Shown here: one piece after another, positions 1 through 40,262 of the stretch
How positions within the stretch are numbered: the first letter of the stretch is position 1
Layout: the number at the start of each line of letters is the position of its first letter
From: a virus
Strand: one strand, 5' to 3'
Virus record (IMG/VR): IMGVR_UViG_3300042507_003200
Location: 1-40,262 of that record
DNA length: 40,262 nucleotides
Translations under genes and position numbers: made by a program
The notes under the pieces: model-generated
Databases searched by the model: none
The model's input: only the letters and a program-made list of their open reading frames with translations
What the model was told of the DNA's origin: nothing

Positions 1-635
1 GAGTGGCGTTGGCATCCAATCCGCATGAAGCCCTCAGTGATAAGGACCGGCCAAATCAGATTGAGAATAGAGATGGGTGCTTTAGTGAGTGTTTCACCGG
101 CCAGGTTGGCACCGTCCAGGTTGGCACGGGCCAGGTTGGCACCGGCCAGGTTGGCACCGTCCAGGTAGGCACCGTCCAGGTTGGCACCGTCCAGGTTGGC
201 ACCGGCCAGGTTGGCACCGGCCAGGTTGGCACGGGCCAGGTAGGCACCGGCCAGGTTGGCACCGGCCAGGTTGGCACGGGCCAGGTTGGCACGGGCCAGG
301 TTGGCACCGGCCAGGTTGGCACCGGCCAGGTTGGCACGGGCCAGGTAGGCACCGGCCAGGTTGGCACCGGCCAGGTTGGCACGGGCCAGGTTGGCACGGG
401 CCAGGTTGGCACGGGCCAGGTAGGCACCGGCCAGGTTGGCACCGTCCAGGTAGGCACCGGCCAGGTAGGCACCGTCCAGGTTGGCACCGGCCAGGTTGGC
501 ACGGGCCAGGTAGGCACCGGCCAGGTTGGCACGGGCAGAGACCGCAGCCTCCAGGGTCAATTTCATTGAGTTGTCCTCAGCCTCATGCGAGAACAAAATA
601 CTGCCGCTGAACCGGCACTTGATTTCAATCTTCAT
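1..635 (-). CDS. Pentapeptide-repeat protein, N-terminal part (gene continues across the window ends)
   Basis: This minus-strand gene starts at ATG 635 behind an AGGAG ribosome site and runs off the left end; on the closed circle it continues to a TGA at 39996-39994, giving 258 residues. Residues 1 to about 33 form a short leader (MKIEIKCRFSGS...), then come 29 pentapeptide repeats of the type A(N/Y)L(A/D)(G/R). Such repeats fold as a right-handed beta-helix; some family members (Qnr, MfpA) mimic DNA and bind gyrase, but this cannot be assumed here. It is the first gene behind the promoter at 683-711. The other long open frames over this repeat are artefacts of the 15-base period. The target is unknown. 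Confidence 0.9.
   Translation of the reverse strand, partial: MKIEIKCRFSGSILFSHEAEDNSMKLTLEAAVSARANLAGAYLARANLAGANLDGAYLAGAYLDGANLAGAYLARANLARANLARANLAGANLAGAYLARANLAGANLAGANLARANLARANLAGANLAGAYLARANLAGANLAGANLDGANLDGAYLDGANLAGANLARANLDGANLAGETLTKAPISILNLIWPVLITEGFMRIGCQRH
101..535. repeat. 29 tandem 15-bp repeats encoding the pentapeptides
   Basis: Twenty-nine uninterrupted units of exactly 15 bp, CCAGGTTGGCACCGG with few variants (T/A at base 7, C/G at base 13, G/T at base 14), run in register from 101 to 535. Each encodes one pentapeptide on the minus strand. Units are nearly identical even at synonymous positions, which points to recent expansion by slippage or unequal recombination. The copy number may differ between genomes or be mis-assembled. 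Confidence 0.97.
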
Positions 636-657
636 TTGTAGCTCCTCAGCAAGGTTG

Positions 658-675
658 CGGTCAGTTGGTTGACCG
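658..675 (-). other. 5'-terminal mRNA stem-loop of the pentapeptide transcript
   Basis: On the minus strand CGGTCA (675-670) pairs with TGACCG (663-658) around a six-base loop. The stem begins about one base after the predicted transcription start (about 676). The same stem and the following AACCTTGCTGAGGA recur at 32770-32786, with a different loop but a kept stem. Confidence 0.65.
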
Positions 676-682
676 TGGTTAG

Positions 683-711
683 ATAATAAAGCGATCCAAT
701 GGAACTGTAAA
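683..711 (-). promoter_or_regulatory. Sigma70-type promoter P1 for the pentapeptide gene
   Basis: The minus strand reads TTTACA (711-706), a 17-base spacer, then TATTAT (688-683). It drives the gene starting at 635 and probably the genes past the join. Its -35 region TGTTTACA is shared with the promoters at 6749, 18270 and 32794. Confidence 0.8.
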
Positions 712-724
712 CAGGTAATTTCAA

Positions 725-922
725 CTAATGCGAAAATAAATTGGCTACGCCTAAATCCAGGACAGCCAGATCAATCACCTCACGAATCGTGGTTCCTACC
801 ACAACACTTGTCCCGTAGTGGCACGACCAAGTGCGTGACCACCCTGCAGATGTGAGCTGGTCGTGCGCTGCCACACAAAGTCCAAACTCATCAATGGCGT
901 TGAGCCGAGCAGTATCGTCCAT
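725..922 (-). CDS. Hypothetical protein, 65 aa
   Basis: The ATG at 922 overlaps the stop of the ligase gene as TGATG, so translation is probably coupled; a GTG one codon upstream is possible. The product (MDDTARLNAIDEFGLCVAAH...) has no motif I recognise and no membrane segment. It is the last gene of the leftward cluster before promoter P1. It is supported mainly by the tight overlap. Confidence 0.6.
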   Translation of the reverse strand: MDDTARLNAIDEFGLCVAAHDQLTSAGWSRTWSCHYGTSVVVGTTIREVIDLAVLDLGVANLFSH

Positions 923-1782
923 CACATGTCTACTGCATTGCGGAAGCCGAGGAACACAGGGAAGCGTGGCTTCTCCTTGACGCCCGTCGGTTGGAACTTA
1001 TACTTGACGACGCAGCCCACCAGGTCCTGCACCCACAGCAACTTGCGCTGTTCCTCAGTGAAGCCCGTGCCGATGTCAAACTCGACGCCGGTCTTGAGGT
1101 CCTTGACCATCAGGGCACCTAGCATCTGCTTGCCCACCTTGCCGGCCTTATGGTTGCTTCGTTCGAGGTGGCCCAGCTCGTTGCGCTTCGCCTCATTGGC
1201 GTTGTGCATGAGCTCCGCGACATCGAGGATCTTGGCTTCGCCATCCTCGAACCGCTTGACCTTGAGCAGCCAACCCTCCTTGGCCGTCGACCGGCCGTGC
1301 TTGTACGGACCATCGGGGTGGCGTAGCATGACGCCTTCATAGCCCATAGCCAGGTAGTTCTCCTCCCAGCGGTTCAGGTCATCAGCCACTTGGATGAGCT
1401 GGTGGGGCACCTCCTGAAAGTGCTTCTGCTTGCGGATGCGGCGCTGGGCGGTGTGCAAGCGGCGCTGGAAGCCACCGGTCTCAACGAAGTCGTCGAACAC
1501 GTGGAAGATGACGGCTGGTTCACCGGCCACGCTCATGACACCGGAGCTGGTCTGCTGGAAGACGTCCTGCGCGGTGGGGGAGCCGACGATCAGCTCGCCA
1601 TCGAGGCCATTGAACTCCTGACGGCCGAACAGCGCCTGCACATGCTTGTTGGGCAGCGGTTTGAGGCTGCGACCGACGGCCACGCCATCGATGATGAGGC
1701 AGCGAATGCCGTCCAGCTTGGGGCTGAGCAGCGCAGGTAAGCGGATGAGCTCGCCGGCTGGGGATGCAAGCATGGGTTTCAT
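922..1782 (-). CDS. ATP-dependent DNA ligase
   Basis: This 286-residue protein is a compact phage ligase that seals nicks in duplex DNA. The AMP-accepting lysine is K22 in the KLDG motif (SPKLDGIR). The other nucleotidyltransferase motifs follow: LDGELIV, FHVFDDF, EGVMLR and LLKVKRF near residue 178. A C-terminal OB-fold-like segment ends with FPVFLGFR. It is shorter than T7 ligase (359 residues) but keeps the catalytic core. AGGAG lies before ATG 1782, directly after the stop of the upstream gene. It fits the replication and repair role of this arm. Confidence 0.93.
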   Translation of the reverse strand: MKPMLASPAGELIRLPALLSPKLDGIRCLIIDGVAVGRSLKPLPNKHVQALFGRQEFNGLDGELIVGSPTAQDVFQQTSSGVMSVAGEPAVIFHVFDDFVETGGFQRRLHTAQRRIRKQKHFQEVPHQLIQVADDLNRWEENYLAMGYEGVMLRHPDGPYKHGRSTAKEGWLLKVKRFEDGEAKILDVAELMHNANEAKRNELGHLERSNHKAGKVGKQMLGALMVKDLKTGVEFDIGTGFTEEQRKLLWVQDLVGCVVKYKFQPTGVKEKPRFPVFLGFRNAVDM

Positions 1783-1790
1783 AATGTCTC

Positions 1791-1982
1791 CTAAGTTACT
1801 TTGCCGGCAGCGATCGAGTGCAGGTCTTGAATGACCTCAGCTACCGGAACTTGGTATTTCGTAGCAAGTTCTGAGATGATGAGGGCTACGCACTCCATTG
1901 CGAAGACGCCGTCACCATCGATGCTGATCGTGCCGTGAATCTCGTCGCCGCGCTGGCTGAACGTAGCCCGCATCTTAGGCAT
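1791..1982 (-). CDS. Hypothetical protein, 63 aa
   Basis: The ATG at 1982 lies inside the last codons of the DnaJ-like gene (8-base overlap, TATGCCTAA), so it is likely translated by coupling; a second ATG at 1973 is possible. The product begins MPKMRATFSQRGDEIHGTIS and has a helical second half. No family is recognised. The longer open frame upstream in this frame is a shadow of the DnaJ-like gene. Confidence 0.65.
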   Translation of the reverse strand: MPKMRATFSQRGDEIHGTISIDGDGVFAMECVALIISELATKYQVPVAEVIQDLHSIAAGKVT

Positions 1983-2253
1983 AGCCCGAACCTCCGCAGG
2001 ACGCGCAGGGCAGATCGATTGAGCTGAACCCATGGCTTTGCTTGACCTTGCCCGCACCGAGGCACTGGGGACACGGTGCGGGCTCGCTGGCCTCAGCATG
2101 GGCTGCCTTGTAGGCGCGGCGAAGTTCGTCAAACTCCACAGGGTTCCCGCCCCGGTCGGGGTGGTGCACCATGCAGAGCTGACGCCACTTCGCCTTGACC
2201 TCGTCAGGCGTCGCGGTCTCAGGGAGACCTAAGGTCGCGAACGCCTTGCTCAT
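1975..2253 (-). CDS. Small DnaJ-like protein (J domain plus zinc-binding cysteines)
   Basis: The 92-residue protein has a J domain in residues 1-58 with the HPD signature at 31-33 (VHHPDRGG), which stimulates Hsp70 ATPase. After it come two CxxCxGxG-type motifs (CPQCLGAG and CASCGGSG) like half of the DnaJ zinc finger. It may recruit host DnaK during replication or assembly. The start at 2253 overlaps the preceding stop as ATGA. J-domain proteins of this size occur in several phages; the client here is unknown. Confidence 0.9.
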   Translation of the reverse strand: MSKAFATLGLPETATPDEVKAKWRQLCMVHHPDRGGNPVEFDELRRAYKAAHAEASEPAPCPQCLGAGKVKQSHGFSSIDLPCASCGGSGYA

Positions 2254-2396
2254 AGGATATTCCAGCCTAGCAGCAGACAAGCCCACAGCAGCTTGAAGAA
2301 GAACCCCGTGGCTGCCAAGGACAGCGGAACGAGGATCAGCATCAGCAACCAGGCGATGCCGGTCGAGACACCTTCCCAGAACTTATTCTGCTTCAT
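2250..2396 (-). CDS. Small membrane protein, 48 aa
   Basis: The product starts MKQNKFWEGVSTGIAW and from residue 13 to the end is almost entirely hydrophobic, with one lysine at about 35, enough for two short membrane segments. A GAGGT ribosome site precedes ATG 2396. It overlaps both neighbours (14 and 4 bases). The function is unknown; a holin is unlikely because it sits in the replication arm, far from the lysis genes. Confidence 0.75.
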   Translation of the reverse strand: MKQNKFWEGVSTGIAWLLMLILVPLSLAATGFFFKLLWACLLLGWNIL

Positions 2397-2643
2397 TGAG
2401 CACCTCGTCGAGCTTGGCAGCGTACCAGATGGCCTTGCGGTTATCCTCCACCGAGTCAGCTTTCTTGCCCAGGCGCCACTGATACTTGATGACCTGACCG
2501 CGCAGGAAGCCGATGAACTGCTCACGGCCCAGGGCAGCGCGGATGGCATCAATGCACTCGATGCCGTTGTCCGTCTCGGCGTAGTGCGGCGGGTGGTTGA
2601 CCATGTCCTTGACAGGCGTGGCCTTAGTGGTCTTGCGTTGCAT
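2383..2643 (-). CDS. DUF3310 protein (T7 gp1.7-like)
   Basis: The 86-residue protein carries the family signature VNHPPHY followed by GIECID and a helical region (FLRGQVIKYQWRLGKK) typical of DUF3310, the group linked to T7 gp1.7, which has nucleotide kinase activity in T7. The start at 2643 (MQRKTTKAT) has AAGGAG upstream, inside the ThyX gene. Its neighbours, ThyX upstream and several DNA enzymes downstream, agree with a nucleotide role, but kinase activity is inference. Confidence 0.85.
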   Translation of the reverse strand: MQRKTTKATPVKDMVNHPPHYAETDNGIECIDAIRAALGREQFIGFLRGQVIKYQWRLGKKADSVEDNRKAIWYAAKLDEVLNEAE

Positions 2644-3292
2644 CGAGAATCTCCTTGAGTGAGGGCATGACGTGAAGCAGGGCAAGACGGCACATGACCG
2701 CAATCTCCCGGTGCTCCTTCTGGGTGCCGTTGCCTGCACGCAGCTGAATGTAGTGGATCCAGCTCCGTACCGAGCCTGCCATGTACAACCGGCTGGGCGT
2801 CAGGCCCTCGGGCAGCACGGCTCGTGCAACCTCCTTGGCGAGACCGCGCCGCAGCGCCTCGTGGTATGAGTGCATGGCATTGTCAGCCAGGGCGTGCTGC
2901 TCTCGGTTCCACCAGTCCTGCAGGGCGTGGTCGTCGATGTCGATGCTGGCCTGACGGTTCTTGGCATCTTGCAGCCGAGCTTCACGCAGCACCGGCTCAG
3001 CATCGACCTCAGCGTAGCGCTGGCTGAACTCCTGGAAGGAGAAACTGCGGTGGCGCAGGATCTGGCGAGCGATGTCGCGGGTCGTGGTAATCTCGATGAC
3101 CGCATGGGCCATCTCAAACGGCGACCAGTGATGGTTGCGGACGAGGTAGTTCAGCAGACGAGGAGCAGTCTCGTGGTTAGCCTGGTTACTCGGGTTCGAG
3201 ACCCGGGCGCAGTAGGCAACCAGCTCCTCGCCCGTCTGAACGCCTTCCAGCTCCAACGGCTGGGTGAATGCGATCAGACGGACTTGGCTCAT
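2624..3292 (-). CDS. thyX: Flavin-dependent thymidylate synthase ThyX
   Basis: The enzyme methylates dUMP to dTMP using methylene-tetrahydrofolate and FAD. The 222-residue protein has the diagnostic ThyX motif RHRx7S at residues 80-90 (RHRSFSFQEFS), preceded by NHHWSPFEM near 53-61 and followed by the C-terminal RAGNGTQKEHRE substrate-binding segment. The length is normal for the family. The start at 3292 overlaps the preceding stop as ATGA. The phage also encodes a ThyA-family protein at 27919-28701, so true dTMP synthesis is probably assigned to ThyX. Confidence 0.95.
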   Translation of the reverse strand: MSQVRLIAFTQPLELEGVQTGEELVAYCARVSNPSNQANHETAPRLLNYLVRNHHWSPFEMAHAVIEITTTRDIARQILRHRSFSFQEFSQRYAEVDAEPVLREARLQDAKNRQASIDIDDHALQDWWNREQHALADNAMHSYHEALRRGLAKEVARAVLPEGLTPSRLYMAGSVRSWIHYIQLRAGNGTQKEHREIAVMCRLALLHVMPSLKEILDATQDH

Positions 3293-3501
3293 TCTGCTTC
3301 CGCCTTATCAGCTTCGGCGCACAGGCCGTTGATGAACTCGAGCAGGTCAGCCTTGGACACAGGCACTTCGACCTCCTCAATCTCGACGTCCTTCTTCTTG
3401 CAGCCCAGCTGGTCGACGAGTTCGTCGCGCTTGGCACGTGCATCGGCTTGGGTGCTGCCGTAGCGCTTGGCGCCGGGTCCGGTTACGAGGTAGCAACGCA
3501 T
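3289..3501 (-). CDS. Hypothetical protein, 70 aa
   Basis: This is a small soluble protein (MRCYLVTGPGAKRYGSTQAD...), rich in lysine and glutamate, with a predicted beta-alpha start and an acidic C-terminus. It lies two bases after the Sf6 gp66-like gene and overlaps thyX by four bases. No known domain is recognised. Confidence 0.7.
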   Translation of the reverse strand: MRCYLVTGPGAKRYGSTQADARAKRDELVDQLGCKKKDVEIEEVEVPVSKADLLEFINGLCAEADKAEAE

Positions 3502-3503
3502 GA

Positions 3504-4094
3504 TCAGGCCTCCTTAAGAGCGTGAACGACAGCGCGGAAGATGAAGTCTTTGGCCTGCTGTTCCCGCGGCAGCTGGTCAAACGGCACGATGCACGGATGA
3601 GTCTTGGCTTCAGGATCCTTGACTGCGCCGTATACCCAGCCTTCGTCAACCTTCTGCTTCATCCAGCTGATATGGCTGGCTTCGGGGCCGAAGTTACCCA
3701 TGAGATGCAGATCCACACCCATGCGAGCTGACTCACGTTGCCACGCAGGAGCATCTTCCCAGGTGGGTTGGCTATTGTCACCCAACGCTTCGCAGTAAGC
3801 TTTGTTGACCTCGTGGCAGACGCGCGCAATGGCGTCCAGTGGGTGCTTGTTCAGCTGCTCTGCCAACAAGTAGCCTTCCAACTCCCAGATCTTGTCGACG
3901 GCCTTCTCCATCGCATACTGCTCGCCAAGCTCTTTATTGAAGTTGACGGCATTGACACAGGCCGACTCACCACGGACCGTGAAGCCGTTGCGCAGCGTGA
4001 CGTGGGCGATGGTCGTGCGGCCATCTGGCATGATGAAGTACTCGACACCAGCGATCTTCGCTTGGATGTCTTCCTTCGTGACTTTCGTTCGCAT
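3504..4094 (-). CDS. Sf6 gp66/N4 gp49-like domain fused to a RyR domain
   Basis: Residues 1 to about 85 match the small phage family of N4 gp49 / Sf6 gene 66 (VTKEDIQAKI, TLRNGFTVRGESACV, AVDKIWELEGYLL). Residues about 90-195 match the RyR repeat known from ryanodine receptors and bacterial proteins (VNKAYCEALGDNSQPTWEDA, EASHISWMKQKVDEGWVYG, KTHPCIVPFDQLP). The role of this pair in phages is not established; RyR repeats in bacteria are often found with nucleotide-signal or defence genes. AAGGAG precedes ATG 4094. Confidence 0.85.
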   Translation of the reverse strand: MRTKVTKEDIQAKIAGVEYFIMPDGRTTIAHVTLRNGFTVRGESACVNAVNFNKELGEQYAMEKAVDKIWELEGYLLAEQLNKHPLDAIARVCHEVNKAYCEALGDNSQPTWEDAPAWQRESARMGVDLHLMGNFGPEASHISWMKQKVDEGWVYGAVKDPEAKTHPCIVPFDQLPREQQAKDFIFRAVVHALKEA

Positions 4095-4129
4095 TGAGAA
4101 ACTCCTTACTTACATTGAGGTGAAAAGAA

Positions 4130-4150
4130 AGGAGACCGCGAAGGTCTCCT
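4130..4150 (-). terminator. Intrinsic terminator on the minus strand
   Basis: AGGAGACC (4150-4143) pairs with GGTCTCCT (4137-4130) around a five-base loop, followed on the minus strand by TTTCTTTTC. It lies between the genes at 4169-4375 and 3504-4094 and may attenuate transcription from the primase promoter. Confidence 0.75.
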
Positions 4151-4168
4151 ATCCTGAGGGATGACTGC

Positions 4169-4375
4169 TTACGCAGCTTCCTTGATGCCGGCCGTGATGG
4201 CCTTCAGCACTTCCTTGGTGGCCTTGAGCGCAGCCTTGTCTTCGGGCAGCTCGGCTTCCTTGACCACGGCCAGGACACGCTTGGTCTCGGCCTTCACAGC
4301 AGCGGCAACTTGCTTTTCGACAGCGGCTTGCACACCTTCATCGGCCAGAGCGGCCTTGATTTCTTTCGCGTTCAT
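4169..4375 (-). CDS. Small helical protein, 68 aa
   Basis: The product (MNAKEIKAALADEGVQAAVE...) is an alanine, lysine and glutamate-rich helix former. ATG 4375 has AAGGAG at good distance; an ATG at 4390 is in frame but lies upstream of that site. It is isolated by a hairpin on each side (4434-4457 upstream, 4130-4150 downstream), which suggests separately tuned expression. No function is recognised. Confidence 0.75.
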   Translation of the reverse strand: MNAKEIKAALADEGVQAAVEKQVAAAVKAETKRVLAVVKEAELPEDKAALKATKEVLKAITAGIKEAA

Positions 4376-4433
4376 GTTGAACTCCTTCAAGTGGTTGAGT
4401 GAGCTTCGGGCTAATTCCCTCAGCAGGTTAGAT

Positions 4434-4457
4434 ACTACAGTCCTTGCGGACTATAGT
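4434..4457 (-). other. Strong stem-loop after the primase-helicase gene
   Basis: On the minus strand ACTATAGTCC pairs with GGACTGTAGT (10 pairs, one G-U) around the GNRA tetraloop GCAA. There is no T-run after it, so it is more likely an RNA-stabilising or processing hairpin than a terminator. Confidence 0.6.
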
Positions 4458-4469
4458 AAATATGTGGTT

Positions 4470-6572
4470 TCAATATTTTGCGCTCTTTTTGCCAGTTTGC
4501 TTCATACCCCAGTCCTCGAGGTGCTTGACTGCAGCTTGCGGAGCTGCCTGCGTCATCCAGAAGTCCAGGTTGCGGACCGCGTAGTAGCGACCCTGGGACC
4601 CATCGGTCAGGCGGATCGGCTTGCCGTTGCAAATCTGGTGGAGTCCAGCCCGGGCCAGCTCGCGGCCCAGGCCATTGGCTGTCGTGCCTGTCTTGCCAGA
4701 CGGATCGTAGAACTGCAGCAGCTCCTTCGAGGTGAACAGCTCCTTGGTGACCTGCACCTCCCCGACCCGCAGCACGTGGTCAGGCGTGGCCATGAGCTGA
4801 CGTACCCAGCCGGCCAGGTCAGACTGCACGTTCGCGATCATGCGCTCCTTGGCAGCAGTCTTGAAGGCCGGGGCAGCCGGGTTGAAGTCGCCGAGGTCGA
4901 GGTGCAGCAGGTAGTGGAACACGGCAGCCGAGCCGCCGGTGTCTAGCCACAGGTCGTAGTTCATGTAGAACTCCTCATCCATCGGACCTACCCGGACCTC
5001 GTGAATGAAGAAGCGGCGGTCATCATCTTCGAGGAAGAATGAATCAGGATGGTTGGCCGTGAAGAAATAGTTGATACAATCCGGCACGACGTATGTGGGC
5101 ACATATTTGCCATTGACCCGGAGCTCCCGCTGCGTGATGAGCTTCTTGAGGAAGTCAGCGTCGGCCCGCTTGTTCGACCCAGTCACGTCGTCGCCCATGA
5201 CGAACTGCTTGCCCTCAGCCCACTCATTGAAGCTGTTGTGCAGATCCATCTGGCTAATCTCGGTGAAGTTCTGCCCGTAGATCCGACCCAGCGTGTAGCC
5301 GATCAGCGACTTGCCCGTGCCGTGCCTGATGCCGTGTAGGACGGACGAGCTGAACAGCTTCGTGCCCGGATGCTGTAAGGGATAGGCACACCAGCGCAGA
5401 AACCACTGCATAGCCTCTGGCTCGGCATTCGTGAAGATGTGCTTGACTAGCTCCAAGAACGGCGACACGTCGTCCTCAGCCGGTTGGACGCCCCAGCCTG
5501 GCCAGATGTTGAACAGGGGACGAGGATCCTGAATGAAGCGCTCAGCGCCTGGCTGGTACGTGAGCTTCGTCACCTCCGTGCGCAGGGGCCACTTCAGCCA
5601 GGCAGCAGCAGCTGAGACCGCCTTGAAGGAGACTGAGCCGTCCTGCTTGAGGCTGCGCTCCTGGTAGTTGAGCGGCGCCTGCAGGTGCTCCTTGAATGCG
5701 CCAGGCGACGCCTTGAACCGAGTGCCTTGGTCCACGATCAGACCCGGGTCCTGCACGTAGACATACTTGTCATTGAGGCTCCAGAGCGGCTTGGTCAGCC
5801 CCAGGGGCTCGGCCTCAGCCAGCAGCTGGCGGAACATCTGGTTGCTCGATGGCCCAGCATGCACGAGGAAGTCGTCCAGCCCGACCTTCTCAAAGCCGTG
5901 CAGCTGCGGCAAGCTGATCAGGTGCACGAATGAGCCGCGCCGATGCAGCTCCTCAGCCAGCTCCCGCAACGCGGCGCAGACCATGGGGTTGGTTTTGTAG
6001 TCAGAGTCGAAGCAGATGTAGACGTTGCGCTTCAGCCACTGGATGGGATCGAGGCTTGGCAGCCAGGTGAGGCCCAGCTTGTGGCTGCGCCAGTTGTACA
6101 CGCCACCCAGCCCAATGGTGGGGAAGCCTTCCTTGCAGGCCTTGGCTGCTTTGAGCTCGCCTTCCGTGAGGATCAGCGGCTGGTTGACGTCGCCGACGAG
6201 GTCGGTCCAGTCTTGGTTGCCTGGGTAGTAGGCGACGGGGGCGGTGTTCGGCTCCTGCACATAGCGGACCTGCTTCTTCTCAGTCATTGCCGAGAAGTCG
6301 GTCGGGGTTTCCAGGTAGCGGAGGCGGTAGAAGGGCTTGGCGCCCGGCCAGTCGGGAAGCGGCTGACCATGATGATCGAGGTAATCGAGACGCAAGCTGC
6401 AGAGCTGCTTGAAGGCGGGGTGGAGACCTGCTGTGCCCTGGGCACCTAAGCACGTCATGCCGAGCTGCTTAGCGTCGTCGAGTGTGAGTCCGGATGTTTT
6501 GAGCTTGGCCTCGCCGAGAGCGAGTGCTTTATGGTCGGCGGTTGGCGCCGTCTTCTTGGTTCGTGTTGCCAA
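4470..6572 (-). CDS. Primase-helicase (TOPRIM-like domain plus SF3-like ATPase)
   Basis: This 700-residue protein probably primes and unwinds DNA at the replication fork. A TOPRIM-like (DUF3854-type) domain shows ILTEGE at 134-139 and CFDSD at 187-191, the acidic metal-binding pattern. The helicase half shows Walker A GIRHGTGKS at 414-422, Walker B FVMGDD near 457-462 and a sensor-like FFTANHPD near 503. The start is TTG 6572 (reads MATRTKK), eight bases after AAGGGG. It is preceded by a 170-base structured leader and the promoter at 6749-6777, so it is the first gene of the leftward arm. Confidence 0.88.
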   Translation of the reverse strand: MATRTKKTAPTADHKALALGEAKLKTSGLTLDDAKQLGMTCLGAQGTAGLHPAFKQLCSLRLDYLDHHGQPLPDWPGAKPFYRLRYLETPTDFSAMTEKKQVRYVQEPNTAPVAYYPGNQDWTDLVGDVNQPLILTEGELKAAKACKEGFPTIGLGGVYNWRSHKLGLTWLPSLDPIQWLKRNVYICFDSDYKTNPMVCAALRELAEELHRRGSFVHLISLPQLHGFEKVGLDDFLVHAGPSSNQMFRQLLAEAEPLGLTKPLWSLNDKYVYVQDPGLIVDQGTRFKASPGAFKEHLQAPLNYQERSLKQDGSVSFKAVSAAAAWLKWPLRTEVTKLTYQPGAERFIQDPRPLFNIWPGWGVQPAEDDVSPFLELVKHIFTNAEPEAMQWFLRWCAYPLQHPGTKLFSSSVLHGIRHGTGKSLIGYTLGRIYGQNFTEISQMDLHNSFNEWAEGKQFVMGDDVTGSNKRADADFLKKLITQRELRVNGKYVPTYVVPDCINYFFTANHPDSFFLEDDDRRFFIHEVRVGPMDEEFYMNYDLWLDTGGSAAVFHYLLHLDLGDFNPAAPAFKTAAKERMIANVQSDLAGWVRQLMATPDHVLRVGEVQVTKELFTSKELLQFYDPSGKTGTTANGLGRELARAGLHQICNGKPIRLTDGSQGRYYAVRNLDFWMTQAAPQAAVKHLEDWGMKQTGKKSAKY

Positions 6573-6743
6573 TTCGGGTTCCCCTTATACTGTCATCTTA
6601 CTTGGCCGCCCTCAGCAGTTGGCCTCTTCTATCTTGCGCTCAGCCGCAAGGAAAGGTGTCCGCCAAGCGCATCACTTGCTGAGGGCGATGACGTGGGACC
6701 CGGCGCTTAACGCGTGAAGGAGACACGACGAGCTTGGCGGACA
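6573..6743 (-). promoter_or_regulatory. Structured 5' leader of the primase-helicase mRNA with crossing stems
   Basis: Two long inverted repeats interleave: 12 bp (6657-6668 with 6732-6743) and 11 bp (6607-6617 with 6677-6687). Their order makes the stems cross, the layout of a pseudoknot. A further 6-bp hairpin lies at 6633-6650. The predicted transcript start (about 6742) falls on the outermost base of the first stem. No known riboswitch class is recognised. The leader may control translation from the weak TTG start. There is no convincing gene inside. Confidence 0.7.
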
Positions 6744-6748
6744 GGAGG

Positions 6749-6777
6749 ATAGTAGTTCGTCTGGACTGCCTTGTAAA
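6749..6777 (-). promoter_or_regulatory. Sigma70-type promoter P2 for primase-helicase
   Basis: The minus strand reads TTTACA (6777-6772), 17 bases, TACTAT (6754-6749). The upstream sequence ACCTGTTTACA is identical to that in P1 and P4. It faces away from the late promoter P5. Confidence 0.8.
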
Positions 6778-6840
6778 CAGGTGGTTAGGACAATCTGTAG
6801 CGGGATGTGGAGTAGCAGATTGGTGAAAAGCTGTTCAGAG

Positions 6841-7060
6841 TCAACAACTTAGCTCACTTTCTTGGCCGCTACGCACTTGGCTCTCCGCTACACGCTACAC
6901 CATTCTCTACTCTCCTTTCTCTCTATATCTATTCTTCTTCTTCTTCTTCTTTAAATAGAAAAGAGAGAATAATAAGTAGTATCTGTAGAACATTATATAA
7001 ATCAACAACTTAGATCGCTACACATTTGCGCTACACAGCTACGCCCGCGCCGTTGTGTAG
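6841..7060. other. Candidate replication origin: iteron-like repeats around an AT-rich tract
   Basis: TCAACAACTTAG occurs at 6841-6852 and 7002-7013. CGCTACAC occurs four times (6886-6893, 6893-6900, 7016-7023, 7029-7036), and an inverted partial copy GTGTAG lies at 7055-7060. Between them, 6901-7000 is AT-rich and strand-biased, with a TTC microsatellite at about 6932-6952. This lies between the two divergent transcription arms and beside the primase-helicase gene, which is typical of phage origins. There is no gene here. Confidence 0.55.
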
Positions 7061-7088
7061 TTCACCCTCCACTAGTGTACGAGTGGTT

Positions 7089-7098
7089 TCACATGTGA
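7089..7098. promoter_or_regulatory. Possible operator palindrome upstream of late promoter P5
   Basis: TCACATGTGA is a perfect 10-bp palindrome nine bases upstream of the -35 box. A related half, ACACATGA, lies at 7111-7118 inside the promoter. Such spacing could bind a regulator, but no binding protein can be named. Confidence 0.35.
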
Positions 7099-7107
7099 TA
7101 GGAGAGG

Positions 7108-7136
7108 TTTACACATGATGGGAATCAGTTTACGAT
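7108..7136 (+). promoter_or_regulatory. Sigma70-type promoter P5 for the late (virion) arm
   Basis: TTTACA (7108-7113), a 17-base spacer and TACGAT (7131-7136) precede the terminase genes. It lacks the TGTTTACA extension of the other promoters, so it may be weaker or differently regulated. Confidence 0.7.
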
Positions 7137-7186
7137 CCACTCCATCGTGAATTTGATTCAGAACTTTTCTTTGTGAGGATGTGGAT

Positions 7187-7555
7187 ATGGCAGTTGGCGG
7201 AGCACGACAAGGAGCAGGACGGCCGAAAGGCCGCACCAATTCCGTCACCGCCAAAGCTCGTGAAGCTGCTGCTGAGACCGGACTGCTCCCCCATGAGTGG
7301 TTGCTGAAGGTCAGCCGTGGTGAGGGCATTGAACACAAGCGTTGGAAGATCGTGTACGACAAAAGTGGCAAGGAGAAAGGCCGTGAGCTCGTCACTGAGG
7401 AGTTGTATGCTGACTTCCCTACCCGCCTTGACGCTGCGAAAGCAGCTGCGCCGTTCTACGCACCTAAGCTCGCCACTCAAACCGTCTCAGTAACCAACAC
7501 CTCCGACGCGGTGGCTGACACGCTCAAAGAGATCGCCAAGGTGCTGCCGGTATGA
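7187..7555 (+). CDS. Terminase small subunit (putative)
   Basis: The 122-residue protein begins MAVGGARQGAGRPKGRTNSV, the glycine-arginine-rich N-terminus common in DUF5681-type and small-terminase proteins that recognise the packaging site. The rest is helical and ends with ADTLKEIAKVLPV. ATG 7187 is preceded by GAGGA at good distance; the in-frame GTG at 7181 is too close to that site. It is the first gene after late promoter P5 and immediately precedes the large terminase, which supports the call. Confidence 0.78.
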   Translation: MAVGGARQGAGRPKGRTNSVTAKAREAAAETGLLPHEWLLKVSRGEGIEHKRWKIVYDKSGKEKGRELVTEELYADFPTRLDAAKAAAPFYAPKLATQTVSVTNTSDAVADTLKEIAKVLPV

Positions 7556-7647
7556 CCGCTAAGGACCTCACCATCGTGGTGGCAATCTGCATTGCGCCGG
7601 TTAATCCAGCCCTGGCCGTGCTTCTTTTACTGGCTGCCCAGCTGTGA
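7552..7647 (+). CDS. Tiny hydrophobic peptide, 31 aa, between the terminase genes
   Basis: The start overlaps the small terminase stop as ATGA and its stop overlaps the large terminase start as GTGA. The peptide begins MTAKDLTIVVAICIAP and ends with a leucine-rich stretch, so it is almost all one membrane segment. The double coupling argues that the frame is translated. Its function is unknown: it may be a membrane peptide or simply a bridge carrying ribosomes to the GTG start of terminase. Confidence 0.6.
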   Translation: MTAKDLTIVVAICIAPVNPALAVLLLLAAQL

Positions 7648-8978
7648 CGATCGCGCTCGCCCATCAGAAGGACGTGGATCGCTGGTATCCACTGACTGAG
7701 CACGATGTGCAGACCGAGCTGGTTAATGACCAGGTGCGCTTCAAGGTCGTCCCAGCCGGCCGCCGATCAGGGAAGACCGAACGTGCCAAGCGCTTCGTCG
7801 TGCGTGAGGCATTCCGCGAACCTGGCCCATACTTCGTCGCAGCTCCCACACGGGACCAGGTCAAGCGCATTTACTGGCAGGACCTTAAACGGTTGTGCTT
7901 CACCTCCGTGCTGGGCGACCGCGCCGTCAGTGAGTCGGAGCTGCAGATCAGATTGCCCAATGGCAGCACGATCAGCCTCATTGGCCTGGATCAACCGCAG
8001 CGCATGGAAGGTGTACTATGGATTGGCGGCATCATCGATGAGATTGCTGACGTGCGCGAAGGCGCGTGGCAGGAGAACATCTCGCCCGCCCTCGATACGT
8101 TCAACCCGCAGCGCCCAGACTACCGCCCGTGGTGCTGGTTGATCGGCGTGCCTGATGGTCTCAACCACTACTTCGAGATGGCTGAGTACGCGAGGACCGC
8201 ACAAGATCCAGATTGGAAGCTCTACACCTGGAAGTCAGCTGACATTCTCCCACCGGACGTCATCGAAGCTGCTAAGCGCCGCATGTCGCCACGTCAGTAC
8301 CGACAGGAATACGAGGCCAGCTTCGAGACTGCCTCAGGCCGCGTCTACGAGGACTACAGCCCAGCGAACTACACGACTGAGACCATTAAGCCCCATGAGC
8401 AGCTGATGTGGCACCACGACTTTAACTTCACGCCCATGAGCTCAGGCATTGGGGTGCGTCGCGGCAACGACTTCCTGATCTTGGACGAGATCATCCTGAC
8501 CAGCGCGACCTCACGGCAGTCGGCTCTTGAGTTCGTGGAGAAGTTCAAGTCGCATCAGAATCGCAAGGTCATCGTGTATGGTGACCCAGCAGGACGTGCC
8601 GGTGAAAAGCACGGACATGCCTCGGACTACACCGAGATGGAGCAGGTGCTGCGTGCCAACAACTGGGTGGTCGAGCGCAAGGTGAAGCTCGCGGCGCCCG
8701 CCATTAAGGACCGGCAGAACGCTGTGCGAGCCAAGATCTGCAACGCCAAGGGCGAGGTCAGCCTGTTCGTGAATACCAAGCTGGCTCCGTATGCACATAA
8801 AGGCTTGGCCACGGTGCAGATCAAGAAGGGCAGCACCTTCCTCGAGGAAGACAGCGACTACCAGCACATCACCACGGCCATCGGCTACTGTGTGGACCAT
8901 GAGTGGCCAATCACGAGCAAGCAAGTTGTCAAGGTCGATCCGATCGCAACTGCCCACCACTTCAACAAGAAAGGTTAG
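7644..8978 (+). CDS. Terminase large subunit
   Basis: This 444-residue motor pumps DNA into the prohead and cuts it. The ATPase domain shows Walker A AGRRSGKT at 38-45 and Walker B GGIIDE at 128-133. The C-terminal RNase H-like nuclease has acidic residues at D259 (HHDFNF) and in YGDPAGRAG near 312, then HASDYTEME. The start is GTG 7644, overlapping the stop of the 31-residue peptide. It is followed four bases later by portal. The circularly closing assembly agrees with headful packaging of permuted DNA, as in P22. Confidence 0.95.
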   Translation: MTIALAHQKDVDRWYPLTEHDVQTELVNDQVRFKVVPAGRRSGKTERAKRFVVREAFREPGPYFVAAPTRDQVKRIYWQDLKRLCFTSVLGDRAVSESELQIRLPNGSTISLIGLDQPQRMEGVLWIGGIIDEIADVREGAWQENISPALDTFNPQRPDYRPWCWLIGVPDGLNHYFEMAEYARTAQDPDWKLYTWKSADILPPDVIEAAKRRMSPRQYRQEYEASFETASGRVYEDYSPANYTTETIKPHEQLMWHHDFNFTPMSSGIGVRRGNDFLILDEIILTSATSRQSALEFVEKFKSHQNRKVIVYGDPAGRAGEKHGHASDYTEMEQVLRANNWVVERKVKLAAPAIKDRQNAVRAKICNAKGEVSLFVNTKLAPYAHKGLATVQIKKGSTFLEEDSDYQHITTAIGYCVDHEWPITSKQVVKVDPIATAHHFNKKG

Positions 8979-8981
8979 ACC

Positions 8982-11045
8982 ATGGCACGTATCAGCCAAG
9001 CTCAGCATCTCGCGAACATCCATGCCGAAGCATTGGCCGAGTTCGACACCATCCAGTCTGCCCTGCGTGACGAGCGACTGCAGTGCCTGCAAGATCGGCG
9101 TTTCTACTCGATCGCAGGGGCCCAATGGGAAGGCGCATTGGGCGAGCAGTTCGAGAACAAGCCGAAGTTCGAGGTCAATAAGATCCACTTGGCCGTCATC
9201 CGCATCATCAATGAGTACCGAAACAACCGCATTACCGTCGACTTCGTCAGCAAGGAAGGCGCTGAGCACGACAAGTTGGCTGACACCTGCGACGGCCTGT
9301 ACCGCGCCGACGAGCAGGACTCGGGCGCCGAGGAGGCTTATGACAACGCCTTTGAGGAGGCAGTTGGTGGCGGCTTCGGCGCGTGGCGGCTTCGTGCGGC
9401 CTATGAGGATGATGAGGATCCGGAGGATGAGCGCCAGCGCATCCGCATCGAGCCCATCTTCGATGCCGACAGCTCGGTGTTCTTCGACCTGGGCGCCAAA
9501 CGCCAAGACAAAGCCGATGCCAAGCGCTGCTTTGTGCTTACCTCGATGGCGCCTGACGTCTACAAGGAGGAGTGGGGTGACGATCCCGCCACGTGGCCGA
9601 AGGAGGTTCACCAATTCGAGTTTGACTGGCTTACGCCGGACGTGGTCTTCGTTGCCGAGTACTACCGCGTTGAGCTGAAGTCTGAGACCGTGCAGATCTG
9701 GCAGGACCTCGACGGTGAGGAGAAGCGCTACACCAACTCTGACTTCGATGAGGATGAGGAGTTGGAAGCTAAGCTCACTGCGGTGGGCACCAAGAAGATC
9801 CGTGAGAAGAAGATCAAGACCCGTCGCGTCCGCAAGTACATCCTGAGTGGTGGCAAGGTGCTCGAGGACTGCGGCTACATCGCCGGCAAGTGCATCCCCA
9901 TCGTGCCCATGTACGGTAAGCGCTGGTTCGTGGACAACATCGAGCGCTGCATGGGTCACGTGCGTCTGGCCAAGGATGCTCAGCGTCTGGCCAACATGCA
10001 GCGCTCGAAGCTCGGTGAACTCAGCGCCTTGAGCTCAGTGGAGAAGCCCATCCTCACTCCGGAGCAGGTGGCTGGCCATCAGCTGATGTGGTCTGAGGAC
10101 AACATCAAGAACTACCCATACCTGCTGGTCAACCCCATCACCGATGCCAATGGGAACCAGATGGCTTCAGGTCCGATTGGTTACACCAAGCCGCCTGCCA
10201 TTCCGCCTGCCATGGCAGCGCTGTTGCAGATCACAGAGCAGGATATGCAAGACCTCCTGGGCAACCAGCAGGCTGGTGAGCAGCTGCAGCCGAACATCAG
10301 CGGCAAGGCTGTTGAGCTGATCCAGAACAAGCTGGACATGCAGACATTCATCTACATGAGCAACATGGCCAAAGCAATCAAGCGCAGCGGCGAGATCTGG
10401 TTGAGCATGGCCAAGGACGTGTTGGTCGAGGACGGGCGCAAGATGAAGTTCGTCGGTTCACAAGGCGAGATCAAGTCCGTGGAGCTGCGCCGCCCAGTTG
10501 TGGGAGAGGAGGGCGAGACCGAGGTGGAGAACGACCTGGCCGAGGCCAAGTTCGACGTGGCTGTGGAGGTTGGGCCGTCCAGCTCCAGCAAGCGGGCCGC
10601 TACCGTGCGCGCTTTGACCGGCATGACCTCGATTACAGACGACCCGGAGACCCGTCAGGTGCTTGGCGCCATGACCATGATGAACATGGAAGGCGAGGGT
10701 ATCAGCGAGGTCCGTGACTATTTCCGCAAGAAGCTCTTGAAGATGGGCGTGGTCAAACCAACTGAGGACGAGGCCCAGCAGCTGGCCGAGGCAGTGGCTA
10801 GCGCCAAGCCTGATCCCAACACGGTGTACTTGGAGGCCGCGGCAGAAGAGGCCCAGGCCAACGCCACTCAGGCCCGCGCCAAGACCGTGCTGACGGTGGC
10901 CCAGGCTGAAGAAACCAAGGCCAAGACGATCAAGACCATGGCTGATGTGGATGCCTCGGAGCAGCAGCAAGCCATGGAGGTCATCCAGACGTTCGGAACC
11001 GGTGTGGAACCGGCGCCTATATCACAAATTCCAGCTTCACAGTAA
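8982..11045 (+). CDS. Portal protein, P22 gp1-like
   Basis: At 687 residues it is close to P22 portal (725). It forms the ring through which DNA enters and leaves. The sequence has a mixed alpha/beta body and a long alanine, glutamine and glutamate-rich helical C-terminus (EAAAEEAQANATQARAKTVL), like the barrel region of P22-type portals. The position between terminase and scaffold is canonical. The start ATG 8982 directly follows the terminase stop, with AAAGG upstream. Confidence 0.92.
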   Translation: MARISQAQHLANIHAEALAEFDTIQSALRDERLQCLQDRRFYSIAGAQWEGALGEQFENKPKFEVNKIHLAVIRIINEYRNNRITVDFVSKEGAEHDKLADTCDGLYRADEQDSGAEEAYDNAFEEAVGGGFGAWRLRAAYEDDEDPEDERQRIRIEPIFDADSSVFFDLGAKRQDKADAKRCFVLTSMAPDVYKEEWGDDPATWPKEVHQFEFDWLTPDVVFVAEYYRVELKSETVQIWQDLDGEEKRYTNSDFDEDEELEAKLTAVGTKKIREKKIKTRRVRKYILSGGKVLEDCGYIAGKCIPIVPMYGKRWFVDNIERCMGHVRLAKDAQRLANMQRSKLGELSALSSVEKPILTPEQVAGHQLMWSEDNIKNYPYLLVNPITDANGNQMASGPIGYTKPPAIPPAMAALLQITEQDMQDLLGNQQAGEQLQPNISGKAVELIQNKLDMQTFIYMSNMAKAIKRSGEIWLSMAKDVLVEDGRKMKFVGSQGEIKSVELRRPVVGEEGETEVENDLAEAKFDVAVEVGPSSSSKRAATVRALTGMTSITDDPETRQVLGAMTMMNMEGEGISEVRDYFRKKLLKMGVVKPTEDEAQQLAEAVASAKPDPNTVYLEAAAEEAQANATQARAKTVLTVAQAEETKAKTIKTMADVDASEQQQAMEVIQTFGTGVEPAPISQIPASQ

Positions 11046-11105
11046 GATAGCAGGCATGCGGTTCCCACCCAGCCGCTTCCATGGGTGAGTTTGATGGGGT
11101 TGAAC

Positions 11106-11990
11106 ATGGCAAAACAGGCAGAAGGTCAGGCAGCGACAGAAGACGAGGTGGTAGTGCTGGATGATGCAGCGCAGGGAACTGAGGTCGAAGGCAGCGAAGC
11201 TGCTACCGCGACCGAGGACCAAGCAGCTGGCACCCAGGGCGAAGCTGAGTTGGATGACGTGGTCGTGACCATTGGTGAGGAAGCGCCGCCCACCGAAGAA
11301 GAGACACCGGCACCTGAATGGGTCCGTGAACTGCGCAAGAATCATCGCGAGCTGGTTCGTGAGAATCGTGAGCTGAAGGACAAGCTGAACACCACATCGA
11401 CTGCTGAGACCAAGCCGGCAGCGCTGGGACAGAAGCCCAAGCTGGAAGACTACGATTACGATACGGAGAAGTTCGAGCAGGACTTGGCGAAGTGGTATGA
11501 CCGGAAACGGGCGCACGACAACGCTGTTGCTCAGGCCGAAGCCGCTCAGAAGGAGCAGCAGAAAGCTTGGCAGGCTAAGCTGGACAACTACGGCAAAGCG
11601 AAAGCTGAACTGAAGGTGAAGGACATGGAGGACGCCGAGGCCACCGCCACGGAAGCTCTCAATGTTACCCAGCAAGGCATCGTCCTGCAAGGAGCTGAGA
11701 ATCCGGCTCTGGTAATTTACGCGCTGGGCAAGAACCCGAAGAAGGCCAAGGAGCTCGCGGCCATAACCGACCCCGTGAAGTTTGCTTTCGCGGTAGCTAA
11801 ACTGGAGACTCAATTGAAAGTGACCAACCGCAAAGCAGCCCCACCGCCTGAGAAGACCGTCCAGGGAACTGGCCGAGTCGCTGGCGCGGTGGACTCAACC
11901 CTCGAACGGCTGCGTGCTGAAGCTGAGAAGACTGGTGACTTCACAAAAGTCACAGCCTACAAACGGCAGAAGCGCCAGGCCACCACCTGA
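11106..11990 (+). CDS. Scaffolding protein, P22 gp8-like
   Basis: The 294-residue protein has an acidic, disordered N-terminus (about residues 1-75), then long charged helices (ELRKNHRELVRENRELKDKL) and a basic C-terminus (YKRQKRQATT), the usual layout of scaffold proteins whose positive tail binds coat. Its size matches P22 gp8 (303). It lies directly before coat. ATG 11106 is chosen; GTG 11085 and ATG 11094 upstream are in frame but poorly supported. The call rests on composition and position. Confidence 0.85.
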   Translation: MAKQAEGQAATEDEVVVLDDAAQGTEVEGSEAATATEDQAAGTQGEAELDDVVVTIGEEAPPTEEETPAPEWVRELRKNHRELVRENRELKDKLNTTSTAETKPAALGQKPKLEDYDYDTEKFEQDLAKWYDRKRAHDNAVAQAEAAQKEQQKAWQAKLDNYGKAKAELKVKDMEDAEATATEALNVTQQGIVLQGAENPALVIYALGKNPKKAKELAAITDPVKFAFAVAKLETQLKVTNRKAAPPPEKTVQGTGRVAGAVDSTLERLRAEAEKTGDFTKVTAYKRQKRQATT

Positions 11991-12013
11991 TCTAATTTCA
12001 AAGGAACTACATC

Positions 12014-13384
12014 ATGAAAAATGTTTCACTGTACCTCAAGGCCGTCTTGGTCTTCATGCTCGAGCCGCTGTTCCAGCTCATCACTCGCCACATGCAGCGC
12101 AGCGGCCTGATTCTCGGCGCCAACGCGTTCAGTAAGGAAGAGCGCGTCGCGTTCGAGGACATCCTCGAAGGCTTTCAAGACGCCCTCGTCCTCTCCCGCA
12201 ACGTCGCGGTCTTCAACACCGACCAGACGATGATGGAGCGCACCAACAACACGATCTGGCGTCCGCAGCCCTACGTTGCCCAATCCTTCAGTGGTACGGA
12301 TCAGACCGCCAACTTCGGCGACTCGACCCAGCTCACCGTGCCGGCCACCATCGGCTACAGCAAGTCGGTGCCCTGGATCATGACCGCCACCGAGCTGCGC
12401 GACGCGCTCCAAGAAGGCCGCCTGGGCGATGCTGCCAAGCAGAAGCTCGCCAGCGACATCAACGTGGCTGTCATGAACGTCGCTGCGCTGCAGGGCACGC
12501 TCGTGGTCAAGCGCACGGCTGCCGCCTCGGGCTTCGATGACGTCGCCCAGTGTGAAGCCATCATGAACGAGCAAGGCGTTCAGGCGTTCGATCGCTACCT
12601 GGCTCTGTCCACGCGTGACTACAACGGCATGGCCAACAACCTGGCTGGTCGTCAGACCATGGCTGGTAAGCCGCTGACGGCCTACGAGAAAGCCTATGTC
12701 GGCATGGTGGCGTCGTTCGACACCTACAAGCTCGACTACGCCAACCGCCTGGCCGCAGCTGCTGGTGGTGCCGGTATCACCATGAGCACGCTGGACGGTG
12801 GTGGCAACTACTACACCCCGGTCGCGACGCGCACGGCTACCACGGGTGAAACCAGCAACGTGGACAACCGCTACCAGACGATCACCGTGTCCACCACGGC
12901 GAACGTCGCAGCTGGCGACTGCTTCACGGTCGCAGCTCTCGATGCGGTGCACCACATCACCAAGGGCGATACCGGCCAGCTGAAGACCTTCCGCGTGGTT
13001 TCGGTGGACTCGGGCACCACCATGACCATCTCGCCTCCGATGATCACGGCCCAGGGTGGCACCGATGCGGAGCTCCAGTATCAGAACTGCGTCATCAACA
13101 CCAAGGCCGCCAACTCGGCTCTGGTCTTCCTGAACACGGTGGCCGCTTACGCCAACCCGTTCTGGCAGAAGGACGCAATGGAGATCCTGCCGGGCCGCTA
13201 CGCTGTGCCGACCGACGCAGGTGCTGCTGTGATGCGTGCTTCCACGGACCAGGGTATCGAGCTGGTGCTGCAGAAGCAGTACGACATCAACACGATGAAG
13301 ACCAAGTATCGTCTCGATACCTTGTTCGGCGTCGTGAACAAGCAGCCTGAGATGTCCGGCATCATGCTGTTCTCGCAGACCTAA
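12014..13384 (+). CDS. Major capsid protein, P22 coat (gp5)-like
   Basis: The 456-residue protein resembles the P22 coat family: a helical N-arm (MKNVSLYLKAVLVFMLEPL), then IWRPQPY, PWIMTATELRDALQEGRL and a long loop-rich middle (about 250-350) where P22 has its inserted domain. A HK97-like core is expected. P22 gp5 has 430 residues. AAGGA precedes ATG 12014. It is followed by a UUCG-capped hairpin (13394-13411). Synonymous choices are strongly GC-ending, as expected for a highly expressed gene. Confidence 0.93.
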   Translation: MKNVSLYLKAVLVFMLEPLFQLITRHMQRSGLILGANAFSKEERVAFEDILEGFQDALVLSRNVAVFNTDQTMMERTNNTIWRPQPYVAQSFSGTDQTANFGDSTQLTVPATIGYSKSVPWIMTATELRDALQEGRLGDAAKQKLASDINVAVMNVAALQGTLVVKRTAAASGFDDVAQCEAIMNEQGVQAFDRYLALSTRDYNGMANNLAGRQTMAGKPLTAYEKAYVGMVASFDTYKLDYANRLAAAAGGAGITMSTLDGGGNYYTPVATRTATTGETSNVDNRYQTITVSTTANVAAGDCFTVAALDAVHHITKGDTGQLKTFRVVSVDSGTTMTISPPMITAQGGTDAELQYQNCVINTKAANSALVFLNTVAAYANPFWQKDAMEILPGRYAVPTDAGAAVMRASTDQGIELVLQKQYDINTMKTKYRLDTLFGVVNKQPEMSGIMLFSQT

Positions 13385-13393
13385 GTTGAATGA

Positions 13394-13411
13394 CAGGACC
13401 TTCGGGTCCTG
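13394..13411 (+). terminator. UUCG-capped hairpin after the coat gene
   Basis: CAGGACC pairs with GGTCCTG around a TTCG tetraloop, followed by a pyrimidine-rich CCTTCTCTG. It is a probable partial terminator or 3' stabiliser for the coat mRNA. Confidence 0.65.
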
Positions 13412-13445
13412 CCTTCTCTGATCAAATACTCGAAAGGAATTCATC

Positions 13446-14042
13446 ATGAATATTGTTTATCCCAATGGCCGCGTTGAAGTTGCCGTAGCTGCTAGCGACA
13501 AGGTCGCGGTTTACAGTGAGGGCAGCGTCGTCATCTCCAAGCAAGTTGGTTACCCCAACGTGCCTGCTACGATCGACGAAGTCGCAACCGTGACCAGTGG
13601 CCGCTACACGACCGCTGCGTTCTCGGCTGCCACTACCGTCATCATCGAAGCTGGTGCCGCTCCCGTGTTCTACGAGGTCGGCACTGACGCGGTGGTCAAG
13701 TCCGGCCAAGTGTACCAGGGTGACCCGGTTGCGCTCAATGCCACCGGTGCTGTGACTGCTGCCGCGATTCTTGGCGGCATCGTTACCTCGACCACGGCTG
13801 CTGCGGTGGCTGGTACGGTCCCGACCGGCGCTGTGATGGATGCCGCCGCCAGTTTCGCGGTTGGCGACGCCATCGACTGGTCGGTCATCACGACTGGCGC
13901 CAACGCCTTCACTGTGACGGCTGCCGCGTCGGGCCACACGGTGGTCGGCAATATGGTGGTGGCCGCTGGTAAGGCCGGTCTCTTCCGCACCCGCAAGACC
14001 GCGGCTGATACCTTCGTGACCTACTCGTTGGCCAACACCTAA
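13446..14042 (+). CDS. Virion structural protein, possibly head decoration
   Basis: The 198-residue protein is rich in alanine, valine and threonine in short beta strands (DKVAVYSEGSVVISKQ, SGQVYQGDPVALNATG), like small capsid decoration or head-fibre proteins. AAAGGAATTC lies before ATG 13446. It is bounded by hairpins at both ends (13394-13411, 14050-14071), so its dosage may be set separately from coat. No specific family is recognised. Confidence 0.65.
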   Translation: MNIVYPNGRVEVAVAASDKVAVYSEGSVVISKQVGYPNVPATIDEVATVTSGRYTTAAFSAATTVIIEAGAAPVFYEVGTDAVVKSGQVYQGDPVALNATGAVTAAAILGGIVTSTTAAAVAGTVPTGAVMDAAASFAVGDAIDWSVITTGANAFTVTAAASGHTVVGNMVVAAGKAGLFRTRKTAADTFVTYSLANT

Positions 14043-14049
14043 CCAGGAC

Positions 14050-14071
14050 GAGGCCGGGTTCGCTCGGCCTC
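14050..14071 (+). other. GC-rich hairpin in the head gene cluster
   Basis: GAGGCCG (14050-14056) pairs with CGGCCTC (14065-14071) around an eight-base loop. There is no T-run, so it is more likely an RNA stabiliser or weak attenuator. Confidence 0.5.
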
Positions 14072-14093
14072 ACCTTCACTGAAAGGAACTACC

Positions 14094-14363
14094 ATGGAAT
14101 TTCCTCGTCTGGTTTACAAGTCGGCCGCTGAGCACACGGTGGCGGACACCAAGGAAGAATTCGACCTGCTTCGCAAGGATGGCTGGTTCGCCTCCGTGCC
14201 CGAGGCCCTGGCTGGTGAGCACGAAGTTGCCAAGCACGAACCGGCAGCTGATGCAGCCCCAACTCGCGCCGAGCTCGAGGAGAAGGCCACGGAGCTGGGT
14301 ATCAAGTTCGGCAAGAAGACCACTGACGCTAAACTTAGCGCCGCCATCACTGAGAAGCTCTGA
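14094..14363 (+). CDS. Small head-region protein with HeH/LEM-like C-terminus
   Basis: The 89-residue protein has an N-terminal part with KEEFDLLRKDGWFASVPEAL, common in phage head-region proteins. From about residue 56 it has a helix-extended-loop-helix pattern (TRAELEEKATELGIKF then TTDAKLSAAITEKL) typical of HeH/LEM DNA-binding modules. It may contact packaged DNA or help connector assembly. AAAGGAACTACC precedes ATG 14094. Confidence 0.72.
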   Translation: MEFPRLVYKSAAEHTVADTKEEFDLLRKDGWFASVPEALAGEHEVAKHEPAADAAPTRAELEEKATELGIKFGKKTTDAKLSAAITEKL

Positions 14364-14371
14364 GGCACGCC

Positions 14372-14851
14372 ATGGGCTGGACTAAACGCCAATTCGTAGT
14401 TCAGGCATTCGACGAGATCGGGTTGGCGTCGTATGTCTTTGACCTGACTCCGGAGCAATTGGAGTCAGCTCTCCGCCGCCTGGACTCGATGATGGCGATG
14501 TGGAATGCTAAGGGCATCCGCCTGGGCTACCCACTGCCGTCTAGCCCTAGCTCAAGTGACCTGGACACACCAACCAACGTGCCTGACTCCTCAAATGAGG
14601 CGATCTACGCCAACCTAGCTGTGCGACTGGCACCGAGTGTGGGCAAAACAGTGGCACCTGAGACCAAGGCCACTGCGAAAGCGGCTTACGACCTGCTGCT
14701 GTCGCTGGCTGCCGTCCCGCCTGAGATGCAGCTGCCGAGCTCGATGCCTGCCGGAGCTGGGAATAAGCCGCATCAACTCGACCAACCATTCTTGTCGCCG
14801 CCTACTGCCACGCTAGACGCTGGCGGCGACAGTGTCATCGACTTCAATTGA
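14372..14851 (+). CDS. Head completion / DNA stabilisation protein, P22 gp4-like
   Basis: The 159-residue protein begins MGWTKRQFVVQAFDEIGLAS and continues with LTPEQLESALRRLDSMMAMW, matching the helical N-terminus of P22 gp4 (166 residues), which binds under the portal and closes the head. A disordered proline and serine-rich C-terminus follows. It lies in the expected place between coat and gp10-like genes. GAGG precedes ATG 14372. Confidence 0.85.
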   Translation: MGWTKRQFVVQAFDEIGLASYVFDLTPEQLESALRRLDSMMAMWNAKGIRLGYPLPSSPSSSDLDTPTNVPDSSNEAIYANLAVRLAPSVGKTVAPETKATAKAAYDLLLSLAAVPPEMQLPSSMPAGAGNKPHQLDQPFLSPPTATLDAGGDSVIDFN

Positions 14852-14861
14852 GGAGCCCATC

Positions 14862-15317
14862 TTGACTACTATCAATCAACTTGCTACTGCGGATGCGCTC
14901 ACACTAGGCGACCTCATGGTCATCTTCAGCACGAGCAACGGCGATGCCCGCAAGGCCTCGCTCAACACGCTGCTGCAGCTCATTCAGGACAACCTGCCAA
15001 CCTCCGCGGAGAAGGTGACCCAGTACGCCGCGCCCAGTGCCACAGGCTTCACGGTGCAGGTCACGGATGGCGACGACAGCATCTGGCTCGTGATGACTCC
15101 GGCAGGCAACTTCGCGCTGGGTACCGTGATGCTTCCCCCGCTGGCCAGCGCCGTGGACAAGCAAGAGGTGCTCGTCAACTGCTCCAGGGCGGTTACAGTG
15201 CTCAATGTGCTGAGCACGGGGGCCACAGTCGTGGGGGCACCTACCTCGCTGGCTGCGAATGACTTCTTCCTGTTGCGCTTCGACGCCGTAACGGGTACCT
15301 GGTACCGCGTCGGCTAA
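14862..15317 (+). CDS. Hypothetical virion protein, 151 aa, TTG start
   Basis: The chosen start is TTG 14862 (reads MTTINQLATADAL), seven bases after GAGGAG that overlaps the gp4-like stop; the longer in-frame GTG start at 14832 has no such site. The sequence is beta-rich and ends LLRFDAVTGTWYRVG, like small tail-fibre or head-fibre domains seen beside P22-like genes. No firm family is recognised. Confidence 0.7.
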   Translation: MTTINQLATADALTLGDLMVIFSTSNGDARKASLNTLLQLIQDNLPTSAEKVTQYAAPSATGFTVQVTDGDDSIWLVMTPAGNFALGTVMLPPLASAVDKQEVLVNCSRAVTVLNVLSTGATVVGAPTSLAANDFFLLRFDAVTGTWYRVG

Positions 15318-15332
15318 TCCAAGGAGACCACA

Positions 15333-15629
15333 ATGACCATTCGTGCACCATTCCAAGGCGCTCGTGGCGCCAACCAGGTAACTACCCCTGCAGCTGCCTC
15401 GGCTTCAGTGTCGATCGACGCCAAAGCCAAGTCAGTGCGGCTCGTCAACTCGGGTGCCAACATCTGCTACGTGCGGATCGGGACTGGAGCTCAGACCGCC
15501 ACGACCGCGGACCTGCCTGTGCGTGCAGCCAGCGAAGTCGTCGTGCAGAAGGCTGAGGGCGAAGACACCTTAGCCCACATCTCGGCGGCAGGCACCACGC
15601 TCAACGTGCAAACTGGCGAAGGCGGCTGA
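15333..15629 (+). CDS. Hypothetical virion protein, 98 aa
   Basis: A small beta-rich protein (SVRLVNSGANICYVRIG, RAASEVVVQKAEGEDTL) that resembles single-domain phage structural proteins. It has AAGGAG before ATG 15333 and lies five bases before the gp10-like gene. A minor virion role is inferred from position. Confidence 0.65.
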   Translation: MTIRAPFQGARGANQVTTPAAASASVSIDAKAKSVRLVNSGANICYVRIGTGAQTATTADLPVRAASEVVVQKAEGEDTLAHISAAGTTLNVQTGEGG

Positions 15630-15634
15630 CCGTC

Positions 15635-17074
15635 ATGCAGATCCCCGTCCTCCAGGGTGTTTACACGGACGAGCAGGCGGACTTCCGTACCGCCTACCCG
15701 CGCAACCTAGTCCCCACGCCCAAGAACACAGGCATCTCGCAAGGCTACCTGCGACCTGCTGAAGGCATCGTGGCCTTTGGCCCAGGTGGTGGCCAGGGTG
15801 AGGATCAGGGTGAGGATCGGGGCGGGATCAACTGGAATGGGTCGTGTTATCGTGTCATGGGTACCAGACTCGTTCGAGTTGAGGCGGATGGGGCTGTCTC
15901 AGGTCTGGCTGATGTGCCAGCAGGCGGACAAGTTACTTTTGATTACTCATTTGATCGCTTAGCGATCGCCGTCAGCGGCAATCTTTATTACTACGATGGC
16001 TCCACGCTAACTCAGGTTACTGACGCCGACCTGGGCACGGTGGTGGACTTCATCTGGGTCGACGGGTACTTCATGTCCACGGATGGCACCTACCTCATCG
16101 TCACTGAGCTCAATGATCCGCTGTCGGTGAACCCGCTGAAGTATGGCTCCTCTGAAGCTGATCCGGACCCCATCAAGGCGGTGCTCAAGCTGCGAAATGA
16201 GCCCCACGCCCTGAACCGCTACACGGTGGAGGTGTTCGACAACGTGGGCGGCGAGAACTTCCCCTTCCAGCGAGTCGAGGGCGCCCAGCTGCAGCGAGGC
16301 TCAGTGGGTACACATTCCTGCTGCGTGTTCGTCATGGGCAGTGAACAAGCTGTCGAGGTCGTCGCGTTCCTGGGTAGCGGCCGCAACGAATCCATGGCCA
16401 TCTGGGCCGGGTTGAACGGAACCTCGATTAAGCTGTCCACGCGGGAAATTGACCAGCTGCTCGACAACTACACCGAGGCTCAGCTTGCTACGGCCATCAT
16501 GGAGACGCGCATTGACAAGGGTCGGCGCCTGCTGTACCTGCACCTGCCTGACCAGACGTTGGTCTACGATGGTGTGGCCTCGGCCATCACCAAGGAACCC
16601 GTGTGGTTCGTTCTGACTACCAGCATCACGGGGTTGGGCCAATACCGTGCCCGGAATTTTGTGCGAGCCTATGACAAGTGGCTAGTCGGAGACCCCATTG
16701 GGAATGGTGCTATCGGGTACTTCAGCGACGAGGTATCTTCGCACTGGGGCGAGCTCAATGGCTGGGAGTTCAGCACGCTCATTCTCTACAATGAGGGCCG
16801 ACGTGTTATCTTCCACGAGCTTGAGCTGGTGTGCCTGGAAGGTCGGGTGGCGGCTGACGCCGACCCGACGATCTGGACCTCGTACTCGACCGACGGTGAA
16901 ACATGGAGCACGGAGCGTGGGATTCGATCGGGACGCCGAGGTGAGCGCAACAAGCGACTCACTTGGTTGCAGCAAGGCACGATGGAGCACTGGCGTGTCC
17001 AGAAGTTCCGTGGCCTGAGCGACTCGCACCTGTCGATCGCCCGGCTTGAGGCTCGCGTCGAGGGGCTAGCATGA
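15635..17074 (+). CDS. Packaged DNA stabilisation protein, P22 gp10-like
   Basis: At 479 residues it matches P22 gp10 (472), the tail-hub protein that plugs onto the gp4 ring and connects to the needle and tailspikes. The N-terminus (TAYPRNLVPTPKNTGISQGYL) and the beta-rich body with EVVAFLGSGRNESMAIW and the C-terminal TWLQQGTMEHWRVQKFRG repeat pattern are typical of this family. It follows the small structural genes and overlaps the next gene as ATGA. Confidence 0.88.
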   Translation: MQIPVLQGVYTDEQADFRTAYPRNLVPTPKNTGISQGYLRPAEGIVAFGPGGGQGEDQGEDRGGINWNGSCYRVMGTRLVRVEADGAVSGLADVPAGGQVTFDYSFDRLAIAVSGNLYYYDGSTLTQVTDADLGTVVDFIWVDGYFMSTDGTYLIVTELNDPLSVNPLKYGSSEADPDPIKAVLKLRNEPHALNRYTVEVFDNVGGENFPFQRVEGAQLQRGSVGTHSCCVFVMGSEQAVEVVAFLGSGRNESMAIWAGLNGTSIKLSTREIDQLLDNYTEAQLATAIMETRIDKGRRLLYLHLPDQTLVYDGVASAITKEPVWFVLTTSITGLGQYRARNFVRAYDKWLVGDPIGNGAIGYFSDEVSSHWGELNGWEFSTLILYNEGRRVIFHELELVCLEGRVAADADPTIWTSYSTDGETWSTERGIRSGRRGERNKRLTWLQQGTMEHWRVQKFRGLSDSHLSIARLEARVEGLA

Positions 17075-17922
17075 GTGAAGCTCAGCCGCTGACCCGCGCG
17101 GAGCTGGCTCAGTTCCTGCCGACTCAGCGCGCCATCAAGGCCTTCGAGGCGTTGTTCAGGCAGGCCACGACCTTGCCTCCTGACGCCATCACGGCCCTGA
17201 TTGAAGAGGTGTCACTGATCGCCGCTAGCTCCGACGCACGCGCGCAGCAGGCGATCGACACGCTGAGCCAGCTGGCGAACGCGATCGAGATGGCGGCTTT
17301 TGCTCCATCTGGTCCGCCGAATGGTAACCTCAAGGATATTCGCGTAGGTGAGTCGCAGAACCATACTGAGTGGGATGGCGACGGCACCATGCGGTTCAAG
17401 GGTGACGCCACTGTCTGGCAAGACATCGACTTTCCGATCATCATACGCACTGTTGGCCCGAATATCCCAACTCTGACAACTCTTCAGGGCAACGTCACAG
17501 CTCCTCAATGGGCAGTCAATGACTACAATGTCTGTGAAGCTCAGGAACTGATCCACTTGTGGAAAGAGGGCAGCGCAATCCAGTGGCATGTCCACTTCGT
17601 CACCAATGGCCTGGATGCCACAGACCGCTACGTGAATTGGGAAGTCGAGTGGTTTTGGGTAGACGTCGACGGGCAGCTCTCCGGAACTACCACCAGCACG
17701 TCTGGCGACATCCTGATCCCGGCCAACACTCCTGACAAAACGATGCTGGCCAAGCAGGTGGCAATGGTTACATTTGCTGGCCACATAGCTGGGCATGTCT
17801 ACGCCCGCCTGCGCCGCATCGCGTCGACCGGCGCTGCGCCTACCGGTAATCCTTGGTGCTCGATGCTCCAAATGCACGTCGAGTGTGATACTGTTGGTTC
17901 GCGTTACCTCTTCATAAAGTGA
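17071..17922 (+). CDS. Virion protein, 283 aa, probably tail-associated
   Basis: Residues 1-75 are helical (AELAQFLPTQRAIKAFEALF). From about 95 the protein is beta-rich, with FKGDATVWQDIDFPI and IQWHVHFVTNGLD, a pattern I know from phage structural proteins near tails. It overlaps the gp10-like gene by four bases. P22 gp26 (needle) occupies this place in P22, but there is no long coiled coil, so it is not called a needle. Confidence 0.65.
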   Translation: MSEAQPLTRAELAQFLPTQRAIKAFEALFRQATTLPPDAITALIEEVSLIAASSDARAQQAIDTLSQLANAIEMAAFAPSGPPNGNLKDIRVGESQNHTEWDGDGTMRFKGDATVWQDIDFPIIIRTVGPNIPTLTTLQGNVTAPQWAVNDYNVCEAQELIHLWKEGSAIQWHVHFVTNGLDATDRYVNWEVEWFWVDVDGQLSGTTTSTSGDILIPANTPDKTMLAKQVAMVTFAGHIAGHVYARLRRIASTGAAPTGNPWCSMLQMHVECDTVGSRYLFIK

Positions 17923-17929
17923 GAACAAA

Positions 17930-18265
17930 ATGACCGTCACCGTCAAGAACATCATCCCGCGCAAACAAGCTGAGAATGCCCAGACTGGGCAGTACACCGC
18001 GGTCAACTGCAAGACGATCATCGATAAGTTCACCGTGACCAACACAACCGCGGCAGCTGTGACGTTCAGCGCTAACCTGGTGGCCAGCGGCGGTGCAGCG
18101 GGTGCCTCGAATCTTGTTATGGATGCCAAGTCGATTGCTCCACATGAGACCTACACCTGTCCTGAGCTGGTCGGTCAAACGCTCGAAGCCGGTGGGTTCG
18201 TCTCCACATTGGCTGGGGCAGCCGCCTCACTGACCATCAGCGCCTCGGGTCGTGAAATTACCTGA
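17930..18265 (+). CDS. Hypothetical virion protein, 111 aa
   Basis: A single beta-rich domain (VNCKTIIDKFTVTNTTAAAV, then IAPHETYTCPELVGQTLEAG) typical of small phage surface or head proteins. It ends just before promoter P4, so it closes the first late transcription unit. Function is unknown. Confidence 0.65.
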   Translation: MTVTVKNIIPRKQAENAQTGQYTAVNCKTIIDKFTVTNTTAAAVTFSANLVASGGAAGASNLVMDAKSIAPHETYTCPELVGQTLEAGGFVSTLAGAAASLTISASGREIT

Positions 18266-18269
18266 CCTG

Positions 18270-18298
18270 TTTACAAGTCCGGAATAATGCTGTAGGAT
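18270..18298 (+). promoter_or_regulatory. Sigma70-type promoter P4 for ejection, tail and lysis genes
   Basis: TTTACA (18270-18275), a 17-base spacer, TAGGAT (18293-18298). The -35 region CCTGTTTACAAGTCC matches P3 (TGTTTACAAGTCC). It drives the genes from 18383 onward. Confidence 0.8.
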
Positions 18299-18305
18299 AC
18301 CAACA

Positions 18306-18325
18306 TCTGTGGTGCTATCCACAGA
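18306..18325 (+). other. 5'-terminal stem-loop of the P4 transcript
   Basis: TCTGTGG pairs with CCACAGA around a six-base loop. The stem starts within a base or two of the predicted transcription start (about 18305), as at the P1, P2 and P3 leaders. Confidence 0.65.
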
Positions 18326-18382
18326 CAGCTGAGCAACCACGAGCAGCCAGCAGCTCACAAGAACCCTTAACAGGAGCCCAAT

Positions 18383-18754
18383 GTGAGTGTTGACTGCCGC
18401 CAAGTGGCATTTGAAGCTGTGAAGGACAGACTCCCTAGTGGATTCTCATTTGAGCAATTCCTGTCCAAGGTTACCCGCTTCTCGTTCATCCCAGTCAAAC
18501 TAAAGGGCAAGGTGGTTGGTGCCATTATGGCCGACGGCCCGGAAGTCCACGTCGCCGTCCTACCTGAAGCCCACAAGCGCTGGTTCAACAGAACTATCAG
18601 CCGCTGGCTTGATCGCCGGCTCACCAAATTCGGTAAACTCGTGACCAAGGTCCTGGATGACCACGCCATCGGGCATGAGTTTGCTATCCGCCTAGGTTTT
18701 CGTGCCGTGCGCCACGCCGGCAACGTAACTTTCTACGAAAAGGGCGCAGCATGA
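18383..18754 (+). CDS. GNAT-fold-like virion protein (P22 gp14 / DUF2824-like)
   Basis: The 123-residue protein has an acetyltransferase-like pattern: VKLKGKVVGAIMADGPEVHV, then a helix with RWFNRTISRWLDRRL and a C-terminal EFAIRLGFRAVRHAGNVTFY. Similar proteins occur just before the ejection proteins in P22-like phages (gp14) and in T7 (gp13). The start is GTG 18383 with AGGAG upstream; the ATG two bases earlier hits a stop at once. Enzyme activity is not implied. Confidence 0.7.
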   Translation: MSVDCRQVAFEAVKDRLPSGFSFEQFLSKVTRFSFIPVKLKGKVVGAIMADGPEVHVAVLPEAHKRWFNRTISRWLDRRLTKFGKLVTKVLDDHAIGHEFAIRLGFRAVRHAGNVTFYEKGAA

Positions 18755-19437
18755 AGCTTACCCGTTCCCAGTGCCGAGCCTTGCAGGCCGAGCACCCCAT
18801 TGGCAATCCGTACGGCGGTCCTGCCTACGGTGAAAAGCGCGACATCATCGGAGATATTCTCGGCACGTCGGACCAGGCTTCAGCTGCCACACAAGCTGCC
18901 CAAATTCAGGCCGGCGCCTCGACCGAGGGTATCGCTGAGCAGCGGCGTCAGTTTGACCGTATTGTGGAGTTGATGACGCCTTTCGTGACTGCTGGCACTG
19001 GTGCCCTGGCCGGTCAGAAGGCATTGATCGGATTAAGCGGCCCTGAAGCTCAGCAGCAAGCTATCTCCGGCATCGAGACCTCGCCCATCATGCAGGCCAT
19101 GACTGCGCGAGGCGAGAACGCCATCCTGCAGAATGCTTCGGCCACTGGCGGCCTACGTGGCGGTAACACCCAAGCTGCACTGGCCCAGTTCCGACCGCAG
19201 ATTTTGTCGAGTTTGATCGAGCAGCAGTACGGTCGTCTAGGTGGCCTCTCCCAGCTCGGTCAGGCGGCCGCAGCCGGGCAAGCTGCGCAGGGCATGGCGA
19301 CCGGATCAAACATCGCCAACTTGCTCGCCCAATCTGGCGCGGCCCAGGCCGGTGGTGTGATTGCGGCTGGTAACCAACAAGCGAACACGATGGGCAGCCT
19401 GCTGAAGATCGGCGGCACCATCGCAGGCTTCTTCTAA
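18751..19437 (+). CDS. Ejection protein, P22 gp7-like
   Basis: The 228-residue protein equals P22 gp7 in size (229) and character: alanine, glutamine and glycine-rich, with ASATGGLRGGNTQAALAQ in the middle and repeated AGQAAQ segments, ending in a small hydrophobic tail (LLKIGGTIAGFF). Such proteins leave the head with the DNA and help form the channel through the cell envelope. It overlaps the preceding gene as ATGA. Confidence 0.85.
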   Translation: MKLTRSQCRALQAEHPIGNPYGGPAYGEKRDIIGDILGTSDQASAATQAAQIQAGASTEGIAEQRRQFDRIVELMTPFVTAGTGALAGQKALIGLSGPEAQQQAISGIETSPIMQAMTARGENAILQNASATGGLRGGNTQAALAQFRPQILSSLIEQQYGRLGGLSQLGQAAAAGQAAQGMATGSNIANLLAQSGAAQAGGVIAAGNQQANTMGSLLKIGGTIAGFF

Positions 19438-19446
19438 GGAACGACC

Positions 19447-20703
19447 ATGGTGCAACCTATCGACTACGCCAGCATGCAGAAGGTGCCTGACCCGGGGCAG
19501 GCTCTTCTTGAAGGCCTCAAAATGGGTCAGGGAATTCGCGAGATCAAGCAGAAACGCGACGACGAGCAGCGGGCTGAGGAGCTGCGCAAGCAGTACTCTA
19601 CCGACTTGCAGACCACGCTAACCAACCCCACTCCGGAAGCCTTCGCGGCTCTATCAGCGAAGTATCCCGGTCAGCGGGAAGCGTTCAAGCAGTCCTGGGA
19701 CATGATGAAGGAAGGCCAGCGTGACCAGGAGTTCTCGGCCGGCGTGCAAGCCTACGGTGCCATTCAAGCTGGCCGCCCGGAAGTGGCCGCGGAGCTGCTG
19801 GATGCTCGCATCGCCGCCAAGAAGAACAGTGGGCAGGACGCCACGAAGCTGGAGACCATGCGCAAGATGCTGGACAGCGACCCGGCAACTATTGCCAGCC
19901 ACCTCGGCCTGTCGCTCTCCTCAATTGATCCCGAGCGCTGGAGTAAGATGACCACTGAGCTGCGGGCTGCCCAGAAGGCGCCGTCCGAGCTCAGCGAGTC
20001 ACAGTCTAAGGCCCAAAAAGCTGCTGTGGATGCCAAGTTCGCTGAGTCCAACGCCGTGCTCGATCTGCAGAAGAAGGGTTGGGACATCACCAAGGTCCAA
20101 GAGGACATTAAAGTCGCCAAGGAAAATAGCCGCATCGCCGCGCTGAACGCGGCCATCTCACGTGAAGGCAACGCTATCAAGCGCCAAGAGATGGGTCTCA
20201 AGCTGCAGGAGATGAAGGAAAAGCGCGACGAAGCTGTACGCAGCAAGGTTGCCGACGTCGAGTCCGCCCGTGGCAATATGGACAACATGCTCAACACAGC
20301 CGACCGCATCCTCAAGACCCCCATGGGCGTCGTGGGTGCAGCTGCCGGCCCGGTCTCGTCACGTATACCCACAACTAGCCAGGACACTGCTGACTTCGAA
20401 GAGCTGGTGACCACTCTCGAGTCACAGTCATTCCTCGCCCAGATCCCGAATATCAAGGGCATGGGTGCACTGTCCAACGCTGAAGGCGAGAAACTCCAGG
20501 CCGCTCTGCAGAACTTCAGCTTGCGCCAGTCGCCGGAGCGCTTGCTCGAAAATGTGAAAGAAGCCCAGCGCCTGATCCTCAAAGCTCGCAAGAACCTGAC
20601 CACGCGCCACGGTGTGCCTGAGGTCATCCCTGACACACCTGCCGCCTCACCGTCAGCTGGTGAAGTTGATGCCCTGCTGAAGAAATACGGTGGAGCCCGT
20701 TAA
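19447..20703 (+). CDS. Ejection protein, P22 gp20-like
   Basis: The 418-residue protein is mostly helical and charged with long coiled-coil segments (about 210-280, RQEMGLKLQEMKEKRDEAV). It comes between the gp7-like and gp16-like genes, as gp20 (471 residues) does in P22. Its stop overlaps the next start as TAATG. AAGGA precedes ATG 19447. The assignment rests on order, size and composition. Confidence 0.8.
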   Translation: MVQPIDYASMQKVPDPGQALLEGLKMGQGIREIKQKRDDEQRAEELRKQYSTDLQTTLTNPTPEAFAALSAKYPGQREAFKQSWDMMKEGQRDQEFSAGVQAYGAIQAGRPEVAAELLDARIAAKKNSGQDATKLETMRKMLDSDPATIASHLGLSLSSIDPERWSKMTTELRAAQKAPSELSESQSKAQKAAVDAKFAESNAVLDLQKKGWDITKVQEDIKVAKENSRIAALNAAISREGNAIKRQEMGLKLQEMKEKRDEAVRSKVADVESARGNMDNMLNTADRILKTPMGVVGAAAGPVSSRIPTTSQDTADFEELVTTLESQSFLAQIPNIKGMGALSNAEGEKLQAALQNFSLRQSPERLLENVKEAQRLILKARKNLTTRHGVPEVIPDTPAASPSAGEVDALLKKYGGAR

Positions 20704-22577
20704 TGGCCACGTTGCAGCAACTTGAGGTCGCGCTGGTCAACGCTGACAAGGCGGGTGACATGGACGCTGCGCGCAAGCTCAGCGTGCTGGTCAAGCAAGC
20801 CCGTCAAGACATGGCCAATCAGATCCCAGACACCCAAGTGCCTGGTACCGTGGTACAACTACCCGAGCCCACATTAGGTGAGCGGGCAGTTGGAGCCGGT
20901 GAGACTGCCTTGACTCTCGCCACTGGCGCAACTGGCGGCGCAGTAGGCATGATTGGCGGCACGCTCAAGGGACTGGCCGAGCAGATCTTAGCTGGCAAGT
21001 TCGGCACCCAGGAAGCGGCCAACCTCGTTGAGAAGTCAGCGATGGAAGGTGCCCAGGCACTGACCTACGCCCCACGCACCCAAGCCGGCCAGGAGATGGC
21101 TGCGGAAACAGGTAAGGCTTTGCAGCAGGTGCTGCCAGTCACGCCGCTGACCGCGGAGCTGGGCGCGATCACTGCCGGAGCCCGCGTGGCCGCACCTGCT
21201 GTGCAAGCCACTGCCCAACGAGCCGCTCAGCCCATCGTAGCTGCAGCTGAGCGGGTGAAGCAGCTGGTGCCTAGCACCGCTGAGGCCAAGCCGACTCCAG
21301 GCACCATGGCAAGTGGCGCGGCGGGTGTCGACCTCGGCACCTTGCGGCAAGCCAAGGCCGAGGAGCTCCCGGTACCGATCAAGCTGACTGAGGGTCAGAA
21401 AACTCGCCAGTTCGAGCAGCAGCGCTTCGAGCGCGAGACTGCCAAGCTGCCCGAAGCCGGGGAGCCACTGCGTGAGCGCTTCGCCCAGCAGAATCGGCAG
21501 CTTCAGCAGAACTTGGATGCCTTCATCGATCAAACTGGCGCGGAGGCCCCTGACTTGCGGGCAGTGGGCATGTCGGTGGACAAGGCCCTACGCGAGCGGG
21601 CTGCCCGGGACAAAACGAAGATTCGCACGCTCTACAAGGAAGCTGAGAAGTCAGGCGAGCTAGAGCAGCCGGTCACGCTGGGCAGCGTGGTGCAGCACCT
21701 GGTAGATTCGACCCCAGAAGCTGAGGTCGCCAATGTGCTTAAGGCAGTTAAGGCGAAGGCGCTGCAGCTTGGCGTGGCTACTGAAGATGCGTCAGGCGGA
21801 CTGGTCCCACAGCCAGTGACGCTCAAGACAGCCGAGCTGTTCCGCCGCTCAATCAACGGCGCCACCAACGCGGAGCCGACCAACATTCGGCAGGCGGCCA
21901 TCATGAAGCAGCTGGTGGACGGCGACACGGAGGGCCTGGGCGGCAACCTGTACCAACAAGCCCGCCGAGCCCGCACCCAGTACGCCAAGAACTACGAGAA
22001 CATCGGCTTGGTCAAGCAGCTGCTTGGCCTGAAGCGCGGCACCGACGACCGCGCCATCGCGCTGGAAGACGTGCTGCGTCGCTCAGTCGTGGATCCATCG
22101 ACCTCGTTGGACACAGTGCGCCAGGTGCGTCGGCTGCTGCAAACCGGCGGCGAGAATGGTGTTCAGGCTTGGAAGGAGCTCCAAGGTGGCACGCTGCGCT
22201 ACATCAAGGACGAGGCGCTTAAGAACGTCGCCCCAGATCAGCTGGGCAACCGCGTCATGTCGCCTGCGCAGCTTGATCGCGTCATTACCCAGCTCGACAA
22301 GACCGGCAAGCTCGACTTCGTGTTTGGCAAGCGGGGCGCGGAGATGCTGCGGACGGTCAATGACGTGGCCAAGGACGTGCTAACTTCGCCGATTGGTACG
22401 GTGAACACCAGCAACACCGCCACCGTGCTGGCTGGCCTGATGGACGTCGCGATCAGTGGCAGCAGCGGCATCCCAGCTCCGATCATGACCAGCTTCCGCG
22501 TACTCAGCAACAGCGTCAAAGATGCCAAGTTGCGGAAGCGCATAAACGATGCACTCGGCGAAGTGAAAGGAAAATAA
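20703..22577 (+). CDS. Ejection protein, P22 gp16-like
   Basis: At 624 residues it is close to P22 gp16 (609), the largest pilot protein. It has a glycine and alanine-rich, weakly hydrophobic segment at about 60-95 (ALTLATGATGGAVGMIGGTL) that could insert in membranes, then long helical regions. Its C-terminus is basic (KLRKRINDALGEVKGK). No lytic transglycosylase motif is visible. It overlaps the tail-fibre gene as TAATG. Confidence 0.82.
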   Translation: MATLQQLEVALVNADKAGDMDAARKLSVLVKQARQDMANQIPDTQVPGTVVQLPEPTLGERAVGAGETALTLATGATGGAVGMIGGTLKGLAEQILAGKFGTQEAANLVEKSAMEGAQALTYAPRTQAGQEMAAETGKALQQVLPVTPLTAELGAITAGARVAAPAVQATAQRAAQPIVAAAERVKQLVPSTAEAKPTPGTMASGAAGVDLGTLRQAKAEELPVPIKLTEGQKTRQFEQQRFERETAKLPEAGEPLRERFAQQNRQLQQNLDAFIDQTGAEAPDLRAVGMSVDKALRERAARDKTKIRTLYKEAEKSGELEQPVTLGSVVQHLVDSTPEAEVANVLKAVKAKALQLGVATEDASGGLVPQPVTLKTAELFRRSINGATNAEPTNIRQAAIMKQLVDGDTEGLGGNLYQQARRARTQYAKNYENIGLVKQLLGLKRGTDDRAIALEDVLRRSVVDPSTSLDTVRQVRRLLQTGGENGVQAWKELQGGTLRYIKDEALKNVAPDQLGNRVMSPAQLDRVITQLDKTGKLDFVFGKRGAEMLRTVNDVAKDVLTSPIGTVNTSNTATVLAGLMDVAISGSSGIPAPIMTSFRVLSNSVKDAKLRKRINDALGEVKGK

Positions 22578-23479
22578 TGCCGCTTACTCAAGTCGCCCCG
22601 CCCTACCCGATTTTTGCGGACCTGGATGGGACCCCGCTCGATTCAGGGTACATCTATCTAGGATCCGTCAATCAGAACCCGGAGACTGCGCCTATCCCAG
22701 TCTACTGGGACCAGAACCTGAGCATCCCCGCCGTCCAGCCTATCCGCACCATCGGCGGATACCCAGCTCGCAACGGCACCCCGGCGGTTCTCTACACGGA
22801 CGGCACCTTCTCCATCACCGTCCGGGACAAGCGGCGCAGCCTGGTGTTTTACTCGCCTGTGGGCTACGCTGTCAACACCAACTCAGTGGCCGCCGACGCC
22901 AATATCCAGCTAGTCGCAGCCAACATTGGTGATGTCAATACTGTTGCGGCCAACCTCGCGGACATCGACGCCGTCGCAGCCGATATGGGCAGCATCGATG
23001 CGGTCGCAGGCGACCTCGGTGGCACGTGGGGCCAAGGCGTGACGTACGACTTTGGCTCAGTTGCGGATGCCCCGGTCGGGGTCATCTCGCCACCTGGTGG
23101 GAACATCGTCATTGTGGCCACGAACATCGCTGATGTGCAGACGGTAGGCGCGTCGATCGCCGATATTCAGGCAGTCGTGGCAGACTTGGCGTCGATCACG
23201 TCAGTTGCTGCCGACTTGGTCAACATTGACTTGGTCGCCGGTGATCTGGCCAATATCGACATTGTGGCTGCTGACATCACCTCAGTGGTGACAGTGGCTA
23301 CGAACATCGCCGCCATCCTGGCCTCGGTCGCGGGCGCCCTGCAGCGTGTCCTCAACTTGTCCGATCTGACGGACGTGGCTGCTGCGCGAGGCAACTTGGG
23401 CCTGGGTAGCGTAGCTGTACTCAACGAGATTGGCGTAGCTAATCTTGCCGCAACACTTGACTATGGGAGCATCGTATGA
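22577..23479 (+). CDS. Tail fibre adaptor with P22 tailspike-type head-binding domain
   Basis: Residues about 8-95 match the P22 tailspike head-binding domain (PYPIFADLDGTPLDSGYIYL, IRTIGGYPARNGTPAV, YTDGTFSITVRDK), which attaches to the tail hub. The rest, about 105-260, is built of repeats of the form NI-D-VA-A-L (VATNIADVQTV, VAADLVNIDLV), a trimeric stalk pattern. There is no enzyme domain, so this is an adaptor rather than a tailspike. It overlaps the next fibre gene as ATGA, so the two are probably made in fixed ratio. Confidence 0.87.
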   Translation: MPLTQVAPPYPIFADLDGTPLDSGYIYLGSVNQNPETAPIPVYWDQNLSIPAVQPIRTIGGYPARNGTPAVLYTDGTFSITVRDKRRSLVFYSPVGYAVNTNSVAADANIQLVAANIGDVNTVAANLADIDAVAADMGSIDAVAGDLGGTWGQGVTYDFGSVADAPVGVISPPGGNIVIVATNIADVQTVGASIADIQAVVADLASITSVAADLVNIDLVAGDLANIDIVAADITSVVTVATNIAAILASVAGALQRVLNLSDLTDVAAARGNLGLGSVAVLNEIGVANLAATLDYGSIV

Positions 23480-24741
23480 GCACTGCTGTTCAACTTCGTC
23501 GCGGCACGACCGCGCAGCATGCTGGGTTTACCGGCGCAGTTGGTGAGGTCACAGTTGACACCGACAAAGATGCATTGGTGGTTCACGACGGCGCCACGGC
23601 CGGCGGCTTTCCAACAGCTAAGGAAGCCGCGATCGGAGCCCGCAAGGCTGCCACGGTCGGCGGCACGGTGGATGCCATTACCGCGACTTTCTCGCCTGCC
23701 TTTGTTTCGCTAGCTGCTGCTGCTGGTTACGTCCTCGCTGTGCCACTGACTGGGGCCAACACGATTGCCGGGGTAACTATCGCCATCGATGGGCTGGTCG
23801 CCAAGACGGTGGTCAAGGGCAGCGACACCGCGTTGGCCGTGGGCGATATTCCAGGAGCTGACACTGTCGGTCTGTTCGTCTATGATGCCTCACTGGACAA
23901 GTTTCAACTGCTGAACCCATATCAAGCTTCTTCATCATCTGCAGTTCAGATCCAACCAATCAGTGCAACTGTGGCGGCAAATGCGCTAACGATTAGTGCA
24001 CCTTCACTCACCCTGGACTTCCGTTCCACAACACTCAGTAGTGGCACAATAACCACAGTAACTGGAGACCCAGCTGATTTGGTTGTTAGTTCCGGTTCTA
24101 CACTCGGTATGACTAATGGTGTTGAGACTGATCTAGCGGTGCTTGCACTGAATAATGCTGGTGCAATAGAACTGGCCGTCGTCAATATGGCCGGAGGGTT
24201 AGTTCTGTCTGAAATTGGACTGATCAGCACAACAGCTGAGGGCGGGGCTGGAGCTGCTGATAGCGCCAGCACGGCTTATTCCACTACTGCACGAACCAAC
24301 GTGGCTTACCGAATAGTCGGCTTTCTCAGAATCACTGAAGCGACCGCCGGCGTTTGGGCAACTGCGCCCAGCTTGATCCAAGGGGCTAGTGAAAGTGTTG
24401 TTGCTAAAACTTTACTTGGGGCGAACGGGTCTGCTCCTGTCTATGCCTGCCGCGCGTGGGTGAATTTCAACGGCACCGGCACCGTGGCAATCCGCGCCAG
24501 CGGAAACGTGTCGAGCATCACCGATAACGGAACCGGGGATTACACAGTGAATTTCACTAGCGCGATGAGTGATGCGAATTACTCAGCACCATGCTCTAGT
24601 TCCGAGCCATCAAATGTGTCTTTGGCATCCGTAAAACGCAGCACTACGCCAACTGCAAGCGCCGTAAATGTGTCATCGGTGGTTCCTTCAAGCGGCACTC
24701 TTCTTGATGCAACCAATTTCTTTGTCGCAATCTTCCGATAA
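23476..24741 (+). CDS. Tail fibre / receptor-binding protein with Mtd-like N-terminus
   Basis: The first 45 residues (STAVQLRRGTTAQHAGFTGA, TVDTDKDALVVHDGATAGGF) closely resemble the N-terminal domain of Bordetella phage BPP-1 Mtd. The 421-residue protein then has a beta-rich middle and, from about 325, a C-terminal domain (RAWVNFNGTGTVAIRAS, SITDNGTGDYTVNFTSA) that is repeated in the gene at 25019-25372. Bases from about 23920 to 24440 look richer in A+T than the flanks, suggesting mosaic exchange. It is probably the host-recognition fibre. Confidence 0.85.
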   Translation: MSTAVQLRRGTTAQHAGFTGAVGEVTVDTDKDALVVHDGATAGGFPTAKEAAIGARKAATVGGTVDAITATFSPAFVSLAAAAGYVLAVPLTGANTIAGVTIAIDGLVAKTVVKGSDTALAVGDIPGADTVGLFVYDASLDKFQLLNPYQASSSSAVQIQPISATVAANALTISAPSLTLDFRSTTLSSGTITTVTGDPADLVVSSGSTLGMTNGVETDLAVLALNNAGAIELAVVNMAGGLVLSEIGLISTTAEGGAGAADSASTAYSTTARTNVAYRIVGFLRITEATAGVWATAPSLIQGASESVVAKTLLGANGSAPVYACRAWVNFNGTGTVAIRASGNVSSITDNGTGDYTVNFTSAMSDANYSAPCSSSEPSNVSLASVKRSTTPTASAVNVSSVVPSSGTLLDATNFFVAIFR

Positions 24742-24766
24742 CCAAATTTCACAAGGAGCAACAACC

Positions 24767-25012
24767 ATGGCAAAACGAATCATTTTCCAAAACGACGAAG
24801 GCGGCGTGTCCATCATCGTCCCGTCTGACGAAGCCATCAACAAGTACGGCATCGAAGCCATTGCACTGAAGGATGTCCCTGCTGGCAAGCCTTTCAAGAT
24901 TATGGATACCGCTGATGTTCCCACTGATCGCACCTTCCGTGGTGCTTGGGAAGTCGATCCGGCGACCCTGACTGATGGCGTAGGCGCGATCAGCAACACA
25001 TTCGCGGAGTAA
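24767..25012 (+). CDS. Small tail-fibre-associated protein, 81 aa
   Basis: The start is ATG 24767 (MAKRIIFQNDEGGVSIIVPS) with AAGGAG upstream; the longer frame upstream is out of register with the fibre gene. Proteins of this type often sit next to fibre genes in podoviruses and may assist assembly, but no activity is known. It separates the two genes that share the tip domain. Confidence 0.75.
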   Translation: MAKRIIFQNDEGGVSIIVPSDEAINKYGIEAIALKDVPAGKPFKIMDTADVPTDRTFRGAWEVDPATLTDGVGAISNTFAE

Positions 25013-25018
25013 TCCGCT

Positions 25019-25372
25019 ATGGCCTCGACAATCAGAGGATCAGATAACTTCGACTCAGCGGGTGGAAACGCCTGTAAAGCGTGGGTGAATTTCAACGGGA
25101 CGGGTACGGTCGCCATTCGGGCGAGCTACAACGTCTCGTCGATCACCGACAACGGGACTGGCGACTATACGGTCAACTTCACGTCGGCGCTGGCCGATGG
25201 GAACTACGCTTTGTCTGGCACATCAAGTCCTACAGCTGCTGGCGGCGATGTGCTTGGCAACGAGTGGGGAGCAACGGCCCCGACTGCTTCCGCCTGCCGT
25301 GTAGGGGTACGCAATCGAAGCACTGGCGTACTAACGGATGAGACGTATGTAACCGCTGTGATCCACCGCTAA
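25019..25372 (+). CDS. Stand-alone tail-fibre tip domain, 117 aa
   Basis: After a short leader (MASTIRGSDNFDSAGGN) the protein repeats the tip domain of the fibre at 23476-24741 (KAWVNFNGTGTVAIRAS, SITDNGTGDYTVNFTSA), with a different C-terminal half (GDVLGNEWGATAPTASACRV). It lacks the attachment domain. It could be a second fibre subunit, a chaperone-like tip, or an exchange cassette. GGAG precedes ATG 25019. Confidence 0.8.
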   Translation: MASTIRGSDNFDSAGGNACKAWVNFNGTGTVAIRASYNVSSITDNGTGDYTVNFTSALADGNYALSGTSSPTAAGGDVLGNEWGATAPTASACRVGVRNRSTGVLTDETYVTAVIHR

Positions 25373-25392
25373 TTCAATAAGGAGAAACAACC

Positions 25393-25614
25393 ATGATCCA
25401 GATCAACATCGACAAAGCCAAGACTATCGCCCACGACGCCCGCCGCGCTGCCCGCGCTGCCGAGTTCGCGCCGCTGGATATTCAAGCCACCATCCCGGCC
25501 AAGGCCCAGATCGCCGAAGCCGCGCGCCAGCAAGTGCGCGACAAGTACGAGGCCATGCAGACCGCCATCGACGCGGCCACCACGCCGGAGGAAATCAAGG
25601 CGGTGATGCCGTGA
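25393..25614 (+). CDS. Small protein, 73 aa, fibre-assembly-like
   Basis: A helical protein (IDKAKTIAHDARRAARAAEF, then helix and TTPEEIKAVMP) of a kind often placed after tail fibres. AAGGAG precedes ATG 25393, and its stop overlaps the next GTG start. A fibre-assembly role is only inferred. Confidence 0.7.
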   Translation: MIQINIDKAKTIAHDARRAARAAEFAPLDIQATIPAKAQIAEAARQQVRDKYEAMQTAIDAATTPEEIKAVMP

Positions 25615-25952
25615 GCCTTGCGCTCACCTACGTCGCCGCCAGCGTGGCCGGCTTCTATGCCCTGTGGGTGCTCTATCTGGCCGTGATGAACCTGTCACGC
25701 GCCAAGAAGGCCGGCACGCTCTCGACCACGGCGCTGATCCTTGGCACGCCCGTCCTGATCGTCGGCTACCTGCTCGACTGCCTGGTCAATGTGTTCGTGA
25801 TGACGCTAGTACTGATCGAGCTGCCGCAGGAACTGACCGTCACGGCGCGGCTGAAGCGGCACCATGCTGAATCGAGCGGCTGGCGGCTGGCCGTGGTGCT
25901 GTGGTTCGAGCCGATCCTTGATCCCTTCGATCCTTCTGGAAACCATATCTAG
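25611..25952 (+). CDS. Membrane protein, 113 aa
   Basis: Two membrane segments are evident: about residues 5-27 (LTYVAASVAGFYALWVLYL) and 40-68 (STTALILGTPVLIVGYLLDC). A soluble tail follows. The start is GTG 25611, coupled to the preceding stop as GTGA. Its place at the head of the lysis region suggests a role at the membrane late in infection, but it does not match a known holin. Confidence 0.7.
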   Translation: MSLALTYVAASVAGFYALWVLYLAVMNLSRAKKAGTLSTTALILGTPVLIVGYLLDCLVNVFVMTLVLIELPQELTVTARLKRHHAESSGWRLAVVLWFEPILDPFDPSGNHI

Positions 25953-25960
25953 GACGCACC

Positions 25961-26224
25961 ATGGCTAATAAATGTCAAGCAGCTGACGCCGATTGCCCGC
26001 ACGCCGACGAGGCGGCTGAGGCCGCAGTCCGCAAGGTCTTCGCCATCCTGGGCGTCGACATCGACGTGCCCAAGGAGGTGGAGGAGTTCCGCGAGAATCT
26101 CCGCTTCGGGGCCAGCATGCGCCGCGCCGCCGATAAAGGCATGCTCACAATGCTTGGCGTGCTGGTGACTGCGATGCTTGCAGCCCTGTGGGCTGGCATC
26201 GTCAGCAAAATTGCAGGGCATTGA
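25961..26224 (+). CDS. Possible holin: single-membrane-segment protein, 87 aa
   Basis: A soluble, acidic N-terminal part contains a helix (VPKEVEEFRENLRFGASMRR), followed by one C-terminal membrane segment at about 60-83 (MLTMLGVLVTAMLAALWAGI). Size and topology fit a class III-like holin or antiholin. It stands three bases before the DUF5675 gene. Confidence 0.6.
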   Translation: MANKCQAADADCPHADEAAEAAVRKVFAILGVDIDVPKEVEEFRENLRFGASMRRAADKGMLTMLGVLVTAMLAALWAGIVSKIAGH

Positions 26225-26227
26225 GCG

Positions 26228-26644
26228 ATGTATGCCCTACTGCAGCGGTTCGAGACTGGTGACCAAGGTACCTTCGGGCGTATCATGGTTCCCGGTCTCA
26301 CGCTGTTCACAGGTGAGCTACCATGGCGTGAGAATGCCGGCTCAATCTCCTGCATCCCAGCCGGGGTCTACCCAGCACAAATGACGTGGTCGCCGAGGTT
26401 CAAGCGACTCATGTACCTGCTCGGCAAGACCGACCCACGAGTTGGCATTCGAGCTCACTCGGCGAACTTCATGGGCGACAAGAGTCTGGGCTACCGTATG
26501 CAGCTGAATGGTTGCATCGCACTAGGCGAGCAGCTGGGTTGGATGGAAGGTCAGAAGGCGCTGCTGCTTTCAGCTCCGGCCGTACGCCGGTTTGAAAACC
26601 ACATGGGCCATAAGCCCTTCATGTTGGAGATACGTGATGCTTGA
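26228..26644 (+). CDS. DUF5675 family protein, candidate lysis enzyme
   Basis: The 138-residue protein matches the DUF5675 pattern (TFGRIMVPG, TGELPWRENAGSISCIPAGV). It contains IRAHSANF and, 17 residues after the histidine, NGCIALGEQLG. The spacing His...Gly-Cys recalls L,D-transpeptidase (YkuD) active sites, which have HG...S-x-G-C, so a peptidoglycan role is possible; that is inference. It lies between two membrane proteins where an endolysin is normally found, and no other lysin is visible in the genome. Confidence 0.7.
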   Translation: MYALLQRFETGDQGTFGRIMVPGLTLFTGELPWRENAGSISCIPAGVYPAQMTWSPRFKRLMYLLGKTDPRVGIRAHSANFMGDKSLGYRMQLNGCIALGEQLGWMEGQKALLLSAPAVRRFENHMGHKPFMLEIRDA

Positions 26645-27215
26645 ACTACTAGGAACGGCCACATCGGCCATACTCGGCGGCGGAGCCACCGGCCTACTTG
26701 GGGTGCTGGTGCAGCGCTGGTTCGATCACAAGAACAAGCAGGCCGACCTCGAAGTCCTGAAGGCCCAGCACGCCCACGAGGAAACGATGCGGGACAAGGA
26801 CTCCGCCATCATGGCCCAGGAGTGGGCTGGCCGCACGCGCGTGGCTGAGACGGAGGCCGCTGGCCGTGAGGCCGAAGCGGACGCGAAGGCATTCGGTGAA
26901 TCATTCGCTTCTGAACGACCACTGGAGTTCGCGCCCATCAAGGCGACCAAGGCTCAGTCGTGGTTCCTCGTCGTCGTGGACAGCTTCCGCCGCCTGATCC
27001 GGCCGGGTCTGACGGTCTACCTGTGTGCGATCACGACTAAGATCTACCTCATGGCTGTCGAGCTGCTGGATAAGCATGGTTCGACGATGACTGCCGCTGA
27101 GGCGTTAGATCTGACTAAGATGGTCGTCGGCACGGTGCTCTACCTCACCACAACCTGCGTGCTCTGGTGGTTCGGCACTCGTAACAAGCAACAACCTCCA
27201 GCGGCATACCGTTGA
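26637..27215 (+). CDS. Membrane protein with coiled coil, putative holin or lysis protein
   Basis: The 192-residue protein has a short hydrophobic N-terminus (LLGTATSAILGGGATGLLGV), a long charged helix (about 28-95), and two C-terminal membrane segments (about 122-140 and 165-182). It ends RNKQQPPAAYR. The topology resembles three-segment holin-like proteins and similar proteins in T7-like betaproteobacterial phages. ATG 26637 overlaps the DUF5675 stop by eight bases. An inner-membrane spanin role cannot be excluded. Confidence 0.65.
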   Translation: MLELLGTATSAILGGGATGLLGVLVQRWFDHKNKQADLEVLKAQHAHEETMRDKDSAIMAQEWAGRTRVAETEAAGREAEADAKAFGESFASERPLEFAPIKATKAQSWFLVVVDSFRRLIRPGLTVYLCAITTKIYLMAVELLDKHGSTMTAAEALDLTKMVVGTVLYLTTTCVLWWFGTRNKQQPPAAYR

Positions 27216-27343
27216 TGCGCTCAAGCCTGCTCCGCACCCATGTAGCTACACTCAGGCTTCGGCGCTACGCACCTTTCCCGAGCCAGCTTAGGAACCGCCA
27301 AGCCCGCTGGTTGCGTCTACGCCTCATGTATAGCAGGGATTGA
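27215..27343 (+). CDS. Arginine-rich 42-aa peptide, last gene of the late arm
   Basis: The ATG at 27215 shares its A with the stop TGA of the upstream membrane protein (TGATG), so translation is probably coupled; no clear ribosome site is seen. The peptide has 11 arginines in 42 residues, one acidic residue, and a C-terminal amphipathic stretch (RQARWLRLRLMYSR). It looks like a cationic membrane-active peptide. A hairpin (27217-27229 with 27253-27265) lies inside its start, so the frame could also be chance over a structured 3' region. Confidence 0.4.
   Translation: MRSSLLRTHVATLRLRRYAPFPSQLRNRQARWLRLRLMYSRD
27217..27265 (+). other. Imperfect inverted repeat downstream of the lysis genes
   Basis: GCGCTCAAGCCTG pairs with CAGGCTTCGGCGC (12 of 13 positions, one G-U) around a 23-base loop. 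It contains GCTACAC and is followed by CGCTACGCAC, which recall the repeats of the candidate origin near 6867-6900. Confidence 0.5.
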
Positions 27344-27367
27344 CAGGAACCATGCAGGATTGAAAAG

Positions 27368-27405
27368 AATGGCCTAGCCCATAGGAAGTACTGGGCTAGG
27401 CCATT
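27368..27405. terminator. Bidirectional terminator between convergent arms
   Basis: AATGGCCTAGCCCA and TGGGCTAGGCCATT form a perfect 14-bp stem with a 10-base loop. The minus-strand side is followed by CTTTTC. It lies exactly where the plus arm and the minus arm meet, so it probably stops both. Confidence 0.82.
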
Positions 27406-27443
27406 TCGTGGTCCCTCGGGTCATTCCTGAGGGCCAAGTTGGA

Positions 27444-27917
27444 TCAAATCTCCACAAGAAGTTGCTCCCAGGCCCGTCCGGCGCCTGTCCAGAGCTCCTT
27501 GGCCGCCGAGTGCGGGTATTCCTCCACAAAGACGACCCGCTCACAACTCGTGTTGAGCAGCAGCTTGATGCACGTCATGCAGGGGCTGGCCGTCACATAG
27601 CAGGTGTGGATGCTGTAGACGTCCTTGCACTGCAGCATCGCATTCTGCTCCGCGTGGATCGCCTGGCAGCCGTCAAGGTTCGTCCCACTCGGGGACGTAA
27701 CTCCTGAGCAGGCATGGGGATGGATAACAGGACCGAAGCCCACGTCATCCACATCGTTGCAGTGAGGCTGTCCAGCCGCGACGCCGTTGTAGCCAGTGGC
27801 CAATACATGGCCCCGCGCGTTCAGCAGCACGCAGCCCACCGCTCGGCGGCAGCATGTGGTTCGTTGGGCAGTCAGCAGGGCCAGCTTCAGAGCCCATTCG
27901 TCGCGGCTGGGTCTCAT
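27444..27917 (-). CDS. dCMP deaminase
   Basis: The enzyme converts dCMP to dUMP. The 157-residue protein has the zinc-binding cytidine/deoxycytidylate deaminase signature: HAEQNAM with the catalytic glutamate, and SPCMTC with two zinc ligands (TASPCMTCIKLL). ATG 27917 (MRPSRDEWALKLALL) lies one base after the stop of the upstream gene. It is the last gene of the leftward arm and next to the ThyA-family gene, so it can feed dUMP to ThyX and remove dCMP from competing uses. Confidence 0.93.
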   Translation of the reverse strand: MRPSRDEWALKLALLTAQRTTCCRRAVGCVLLNARGHVLATGYNGVAAGQPHCNDVDDVGFGPVIHPHACSGVTSPSGTNLDGCQAIHAEQNAMLQCKDVYSIHTCYVTASPCMTCIKLLLNTSCERVVFVEEYPHSAAKELWTGAGRAWEQLLVEI

Positions 27918-27918
27918 G

Positions 27919-28701
27919 TTACAGCTCCCACCAGCGACGAATATCACCTGGCCGGCTGTCACGCAGGACCTTAAGCTCCGTCATCAGGAACTGTGGATCG
28001 TTCCAGAGCAGCTTCGGCGTGTCAGGTTGCTCGAGCACCTGGCTGCCGAGGCACAACTTGGCGTCGTCCCAGTTGCTCTCATACAGGTGGCTGCTGGCCG
28101 CCGTCAGGAACAGTTGGCCAGGCGCCACGGCGTCGGCAGTCAGGCGATGCTCATTCAGCAGCCCACACACGAGGTGGCTGAGCATGCTGAAGTTGAAGAC
28201 GTCGTACGGCACGCCCAGCCACGCATCCGAGGAACGCATGAAGACGTGGCAGTTCAGCTTGTGCTGGCGGATGTTGAAGAAGATGGCCACCGTGCAGGGC
28301 ACGTCTTTGGTCTGAGGCGGGCATTCACGCCAGATGGTCAGACCGGCTTGACGACTGTCCTCGTCGACCTGCAGCTTCTCGATGATGTACGGCAGCTGAG
28401 CCACGATCTTGGGGCCGTAGGCACCGAAGAAGCGCTCGCCATCGTCGGAGAAGTCAGCGATGCGGCTGTTGTACGGTGCGATCGTCTCCACCCGGTCGTC
28501 GCCAGACAGGATCCAGAACGCCTCGGCCACCATGAACTTGAAGCTCAGACTGCGGTCAGGCACGCGGAGCACAGGCTTACGCATGTCCACCACGATTGTG
28601 CGTTGGGGAATCTCGCGGGTCATCTTGCCGCGTGGCGCTACGCAGTCGCCGTTGGTCAAGATGTCGTTGAGGGCTTGAAGCCAGATTCGTGAAAAGTCCA
28701 T
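27919..28701 (-). CDS. Thymidylate-synthase-family enzyme, predicted dCMP hydroxymethylase or methylase
   Basis: The 260-residue protein has the ThyA fold signatures: E60 in EAFWILSGDD, R117 in DEDSRQ, catalytic C136 in DVPCTV, RSSDAWLGVPYDV at 156-168 and HLY at 205-207. At position 167 it has Asp where ThyA has the Asn (E. coli N177) that selects dUMP; phage dCMP hydroxymethylase (T4 gp42) has Asp there. The segment equivalent to the TS tryptophan 80 has no Trp. So dCMP is the likely substrate. The phage already has ThyX. GGAGG precedes ATG 28701. Confidence 0.85.
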   Translation of the reverse strand: MDFSRIWLQALNDILTNGDCVAPRGKMTREIPQRTIVVDMRKPVLRVPDRSLSFKFMVAEAFWILSGDDRVETIAPYNSRIADFSDDGERFFGAYGPKIVAQLPYIIEKLQVDEDSRQAGLTIWRECPPQTKDVPCTVAIFFNIRQHKLNCHVFMRSSDAWLGVPYDVFNFSMLSHLVCGLLNEHRLTADAVAPGQLFLTAASSHLYESNWDDAKLCLGSQVLEQPDTPKLLWNDPQFLMTELKVLRDSRPGDIRRWWEL

Positions 28702-28710
28702 TTGATCCTC

Positions 28711-29625
28711 CTAGATCAGATCCAGCAGCGGGTAACGCTGCTTGGCATTGAAGCGCTTGAACGCTTGGGGATGGGGCACAGTGGCCGCCGTGATTTTCAA
28801 CCGGTACAGCTGCTCGTAGGCCTTATTGCCCAGAGCCACGACGCGCTCGGGATTGAGGTTATGGAGCACGGACAGATCCTGATCGGCGTTCAACCACAGC
28901 ACCTGGTCTTCGCCCACGTCGACAGCATCCAGCTGGTCGGCAAGCCACTGACTGCAGCCCTCACCACTGAATGAGGCGAAGGGCCACTGATACCAGGCAT
29001 CGTTGTCCTTGCGCTCAGCGAACGCCTCACCAATCAGCACGACCCGCGCATCCCAGTTGCCAGCCGAAGCCAGCTCCAGTGGATGCTGCTGGAAGCGCAG
29101 CCGGTCTACTCCAGCGACCAAGTTGTCAGTTGTGAACAGGTCATCGACCTTGGTGTAGTCGTAGACGAGCTCAGGCAGATCGGTGACCTGGTCCGCATAG
29201 AGGTCGTAGACCATCCGCAGCTGGTCCTCGTTGTCCAGCATCTCGAGGTGCTTGCGTGCCATGTACGACAGACGCACCGCTTCCCAGCCTGGCTGGCAGC
29301 GCACGACCACAGCACCGCAGCGCATGGCCAGACGCTCAAGCATCCGCCGGCTGGCGTGAGTCAAGCGGTCCCGGCCCTCACGGAAGGCGATGCCGTAGGG
29401 CATCTCGCTCAACCAGCAGCGATCGAAGACGACGTCTTGGTAGCCCAGCAGCGCAGGCAGCATGGCTTCGACGTAGACGCGGCCCAGGCTCTTCCCCACC
29501 CGGGGGAGGGCGGAGAAGTGGACGTACTTGGCGCCGGTGGCTTCAGCGAAGGCCTGACCAGCAGTGGACTTGCCACCACCGTCCGGACCTTCGAAGATGG
29601 TCAGCTTCTTGCTCACTTGGGCCAT
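28711..29625 (-). CDS. Nucleotide kinase fused to a uracil-DNA-glycosylase-like domain
   Basis: Residues 1 to about 185 form a thymidylate-kinase-like P-loop kinase: Walker A GPDGGGKST at 13-21, DRCWLSE with D68-R69 as in dTMP and deoxynucleoside kinases, and a lid-like YMARKH. Residues about 193-304 resemble the uracil-DNA glycosylase superfamily: LIGEAF at 197-202, PFASFSGEG, VVALGNKAYEQLY at 262-274 and HPQAF at 285-289. It lies between the ThyA-family and MazG-like genes and overlaps the latter by 13 bases. It may phosphorylate a modified dNMP; the second domain's job is unknown. Confidence 0.8.
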   Translation of the reverse strand: MAQVSKKLTIFEGPDGGGKSTAGQAFAEATGAKYVHFSALPRVGKSLGRVYVEAMLPALLGYQDVVFDRCWLSEMPYGIAFREGRDRLTHASRRMLERLAMRCGAVVVRCQPGWEAVRLSYMARKHLEMLDNEDQLRMVYDLYADQVTDLPELVYDYTKVDDLFTTDNLVAGVDRLRFQQHPLELASAGNWDARVVLIGEAFAERKDNDAWYQWPFASFSGEGCSQWLADQLDAVDVGEDQVLWLNADQDLSVLHNLNPERVVALGNKAYEQLYRLKITAATVPHPQAFKRFNAKQRYPLLDLI

Positions 29626-30011
29626 GACAGAATCTCCTCCAGGCGAGCCTCAGGACCAACCCAGCCTTCAGGCTTCTTGACGTCGTAGGCGCTGCCTCGC
29701 TTCGAGTCCTCAGCCTTGGCCACGCGGACCTTGGCCATGTTGCAGGAGTGAACCGCGTGCATACCAGCGTGCCACTGGGACGGATCGACGCCCAGGAAAA
29801 GCGCCGTGCCGTAGGCCACGTAGGCCAGATCCAGCAGGGCATCGAAGGCCTTGACGCGGTCACCGTCACCCAGAGCTTCTTCCAACTCGTCGAGCTCCTC
29901 TTGCAGGAACTTCAGACGGAAGACTGTGGCGTCCAGGTTATGGGTGAGCTGATCGTCCTTGCCCAAAGGTAGGCCGAACTTCTCGTGGAACTCAGCGACA
30001 TTTCCAATCAT
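29613..30011 (-). CDS. MazG-like nucleotide pyrophosphohydrolase
   Basis: The 132-residue all-alpha protein has the EExxE motif at 38-42 (QEELDELEEAL) and a following DALLDLAYVAYG helix at 57-67, the metal-binding layout of MazG/dUTPase-dCTPase type enzymes that cleave dNTPs to dNMP. In the context of a predicted dCMP-modifying enzyme it could remove dCTP, as T4 gp56 does, but substrate is not visible in sequence. ATG 30011 shares its A with the stop of the methyltransferase. Confidence 0.82.
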   Translation of the reverse strand: MIGNVAEFHEKFGLPLGKDDQLTHNLDATVFRLKFLQEELDELEEALGDGDRVKAFDALLDLAYVAYGTALFLGVDPSQWHAGMHAVHSCNMAKVRVAKAEDSKRGSAYDVKKPEGWVGPEARLEEILSWPK

Positions 30012-30820
30012 CAAAACGGCGCTCCTTTCGTCTTGCGGGCCGCGGGCTTGACCGGCTTGCCGTCAGCTGCTTTGCGGCAGACCCACAGGTTGTTGCGGGA
30101 GTGGTCCTCATGCAGCGGACCGAAGATGTTGCTGATGGCGTCGCTGTCGAAGTACTGCTCCAGCGCCTTGCGGACTTCCAGCACAGCTGCCTTGCTGCAA
30201 CCGGTAGGGTCAACCTTGCCGATGTGCTTGATGTCCATGAACGTGCCAAAGCGGCGCTCGATGACGAAGCCAGCCTTCTCGATGGCGGCCTGGAGCTCCG
30301 GAATCTTGTACTCATGGATGTGGTTCTTGGCATGCCGCACACCGTCGTAGACCGGAGTGGACAGCAGCAGCACGCCGCCCGGCTTGGTAGCCGCGAACAT
30401 GGCCTTGAGCAGGTTGGCGCCGTGCTCGACCTTCATGTGCTCGATGACCTCGTAGTTGACGACGACATCGAAGCCCTCAGGTCGTGCCTTGAGCAGCTCC
30501 TTGTAGCGCTCAACGAAGTTGAACTCGCCATGGAACGTCAGGCGCTGAGAGGCAGACGGCTTCAGCTTGTTCAGGTCCACGCCAGTGTAGTGGTTGACGT
30601 GCGCGGCAGCACCGCCAGTTAAAATCTTGCTGAGCGGCTTGTCTTCACCGCAGCCGACCTCGAGCACGTTGTGCTTGGCCGTGATGAAGCGACGGGCGAA
30701 GCTCCAGCGAAAGAAATGACTGCTGTAGTCTCTGTGAAGCGTACGACCGTGACCAGCTTCGTGAAGTTGAGTGGTGTCGTAATCGCGATTATCGCGTGCG
30801 ACTTCTTTAGGTTTTGCCAT
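30011..30820 (-). CDS. Class I SAM-dependent methyltransferase
   Basis: The 269-residue protein has motif I VLEVGCGEDKP at 52-62, an acidic motif II (YTGVDLNKL), then VVNYEVIEHM and PGGVLLLSTPVY, typical of the Methyltransf_11/23 group. The C-terminal tail is basic (KPAARKTKGAPF). The group acts on small molecules, RNA, protein or sugars, so the target is open; proximity to nucleotide-modifying genes suggests a nucleotide, a modified base, or a virion component. GAGGT precedes ATG 30820, inside the end of the HNH gene. Confidence 0.85.
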   Translation of the reverse strand: MAKPKEVARDNRDYDTTQLHEAGHGRTLHRDYSSHFFRWSFARRFITAKHNVLEVGCGEDKPLSKILTGGAAAHVNHYTGVDLNKLKPSASQRLTFHGEFNFVERYKELLKARPEGFDVVVNYEVIEHMKVEHGANLLKAMFAATKPGGVLLLSTPVYDGVRHAKNHIHEYKIPELQAAIEKAGFVIERRFGTFMDIKHIGKVDPTGCSKAAVLEVRKALEQYFDSDAISNIFGPLHEDHSRNNLWVCRKAADGKPVKPAARKTKGAPF

Positions 30821-30822
30821 GA

Positions 30823-31269
30823 TTACCTCTTTCTAAGTGGAGTGCTCAGGGCTCTGCTGACGTCCCATCCGCACTTGATTCGTTGCTGAAATTGATTGCT
30901 TGGTACTACGCATCTTGGATCAGATCCCCATTCCGCAGCGCACTTCGTTTCGCCGTTAAATGTAAGCATCACGTTGTTGGATTTGTTCCAACAATTTTGC
31001 TGGCGGGTGACAAACCGGCAGTTATCCGGGCCGTAGCCTTTACGGTTGTCGATGCGGTCAATGTCCAATCCTGATTTGTAATCATTGGCCAAAGCCCACT
31101 TAACAAACTCAGAGCAACCACGACGGCCTGCCCATCGAGCGTCCAGTGAAATTCCTTTGGCGCCGTAGTCCTTGTAAGATCTGGATTTAGGATAGTTGCA
31201 GCGTGCATTGATTCCGCTCCAAAGAGACTGGAGCTTAACAACCGTATCTACAACTTGATCCGGGTCCAT
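30823..31269 (-). CDS. HNH endonuclease (homing type)
   Basis: The 148-residue protein fits phage HNH homing endonucleases: LWSGINARCNYPKSRSYKDY, GAKGISLDARW, then LDIDRIDNRKGYGPDNCRFV and TRQQNCWNKSN. It is a free-standing gene in the operon, starting at ATG 31269 on the upstream stop (TGATG). Its bases look richer in A+T and its codons less biased than its neighbours, a sign of recent arrival. It may cut related phages lacking it. Confidence 0.87.
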   Translation of the reverse strand: MDPDQVVDTVVKLQSLWSGINARCNYPKSRSYKDYGAKGISLDARWAGRRGCSEFVKWALANDYKSGLDIDRIDNRKGYGPDNCRFVTRQQNCWNKSNNVMLTFNGETKCAAEWGSDPRCVVPSNQFQQRIKCGWDVSRALSTPLRKR

Positions 31270-31919
31270 CACTTCACCTTGGCTTCGGGCGGGTTCATGC
31301 CCTGCTTCTTCAGGTGGTTGCGATACCACTTGACGTAGCCACGTTTCTTCTCGTCCAGGCCGAACTTCTCCTGCACCTTCTCGAAGATCTTGTCGTCGGT
31401 CAGCTTGCCTTCCATGATCAGGTCTTGGAACATCTGGGCAGCCGACTGCTTTTTCTCGCCAGTCTTCTTCGCAGGTGTCTTGACGACCGGATCGATGGCG
31501 CGGCGACCTGCCTTGACGACCTCGGTGGATTTGGTCTTGGCGGCAGTTTTTGCCGGCGCGGCCTTCTTGGTTACGGGCTTGGCGGCAGTCTTCTCGGCGG
31601 CCGCGGCTTTCTTGGTGGTTGCCATTTCTAGCTCCTGTTTACTCACGTTGATGATCTGGCCCAGGTAATCCAAGGCCTCCTTGGTCGCCCCGATGTTCTG
31701 GCTGTAGCTCAGGTAGAGCTGGCAGGCCTTCTCAGCGGGGTATCCTTCCATCGGCGTGAACCGCTGGTCGAATGACTCCGCCGACGTCTTCTGGACTTCG
31801 AGTCCAGTGCTAACGTCGAGCGGAATATACTTGACATGCCCATTGACGCGCTCGACCTGAATGCAGGTGCGACGCTGATGGTCATGGTACGGCATGACGA
31901 CTAAATTCTTCTTGGCCAT
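31269..31919 (-). CDS. Protein with histone H1-like basic linker and shared C-terminal domain
   Basis: Residues 1-98 are a mixed soluble domain; about 99-157 is a lysine-alanine-proline linker (KKAAPAKTAAKTKSTE) like bacterial H1 tails; 159-211 is a helical domain (AAQMFQDLIMEGKLTDDKIF, then KFGLDEKKRGYVKWYRNHLK). The C-terminal domain recurs in the gene at 32274-32747. DNA binding is likely from composition; function is unknown. GGAGAAG precedes ATG 31919. Confidence 0.75.
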   Translation of the reverse strand: MAKKNLVVMPYHDHQRRTCIQVERVNGHVKYIPLDVSTGLEVQKTSAESFDQRFTPMEGYPAEKACQLYLSYSQNIGATKEALDYLGQIINVSKQELEMATTKKAAAAEKTAAKPVTKKAAPAKTAAKTKSTEVVKAGRRAIDPVVKTPAKKTGEKKQSAAQMFQDLIMEGKLTDDKIFEKVQEKFGLDEKKRGYVKWYRNHLKKQGMNPPEAKVK

Positions 31920-32140
31920 TACTTCTTCTCCCCGGCTAGTTTGTTGGCGAACACTGACAGCTCAAGCAGGCCTTGCATCAGCACCTGGGCTTCAGGCCAG
32001 TACTGAGGCCCGTAGACCTGCCAGTGGAATTGCACGGCGCCGCCCTTCTTGGTGACGAGCGCACGAGGTCCACCATCGATGTACAGCTGGAAGCGCTGCT
32101 CGTCGTGGGTACTCTCGTCGCGAATTTCGATGGTGTCCAT
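31919..32140 (-). CDS. Hypothetical protein, 73 aa
   Basis: A small beta-rich protein (RDESTHDEQRFQLYIDGG, VQFHWQVYGPQYWPEAQVLM) with a helical end. It is coupled to both neighbours by TAATG overlaps, and GGAG precedes ATG 32140. No family is recognised. Confidence 0.7.
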   Translation of the reverse strand: MDTIEIRDESTHDEQRFQLYIDGGPRALVTKKGGAVQFHWQVYGPQYWPEAQVLMQGLLELSVFANKLAGEKK

Positions 32141-32271
32141 TACAGGAACTCCGGGCGGCGGATCTTGCCACCGACCGGTTCAGCCAAACGCTGGAAGTCG
32201 GCGGCGAGAATATCCTCAGGCACGATGAAGTCAGTGACTACACCGGTACGAAAGTGGACACGGACCTTCAT
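32140..32271 (-). CDS. Hypothetical protein, 43 aa
   Basis: The start is ATG 32271 (MKVRVHFRTGVVTDFIVPED), two bases after the upstream stop; the longer open frame is a shadow. The protein is a small beta-alpha unit with a basic end (GGKIRRPEFL). No function is recognised. Confidence 0.65.
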   Translation of the reverse strand: MKVRVHFRTGVVTDFIVPEDILAADFQRLAEPVGGKIRRPEFL

Positions 32272-32273
32272 GA

Positions 32274-32747
32274 TTAGGCGTCCTGGGGCAGGCGGCCGGT
32301 GCGCTTCATTTCGCAGCGATACCACGTGGGGTAGTGGCGCTTGGAGTTGTCCAGATTGAACTTCTCCTTGATCACGTCCCAGACCTCTTGGTTAGTCTTG
32401 CCGTCGAGGATCAGGGCACGTGCCGTGGCCGAGATGCCCTCGCGCTTCGGCGCAGCTGTCTTTGGTTCAGCAACTTTGAAACGACGACCATCTACTTTGG
32501 GGGTGTCCTTATCACCAGAAGTGAAGACAACGTTTTGCTTCTTGGCAGGTGCCTTGGCCGCAGGCTGCTTCAGCGACTGGAGATGGAGCTCAGCCATGGC
32601 GACCTTGCACGCGAAACGACCGTCAGTCATCTTCTCGATGAAGAAGTCGTAGTCGCGTGCTTGGATGCCCAGCTTGCGCAGGATGGTGGTGGCGGAATCG
32701 CGACGAGCAAGGATCTTGACGGCGTTGGCTTGGATGGTCTTGGACAT
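32274..32747 (-). CDS. Second H1-like protein, paralogue of the one at 31269-31919
   Basis: The 157-residue protein has an N-terminal helical domain (1-55), a basic linker (QPAAKAPAKKQN, VAEPKTAAPKREG) and the shared C-terminal domain at 104-154 (ALILDGKTNQEVWDVIKEKF, then NSKRHYPTWYRCEMKRTGRL). It is the first gene after promoter P3, so it is probably well expressed. It may bind or compact DNA. Confidence 0.75.
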   Translation of the reverse strand: MSKTIQANAVKILARRDSATTILRKLGIQARDYDFFIEKMTDGRFACKVAMAELHLQSLKQPAAKAPAKKQNVVFTSGDKDTPKVDGRRFKVAEPKTAAPKREGISATARALILDGKTNQEVWDVIKEKFNLDNSKRHYPTWYRCEMKRTGRLPQDA

Positions 32748-32769
32748 GGTGGTTTCCTCAGCAAGGTTC

Positions 32770-32786
32770 CGGTCGATGTGTGACCG
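32770..32786 (-). other. 5'-terminal stem-loop of the P3 transcript
   Basis: CGGTC (32786-32782) pairs with GACCG (32774-32770) around a seven-base loop, starting at the predicted +1 (about 32787). The following AACCTTGCTGAGGA is the same as in the P1 leader. Confidence 0.65.
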
Positions 32787-32793
32787 TGATTAG

Positions 32794-32822
32794 ATCTTAG
32801 CACGGCACAATGGACTTGTAAA
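32794..32822 (-). promoter_or_regulatory. Sigma70-type promoter P3 for the H1-like and nucleotide genes
   Basis: TTTACA (32822-32817), 17 bases, TAAGAT (32799-32794) on the minus strand. TGTTTACAAGTCC matches P4, and GTCCATTG in the spacer resembles P1. It re-initiates transcription after the SNF2 helicase gene. Confidence 0.8.
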
Positions 32823-32835
32823 CACCTATTTTCAA

Positions 32836-34305
32836 CTATTTGCGCAAATTTTTCAGGGCATCGAACAAAGCATTCTGCCCCTTGCGCTTCGACTTCACAG
32901 CAGCCAAGACTGCCTCATCGATAGTGCCCTTAGCCATGATGTGATGACAGAAGACCTTCTTGCTCTTGTTGCCTTGGCGCAGCACGCGGCGGATGAACTG
33001 GTCATAGAGCTCGTAGTCCCACGTCAGCGAGTGCCAGCACACATGGTTGCCCATCTCCTGCAGGTTCAGTCCGTGAGCCATCGCCTGTGGGTGGCCCAGC
33101 AGCACCGGCAGCTTGCCTGCGTTCCAAAGCGCCTCCAGCTCAGCCGACCGCTTCGCACTCACACCGCCACCGATGTACGGCACGTCCTGACCGAGCTTCT
33201 CGCGCAGCCGATCGAGGTCATGCTCGAAGTCGTACGCCACCAGCAGCGGGGAACCCTGCAGCTCCTCGATGAGGTCGGCCAAAGCATCGACCTTCTCGGT
33301 GTGCAGGTTCACCCACTCGCGCTTGGACTTGGGCAGCTTGACCAGTGCCTGCACCTCCGGGTCGAGGTAGATGCCACCGTTGGCCACCTGCCTGCACTTC
33401 ATGGAGGCAGCTGCTGCGGTGGAGGCAACGATGACCTTGGAATCGAGCTTGGCGATCAGATCCTCCTCCAACTGGTCATACACACGCATGACGCTATCAG
33501 GCAGGTCGACGCGGATGTTGTTCTCAATCAGCGTAGGCATGTCGAGGTAGTCGTCAGCCGCCATGCGCAGCGCCAGTGGGCGGATGCGGTCATAAATCTC
33601 CTGCTCCGCGCCCTCACGGATATTCCAACTGAAGCCGTCGTGGCTGGGCACGAAGTACTTCATTCGGTAGTGGCTGATGTAGGGACCCAGGGTCCGGCCC
33701 TGGTCCAGCACGAAGCACTGACCGAAGAGGTCCAGCAGGCCGTTCGACGCCGGCGAGCCAGTGAGGCCCCAGCGGCGACGGAAGGTGTTGAGCACCAGCT
33801 TCAGTGCCTTGAAGCGGTTGGTATTGGTGTGCTTGAACTTGGACAGCTCGTCGACGACCAGGGTATCGAACCCCAGTGCCTTGAAGCGACGCAGGTCCAC
33901 GTCAACCTTGGTCTTGCCTGTAGCTGTCTTGGTCTTCTTGACCTGCAGCAGCCAGTCCAAGCCCTCAGGGTTGATCACGTAGACGTCTGCCTCAGACTTT
34001 AGGGCCTCATCCTTCTTGGGGCCATGGAGCACAGCCACCTTGATGCCGCCGAAGTCAGTCCACTTGTCTACCTCCTTGGGCCAGACGCTGTAGCATACGC
34101 GCAGCGGCGCGATGAGCAGGACCTTATCGAGGACCTGCTTTTGCTTGAGCAGCTTAATGGCAGCCAGCGTGATGCTGGTCTTACCGAGACCCGGATCCAA
34201 GAACAGCGCAGATGCCGCGTGCTCGAGCAAGAATTTCACGGCCTTCTTTTGATAGGCGTGCGGTTGCCACGGCTTCGATAACGGCTTGAAAAGCTCGGAT
34301 TGCAT
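32836..34305 (-). CDS. SNF2-family DNA helicase/translocase
   Basis: The 489-residue protein has the SF2 motifs of SNF2-like enzymes: motif I LDPGLGKTS near residue 36, motif II VVDELSKF, motif III WGLTGSPASNG, and C-terminal QAMAHGLNLQEM with motif VI QFIRRVLRQG. It moves on duplex DNA and may remodel replication or recombination intermediates. ATG 34305 (MQSELFKPL) is chosen because GAGGT is at proper distance; ATG 34311 is possible. It overlaps the VRR-NUC gene by 125 bases. Confidence 0.9.
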   Translation of the reverse strand: MQSELFKPLSKPWQPHAYQKKAVKFLLEHAASALFLDPGLGKTSITLAAIKLLKQKQVLDKVLLIAPLRVCYSVWPKEVDKWTDFGGIKVAVLHGPKKDEALKSEADVYVINPEGLDWLLQVKKTKTATGKTKVDVDLRRFKALGFDTLVVDELSKFKHTNTNRFKALKLVLNTFRRRWGLTGSPASNGLLDLFGQCFVLDQGRTLGPYISHYRMKYFVPSHDGFSWNIREGAEQEIYDRIRPLALRMAADDYLDMPTLIENNIRVDLPDSVMRVYDQLEEDLIAKLDSKVIVASTAAAASMKCRQVANGGIYLDPEVQALVKLPKSKREWVNLHTEKVDALADLIEELQGSPLLVAYDFEHDLDRLREKLGQDVPYIGGGVSAKRSAELEALWNAGKLPVLLGHPQAMAHGLNLQEMGNHVCWHSLTWDYELYDQFIRRVLRQGNKSKKVFCHHIMAKGTIDEAVLAAVKSKRKGQNALFDALKNLRK

Positions 34306-34549
34306 TGTCATGTACCTCAACTTGATAGCCCAACTTGCGCAGCTGAGCGTGGATGTATTCTTGCTTGGGCTCAGGTTCCTCGCCAGGACGCTTGAACTCA
34401 ATCAAAAGTGGCTTCCCACCAGGAAGCCAGAAGATTCGGTCTGGGTAGCCTGTGTCGCCCGGCGTAACCAGCTTGGAACCCACGATCCCGAGATGTTTCC
34501 AGACGAGATCGCAGGTGTCCTGCTCAATTTTCGATTCAAGCTCACGCAT
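34181..34549 (-). CDS. VRR-NUC domain nuclease
   Basis: The 122-residue protein has the PD-(D/E)xK site of VRR-NUC nucleases: GYPDRIF with D37 and LLIEFKRPG with E51 and K53, then KQEYIHAQLRKLGYQVEV. Such phage proteins act as structure-specific nucleases, usually next to an SNF2 helicase, as here. Its last 40 residues are encoded in a second frame of the SNF2 start. ATG 34549 overlaps the upstream stop as TGATG. Confidence 0.9.
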   Translation of the reverse strand: MRELESKIEQDTCDLVWKHLGIVGSKLVTPGDTGYPDRIFWLPGGKPLLIEFKRPGEEPEPKQEYIHAQLRKLGYQVEVHDNAIRAFQAVIEAVATARLSKEGREILARARGICAVLGSGSR

Positions 34550-34782
34550 CAACCACGGCCTTGGCGTTCAGCCGTAGTCTGGCAATGCACACAGCGAACT
34601 CGACCCATCTCCAAGCGCTTAGCGAGCATGTCTTCGCCGCAGTCAAAGCAGGTCTCGCCATCCCAGCCAGCGAATCGAGGTTCGTCGCACTGACGTACGC
34701 GGGCCTGAGCGATCTTCTCCTCGACCTGAGCCAGCTGCAGGCGCTCGGCCATTTCCAAGGTCTTATCGTTCAGGCCACTCAT
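34549..34782 (-). CDS. TraR/DksA-like zinc-finger protein
   Basis: The 77-residue protein has an N-terminal helix and a four-cysteine zinc motif (CFDCGED...RLEMGRVRCVHCQ) of the DksA/TraR family. Short members such as TraR bind in the RNA polymerase secondary channel and alter promoter choice. It is the only candidate transcription factor seen in this genome. ATG 34782 overlaps the exonuclease stop as TGATG. Confidence 0.85.
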   Translation of the reverse strand: MSGLNDKTLEMAERLQLAQVEEKIAQARVRQCDEPRFAGWDGETCFDCGEDMLAKRLEMGRVRCVHCQTTAERQGRG

Positions 34783-35348
34783 CACTTGCCGCCTTTCAGG
34801 TGCTTGAACACCTTGATGGCGTGCAGTGCCTGCGTCTTGGCGTCGTCCAGGGCGTTGTGGTAAGTACCAGTCCGCTCGGTCTTGATCTGGGGAGCCAGGT
34901 TCTTCAGCGTGCGGAAGCAGCGGTTGTTCCAGAACTCCCAGCCGTTCTTGACGCCGGTGGCAGCATACAGGTTGATCAGGATGGCGTTGTCGAAGTCGCT
35001 GCCATTGCCCCAGACCTGCACGCTCCTGGCGCCGAACTGATGGAGGTACTCGTTGAACAGCACCAAGGCCTTGTCCAGCGGCTTGTTGCCTCGGGCAGCG
35101 CGCGCCTGCTTCAGCACCTTCTGGGCCTCAGGCGACTGCTTCTCCCACCAGGCCACCGTCTCAGGATCGGTGTGCAAGCCAACCTCCTCGCAGCTGGCCA
35201 CCTTGATGACGGTGTAGAACTCCGGGCCGAGCTTGCCGGTATCGGCATCGAAGGCCACTGCACCGATGGACAGGACCGAGCAGCCGGCACGGCGGCCCAG
35301 CGTTTCCAAGTCCACCATCACGTTCTTCATCGGGTTCATTTCGCTCAT
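34782..35348 (-). CDS. 3'-5' exonuclease, DnaQ-like (DEDDh)
   Basis: The 188-residue protein has Exo I VMVDLETLG (D13, E15), Exo II WGNGSDFDNAIL and Exo III YHNALDDAKTQA with the H-x4-D pattern, typical of phage single-strand exonucleases of the RNase T superfamily. It may trim or proofread during replication or repair. AAGGAG is 8 bases before ATG 35348. The adjacent PD-(D/E)xK nuclease is in the same operon. Confidence 0.9.
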   Translation of the reverse strand: MSEMNPMKNVMVDLETLGRRAGCSVLSIGAVAFDADTGKLGPEFYTVIKVASCEEVGLHTDPETVAWWEKQSPEAQKVLKQARAARGNKPLDKALVLFNEYLHQFGARSVQVWGNGSDFDNAILINLYAATGVKNGWEFWNNRCFRTLKNLAPQIKTERTGTYHNALDDAKTQALHAIKVFKHLKGGK

Positions 35349-35360
35349 TTCAACATCTCC

Positions 35361-36107
35361 TTAGTATTTGCACAGACCGGGACCGCCGGCCGCTTTCTTG
35401 GATTGACCATACCAACACCACTTGCACTTGTCATTGGGACGTGGCGCAAAGATCTTGTCGCTCATCATCGGCTTGACTCGTTTCTCCCACTTCTTCTTCA
35501 GCATCGGAATATCAGCCCGCGTGAAGAGCATGTCCTCAGGTTGCTCCGGGTAGATCGTGCCTTGATCGAGGTAGACCAGACGGGGCAGCACCTTCTCAAT
35601 ATGGGGATGGAGCAGCAGCGCTGACAAGGCGTAGAGCTCCAGCTGCTCGACGTAGTCTTCATTCTGCTCGACGCGGAACTTACCCGTCTTCCAGTCGGTC
35701 ACGATCAGGGTTTCCAGATCTTGGTGATGGGCGCAGTCGAGCTTGATGCGCACCCAGCACTGAGTCCAATTATCCCACTGGGTCTCGTCCCAGTCCTTGG
35801 TGAAGGCCCAGTTGTCTTCGACGACCATCCCGTTGATTTTCTTCTTGTACTGAGCCTTCATCATCTTGAACTCGGCTTCGAACGCCTTCAGCTCGACCGG
35901 GAAGGTGCGCGCCTTGATCTTGCCTTTGATGTACTGCTCAGCCAGATCATGGATGGCGGCTCCGCGGTTCAGTGCATCGCTACCAGGCTCCTTGATCCTG
36001 TCCACGTGCTTGAGTTTGCACTTCAATGGGCATTGTTTATAGTCGCTGTAGCGGCTGAAGGACCAGCTCGTGATTTGCTTGATGGGTATTACTTTCTTCG
36101 TGGCCAT
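35361..36107 (-). CDS. Cas4/RecB-like PD-(D/E)xK nuclease with iron-sulfur cysteines
   Basis: The 248-residue protein has the RecB-type motif LIVTDWKTGK with D and K, plus a helix with QLELYAL. Cysteines at the N-terminus (YKQCPLKCK) and three near the C-terminus (CKWCWYG...LCKY) fit the split 4Fe-4S site of AddB, Cas4 and related exonucleases. It is probably a recombination or end-processing nuclease. ATG 36107 overlaps the polymerase stop as TAATG. Confidence 0.88.
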   Translation of the reverse strand: MATKKVIPIKQITSWSFSRYSDYKQCPLKCKLKHVDRIKEPGSDALNRGAAIHDLAEQYIKGKIKARTFPVELKAFEAEFKMMKAQYKKKINGMVVEDNWAFTKDWDETQWDNWTQCWVRIKLDCAHHQDLETLIVTDWKTGKFRVEQNEDYVEQLELYALSALLLHPHIEKVLPRLVYLDQGTIYPEQPEDMLFTRADIPMLKKKWEKRVKPMMSDKIFAPRPNDKCKWCWYGQSKKAAGGPGLCKY

Positions 36108-38032
36108 TACAGCACCTTGCCTTTCTTGTCGTAGTCCTGGAGTTCATCCCAGTTGGTTGAGGAGATTGCTCCCTCACTAAGAATGGGAACGTCGAACTCC
36201 ACGCTCTCCATGCACTTGCACAGCACTTCCATCTCGGTCTTGAGGATCTTCTTCGGCACGCTGGCTGTGACCTGGTCATGTACGTTGAGGACGATCTTCG
36301 CCTCAGGTGCCTTGACAGCGTGGTAGCGAATGAGTGCCTCCTTGGTACAGTCAGCAGCTGAGCCCTGAATGAGCACGTTGACCAGCTTGTAGTCGAACTC
36401 GCGGATGCGGCCATCAACCAACTTGGGCTCCTCGCAGTAGTACTCACGGCCACCCCAGGTGCGGATGGGCTCCTTGTTCCGCGCCCGCAGCTTCATGTCT
36501 TGGTACATCTGCTTGAGACCAGGGTAGAGCTGCAGAATTGCCTTCTTCAACTCACTGGACTCCTCGACCGTCATGTCGTTCTTGTCCGCCAGCTTGCCCA
36601 CGCCCATGCCGTAGATCAGGCCGAGGTTCGTGTTCTTCACCGGCTTACGGTCGTAGAACTTGCCCATCTTCTCGAGCTCCGCCTTGGCGTAGTCGTGGAA
36701 GTCAATCCAGGGGTTCTCGATGTATTTGTCCATCAAGCTGCCGCCATCGAAGTGCGCCAGAATCCGTGGTTCCTGCTGGGAGTAGTCGCGGTCGATGAAG
36801 ACCTCGCCTTTGAACGGCGTGATGTAGCTCCGCACCTTGGGCAGCGGAGGCAGATCTTTCCACGGGCACTTGGGCAGCTTCTTGGCCTTGGCAGGATCCC
36901 GCTCGTCATGGGCGAAGATGGCCGCAAAGGTCTTGGGGATGTTCTGGAAGTTGGGTGTGCTCGACAGACGGCCGGTGCGCGTACCCACATTGGAATCACC
37001 CGATGGCGACTTGATCTGGTTCCAGGTGGTGAAGATCAGCCCACCTGACGCGTTGGCGGTATTAAGCCACGGCTGCATGAAGGTGTTCAGGCAGGTGTTC
37101 AGCTGGGTGCGATACTTCAGTACAGCCAGCAGCACCTTGTCCGTGACGCCCAGCAGCAAGGCCTCCTTGTTCGTCTGGAACTTGCCTGTCGGCGTACGCG
37201 GCATCAGGTCAGGATTCGCCTTGCCTGCGGCCACCATAGCGTCAACCAGTTGAGCTCCTGAGTCGAGGTTGATGTCTGCATCAGCCTTGAGTGTTTTGAT
37301 GATCCAGGCATCAATCTGGATGCGCCAGTCGTTGTACGTGGCCACGTCCTTGACTAGCCTAGCGTGGTCCATCTGCAAACCTTGGCGCTCCATCTCCAAC
37401 AGGATGGGCATGAGCTTCCGCTCGCGGTCATAGGAGACCAGCATGCCACGGTCGACGGTTTTCTTCCACAGCATGTTGAAGATCGCCTCAGTGCGATCGA
37501 CGTCGCCGTTGGCGTACTTGCCCACTAGGTCGCCAGGCGCGTAGGCGATGTAGCGACCGAAGTAGTGGTCAGAATTCTTGGACTTGCTGATCTTGACGCC
37601 AGGCACGGGCTGGTTAGCTACAAACCATTCGCCCACTGCGTCTTGCTCCTCGGCCGGCATGTCGAGCAGGCGGGTAGCCGACGGCTTGAGTCCCAGCTCT
37701 TGCTGATGCGGGTCGTCGAGGAACAGCAGGAACATCGTGTCGTGGATCTTGTCCCAGGTCGGGATGGGGAGCTCGAAGTGCACTTCAGCCACATCCACGT
37801 CGAACTTGCCGTTTTGGAACAGCAGACCTTCTTTGTGTGACCAAGCCTTGACTAGCTCGGCCTGAGCTTCGGACCAGCAGCAGTTGTTGCCAGTCGGATG
37901 GCCCCAGGCGTAGTACTTGGACTTCTTGCCTGGGTACTTGATGGACACACCCACCGGAATGGGCGGATACTTCGGACGACCTTCGATGCCGAAGGTTTCG
38001 AAGTCGATGGTGACTGGCTTAGGCTGCTTCAT
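36107..38032 (-). CDS. DNA polymerase, family A, with 3'-5' exonuclease
   Basis: The 641-residue replicative polymerase has Exo I IDFET (D10, E12), Exo II FQNGKFD (D78) and Exo III Y173...D177. Polymerase motif A is RDYSQQEPR with D416; motif B is RKPVKNTNLGLIYG with R462, K466 and Y474; motif C is NVHDQ with H585-D586. The residue matching E. coli F762 is Leu (L470), a variant linked with slower or more accurate synthesis. There is no 5'-nuclease domain. It overlaps both neighbours. Confidence 0.96.
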   Translation of the reverse strand: MKQPKPVTIDFETFGIEGRPKYPPIPVGVSIKYPGKKSKYYAWGHPTGNNCCWSEAQAELVKAWSHKEGLLFQNGKFDVDVAEVHFELPIPTWDKIHDTMFLLFLDDPHQQELGLKPSATRLLDMPAEEQDAVGEWFVANQPVPGVKISKSKNSDHYFGRYIAYAPGDLVGKYANGDVDRTEAIFNMLWKKTVDRGMLVSYDRERKLMPILLEMERQGLQMDHARLVKDVATYNDWRIQIDAWIIKTLKADADINLDSGAQLVDAMVAAGKANPDLMPRTPTGKFQTNKEALLLGVTDKVLLAVLKYRTQLNTCLNTFMQPWLNTANASGGLIFTTWNQIKSPSGDSNVGTRTGRLSSTPNFQNIPKTFAAIFAHDERDPAKAKKLPKCPWKDLPPLPKVRSYITPFKGEVFIDRDYSQQEPRILAHFDGGSLMDKYIENPWIDFHDYAKAELEKMGKFYDRKPVKNTNLGLIYGMGVGKLADKNDMTVEESSELKKAILQLYPGLKQMYQDMKLRARNKEPIRTWGGREYYCEEPKLVDGRIREFDYKLVNVLIQGSAADCTKEALIRYHAVKAPEAKIVLNVHDQVTASVPKKILKTEMEVLCKCMESVEFDVPILSEGAISSTNWDELQDYDKKGKVL

Positions 38033-38235
38033 GATGCTGTGCCCAGTTCAGCGCGCTCACGATCGGCGCGGGCTTTGTTGAGGCGGCTGTGGATTCGCTT
38101 GATGAACTGCTTGCGCTTGCGGCCTTTGAGCTCCTCCTTGAGGAGGGACCCGCAGGTGGCCTCGTTGGCCTCACGCAACTCATCATTCAGTGCCAGCCAC
38201 GAGAGCAAAGCCGGGTTGTTCACTGGTTTCTTCAT
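38029..38235 (-). CDS. Hypothetical basic protein, 68 aa
   Basis: A small helical, lysine and arginine-rich protein (ELKGRKRKQFIKRIHSRLNK). It overlaps the polymerase start as ATGA, which suggests co-translation. AGGAG precedes ATG 38235. It could bind nucleic acid or the polymerase; no family is recognised. Confidence 0.7.
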   Translation of the reverse strand: MKKPVNNPALLSWLALNDELREANEATCGSLLKEELKGRKRKQFIKRIHSRLNKARADRERAELGTAS

Positions 38236-38259
38236 TTGTGTTGCTCCTGTATGAAAAAG

Positions 38260-38305
38260 GCCGGCGGAGACGAGAGGGAGGTAGACTCGTCTTGGATCCG
38301 CCGGC
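38260..38305 (-). terminator. Terminator or attenuator before the polymerase genes
   Basis: TCCGCCGGC/GCCGGCGGA arms (38297-38305, 38260-38268) with an inner GACGAG/CTCGTC stem form a long hairpin followed on the minus strand by CTTTTTC. It separates the gene at 38316-39161 from the polymerase operon, perhaps lowering polymerase expression. Confidence 0.78.
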
Positions 38306-38315
38306 TGGGAAGCGA

Positions 38316-39161
38316 TCAGTACTTGCGAGCTGCGCGCTTGGCTACAGGCTTCTGAGCGGCACGGCTGCCACGCTTCGGAGGCGGAGCAGCTTCTTCCTCA
38401 TTCGGCTGGTACGGGAAGTCGATGGTGGACTTGGCTTCCTCGTGACGCTTCATGATGGCGCCCATGAGCTCGTCGGGCAAGTTCATGATGGGCTCGAAGA
38501 CCACCTTGAACTGGCTCTTCGGATCAGGCACGACCTTGACCTTGGTCACGATGCCGAAGGGCGGGCGACGCAGGGCACCAGCCACCTGCTTGACGAAGCT
38601 GGCGTAGCCCTTGACGGACGTGACAGGCAGCTTCATGAAGCCGATGGCCGTGGATTCGAAGTGCTCATCATCTTCAATGAGCTCGAACTTGCCAGCCTGG
38701 TTGAAGGTACCGGCCGGAATCAGCGCCAGCCGGCGGGTGTTGCGGCAAGCCTTGCCCCGGCCGGTATCTGCCGAGCCCCACTCGTTCATCTCGCAGCCGT
38801 CGCACAGGCCAGAGGCGCCGCACTGTTGGTTGCCTGCATCGATGACGATCTGATGTGGAGCCAGCGTCTTCTCTTCGCGGCCGAATGCGAAGCACACCGG
38901 GCCTTGAGGAGTGTCGGGGTCGTACTTGCCTTCGTAGAAGACATTCTCCAGCACCGAGTCCAGGATGACGACGGCCATCTGGTTGTTCGGCAACGGAGCG
39001 TCTTGCCAGCTGAGAATGCCGGACTTGAGACTGAAGAACTGACCTCCGCCGGTGTTGGCTTCCATGCCAGCTGCGACTTCAGCTTGCTTAGCGAGCTCTT
39101 CGTCCCATTTGACGAGGGCGGTGGTCTTGGATGCTGCGGGTTTCTTTGTAGCCATGATCAT
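38316..39161 (-). CDS. Putative single-stranded-DNA-binding or replication protein with cysteine cluster
   Basis: The 281-residue protein has a beta-rich first half (QMAVVILDSVLENVFYEG, PVCFAFGREEKTL), a four-cysteine cluster (CGASGLCDGC...GKACRNTRR) that may bind zinc, and a basic tail (KRGSRAAQKPVAKRAARKY). I recall similar proteins beside polymerases in other phages, where an OB-fold single-strand-binding role is suspected. It is cut off from the polymerase genes by a strong terminator, in line with the high dosage an SSB needs. AAGGA lies before ATG 39161; ATG 39155 is possible. Confidence 0.65.
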   Translation of the reverse strand: MIMATKKPAASKTTALVKWDEELAKQAEVAAGMEANTGGGQFFSLKSGILSWQDAPLPNNQMAVVILDSVLENVFYEGKYDPDTPQGPVCFAFGREEKTLAPHQIVIDAGNQQCGASGLCDGCEMNEWGSADTGRGKACRNTRRLALIPAGTFNQAGKFELIEDDEHFESTAIGFMKLPVTSVKGYASFVKQVAGALRRPPFGIVTKVKVVPDPKSQFKVVFEPIMNLPDELMGAIMKRHEEAKSTIDFPYQPNEEEAAPPPKRGSRAAQKPVAKRAARKY

Positions 39162-39243
39162 GGTTCCTTAGTGGTTAGTAACGAGGACTGCCTGGATGAT
39201 GAATCAGCAACCCCGAGCCAGGCCCCGAAGCTGCTGAGTAGTG
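39162..39243 (-). other. Short intergenic leader without clear signal
   Basis: An 82-base gap between the DenV-like stop and the putative SSB gene. It holds a weak hairpin around CAGCAG...TGCTG and the ribosome site AAGGA, but no promoter of the TTTACA type. Confidence 0.5.
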
Positions 39244-39606
39244 TTAATGCTTAGGCATACGGTCTGCGATGCGCTGTCGATTGATTAGCAGGTCTGCCTC
39301 AGTGGGTGACCAGCCTTGCAACCAACCTGCTGGCACTGAGACTGCAGGGCACTCAGTATGCTGCGGGCTGTAGCCACGACGAATCATCTCGGCCACTAGC
39401 TGCTTGAAGCGCTGTTGACAGTAGTCGAGGCGGCTATAGAAGAACTTCACATGCCCGGCACCAAGCGTGTACGTGTCAGGAGCTGTGACGCCACCACGCT
39501 TAGCGGCAGCCTCGGCTAGTCTGAACACGCGCGGCAGCTCGCGGTACTCAGCCACCAAGTGCTTCTGATGGAGCTCCTCAACAGGCACACAGTTGATGCG
39601 GGTCAT
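39244..39606 (-). CDS. denV: Pyrimidine dimer DNA glycosylase, T4 endonuclease V (DenV)-like
   Basis: The 120-residue protein starts MTRINCVPVEELHQKHLVAE, then YRELPRV, in register with T4 DenV. The catalytic N-terminal Thr (T2) and Glu (E23) are both present, and TLGAGHVKFFYSRLDYC matches the DNA-binding core. The enzyme removes UV-induced pyrimidine dimers and cuts the strand. It is slightly shorter than T4 DenV (138 residues), lacking the aromatic C-terminus (WYKYYG). It lies two bases after the preceding gene. Confidence 0.93.
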   Translation of the reverse strand: MTRINCVPVEELHQKHLVAEYRELPRVFRLAEAAAKRGGVTAPDTYTLGAGHVKFFYSRLDYCQQRFKQLVAEMIRRGYSPQHTECPAVSVPAGWLQGWSPTEADLLINRQRIADRMPKH

Positions 39607-39608
39607 GA

Positions 39609-40001
39609 TCAGACCTTGTTGATGGAGACGGAGACAGCGTTAAAGTGCTCGACGCCAGGAATCTCCTTACCAGCTTCCCAGCGCTCCTTGATGGCTGCAT
39701 CAGTGAGACGCTTCTGCATCAGGTCGAAGCTGCCGGTCTTCTTCACGTACTTGTAGAAGGCATCCCAGTCCTTGACCTGAGGAATTTGCTTGGTCACAAC
39801 CGTGACGCGAGCTAGCTTGCCAGCCACGCCCGACGCCTCAGACTTGGGCAGGTTCTCGATGATGTGGTTCTTGAGGGCGGTCTCCTCAGCAGCTACTGCA
39901 TCGACCTCCTTCTGCATCGCCAGGCGCTTGTTGCGCAGCTCGAACAGCTTGTCCGCACAGGCGCCCATCGCCTTGGGAAATTTGTATTTGACCTCAGCCA
40001 T
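39609..40001 (-). CDS. Phage protein of unknown function with coiled-coil N-terminus, 130 aa
   Basis: Residues 15-50 form a coiled coil (FELRNKRLAMQKEVDAVAAE). The C-terminal half (KDWDAFYKYVKKTGSFDLMQ, then AIKERWEAGKEIPGVEHFN) belongs to a conserved phage family I recognise but cannot name; a Gam-like nuclease inhibitor is one possibility. The true start is ATG 40001, preceded by AAGGAG; the longer frame upstream is a shadow of the pentapeptide gene, whose stop overlaps by eight bases. Confidence 0.78.
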   Translation of the reverse strand: MAEVKYKFPKAMGACADKLFELRNKRLAMQKEVDAVAAEETALKNHIIENLPKSEASGVAGKLARVTVVTKQIPQVKDWDAFYKYVKKTGSFDLMQKRLTDAAIKERWEAGKEIPGVEHFNAVSVSINKV

Positions 40002-40262
40002 TTTGGTTCTCCTTAGTGATGGCATGGTTATCGCACATAGCCAGCAAAGGAGCTTTCCACTGTGCCCAAAATTCGATTGCACGACTTTCCATACGACTGA
40101 TGGTACCGTCATCGAAGGATTTCCACTCCTTGTGGGAGTGGCGTTGGCATCCAATCCGCATGAAGCCCTCAGTGATAAGGACCGGCCAAATCAGATTGAG
40201 AATAGAGATGGGTGCTTTAGTGAGTGTTTCACCGGCCAGGTTGGCACCGTCCAGGTTGGCAC
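39994..40262 (-). CDS. Pentapeptide-repeat protein, C-terminal part (continues from the left end)
   Basis: This is the end of the gene that starts at 635. After the last repeats (near 40262-40229) the protein has a non-repeat C-terminal domain of about 75 residues: TKAPISILNLIWPVLITEGF, then GCQRHSHKEWKSFDDG and FWAQWKAPLLAMCDNH. This tail is conserved in pentapeptide proteins of other phages. The TGA at 39996-39994 overlaps the start of the next gene. Bases 40136-40262 duplicate 1-127. Confidence 0.9.
   Translation of the reverse strand, partial: ANLDGANLAGETLTKAPISILNLIWPVLITEGFMRIGCQRHSHKEWKSFDDGTISRMESRAIEFWAQWKAPLLAMCDNHAITKENQNG
40136..40262. repeat. 127-bp terminal direct repeat (copy of 1-127)
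   Basis: The sequence is identical to bases 1-127. A length of exactly 127 is typical of the k-mer overlap at the ends of a circular assembly graph, so this is probably an assembly overlap that shows the genome is circularly permuted or circular, not a physical terminal repeat. Confidence 0.95.

Follow-up and report, generated by a model that had tools for sequence, protein, structure and literature searches.

The ompA-type 5' stem-loop, which begins within about two bases of the 5' end, stabilises its mRNA, and 5' stems can protect mRNA from decay. In phage HK022, the put sites are RNA antitermination sites formed by structured RNA at the start of an early transcript. C4, a phage antisense RNA of P1/P7, is processed from a larger transcript, and its loops pair with an upstream sequence and with phage ribosome sites, as set out in passages of PMC5320573. 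VpdS (phage VP882) and PreS (lambda) are trans-acting phage small RNAs that depend on Hfq and act on host and phage RNAs, according to passages of PMC12197685.

The window studied here is an IMG/VR virus record of 40,262 bases. Its virion genes, which are P22-portal-like, lie on the plus strand and its replication genes on the minus strand; the early genes include a PolI-type polymerase, ligase, thymidylate synthase, helicase and primase. The closest named records, Stenotrophomonas phage AXL3, Pseudoxanthomonas phage PW916 and the environmental genome MW202621, share its polymerase and primase, and further relatives were gathered through polymerase, portal and primase. One pattern scan of bacterial genomes for primase relatives gave 51 matches with no true relative among them, and hence no host or prophage context.

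On the minus strand of the window, promoter P2 opens a conserved folded RNA (6742-6604) upstream of primase, which we call the A-RNA. It would resemble C4 in its way of working, and C4, as described in those passages, is its closest functional relative. The A-RNA differs from C4 in three respects: its apparent 5' end is its own transcription start and not an RNase P site; its predicted targets lie in several operons, each with its own promoter and a common motif; and it stands upstream of primase rather than of an antirepressor. Like VpdS and PreS, it is a phage RNA that is predicted to act on messages. It differs from those two, as they are described, in that it is predicted to target leaders of its own phage and in its conservation, together with co-adapted targets, across many phages. 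Like HK022 put, it is a structured RNA with which an early transcript begins; unlike put, it is antisense to other leaders. Those leaders, like ompA, have a stem within about two bases of the (predicted) 5' end; unlike ompA, only part of them have one, and the stem leaders listed among the compact-stem clusters defined below also carry GCUGAGG downstream.

A conserved folded RNA upstream of primase

The features of this region are as follows.

6749-6777, minus strand: promoter P2, -35 TTTACA at 6777-6772, -10 TACTAT at 6754-6749, present in relatives too
6658-6742, minus strand: A-RNA core with 5'-terminal closing stem, arms 6742-6732 and 6668-6658
6675-6685, minus strand: A-RNA seed CCCUCAGCAAG, antisense of the leader motif CUUGCUGAGG
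6633-6650, minus strand: hairpin B1, loop GCUGAG, complement of the seed core; covarying helix 3
6604-6624, minus strand: hairpin B2, loop with UGCUGAGG, complement of the seed; covarying helix 4
4470-6572, minus strand: primase gene, TTG start with ribosome site AAGGGG, downstream of the A-RNA

Comparison of relatives shows the same fold. Most have, upstream of primase, a closing helix of 8-20 bp that spans 72-119 nt, with arms of unrelated sequence, and this helix encloses CCUCAGC, usually as CCUCAGCAAG, 9-19 nt ahead of the 3' arm. After the seed come a pyrimidine-rich stretch, then B1 with its GCUGAG loop and then B2 with UGCUGAGG. Before any model was fitted, the helix was seen in 68 of 84 primase-upstream regions and in none of the other 16, in a search centred on CYCAGC in which stems lacking CYCAGC could not turn up; six of the 68 (L160, L162, L175, L176, L177 and L182) we do not believe. 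The seed is accessible in the window, with an opening cost of 3.2 kcal/mol, and the 89-nt outer-stem region of P2 folds with a z score of -3.9.

In an 18-sequence MAFFT alignment, the seed CCUCAGCAA was invariant. Because the first MAFFT alignments misplaced the closing stem in divergent members, covariance model R1 was built from 8 close sequences and then widened. Its search input comprised 65 of the 80 primase loci (near-duplicates omitted) together with the window, L104, L105 and L106, and at E<=1 it returned 44 matches in these 69 sources, with seven weak ones (E 0.11-0.74). All 25 of 25 pairs in the R1 alignment had changes on both sides and 95.8% of 950 cells were paired, falling to 28-40% when partners were slid by 1-3 columns; this alignment was fitted to the structure, which favours the structure, and the stems were visible beforehand without a model. 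A second model, R2, built from the 44 R1 matches, recovered the window at 6596-6742 (E 7.9e-20) and also loci outside its training set (L156, 1.3e-8; L146, 5.8e-6; L154, 7.7e-6; L187, 1.9e-5; L170, 3.4e-5; L159, 0.0015; L144, 0.0026; L188, 0.019), all of these matches lying upstream of primase. In L114, L121, L124 and L180, the A-RNA is found about 500 nt further upstream of primase, with an apparent extra reading frame between.

Most phages have no clear intrinsic terminator after the A-RNA, so a free small RNA would need processing; alternatively, it could remain attached as the leader of primase. The end most like a terminator that we saw is a TTTTTT that follows the closing stem in one relative (L174, 3912-3920). 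By eye, a second short motif, UCUCC (window 6723-6719, minus strand), recurs inside the A-RNA of many relatives. By analogy with the two loops of C4, pairing of this motif with GGAG ribosome sites, for example the one of P6 described below, could give two-site binding.

Membership of the A-RNA in the C4 family (Rfam RF01695) was rejected: neither the window nor AXL3 matched any Rfam covariance model at the gathering threshold, and a search of window 6500-6800 at E<=5 returned only an unrelated snoRNA at 11 bits. We found no description of the A-RNA among open-licence papers on AXL3, PW916, phage leaders and antisense regulons, and a term search of the AXL3 paper (PMC7504290) showed promoter, terminator and non-coding to be absent.

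Leaders complementary to the A-RNA seed

A sequence complementary to the seed stands in three leaders of the window, one of which, P6, was absent from the initial annotation.

683-711, minus strand: promoter P1, -35 at 711-706, -10 at 688-683
644-653, minus strand: P1 target element CUUGCUGAGG, holding the ribosome site of the ATG at 635; duplex -21.5 kcal/mol, 0/500 shuffles as good
3-635, minus strand: P1 gene, pentapeptide-repeat protein, ATG at 635, open to the window end
32794-32822, minus strand: promoter P3, -35 at 32822-32817, -10 at 32799-32794
32756-32765, minus strand: P3 target element CUUGCUGAGG, holding the ribosome site of the ATG at 32747; duplex -18.9 kcal/mol, 0/500 shuffles as good
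32274-32747, minus strand: P3 gene, 157 aa, ATG at 32747
4373-4460, minus strand: P6, promoter TTTACT-17-TAGTAT, element CUGCUGAGGG at 4426-4417 at the transcript start

The pentapeptide-repeat protein under P1 is encoded by many near-identical 15/30-base repeats (window 103-536), and Pseudomonas phage Amjad_SA has repeats similar to these at 89% identity. The P6 reading frame (4375-4169, minus strand) has 68 residues and is rich in Ala, Lys and Glu. A named family was sought for the P3 gene and the P4 gene, and none was found.

Promoters of this kind recur in relatives with the consensus TGAAAATAGGTG-TTTACA-N17-TANNNT. Among unique strong promoters, 57/66 are followed by GCTGAG within 68 nt, compared with 4.5% of random 68-nt stretches. 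In an enlarged leader set GCTGAGG occurs in 77/86, but this figure is biased, 36/37 of the added stretches having been chosen for carrying the motif, and 57/66 is the less biased count. GCTGAG follows TTTACA promoters that have TGAAAATAGGTG nearly always, in the 57/66 just given, and those without it rarely, in 9/70. We also observed that TGAAAATAGGTG is conserved directly before the TTTACA (-35) of P1, P3 and relatives, where it may serve an activator or the alpha subunit as a binding site.

Two classes of leader could be told apart, and GCUGAG(G) usually serves as the Shine-Dalgarno sequence. In P1- and P3-like leaders the ribosome site lies within the motif, and GCUGAGG stands mostly 8-9 nt before the start codon. 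In the second class, of the P6 type, the motif lies where the transcript begins, and a separate AAGGAG site follows about 30 nt further on; in P6 itself that site (4387-4382) serves the ATG at 4375, and the duplex with the seed has -18.5 kcal/mol (0/500 shuffles as good). In AXL3, GCTGAG stands within the 30 bases ahead of the start in 6/65 annotated genes, and some of these six sites, being inside operons, may be accidental. GAGG alone could be retained for translation; GCU and the flanks could not.

The A-RNA sequence CCUCAGCAAG is the exact antisense of CUUGCUGAGG in P1 and P3, and for each of P1, P3 and P6 none of 500 dinucleotide shuffles paired as well with the window seed. As in C4, then, a loop is antisense to ribosome sites and complementary sites lie in the same transcript. 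Across 30 whole records, the leader pattern occurred in 12 and the A-RNA (E<=0.004) in the same 12; two further records gave weak A-RNA model matches (E 0.05-0.06) and had no leaders, and a reversed control pattern was found in 0/30. These 30 records were partly picked by A-RNA status, some leaders were known beforehand, and several of the A-RNAs (not those of L144, L146, L154, L159, L165 and L188) were in the R2 training set.

Seed and targets also co-vary from phage to phage. We counted Watson-Crick matches in the four bases either side of the core, with near relatives merged or dropped and the P4 element left out; the permutations control only partly for phylogenetic relatedness. In 24 groups with 65 elements, leaders matched their own seed at 3.64 positions and permuted seeds at 2.95 (0/2000 as good); in 15 groups with distinct seeds and 48 elements, the values were 3.41 and 2.43 (0/5000). 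A control that scored identity in place of complementarity gave no signal (1713/2000 and 4916/5000). In MW202621, for example, the seed is GUUCCUCAGCAG and the leaders are GCUGAGGAAC; in AXL3, the seed CCUCAGCAAAGG faces the leader CCUUUGCUGAGG. For the window taken singly, the pairing of P1 and P3 with their own seed is no longer than with the seeds of other phages (10 versus 10.7 and 10.4). Together, the co-occurrence and the flank co-variation support a physical link of the A-RNA and the leaders.

Could the A-RNA instead be a purely cis-acting primase leader, whose seed loop kisses the GCUGAG loops of B1 or B2 and thereby switches primase, with GCUGAGG kept in the other leaders for another reason? 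A, B1 and B2 are indeed conserved jointly with covarying stems, the lack of a clear terminator fits, and B2 co-varies weakly with the seed beyond the core, its complementarity being slightly better with its own seed (20/2000 permutations as good). The stronger co-variation, however, is with the leaders and not with B1, which shows none beyond the core (1808/2000), and leaders and A-RNA occur in the same records. We consider this reading unlikely. In another proposal GCUGAG(G) is the site of an RNA-binding protein, a translational repressor or antiterminator, and the CCUCAGC of the A-RNA masks it. The motif is displayed in the B1 and B2 hairpin loops and near transcript starts, a display that nut-like or put-like sites resemble, but the flanks co-vary as complements, which protein binding would not need, and among the B loops is GCUGGG, a variant still able to pair with CUCAGC through G-U (the search admitted GCTGAG and GCTGGG only). 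A protein site is distinctly improbable beside pairing of the seed with the leaders.

Stems at the transcript starts

The initial annotation had noted base-paired stems beginning within about two bases of the predicted starts of P1, P2, P3 and P4, and had proposed a genome-wide RNA stability device. Besides the P2 stem listed above, these are:

658-675, minus strand: P1 5' stem-loop CGGTCA-accaac-TGACCG, arms 675-670 and 663-658, at +2 from the predicted start
32770-32786, minus strand: P3 5' stem-loop CGGTC-acacatc-GACCG, arms 32786-32782 and 32774-32770, at +2 from the predicted start
18270-18334, plus strand: P4 late promoter and 5' stem-loop, AGCUGAGC, -35 at 18270-18275, -10 at 18293-18298, arms 18306-18312 and 18319-18325, stem at +2

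All positions given for these stems, including the outer stem of P2, proved exact. With all starts predicted from sequence (+1 taken as the 7th base after the -10), the stem begins at +2 in P1, P3 and P4 and at +1 in P2, which on these starts falls within the roughly 2-4 nt of the 5' end seen in ompA-type stems. The further statement that P1 and P3 keep the stem while loop bases differ also held, and relatives extend it by pair swaps (for instance GGTCAA/TTGACC versus GAACAA/TTGTTC).

To score placement, leaders were counted as separate when differing at more than 12 of 40 bases, giving 51 clusters, and a compact stem was defined by at least 5 bp, at least 3 G-C pairs and a loop of 3-15, with the outermost start scored. 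Such a stem starts at nt 8 after the -10 in 16/51 clusters and at any other offset from 1 to 30 in at most 2 of 51. Against a fixed-position background of 2.6% the binomial p is 1.3e-13, and composition shuffles gave a mean of 0.47 and a maximum of 4; a looser stem criterion gave 16/37 against a background of 14.6%. The arms vary (CGGTC, CGAACAA, TAGAGAC, CTGCAC, CGCACA, CCGCAT, CCGTCGAGCA) and pairing and position are retained. Single-sequence folding is weak (z -2.2 for P1, -1.5 for P3, -1.7 for P4), and a fifth TTTACA promoter (7108, plus strand) has no stem, with a folding z of +0.88. Comparison of promoters thus establishes the family and its stem placement, and the 5'-terminal stem at the predicted transcript start is a real, selected feature of that family. 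Between the divergent P2 and 7108 promoters, window 6860-7060 holds a pyrimidine-rich and A+T-rich stretch and is a candidate replication origin.

The interpretation attached to the stems fared less well. Their placement stands as real and selected, but the description was incomplete, as the P2 stem closes a separate, conserved RNA. The reading in which the point of the system is 5'-terminal stems that guard messages from pyrophosphate removal and RNase E accords with a start fixed at +2, with pairs retained through swaps, and with an A-RNA that likewise begins paired, at +1. Yet the device is not genome-wide: 35/51 promoter clusters lack a compact stem at nt 8, what is near universal is the motif and not the stem, and protection leaves the A-RNA and the seed co-variation unexplained. 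We regard it as very improbable as the point of the system; by analogy with known 5' stems, protection from decay would be a reasonable role for the stem itself. Taken together, the common sequence, the co-occurrence and the co-variation speak for antisense control of translation more than for a stability device. We also rejected, as scarcely credible, the idea that a phage repressor uses the inverted repeats at +2 as its DNA operators: although CGGTC-N-GACCG is common to P1 and P3, the arm sequences change from promoter to promoter and from phage to phage, with pairing and position unchanged.

P4 was rejected as an A-RNA target (184/500 shuffles as good) and is, by energy, apparently a conserved leader of a different class outside the A-RNA set. 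In its late leader (window 18299-18380, plus strand), ACGAGCAGCCAGCAGCTCA is identical in 9/9 aligned sequences (the window and 8 relatives) and is preceded by AGCTGAGC.

Predicted antisense control of early operons

The initial observation is thus real and larger than had been described. A shared motif and its exact complement in a folded RNA suggest that the virus controls its own genes by RNA, and the members of the promoter family are most likely joined by an antisense RNA. In our judgement, the A-RNA made from P2 is probably a phage antisense RNA that pairs in trans with the P1, P3 and P6 leaders and similar messages and represses them. From the sequence we infer its transcription, timing, stability and accumulation, its pairing in the cell, and repression rather than activation as the outcome.

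In the mechanism we propose, P2 would transcribe the A-RNA at the head of the primase transcript, beginning at its own closing stem; that the predicted start is the stem base argues for a primary 5' end. The A-RNA would display CCUCAGCAAG in its interior, near the 3' arm, and this seed, whether the RNA is free or still attached, would pair with the GCUGAGG of leaders that belong to other early operons, which in the window are P1, P3 and P6. For P1 and P3, the duplex would cover the Shine-Dalgarno GAGGA and block ribosome loading, which makes repression the simplest outcome, and both genes would be switched down once the A-RNA accumulates. Simple occlusion would not explain the P6 class, as its motif lies about 30 nt upstream of the ribosome site. 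The two GCUGAG hairpins between the A-RNA and primase might let the A-RNA act on its own transcript or be titrated by it, and the 5' hairpins of the targets, just upstream of the pairing site, may shield the 5' end or keep the site exposed.

We are evenly divided on a broader reading, in which the A-RNA family is an early-expression timer: one antisense RNA of the primase operon, a genome-wide leader set, and a private pairing code in each phage around an invariant core. It would then be an undescribed, widespread phage RNA family in which RNA and targets co-evolve phage by phage. A handful of reporter mutants would put the predicted pairing code to a direct test, and with the covariance model the A-RNA could be annotated. 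If the antisense reading is true, cultured phages (AXL3, PW916) and many uncultured ones would carry a new structured RNA family, and several phage operons would be coordinated by an RNA and not by a repressor or a sigma-like protein.

Follow-up and report, generated by a model that had tools for sequence, protein, structure and literature searches.

The window analysed here is a stretch of 40,262 nt taken from an IMG/VR virus record, and it encodes a P22-like capsid gene. Directly upstream of the primase gene of this virus, two long inverted repeats had been noticed to cross each other, and the question raised by the locus is whether they form a new RNA regulator of replication or a structured element needed at an origin. 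Both repeats are present as perfect matches of 12 bp (6657-6668/6732-6743) and 11 bp (6607-6617/6677-6687), and they are interleaved. The ORF at 4470-6572 opens, as had been proposed, with a weak TTG start, and at the equivalent site most of the relatives' primases have ATG.

Structure of the primase leader

From the sigma-70-like promoter to the primase start codon, the minus strand encodes a structured RNA, about 170 nt long, that is conserved. Since the promoter-like sequence ends at 6749, transcription should start at or close to the opening base of the 12-bp repeat, in agreement with the transcript start given in the original prediction. The same layout is common to relatives: in 24 of the 26 leaders checked, the promoter spacer is 17-18 nt and P1 starts 5-8 nt past the -10 box. 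The features of the locus are listed below in transcript order.

6749-6777, minus strand: sigma-70-like promoter TTTACA-17-TACTAT, +1 predicted at about 6742-6743
6732-6743, minus strand: P1 5' strand UGUCCGCCAAGC, predicted 5' end of the transcript
6717-6723, minus strand: semi-conserved pyrimidine tract UCUCCUU in the loop 3' of the P1 5' strand, anti-SD-like
6703-6713, minus strand: Pa, a small variable hairpin seen in the sequence
6695-6701, minus strand: P3b 5' strand GGGUCCC, partner 6576-6584 with one bulge
6687-6692, minus strand: P3a 5' strand GUCAUC, partner 6592-6597
6677-6686, minus strand: P2a GCCCUCAGCA, conserved strand complementary to L4 and to P2b
6657-6668, minus strand: P1 3' strand GCUUGGCGGACA, partner of the P1 5' strand
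6633-6650, minus strand: P4 hairpin CUUGCG/CGCAAG, with loop L4 (GCUGAG, 6639-6644) complementary to P2a
6604-6624, minus strand: P5 hairpin GGCC/GGCC, with a 13-nt loop holding P2b
6608-6617, minus strand: P2b UGCUGAGGGC, 10 bp with P2a, making a pseudoknot with P1
6592-6597, minus strand: P3a 3' strand GAUGAC, partner of the P3a 5' strand
6581-6586, minus strand: Shine-Dalgarno (SD)-like AAGGGG
6576-6584, minus strand: P3b 3' strand GGGGAACCC, overlapping the GGGG of the SD
4470-6572, minus strand: primase(-helicase) gene, 700 aa, TTG start, DUF3854 and DUF5906 (Pfam), PHROG 1156 DNA primase

Read along the transcript, the P1 5' strand is followed by a loop containing the pyrimidine tract and the small hairpin, by the 5' strands of P3b and P3a, and by P2a (CCUCAGC); then come AAG, the P1 3' strand, ACCUUU, P4 with L4, P5 with P2b (GCUGAGG), the 3' strands of P3a and P3b, the latter at the SD, and the start codon. 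P1 thus crosses P2 and P3, and P2 crosses P5. The 3' arm of the 11-bp repeat sits inside the loop of hairpin P5, and P3a, P3b, P4 and P5, including the competing loop L4, are additional to the two repeats noticed at the outset.

Nested folding of the minus strand alone gave an unremarkable result (z = -0.45, single sequence), and the plus strand alone scored better (z = -2.25). Neither score was used as evidence, since P1 and P2/P3 cannot coexist in a nested fold; the support for the leader structure is comparative and does not come from single-sequence folding.

The intergenic region upstream of the leader contains further sequence features. A second promoter-like site, TTTACA-17-TACGAT, lies at 7108-7136 in the opposite orientation and faces the gene at 7181, a small ORF preceding the terminase, so that the region between primase and terminase holds divergent promoter-like sites, both with a TTTACA box. 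Between the divergent operons, positions 6787-7060 contain iteron-like repeats (CGCTACAC and TGTAGCG) as well as a direct repeat, TCAACAACTTAGMTCRCT. Similar TGTAGCG repeats recur in relatives, and TGTAGC is over-represented in the window (28 occurrences, 14 expected). The repeats at 6787-7060 are a candidate origin or regulator-binding region.

Conservation and distribution in related phages

Twenty-two viral contigs were found to carry primases 67-92% identical to that of the window, and most of their leaders share the architecture while differing in sequence. Using a pattern scan, two primase-alignment searches, a bacterial-assembly search and phage records, we assembled a set of some 60 leaders, drawn from bacterial assemblies, IMG/VR and three phage records. 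The set includes two cultured members, Stenotrophomonas phage AXL_3 and Pseudoxanthomonas phage PW916, and a metagenomic one, record MW202621. The leaders and upstream flanks of AXL_3 and PW916 (L048 and L049) are near-identical despite their different host genera. In L099 (about 1340-1460) an insertion with long inverted arms (AGCTAAGGTCCTCGGTCCCG ... CGGGACCGAGGACCTTAGCT), resembling a small mobile hairpin, lies between P4 and P5.

Compensatory changes, which covariation analysis of related phages had been expected to reveal if the stems form, were found in the leaders of many relatives. Helices were assigned semi-manually, and pairs were counted helix by helix because the variable 3' region of P3 was not aligned correctly across subgroups by MAFFT. 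Among 18 divergent leaders, none of 20,000 strand-swapping permutations paired as well as the cis strands for P1, P3, P4 and P5, and 3 of 20,000 equalled cis pairing for P3b alone. This permutation test disregards phylogeny, a point answered in part by comparing 10 P1 haplotypes within a group of close relatives (84-98% similarity in the RNA downstream): of 243 differing P1 pair positions, 186 had changed on both sides with pairing kept, 48 had changed on one side with the pair kept through G-U, and 9 were broken. The 56 distinct P1 helices, each of at least 11 bp, comprise 581 Watson-Crick pairs, 23 G-U, 2 A-C and 10 others. Since a G-U pair would read as an A-C mismatch on the opposite strand, this points to selection on the minus-strand (primase-sense) RNA and not on duplex DNA. 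On these sequence comparisons, we consider it nearly certain that the primase leader contains a conserved RNA structure.

A covariance model of the core matched the window at 6604-6684 (minus strand) with E = 1.6e-21, the window being one of its training sequences. Seven loci outside the training set (L113, L082, L085, L081, L100, L090 and L095) matched with E = 1e-10 to 3e-7, and these matches sit immediately upstream of the primases. A plus-strand match in the window (E = 5e-4) was rejected as a reverse-complement echo of the stems that overlaps the true element. Each locus has a single strong copy, which precedes the gene that opens the primase operon; the RNA was seen only 5' of the primase or of a small ORF inserted ahead of it, and the model, run on the loci fetched from the collections listed above, found no copy upstream of an unrelated gene. 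Several loci from a looser pattern scan (L143, L144, L146-148, L152, L153, L157 and L158) fall within apparent coding sequence, had no supporting model score and were set aside; L155 reaches just E = 0.007. At the gathering threshold of Rfam 15 there was no match in the window or in 15 divergent relatives, and relaxed E-values added two irrelevant weak matches only.

In relatives that do not have the RNA, an ORF typically ends directly ahead of the primase; upstream of one such primase (L238, about 1200-1500) there are tandem CCCAAGACCTTAGGCCGAAGAAA repeats. On the primase tree the full, reduced and absent states of the RNA are clustered yet interspersed, requiring 20 changes against a shuffled mean of 32, which indicates that losses, gains or transfers have happened. 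At six loci (L007, L015, L019, L071, L156 and L162) a small ORF directly follows the RNA, ahead of the primase. The inserted ORF of L007 (4514-4996) has a sub-threshold HNH match. That of L015 (2994-3416) gave no endonuclease match and just a sub-threshold DUF1659 hit; it has CxxC-type motifs, and calling it endonuclease-like is an unproven reading of these Cys motifs. The phages with inserted ORFs have RNA variants different from those of their nearest primase relatives. Because L013 and L015 have near-identical primases and different RNAs, the RNA and the inserted ORF may have been swapped as a unit.

Alternative pairings of P2a and the Shine-Dalgarno region

Most leaders have, downstream of P1, two hairpin-loop sites complementary to P2a: L4, as a rule over 6-7 bp, and P2b, as a rule over 7-12 bp. 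The mean duplex energies in 40 leaders are -10.6 kcal/mol for P2a:L4 and -14.9 kcal/mol for P2a:P2b. Because P2a is near-invariant, covariation is visible in exceptions only. Two such exceptions were found: in L226 all three strands have altered together (P2a CUCGGC, L4 GCCGAG, P2b GCCGAG), and so they have in L101 (P2a CUCGGC, L4 CUGCCGA, which forms 7 bp with UCGGCAG, and P2b GCCGAG). On the primase tree L101 and L226 lie in separate clades, each beside CUCAGC lineages, so that two independent three-way changes are implied, which is evidence that both pairings are used. Few as two events are, they indicate that P2a:L4 and P2a:P2b are mutually exclusive pairings that may both operate. L4 is absent or imperfect in nine leaders (L084, L086, L091, L096, L106, L108, L116, L134 and L204). 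L087 (CUAAGC/GCUUAG), once taken as support for the L4 pairing, was dropped, as it has a single site of 11 bp and is a reduced form.

P3b abuts or overlaps the SD, the overlap being partial in some members; examples are L017 (ACUCCAGU/ACUGGAGU), L030 (AUCUCCGGU/ACCGGAGAU) and L015 (CUCCAGU/ACUGGAG). When whole leaders were folded in a plain nested manner, no extra occlusion of the SD was predicted (mean P(unpaired) 0.39, shuffled 0.40). When the strands of P1, a helix of about -30 kcal/mol, were reserved, the mean P(unpaired) of the SD in 50 leaders was 0.32 vs 0.39 in shuffles (Wilcoxon p = 3.5e-4), and values below 0.3 were obtained for 26/50 leaders vs 8/50 shuffles. The occlusion predicted by these models is a modest effect, and under the same conditions none was predicted for L090, L082 and L134. 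The clearest hint of function comes from a minimal relative, L224, which has only P1 and a 12-bp P2; the 3' strand of this P2 is the SD itself, so that P2 would pair with the SD directly.

The explanation that we favour, and regard as likely, is a pseudoknot leader that swaps pairing partners and thereby gates primase translation. The cis-acting RNA would be the entire 5' leader of the primase mRNA and would govern how the first gene of that operon is translated. P1 would form from the first nucleotides of the leader, pairing back across it to create the pseudoknot, and P2a would then pair either with the P4 loop, L4, over about 6 bp, or with P2b in the P5 loop, over 7-12 bp. The P2a:P2b state is expected to run on into P3a and P3b, covering or abutting the SD, and should repress translation; with P2a paired to L4, P3 should be looser and translation favoured. 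The trigger might be the primase itself, some other protein of phage or host, a ligand, temperature or the kinetics of folding. As to its two parts, translational control through the SD is likely, and partner exchange by P2a is somewhat less so.

Alternative explanations and known systems

Four other explanations were weighed. The leader might be a constitutive one that tunes expression or mRNA stability, in which the 5'-terminal P1 blocks 5'-end-dependent decay and the rest is a scaffold that does not switch; P1 begins at the predicted +1 in 24 of the 26 leaders checked, which would place the 5' terminus of the transcript in a duplex. We think this explanation unlikely, since it accounts neither for the fact that P2a has kept its complementarity to two loops, nor for the joint changes of three strands in L101 and L226, nor for the covariation of P3b with the SD strand. 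A riboswitch that senses a metabolite or nucleotide and controls the primase would be a special case of the partner-swapping leader, with a small molecule as the trigger. The large multi-helix RNA, the conserved unpaired AAG after P2a and ACCUUU after P1, the two competing pairings and an expression platform at the SD would suit it, but the RNA was found only 5' of one gene family, with no metabolic gene to hint at a ligand, minimal forms such as L224 offer little space for a pocket, and there is no Rfam riboswitch match; we give it a slightly smaller chance than the stability leader.

The remaining two explanations are much less probable. That the overlapping inverted repeats act as DNA, serving as protein-binding sites in an operator or origin of replication where the primase and terminase operons diverge, draws on the iteron-like CGCTACAC/TGTAGCG repeats and the divergent TTTACA promoters of the intergenic region upstream, and corresponds to the origin element suggested in the original prediction. 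We regard it as very improbable: the irregularities in P1 (23 G-U vs 2 A-C) show a bias expected only for minus-strand RNA, the stem sequences vary freely, the iteron-like repeats fall outside the RNA, part of the structure tracks the SD region, and the RNA keeps the 5' end of the operon even where small ORFs are inserted before the primase. Least probable of all is a self-cleaving ribozyme. The strand order of the leader (P1, P2 5', P1 3', P4, P2 3') resembles the nested double pseudoknot of HDV-like ribozymes, in which a P3 hairpin lies between P2 5' and P1 3', P1 is about 7 bp and cleavage occurs just 5' of P1. In the leader, however, a short linker and no P3-type hairpin separates P2a from P1 3', P1 is longer, and the 5' end is set by a predicted promoter, not by cleavage; with the predicted transcription start at the P1 5' base, nothing would be left to cleave. 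Nor was an HDV-like Rfam match found in the window or the 15 relatives. With respect to the two roles put forward for the repeats, therefore, the pseudoknotted leader is borne out by the compensatory changes, regulation of a replication gene by the partner-swapping leader is the best inference, and a role as an origin element is not supported.

Several known RNAs resemble the partner-swapping leader in part. The S4 / alpha-operon mRNA has a nested pseudoknot at its translation start with two conformers; it belongs to a ribosomal protein operon, unlike the primase leader, which has no Rfam match. In the literature searched, we found only one structured leader RNA belonging to a phage replication gene, the T4 gene 32 pseudoknot. 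The autogenous translational operator of gene 32 in T4 and RB69 consists of a pseudoknot (about 28 nt) and, 3' of it, a UUAAA-rich, weakly structured segment to which, in T4, gp32 binds cooperatively, and in T4 the homing endonuclease gene segG adjoins the operator (PMC535899). In both systems a phage replication gene has a leader whose 5' side, ahead of the SD, contains a pseudoknot; and as segG does in T4, small ORFs (one with a weak HNH match) adjoin the leader RNA in some of our relatives. Unlike the gene 32 operator, the primase leader RNA is about 170 nt long and multi-helix, with competing loops; it is structured up to the SD itself (P3a/P3b) and has no UUAAA repeats.

In the repZ switch of plasmids, a loop and a distant strand close to the SD of the replication gene form a pseudoknot that competes with other pairings, thereby setting translation; the pseudoknot acts as an activator, requires that a leader peptide be translated and is opposed by an antisense RNA. 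Similarly, the pairing alternatives of P2a (L4 and P2b) compete, and the SD lies in or adjoins P3b. No conserved upstream ORF comparable to the repZ leader peptide was obvious by eye in the aligned primase leaders. The repZ/repA pseudoknot switch of IncI-alpha (ColIb-P9), IncB and IncL/M plasmids is among the systems cited in PMC10724649. By analogy, the primase leader would work most like the T4 gene 32 operator and the repZ switch, yet by the features tested it is a member of neither. The STAXI motif consists of tandemly repeated small pseudoknots near genes for DNA-handling proteins (PMC2864571); the primase leader shares this gene context, but is a single large element at the 5' end of an mRNA.

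Our literature searches did not find this RNA described. A term search of the AXL3 genome paper showed that it lists the primase, and turned up nothing on promoters, leaders or RNA structure. For the fold and strand-exchange layout of this cis-acting pseudoknot leader, likewise, we could not find a description. We tentatively propose, at slightly under an even chance, that the leader represents a new phage-specific RNA switch in which one strand is exchanged between two hairpin loops, tying primase synthesis to a signal of the replication state. Such a class would be defined by a multi-pseudoknot fold starting at the first transcribed base, and would range from a minimal two-stem pseudoknot pairing with the SD to the elaborate form of the window. 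Because many phages from the environment have the RNA, and at least two in culture have it too, the proposal is directly testable, and the three related strands that change in step make the strand-exchange mechanism testable as well. Confirmation would reveal how primase production is timed or restricted in these phages, and would provide a further compact example of an RNA switch from nature that is made of pseudoknots.

Follow-up and report, generated by a model that had tools for sequence, protein, structure and literature searches.

Does the phage behind a 40,262-nucleotide viral sequence (IMG/VR record IMGVR_UViG_3300042507_003200; the whole stretch is the window here) replace the cytosine of its DNA, and with what? 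The question is raised by five genes on the minus strand at 27444-30820. In order of transcription, they encode a methyltransferase (MT), a PRA-PH/MazG-like pyrophosphatase, a P-loop kinase, a ThyA-family enzyme, and a dCMP deaminase. MT, gene 1 of the cassette (30011..30820, 269 aa), is a class I SAM-dependent methyltransferase (Pfam PF13489, E=7.7e-14). The pyrophosphatase (29613..30014, 133 aa; PF01503, E=3.3e-11; PHROG 671) is an all-alpha NTP pyrophosphohydrolase and a predicted dCTPase. The kinase is part of a two-domain protein with a UDG-like domain (28711..29625, 304 aa; PHROG 761 "thymidylate kinase," E=9.1e-13) and is the predicted 5-hydroxymethyl-dCMP kinase. It is followed by the ThyA-family enzyme, a putative pyrimidine hydroxymethylase (27919..28701, 260 aa; PF00303, E=7.4e-23), and the deaminase (27444..27914; PF00383, E=8.8e-20; PHROG 174 dCMP deaminase, E=1.8e-35). 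The five adjacent genes named in a sequence-only reading of this DNA are thus all present as minus-strand ORFs with Pfam or PHROG support. They are packed head to tail: the MT and pyrophosphatase ORFs overlap by 4 nt and the pyrophosphatase and kinase ORFs by 13 nt, and a gap of 9 nt separates the kinase from the ThyA-family gene. The deaminase ORF is open back to a GTG at 27962, but its start is probably the ATG at 27914, directly past the ThyA stop. A sixth gene relevant to the argument, omitted from the earlier reading, encodes a flavin-dependent thymidylate synthase, ThyX (2624..3292, minus strand, 222 aa; PF02511, E=2.9e-39; PHROG 85). The window also encodes a P22-like portal and head and, at 38316-39161, a 281-aa protein. 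Its first 127 bases are identical to its last 127, pointing to a circular assembly that is complete at ~40,135 bp; the genome is apparently complete, at about 40.1 kb.

Phage AXL3 (protein identities of 38-71%) and dozens of IMG/VR contigs carry the same five genes in identical order, and we therefore dismissed a chance arrangement. The cluster had been taken for an independent version of the pathway in a compact phage; the cassette is real, but it is widespread across podo- and siphovirus-like genomes rather than private to this one. AXL3 (Stenotrophomonas) and PW916 (Pseudoxanthomonas) share with the window the five genes in order (ThyA-family enzyme 55% identical, MT 70-71%), a helicase, and a polymerase. 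AXL3 also has a homologous primase and an annotated ThyX-type gene; it is a siphovirus, whereas the window phage has a P22-like portal and head. AXL3 DNA resisted 35 of 37 restriction enzymes, and only TasI and Tru1I, with A/T-only sites, cut it (PMC7504290). Taken alone, this digestion pattern does not separate 5-hydroxymethylcytosine (hmC), decorated hmC, 5-methylcytosine (5mC), or a change of G. No QueC or TGT homologue (7-deazaguanine) was detected in AXL3, PW916, MW202621, the window, or four other relatives, which argues against such a guanine change behind the resistance, although other G modifications are possible. Our literature search found nothing on the base composition of phage G.

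What does the ThyA-family enzyme act on, and what does it make? Its Asp167 falls at the position of Asn177 in E. coli ThyA and of Asp179 in T4 gp42, which bears out the proposal that it replaces the substrate-selecting Asn. The key residues, Asp133, Cys136, Thr137, and Asp167, correspond to D143/C146/T147/D177 in E. coli ThyA numbering, and this T4 gp42 pattern, together with E58, is present in 45/45 aligned relatives. In T4 dCH, Asp177 selects cytosine, and the Asp that precedes the Cys by three residues activates the water for its attack (PMC6400193). At positions 143/146/147/177, thymidylate synthase has L/C/H/N, the dUMP hydroxymethylases D/C/N/N, and genus-mates of Xp12 N/C/P/D; for the last type, DLP4 and DoCa6 stand in for Xp12 and Bosa. 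Asp143 is common to the hydroxymethylases of T4, SPO1, ViI, and M6, while E. coli ThyA has Leu and DLP4 and DoCa6 have Asn. The window enzyme has Asp and Thr where dUMP hydroxymethylases have Asn177 and Asn147. What it does have, as do all 45 relatives at each position, are the residues of a cytosine-type hydroxymethylase: Cys136, the Glu58 equivalent, Asp167, and Asp133. Going by sequence, we predict that it is a dCMP 5-hydroxymethylase, its Asp143/Thr147/Asp177 pattern pointing to 5-hydroxymethyl-dCMP as the product rather than 5-methyl-dCMP. One residue speaks against this: the position of the T4 signature Ser94 (Ser94-x-Tyr96) is Gly in 45/45 relatives, and we therefore leave the protein outside the T4 dCH (gp42) lineage. 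This Ser is, however, not general to hydroxymethylases, being Gly also in ViI and M6 and Ala in SPO1. In a tree, the protein is only distantly related to gp42, which sits on an extremely long branch that is not firmly placed.

We infer that the cassette replaces cytosine with hmC in the phage DNA, and we consider it very likely that virions carry this base. The pyrophosphatase would convert dCTP to dCMP, which the ThyA-family enzyme, using methylene-tetrahydrofolate, would turn into 5-hydroxymethyl-dCMP. The P-loop kinase would then add the first phosphate en route to the triphosphate, and the polymerase would insert 5-hydroxymethyl-dCTP opposite G. Leftover dCMP would be deaminated to dUMP, from which ThyX would make dTMP. 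An independent selection of modified-cytosine DNA recovered PF00303 with Asp177, PF01503, PF00383, and PF14437 together (PMC8670742), and the window enzymes belong to these families. The window pyrophosphatase matches PF01503 only; in one relative (L051), the same slot holds a protein of PF08761, the Pfam family also matched by T4 gp56. Dihydrofolate reductase (DHFR) was undetected in the window and in 50 relatives. The presence of ThyX with DHFR undetected is expected if the ThyA-family enzyme does not oxidise folate, but DHFR absence alone is a weak marker, since L119, a predicted methylase, is likewise without a detected DHFR.

The kinase is weakly recognised by Pfam (PF02223, E=0.048) and had no match to PF21448, the T4 gp1-type dNMP kinase, at E<=0.1. 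Its AF2 model (pLDDT 92.5) has a thymidylate-kinase-like fold and matches YorR (Z 14.0, 165 residues, rmsd 3.5). This N-terminal domain covers residues ~3-190; the C-terminal part, ~181-304, is UDG-superfamily-like. Of 10 members, 5 match PF03167 in the latter part, the best at E=2e-4; the window member scores 20.1 bits, below the Pfam cut-off of 24.3. A PDB profile search gave no credible match for the UDG-like domain, and the results of the structure searches were filled by the kinase domain. The ThyA gene downstream of the kinase carries Asp177 in all 78 callable loci. The fusion of kinase and UDG-like domains and its linkage to Asp177 are new in this analysis, as are the linkage of MT to such an enzyme and the lack of detected glucosyl- and carbamoyltransferases described below. 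Our working guess is that the UDG-like domain, which belongs to the cassette through linkage, recognises or removes a wrong pyrimidine. Counting against the proposed pathway, a DUF1599-like protein takes the place of the kinase in 13 loci examined, so that, barring a host kinase acting in its stead, the kinase cannot be an absolute requirement.

A further question is whether hmC is the final base or a mere intermediate that MT or another enzyme modifies further, for example, to 5-methoxymethylcytosine. We regard this as possible, at perhaps a one-in-four level of belief. MT was found in only 4 distinct phages of a 50,697-record phage collection, all 4 of which have the cassette, and the D177 enzyme is near MT in 58 of 64 IMG/VR loci, the remaining loci being mostly truncated. 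Among the families searched, the window gave no match to a glucosyl- or carbamoyltransferase, and in 50 relatives we found no carbamoyltransferase, no GT1 glucosyltransferase, and a single GT2; a T4 AGT model matched nothing, controls included, and is uninformative. The AF2 model of MT (pLDDT 83.6; as with the kinase, rows from annotated records were left out of the underlying alignment) best matches CmoM, which methylates a C5 substituent of uridine. However, this match (Z 18.8) is tied with several others, and unrelated methyltransferases of small molecules score within 1 Z unit of it, so the substrate cannot be read from the fold. Many kinase-ThyA loci, mostly distant ones, also have no MT within 5 kb. 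As a working guess, MT, part of the cassette through linkage, modifies the hmC nucleotide or hmC DNA; it is our leading candidate for a further decoration of hmC, one not yet described. A more specific version, in which MT methylates the hydroxyl of hmC (as a nucleotide or within DNA) and the phages end up with 5-methoxymethylcytosine or some other methylated form of hmC, seems to us rather unlikely, and we found no description of such bases for phages in the literature.

Returning to hmC as the product, we find 5mC, as in Xanthomonas phage Xp12, very improbable. In its favor, Asp177 alone converts thymidylate synthase to a dCMP methylase, according to work cited in PMC8670742, and restriction resistance like that of AXL3 would look alike (PMC7504290; AXL1/Xp12, PMC9206674). 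But residues 143/147 disfavor it: the window enzyme has Asp143/Thr147, the former shared with the hydroxymethylases, in place of the Asn143/Pro147 of DLP4 and DoCa6. The DHFR gene that adjoins the enzyme gene in DLP4 is undetected in the window, a point of little weight alone given L119. Nor does MT help: at E<=0.1, it matched only general class I methyltransferase families and none of the DNA-methyltransferase families (e.g., PF00145, PF01555), and it therefore lends no support to 5mC. Of the two bases offered by the sequence-only reading, then, 5-hydroxymethylcytosine stands as the predicted product (Asp133, no DHFR detected), while 5mC is disfavored.

The authors of the AXL3 study read the nucleotide cluster as dTMP synthesis (PMC7504290), and the annotation names fit an ordinary supply route, dCMP to dUMP to dTMP to dTDP. 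We hold this to be still less probable, and reject thymidylate supply as the job of the ThyA-family enzyme: it has Asp for Asn177, Thr for His147, and no E. coli-type C-terminal tail, the phage also has ThyX, and enzymes with G/C sites fail to cut AXL3 DNA. Action on CMP for a small molecule can be set aside as the least credible reading, for although MilA is the best PDB sequence match, ahead of thymidylate synthases, its ribose-preference residues Lys133 and Ala176 (PMC5175136) are Arg and Ser in 45/45 members (R126 and S167 in E. coli numbering, the deoxy-specific type), and the genes sit in a replication module.

If hmC replacement is right, replacing cytosine by T4-like logic would be widespread among small phages of podo- and siphovirus-like type, whose genes for it often carry thymidylate-synthesis annotations, and the 143/147/177 pattern would allow the base to be read from the sequence. 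Cytosine-modifying phages could then be recognised by using the kinase-UDG-like protein as a marker, and the linked MT may point to further base modification. The modification is also relevant to restriction, to Cas9, and to modification-dependent defence against these phages. Since AXL3 has been isolated, the prediction can be put to a direct test.

How does the cassette compare with known systems? The dUMP hydroxymethylases (SPO1 gp29, ViI, M6) are hydroxymethylating ThyA relatives that share Asp143 and Cys146 but differ in Asn177, Asn147, and their dUMP substrate. Xp12-type 5mC phages (Bosavirus) share a deaminase adjoining an Asp177 ThyA-family enzyme and a pyrophosphohydrolase; they differ in Asn143/Pro147 and a linked DHFR (DLP4). 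Homologues of MT and the kinase-UDG protein were found nowhere in the 50,697-record collection outside cassette carriers. The modified-cytosine contigs of MetaGPA (PMC8670742) share the Asp177 ThyA with PF01503 and PF00383/PF14437 domains; that study followed a carbamoyltransferase partner, undetected in the window and 50 relatives, and the passages of it covered here do not feature the kinase-UDG protein or MT. The analogy to T4 drawn by the sequence-only reading holds in logic, but the kinase and pyrophosphatase are only functional counterparts of gp1 and gp56, from different Pfam families: the kinase resembles thymidylate kinases, carries a UDG-like domain, and does not match PF21448, and the pyrophosphatase is PF01503, not PF08761. 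The window would also make dTMP by ThyX instead of ThyA, and it has a methyltransferase where no glucosyltransferase was detected. What the predicted pathway shares with the T4 hmC pathway (gp42, gp1, gp56, deaminase, td) is the ThyA fold with the D143/T147/D177 pattern of gp42, dCTP removal, dCMP hydroxymethylation and phosphorylation, deamination of spare dCMP, and a separate source of dTMP.

The IMG/VR virus record is 40,262 bp long and is probably a complete genome with a circular map, about 40,135 bp in size, since the same 127-bp sequence stands at both termini (window 1-127 and 40136-40262). The sequence-only reading had placed five adjacent genes at 27444-30820, and this holds: all five are on the minus strand and begin with a methyltransferase (MT; 30011-30820), which is followed in the direction of transcription by a pyrophosphatase of the PRA-PH/MazG-like type (29613-30014), a P-loop kinase (28711-29625), an enzyme of the ThyA family (27919-28701), and finally a dCMP deaminase (27444 to about 27914), with neighboring ORFs overlapping or almost abutting. 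This strand also encodes DNA polymerase, an SNF2-type helicase, two exonucleases, an ATP-dependent ligase, primase, and ThyX; a P22-like portal and head module occupies the plus strand. The replication module includes a T4 endonuclease V-type pyrimidine dimer glycosylase (PF03013; 39244-39606). Upstream of MT is an HNH endonuclease (30823-31329), probably mobile, that is missing at that site in most relatives and 71% identical in two of them (L056/L057). The gene beyond it (31269-31919), which directly precedes MT in nearly all relatives, encodes a Lys/Ala-rich protein whose C-terminal region is shared with the 32274-32747 protein (PHROG 17205, function unknown).

To predict the substrate and product of the ThyA-family enzyme, we aligned it with relatives and reference enzymes from annotated records, later enlarging the set, and compared residues 143/146/147/177 (E. 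coli ThyA numbering). E. coli ThyA has L/C/H/N, and the dUMP hydroxymethylases of SPO1, ViI, and M6 have D/C/N/N. The window enzyme is D/C/T/D, as is T4 gp42, and this pattern is common to all 45 members of its family. Asp177 is known to select cytosine, and the water that yields the hydroxymethyl group is activated by the Asp located three residues ahead of the Cys (PMC6400193). We therefore predict that the enzyme converts dCMP into 5-hydroxymethyl-dCMP, not 5-methyl-dCMP. Thus, of the two bases proposed from sequence, 5-hydroxymethylcytosine (hmC) is favored over 5-methylcytosine; N/C/P/D is the pattern in DLP4 and DoCa6, which belong to the same genus as Xp12, a phage with 5-methylcytosine. 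Arg and Ser at the two aligned MilA sugar positions (PMC5175136) point to dCMP rather than CMP as the likely substrate. Ser94, a proposed T4 signature, is Gly in the window enzyme. Because the dUMP hydroxymethylases have Gly (two) or Ala (SPO1) there, we treat Ser94 as a presumptive feature of the T4 lineage, to which we do not assign the window protein; the tree of ThyA-family proteins does not place gp42 firmly.

A profile scan with the kinase returned 80 loci, 79 of which have a ThyA-family gene directly downstream. Residue 177 was readable in 78 of these genes, which include close relatives and are not 78 independent events, and was Asp in every one: 75 are D/C/T/D, one is D/C/H/D (L120), one is D/X/T/D (L138, ambiguous base), and one is L/C/H/D (L119). 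The L119 protein (L119:5776-6756), within a kinase-pyrophosphatase-deaminase cassette, is otherwise thymidylate synthase-like with a single Asn177-to-Asp change. It appears to be the natural equivalent of a dCMP methylase mutant made in the laboratory, and the ThyA slot may therefore switch between hydroxymethylation and methylation. The pairing recurs in Actinomycetia phage DSL-LC01 and in phage G (kinase-like gp315, by structural match; deaminase gp317; D/C/T/D gp319).

The predicted kinase structure (pLDDT, 92.5) matches thymidylate kinase-like folds, best YorR (Z 14.0, 165 residues, rmsd 3.5). Its C-terminal 120 residues are UDG superfamily-like, with weak Pfam matches in 5 of 10 members. 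Judging by gene content, the kinase is not indispensable to the cassette, since a DUF1599-like protein ("nucleotide modification associated domain 1"; 110 to 145 aa, below the Pfam cutoff) fills its slot in 13 loci examined (e.g., L031:9196-9588, L051:9547-9918, and L071:9193-9567). Separate parts of the PHROG 18404 profile match this protein and the window pyrophosphatase, which suggests that the two are fused elsewhere. The pyrophosphatase itself belongs to PF01503. At L051:9225-9593, its slot holds a dUTPase_2 protein (PF08761), the Pfam family also matched by the T4 gp56 dCTPase, which by analogy supports a predicted dCTPase role.

The MT is similarly linked. Its profile scan gave 64 loci, 58 with a D/C/T/D enzyme within the fetched stretch; four of the other six end <600 bp from MT, and the last two (34 to 40% identical) lack the enzyme in the 5 kb downstream and are cut off upstream. 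In a 50,697-record phage collection, MT was present in four distinct phages, each of which carries the cassette. Contig L223 also has the cassette, with an MT that is 89% identical; it is filed as a Lentisphaera MAG and is probably of phage origin, binned with a bacterium. MT matches general class I methyltransferase families only, and its structural matches (best CmoM, Z 18.8; others within one Z unit) do not tell its substrate. Among 50 relatives, we detected no carbamoyltransferase or GT1 and a single GT2 protein; should these phages decorate their hmC, MT is therefore the most obvious candidate. We give such decoration by MT a low probability.

The isolated Stenotrophomonas phage AXL3 has the five genes in identical order and a D/C/T/D enzyme. 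Its DNA resisted 35 of 37 restriction enzymes and was cut by TasI (AATT) and Tru1I (TTAA) only; its authors read the nucleotide cluster as dTMP synthesis (PMC7504290). The window encodes ThyX (PF02511, E = 2.9e-39), the phage's own dTMP synthase, which works without DHFR, and no DHFR was detected there; another thymidylate synthase would only duplicate ThyX. The dUMP for ThyX could come from the deaminase. Known 7-deazaguanine chemistry is unlikely in AXL3, since we detected no QueC or TGT homologue in it. An independent environmental selection for modified-cytosine DNA recovered Asp177 ThyA-family proteins, with PF01503, PF00383, and PF14437 on the same contigs (PMC8670742); the window enzymes match the families described there.

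Related enzymes occur in other phages. The annotated thymidylate synthases of pelagiphages HTVC200P (L020:8354-9172) and HTVC119P (L021:8493-9341) are D/C/T/D, and these phages thus may also contain hmC. In Brevibacterium phage LuckyBarnes (L078:3962-5515), the ThyA-family enzyme that adjoins two annotated HMC glucosyltransferases has Asn177, as in the dUMP type, so the base that is glucosylated may be hmU instead of hmC.

Our analysis supports the T4-like cytosine pathway first proposed, narrowed to hmC; we infer the reactions of the cassette from sequence and from the restriction pattern of AXL3. The window system would work like that of T4, but its kinase and pyrophosphatase belong to other families, it has ThyX where T4 has ThyA, and it includes two further linked components, MT and the UDG-like domain.

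Follow-up and report, generated by a model that had tools for sequence, protein, structure and literature searches.

A thymidylate synthase-like viral gene predicted to encode a dCMP 5-hydroxymethylase

A gene of the thymidylate synthase (ThyA) family, located at 27919..28701 on the minus strand of a single virus record of 40,262 bases (the whole stretch analyzed, here called the window), is predicted to encode a dCMP 5-hydroxymethylase, a reading to which we assign a probability of roughly 0.77. The reading combines observed features, namely the residues, the fold, the gene neighborhood, the presence of ThyX and the lack of a dihydrofolate reductase (DHFR) match, with residue roles and restriction digests of phage AXL3 DNA taken from published papers. 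Because the active-site residues are those of a cytosine-hydroxymethylating enzyme, in a gene that would ordinarily be labeled a thymidylate synthase, this bacterial virus probably replaces the cytosine of its DNA by a modified base and so escapes host restriction enzymes. Phage T4 is known to evade restriction by replacing its cytosine, and the same would hold here for a distinct group of viruses that is widespread. The kind of enzyme is already known; what is added is its clade, a likely mis-annotation in cultured phages and a slot in the gene cassette that comes in two versions.

Active-site residues of the ThyA-like protein

The initial annotation, made from the sequence alone, had placed a ThyA-family gene at exactly these coordinates, and the gene proved to be real: the minus-strand reading frame starts with ATG, encodes 260 amino acids and matches the Pfam profile Thymidylat_synt (PF00303) with an E-value of 7.4e-23, above the curated cut-off. 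Against the seven NCBIfam thymidylate-synthase models listed the protein scored 15–65 bits, below all of their cut-offs (108–576), and T4 gp42 and the RB69 enzyme likewise fall under the curated cut-offs of these models. In the alignment, the C-terminal tail typical of thymidylate synthases is missing, and hydroxymethylases are described as being without this tail (PMC6400193).

The Asp in the motif GVPYDV (residues 163–168) had been proposed to occupy the pyrimidine-binding position, where thymidylate synthases have Asn. The alignments bear this out, with D167 (codon at 28201..28203, minus strand) falling opposite N177 of E. coli ThyA and D179 of T4 gp42. Asp rather than Asn was found here in all 82 distinct sequences of the window family, a count that, like that at position 173, partly reflects how the sequences were retrieved, as WLG..YD, one of two patterns used, includes this Asp; six named phage records among the 82 came by another route. 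The catalytic Cys was also correctly identified, C136 (28294..28296, minus strand) being aligned with C146 of E. coli and C148 of T4. Three residues before it lies D133 (28303..28305, minus strand), which corresponds to L143 of E. coli ThyA and D145 of T4 gp42 and is the residue proposed to activate the hydroxymethyl-forming water. These roles are those described for the T4 enzyme, in which Asp179 recognizes cytosine and Asp145 activates the water that becomes the hydroxyl, with a D145N change abolishing product formation (PMC6400193). The link from the Asn-to-Asp change to dCMP specificity was likewise supported, by the D167 alignments and by published work on cytosine-modifying enzymes (PMC6400193, PMC8670742), and dCMP is well supported as the predicted substrate.

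Six positions (143, 147, 169, 173, 177 and 209 in E. coli numbering) were then compared across four groups, from which identical rows and rows shorter than 150 residues had been removed. Every one of the 82 window-family sequences has D T D G D Y at these positions, the counts at 143, 147, 169 and 209 being independent of retrieval and D133 lying in neither retrieval pattern. The same six residues are found in 56/56 T4-type dCMP hydroxymethylases. On the other hand, the RB69/AfhB group of dCMP hydroxylases has E T N V D F (14/14), the methylases related to Xp12, a set of relatives that does not include Xp12 itself, have N P D G D Y (11/11), the dUMP enzymes of SPO1, Vi01 and PaMx11 have D N D G N Y, and E. 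coli ThyA has L H D G N Y. In thymidylate synthase D169 binds the folate pterin (PMC6400193), and in the MetaGPA study positions 177 and 147 were the two best separators of modified from unmodified contigs (PMC8670742). Judging from these alignments, the informative residues are D133 (T4 D145), T137, D159, G163 and Y207, none of which figured in the initial annotation. The residues on which the initial annotation was based recur in relatives down to 38% identity (MW202510), which indicates that the pattern is no chance event. The six-position table separates five chemistries of the thymidylate synthase fold and could be used for re-annotating phage thymidylate synthases. It also showed that Asn143 and Pro147 accompany Asp177 in 11/11 Xp12-related enzymes, including those of AXL1 (L033), DLP4 (L024) and PaMx28 (L034), a combination that is possibly a mark of dCMP methyltransferases.

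The published signature of hydroxymethylation consists of an Asp three residues before the Cys and a Ser two residues before a Tyr (PMC6400193). The Asp (or Glu) of this signature, equivalent to T4 D145, is present as D133 and throughout the family (82/82), whereas the place of the Ser/Thr (T4 Ser94, two before Tyr96) is taken by Gly93, two before Tyr95, and by Gly in 82/82 family sequences. At the same place SPO1 has Ala and Vi01 has Gly, and the DNA of both phages contains 5hmdU or one of its derivatives (PMC7653180; PMC6449724). Because these two enzymes also lack the Ser, it is not needed in all hydroxymethylases. Given the Gly, however, our claim is one of pyrimidine-hydroxymethylase-like action on dCMP and not of membership in the T4 subfamily. 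A Gln at the phosphate-site Arg127 position likewise counts against the hydroxymethylase reading. In all, the window protein shares with T4 gp42 the six active-site residues, the catalytic Cys, base recognition of the Asp179 type and the lack of a thymidylate synthase tail, but Ser94, Trp82, Val85 and Arg124 of T4 are replaced by Gly, Ile, Phe and Gln, respectively, the overall similarity is low, and queries with T4 glucosyltransferases found no match near the gene.

Loss of Trp80 is not a mark of hydroxymethylation

The initial annotation had also argued that loss of the conserved Trp80 favors a hydroxymethyl over a methyl product. The segment is indeed free of Trp, with Ile at E. coli W80 and Phe at W83, but its value as a mark of hydroxymethylation did not survive comparison. 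Trp80 is retained in 56/56 T4-type enzymes and 11/11 Xp12-related methylases, and also in the Xp15 enzyme linked to a carbamoyltransferase; the RB69 dCMP hydroxylase and the dUMP hydroxymethylases lack it. Since it is kept by T4-type hydroxymethylases and methylases and missing from a hydroxylase and the dUMP enzymes, its loss does not predict the product, and it was rejected as a mark. The hydroxymethyl product class is instead supported through D133 and the accompanying residues, and the alignments support D133 as the better mark. At the W83 position, Phe is found in the window protein and the methylases and Val or Ile in the T4-type enzymes.

Structure, profile scores and phylogeny

A structural model of the protein was predicted from 15 sequences with a mean pLDDT of 84.0 and a pTM of 0.87. 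Residues 71–90, which contain the Trp80 position, were poorly predicted (block means of 57 and 59), and for this reason we make no claim on the shape of this segment. The superposition suggested in the initial annotation was run as a search of a structure library. Among the matches listed, the best was the CMP hydroxymethylase MilA (Foldseek E-value 4.1e-16; Z 23.1, rmsd 2.8 over 249 residues), while thymidylate synthases gave Z of about 20 and the AfhB hydroxylase structures 9iqc and 9iqu gave Z 20.2. T4 gp42 was not among the matches listed, which has no bearing either way. MilA is the best PDB match in sequence as well as in fold and has Asp at both key places in the alignment. It differs in preferring ribonucleotides, in serving mildiomycin secondary metabolism (PMC5175136) and in being only 28–29% identical.

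Whole-protein profile scores were 53.8 bits for the methylase profile, 43.2 for the hydroxylase profile and 32.6 for the T4 profile. This score was discarded as an uninformative classifier; taken alone it counts against a hydroxymethylase, the methylase profile being highest. The phylogeny suggested in the initial annotation did not join the window protein to T4 gp42. The latter was placed with Xp15, apart from the window protein, on a branch of length 10; because long branches meet, its position was not used as evidence. The dUMP hydroxymethylases fell in the sister group of the window clade, with support of 82/70 for both together.

Relatives and the restriction resistance of AXL3 DNA

The best tblastn matches among phage records were MW202621 (61.9% identity), Pseudoxanthomonas phage PW916 (55.4%) and Stenotrophomonas phage AXL3 (55.0%), followed by the Pelagibacter phages HTVC200P (50.5%) and HTVC119P (45.8%), with 2,153 matching records in all. 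MW202621, AXL3 and PW916 are also the three phages nearest to the window by DNA polymerase. Relatives in IMG/VR were collected as 15 loci from a single-protein search and 80 loci kept from 426 confirmed in one scan with alignment A3. The family is thus large, and Stenotrophomonas, Pseudoxanthomonas and Pelagibacter are among the hosts of its phages. A parallel scan for relatives of SPO1 gp29 gave 10 pattern matches, none of which was confirmed. The AXL3 (gp28) and PW916 proteins, at 55% identity, lie in the same cassette order, with the kinase-uracil-DNA-glycosylase (UDG) fusion described below, but they are annotated differently: gp28 as thymidylate synthase (PMC7504290), and the PW916 protein as deoxyuridylate hydroxymethyltransferase. 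In the available text of the PW916 and AXL1 papers, no assignment of gp28 as a cytosine enzyme was found. AXL3, the nearest cultured relative of the replication/modification block, is a siphovirus, while the window encodes a P22-type portal (8982..11045, plus strand). The adjacency of a P22-type portal and an AXL3-like block suggests that this block has been exchanged between unlike virions.

AXL3 DNA was reported to be cut by 2 of 37 enzymes, TasI and Tru1I, and to resist the other 35, the modification being described in that study as unknown (PMC7504290). All 37 enzymes have sites in the AXL3 record; G/C is absent only from those of TasI and Tru1I, and 10 of the 35 resisted enzymes have sites without A/T. 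Eam1105I and AhdI recognize the same site. The 5mC DNA of Xp12 is fully cut by KpnI and AhdI (PMC7653180) and DNA of its relative AXL1 is cut, partially, also by KpnI and Eam1105I (PMC9206674), whereas AXL3 DNA was left uncut by KpnI and Eam1105I despite 13 and 14 sites. SP8 DNA, which contains 5hmdU, is cut by most enzymes (PMC7653180). The AXL3 cutting pattern therefore argues for a modified cytosine other than 5mC. It could fit 5hmC or a further decorated base alike, and a modified G would also be compatible. Deazaguanine was rejected as the source of resistance, as no QueC or TGT match was found in five of five records (the window, AXL3, PW916, MW202621 and MW202510), which leaves other G routes. 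Ten AXL3 reading frames (nine hypothetical and one DUF1643) gave no modification enzyme against Pfam. The support that this phenotype lends to the window gene passes through the 55% identity between the two proteins; conversely, our reading names a particular base and gene as the possible answer to the published puzzle of AXL3 DNA resistance.

Gene neighborhood and proposed pathway

The ThyA-like gene lies in a block of co-directed minus-strand genes, and the occurrence of its neighbors was counted over 80 related IMG/VR loci. On its 3' side, overlapping it by 44 bases, is a dCMP deaminase-like gene (PF00383; 27444..27962, minus strand; matched in 76/80 loci). On the other side follow a dTMP-kinase-like P-loop kinase (about residues 1–178) fused to a UDG-fold domain (about residues 179–304) at 28711..29625 (minus strand; kinase in 54/80 loci, fused in 43), a MazG/PRA-PH-like NTP pyrophosphatase (PF01503; 29613..30014, minus strand; 68/80) and a class I SAM-dependent methyltransferase (PF13489; 30011..30820, minus strand; 60/80). 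The kinase half matched YorR and dTMP kinases in structure searches. The C-terminal half matched Thermotoga UDG by Foldseek alone (1l9g and 1vk2; E-values 8.0e-4 and 8.5e-4) and had no match of weight among PDB sequences; the VIA-align matches listed for the fusion concern its kinase half and are neutral on the UDG-fold domain. Pelagibacter phages and MW202510 have the kinase without this fusion. The slot between the pyrophosphatase and the ThyA-like gene is occupied either by the kinase (54/80) or by a 131-residue protein (19/80; for example L016:5603-5998 and L014:5591-5992) that weakly resembles DUF1599, the "nucleotide modification associated domain 1". The two were never found together (0/80), and seven loci, some of them at contig ends, had neither. 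An HNH endonuclease-like reading frame at 30823..31329 (minus strand), between the methyltransferase and the reading frame at 31269..31919, looks like a recent insertion, because relatives with both neighbors mostly have a gap of about 30–100 bases there.

Domains of thymidylate synthase, PRA-PH and dCMP deaminase co-occur on contigs with modified cytosine in the MetaGPA data, and Asp177 marks those contigs (PMC8670742). The window cassette resembles these and that of Xp15 in combining the three. It differs from Xp15 in lacking a carbamoyltransferase: PF16861 was found in 1/27 records, Xp15 only, and in neither the window nor its relatives, so carbamoylation was rejected. Queries with T4 alpha- and beta-glucosyltransferases and the Xp15 carbamoyltransferase matched 0/80 loci.

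A flavin-dependent thymidylate synthase, ThyX (PF02511, E-value 2.9e-39), is encoded at 2624..3292 on the minus strand, and its profile matched 12/27 records, including the window, AXL3 and PW916. The ThyA-like gene is therefore not needed for dTMP in these three. Methylation of the pyrimidine yields dihydrofolate (DHF) and needs DHFR, whereas hydroxymethylation leaves tetrahydrofolate (THF; PMC6400193). The DHFR profile matched 3/27 records, those of the Xp12 relatives AXL1, DLP4 and PaMx28 (one above the curated cut-off, all three annotated as DHFR), and none in the window family; a DLP4 DHFR query likewise matched 0/80 loci. This absence is weak evidence because a host is expected to have the enzyme and the window record may be incomplete. 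Neither ThyX nor DHFR was found in 7/16 IMG/VR records, several of which are short fragments whose absences prove nothing.

From these observations we infer the substrate, product, flux and kinase substrate of the following scheme. C136 would attack C6 of dCMP, with D167 holding and protonating the cytosine ring; the one-carbon unit would come from methylene-THF, and addition of a D133-activated water to the exocyclic methylene would yield 5-hydroxymethyl-dCMP and THF in place of a methyl group and DHF. With the neighboring genes, a precursor pathway like that of T4 is probably complete. In it, the MazG-like enzyme would lower dCTP and return dCMP, as T4 gp56 hydrolyzes dCTP; the dTMP-kinase-like protein may phosphorylate the modified dCMP, with T4 gp1 as its analogue, which does not account for the 19/80 loci that have the DUF1599-like protein instead; and the phage polymerase would incorporate the modified triphosphate. 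Surplus dCMP would pass to dUMP through the deaminase, and ThyX would make dTMP without consuming reduced folate. Cytosine would in this way be replaced throughout the genome, making the DNA resistant to restriction. An unlikely variant has the kinase-UDG fusion act on DNA, where the UDG fold would grip a flipped hydroxymethylcytosine and the kinase would phosphorylate it as the first step of hypermodification, the DUF1599-like protein representing a second branch. A 5hmdU DNA kinase route known from thymine hypermodification offers an analogue. If this variant were true, two distinct end-product bases would be made from the product of a single base hydroxymethylase.

Alternative activities

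Other members of the fold also act on dCMP. A flavin-linked 5-hydroxylase of the RB69/HY126 AfhB kind, whose 5-hydroxy-dCMP would be destined for direct glycosylation, is improbable for the window gene. Phages with glycosylated 5-hydroxycytosine are described (Lee et al. and Mahler et al. 2025, cited in PMC13390438). The window protein shares with the RB69/AfhB group the fold, the match of 9iqc/9iqu to its model, Asp177, Thr147, the missing Trp80 and a profile score exceeding that for T4. The 14 distinct sequences of the group, in which RB69ORF048c is nearly identical to AfhB, nevertheless differ from the window family at four positions, with E against D at 143, N against D at 169, V against G at 173 and F against Y at 209 (the window residues in 82/82), and no glycosyltransferase was found in the 80 loci with the T4 queries. 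We also assign a small probability to a dCMP methyltransferase like that of Xp12, with 5-methyl-dCMP as its product. The Asn-to-Asp change alone converts ThyA into a dCMP methylase (PMC8670742), close relatives of the fully 5mC phage Xp12 have a related cassette (PMC9206674), and the methylase profile gave the best whole-protein score. Against this, N143 and P147 in 11/11 Xp12-related enzymes, which keep Trp80, are replaced by D133 and T137 in the window protein, the DHFR gene that lies beside the gene in Xp12 relatives is missing from the window family, and AXL3 DNA resists KpnI and Eam1105I, which cut 5mC DNA (PMC7504290, PMC7653180, PMC9206674).

Activity on dUMP is less probable still. That the protein is an ordinary thymidylate synthase, as gp28 is annotated (PMC7504290), would agree with its family-level homology and with an adjoining dCMP deaminase that would supply dUMP, but the Asp at 177, scores below all seven NCBIfam models (as for T4 gp42 and the RB69 enzyme), the missing C-terminal tail and ThyX in the same genome make it very improbable. 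A dUMP hydroxymethylase of the SPO1/Vi01 kind, the activity annotated for the PW916 relative, finds support in the sister-group position of these enzymes (82/70) and in two residues common to the window protein, SPO1 and Vi01: Asp143, and a Gln in place of the phosphate-site Arg127. The three dUMP enzymes examined, however, have N at each of positions 177, 147 and 165, in contrast to D, T and M in 82/82 window-family sequences, and AXL3 DNA resists enzymes with G/C-only sites while the 5hmdU DNA of SP8 is mostly cut (PMC7653180); we regard this activity, too, as highly improbable.

Other genes in the window

Besides the genes described above, the window carries a DNA ligase, a terminase, the P22-like portal and a DNA polymerase. 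A pyrimidine dimer DNA glycosylase (PF03013) is encoded at 39244..39606 (minus strand), and an N4 gp49/Sf6 gp66 domain is joined to a RyR domain at 3504..4094 (minus strand).

Follow-up and report, generated by a model that had tools for sequence, protein, structure and literature searches.

A predicted dNMP kinase joined to a domain with a predicted uracil-DNA-glycosylase fold in phages that probably modify their cytosine

A 304-residue protein encoded in the window, the whole stretch of 40,262 nucleotides of viral DNA that was analysed (IMG/VR virus record IMGVR_UViG_3300042507_003200), joins an N-terminal P-loop deoxynucleoside monophosphate (dNMP) kinase to a C-terminal domain that is predicted to adopt a reduced uracil-DNA glycosylase (UDG) fold. 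The best explanation overall, to which we give a probability of about one half, is that the protein is a kinase for a modified cytosine nucleotide and that its second domain reads bases without being catalytic. The C-terminal domain, of the family-4/UdgX type and packed on the kinase, would no longer excise bases; its old uracil pocket would bind a pyrimidine base or nucleotide and in this way gate the kinase, or bias it, towards the modified nucleotide. The substrate of the kinase, the lack of excision and the reading of bases are what we infer.

A preliminary description of this DNA had placed the open reading frame at 28711-29625 on the minus strand, and it is present there, its ATG preceded by a Shine-Dalgarno-like GGAGGAG. 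The motifs quoted in that description were all found: GPDGGGKST at residues 13-21, DRCWLSE at 68-74, LIGEAF at 197-202, VVALGNKAY at 262-270 and HPQAF at 285-289. The features of the protein and of its neighbourhood are listed in Table 1.

Table 1. Features of the fusion protein and of genes related to it in the window
Feature	Coordinates	Strand	Basis
dNMP kinase and predicted UDG-fold fusion protein, 304 aa	28711..29625	-	ORF, ATG start
P-loop dNMP kinase domain, residues 1-160	29146..29625	-	PHROG 761, fold search
Walker A GPDGGGKST, residues 13-21	29563..29589	-	
DRCWLSE, residues 68-74	29404..29424	-	place of DR(Y/H) motif
Variable linker, residues 161-180	29086..29145	-	dN/dS
Compact UDG-fold domain (predicted), residues 181-304	28714..29085	-	predicted structure, profile search
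Motif-A equivalent LIGEAFAER, residues 197-205	29011..29037	-	alignments, conservation
N246, equivalent of the base-reading Asn	28888..28890	-	alignment, conservation
HPQAFKR, residues 285-291, motif-3 equivalent HPxxxxR	28753..28773	-	spacing and position
MazG-like NTP pyrophosphohydrolase, candidate dCTPase	29613..30011	-	family matches
Class I SAM methyltransferase	30011..30820	-	
TS homologue, predicted dCMP hydroxymethylase	27919..28701	-	Asp at E. coli N177; Asp three residues before catalytic Cys
dCMP deaminase	27444..27917	-	probable ATG at 27917, start inferred from sequence
ThyX (FAD-dependent thymidylate synthase)	2624..3292	-	

The kinase domain matched PHROG 761, thymidylate kinase, with an E value of 9e-13. 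Its closest solved fold, and the best solved relative of this part of the chain, was YorR of the SPBc2 prophage (3kb2, Z 14.1), which consists of a kinase only, and many thymidylate (TMP) kinases followed at a Z of about 13. The P-loop kinase fold, the Walker A motif and the DR motif of a TMP-kinase-like dNMP kinase are all present, the last as DRCWLSE, which we take to correspond to DR(Y/H) in TMP kinases. The window protein scored below the cut-offs of the dTMP kinase models PF02223 (13.8 versus 27 bits) and TIGR00041 (20.5 versus 83.25). Phage T4 gp1 was absent among the best matches listed, which says nothing on homology.

Single-sequence searches did not settle what the C-terminal domain is, and the Pfam UDG family PF03167 stayed below threshold in the window protein (16.3 bits versus a gathering cut-off of 24.3); it was the fold model that decided. 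A model of the full chain reached a pLDDT of 94.8 and a pTM of 0.92, values suggestive of a fixed packing of the two domains. Since a fold search with the whole chain filled with kinases, the C-terminal domain was modelled alone from 43 relatives (pLDDT 89.4, pTM 0.83) and searched by itself. All 36 Foldseek matches at E<=1e-3 were family-4 UDGs or UdgX, and the model superimposed on 4zbx with a Z of 11.0 at 2.6 A over 117 of its 125 residues. A profile of the domain run against the PDB gave 26 chains at E<=10, all of them UDGs and each a weak match (E 0.1-1.8); with the two most distant phage relatives described below, those of phage G and DSL-LC01, added to the profile, the E values were no better and chance matches to HMG-box chains appeared. 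Judged by these models, the C-terminal domain belongs to the alpha/beta UDG fold. The preliminary description had proposed a kinase joined to a UDG-like domain, and had made the proposal depend on structure prediction recovering a UDG fold in the C-terminal part; the fold was recovered and the proposal was borne out. Its delimitation of the domain as residues 190-304 held as to the fold, but the start lies near residue 180. In the fetched loci the UDG-like domain was never seen on its own. We also considered a fused UDG-polymerase in the window phage and rejected it, the DNA polymerase of the window having no UDG match.

Much of the base pocket can be traced. In printed alignments E200 falls on the Glu of the GE(A/Q)PG motif of family-4 UDG and UdgX, PF216 on the PF stacking motif and N246 on the base-reading Asn, while HPQAFKR was equated with H178 and R184 of UdgX by motif spacing only and not by a printed alignment. 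The pocket-equivalent residues rank among the most conserved in the C-terminal domain. In clade 1 (31 sequences) the acid at position 200 is kept as E or D in 27, F216 in all 31, N246 in 27, and H285 and R291 in 29 each. Clade 2, whose 12 sequences share about 31-33% identity with the window protein, retains the acid (as D), the Phe and the Asn, yet has Pro in place of the His and Gln in place of the Arg. The acid position is occupied by Q in gp315 of Bacillus phage G.

Compared with family-4 UDG and UdgX, the window domain shares the fold, the motif-A acid, the PF stacking motif, the Asn and the HPxxxxR ending, but it is fused to a kinase and is short, with 125 residues against about 190-205. 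Its motif A is without the P-G, no UdgX-type His loop was seen in it, and the four cysteines that would hold the 4Fe-4S cluster of a family-4 enzyme are not there, C224 being the only Cys in the domain. In the superposition the 117 aligned residues are drawn from a stretch of about 184 in the solved enzyme, which leaves about 65 residues of the family-4 span missing here, and the domain is acidic, with a net charge of -6. The models therefore point to a reduced UDG fold in which the base pocket is largely kept and much of the family-4 elaboration is gone.

The domain is under purifying selection. In most close pairs the dN/dS of the UDG part was 0.03-0.15, near the values of the kinase part, with a higher value of 0.42 in the pair formed by Stenotrophomonas phage AXL3 and Pseudoxanthomonas phage PW916. 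The linker had a dN/dS of mostly 0.2-0.5 and exceeded both flanking domains in most pairs. In the lineage of the window, the UDG-fold domain is conserved rather than decaying.

The fusion gene lies in a tight run, with short gaps or overlaps, that comprises the methyltransferase, the MazG-like enzyme, the fusion, the thymidylate synthase (TS) homologue and the dCMP deaminase. The class I methyltransferase, which could act on a modified base, also adjoins the fusion in most clade-1 loci, AXL3 included. Upstream of it is an HNH-like ORF (30823-31329) that is found in the same place in loci L025-L027 and is possibly a mobile endonuclease gene; it had no Pfam match. Elsewhere in the window, positions 39244-39606 encode a DenV-type pyrimidine-dimer glycosylase like that of T4 (Pfam Pyr_excise, 56.3 bits).

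The preliminary description had also placed a base-modifying enzyme next to the fusion, and this agrees with the TS homologue, which has the catalytic Cys together with both signature Asp residues of a dCMP hydroxymethylase and is predicted to be one. For the numbering we used an E. coli TS reference sequence that was checked at its key residues only. On this numbering, the TS homologues beside fused kinases have Asp at position 177 in 65 of 65 readable distinct sequences, and a second Asp, three positions ahead of the catalytic Cys, in 65 of 66. Asp177 is the determinant of dCMP over dUMP (PMC5175136, PMC8670742), and the second Asp, Asp145 in T4, is the hydroxymethylase signature (PMC6400193). 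ThyX, an enzyme that makes dTMP with no need for a TS, is encoded in the window and also by AXL3; dTMP would be supplied separately by ThyX and the dCMP deaminase, and the TS homologue would therefore be left free for dCMP. Only 2 of 37 enzymes cut AXL3 DNA, both with A/T-only sites, and the DNA resists enzymes with G/C in their sites (PMC7504290). At one locus (L047:6755-7756) the TS homologue beside the fusion has Asp177 and the folate-site Trp, with Leu at the position of the hydroxymethylase Asp, and is possibly a dCMP methylase that makes 5-methylcytosine.

Because of the dCMP-type TS neighbours, the hydroxymethylase Asp, ThyX and the resistance of AXL3 DNA, the fusion kinase is most likely a 5-hydroxymethyl-dCMP kinase. 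That it serves the replacement of cytosine by a base modified at C5, most likely 5-hydroxymethylcytosine, we consider highly probable. In such a pathway the MazG-like enzyme would convert dCTP to dCMP, the TS homologue dCMP to 5-hydroxymethyl-dCMP, and the fusion kinase this product to the diphosphate, from which host NDP kinase would make the final precursor for the phage polymerase. A plain dTMP kinase was rejected, since the TS neighbour is of the dCMP type and ThyX is present. Against the pathway stands locus L045 (L045:5947-7480), which has a fused kinase and no TS homologue within the fetched stretch; the next ORF there resembles a phage adenine methyltransferase. The same steps can be assigned in phage T4 to gp56 (dCTPase), gp42 (dCMP hydroxymethylase) and gp1 (dNMP kinase), of which gp1 phosphorylates 5-hydroxymethyl-dCMP. 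A T4-like set is here gathered in one operon, as a MazG-like enzyme, a dCMP-type TS homologue and a P-loop dNMP kinase. Unlike the T4 enzyme, the window kinase is nearest by fold to YorR and the TMP kinases and carries the UDG-fold domain, which to our knowledge T4 gp1 is without.

A profile search found a relative encoded in 193 viral stretches, and the best 80 of these (77 loci) formed the analysed set. Full-length relatives include those of AXL3 (46%), PW916 (46%) and ctUtU524 (55%), with further ones among IMG/VR contigs; 11 close viral loci encode relatives, and the full-length form occurs in about 75 retrieved viral loci. These numbers, with both domains conserved at low dN/dS, show that the fusion is no chance arrangement. 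Fold search and follow-up led to the same two-domain architecture in two very distant phages, Bacillus phage G (gp315, L095:5928-6923) and actinophage DSL-LC01, whose proteins have the HPxxxxRF ending in common. In phage G gp315 the UDG part scored 48.2 bits with Pfam UDG, well above the cut-off of 24.3, and the best solved relative of the protein was YorR, with an E value of 2e-15. The gp315 cluster also encodes an alpha-glucosyltransferase (gp313), a deaminase (gp317) and a dCMP-type TS (gp319), from which it appears that phage G may carry glucosylated hydroxymethylcytosine. In DSL-LC01 the fusion adjoins a dCMP-type TS and a deaminase, and the TS homologues of both phages have the two signature Asp residues. 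The pairing thus recurs in very different phages that are predicted to make altered cytosine. Plasmids gave weak partial matches only (E 0.5-1), and bacterial genomes gave two weak matches to the kinase part among the matches listed.

Kinase-only relatives occur in similar operons at loci L062, L064, L066 and L083 and in pelagiphages. One such operon, of the pelagiphage type (Votkovvirus; L091:3651-5672), encodes an NTP pyrophosphohydrolase, a kinase without the UDG domain, a dCMP-type TS and a deaminase, and is the same pathway minus the UDG domain. The UDG-fold domain is accessory and dispensable for the pathway, because kinase-only relatives occur in the same kind of operon, and a strict requirement for it was rejected for the same reason. 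In the kinase tree the kinase-only L062/L064 and L083 fall on the side of clade 1, a moderately supported position (81/90) that is compatible with loss of the UDG domain and is not proof of it.

What the UDG-fold domain does is the more tentative part of the explanation. We favour reading of the base without catalysis over an active glycosylase or a docking module because the Fe-S cysteines, the P-G of motif A and about 65 family-4 residues are absent, because clade 2 has lost the His and the Arg yet keeps the stacking Phe and the Asn, and because the acid is replaced in gp315 and the window domain is compact and acidic. The earlier suggestion, in which the second domain would read or sort the modified nucleotide, is compatible with this evidence. 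Several observations count against base reading. Clade 1, with the window protein, mostly keeps all five pocket-equivalent residues, which could equally support excision; the kinase-only operons indicate that phosphorylation of the modified nucleotide can do without the domain; and the conserved Asn at the N246 position normally selects uracil, not cytosine. It is doubtful, although conceivable, that the domain goes further and proofreads, the kinase admitting a dNMP to the precursor pool only after the UDG pocket has recognised the modification.

An active N-glycosylase would remove uracil arising from dCMP deamination, or another unwanted base, from phage DNA or nucleotides, so that one chain would both feed modified nucleotides and clear wrong ones. 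The pocket kept in clade 1 argues for this, a crystal structure pairs UdgX with dUMP (6ajp, by its title), and modified cytosine is a possible target of UDG folds: Brig1, which shares the fold, recognises a modified cytosine and excises alpha-glucosyl-hydroxymethylcytosine (PMC11078745). Brig1 differs in being a stand-alone bacterial defence enzyme that excises its base, whereas the window domain is part of a phage protein that also contains a kinase. The losses from the family-4 fold, the replacement of His and Arg in clade 2 and of the acid in gp315, and the acidity of the window domain make excision unlikely.

We regard as similarly improbable a purely structural or interaction module, which would dock the kinase on the hydroxymethylase or on the replication machinery in a nucleotide-synthesis complex at the fork, with the pocket residues kept for structure. 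The fixed packing suggested by the whole-chain pTM and the lineages without the UDG domain would agree with docking, as would UDG folds on other phage replication enzymes. The SPO1 DNA polymerase carries an N-terminal UDG domain (Pfam UDG E 3e-22), and the phiLo polymerase a UDG-like one (9qhs, Z 9.2). The SPO1-type enzyme resembles the fusion as a UDG fold on a DNA-metabolism enzyme of a phage with a modified pyrimidine, but its partner is a polymerase, its UDG sequence stands far closer to family 4 and the modified base is hydroxymethyluracil. As these polymerases show, phages attach UDG folds to DNA-metabolism enzymes, which suits base reading or docking; docking leaves the strong conservation of the pocket-equivalent residues unexplained. 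The database names of AXL3 gp29 and phage G gp315 (thymidylate kinase) speak for an ordinary dTMP kinase whose UDG part has decayed and lost its function, but this is very improbable given the low dN/dS of the UDG part in most pairs, the presence of the fusion in very distant phages and a TS neighbour that, where present, is always of the dCMP type.

No description of a kinase-UDG fusion was found in the literature searched, a partial selection, although the two domain families and the pathway are each already known. Record names such as thymidylate kinase or hypothetical protein give no hint of the second domain or of the likely substrate. Phage T4 keeps unmodified nucleotides out of its modified genome by destroying dCTP, and we know of no account of how most other phages exclude them from fully modified genomes. 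A kinase with a base-recognising fold, which distant phages keep next to enzymes predicted to modify dCMP, is a candidate for this sorting of nucleotides that can be tested directly, and would be a case of a UDG fold moving from DNA repair into nucleotide metabolism. Proofreading of the base, if true, would mean that the quality of an altered genetic alphabet is controlled while its letters are still nucleotides.
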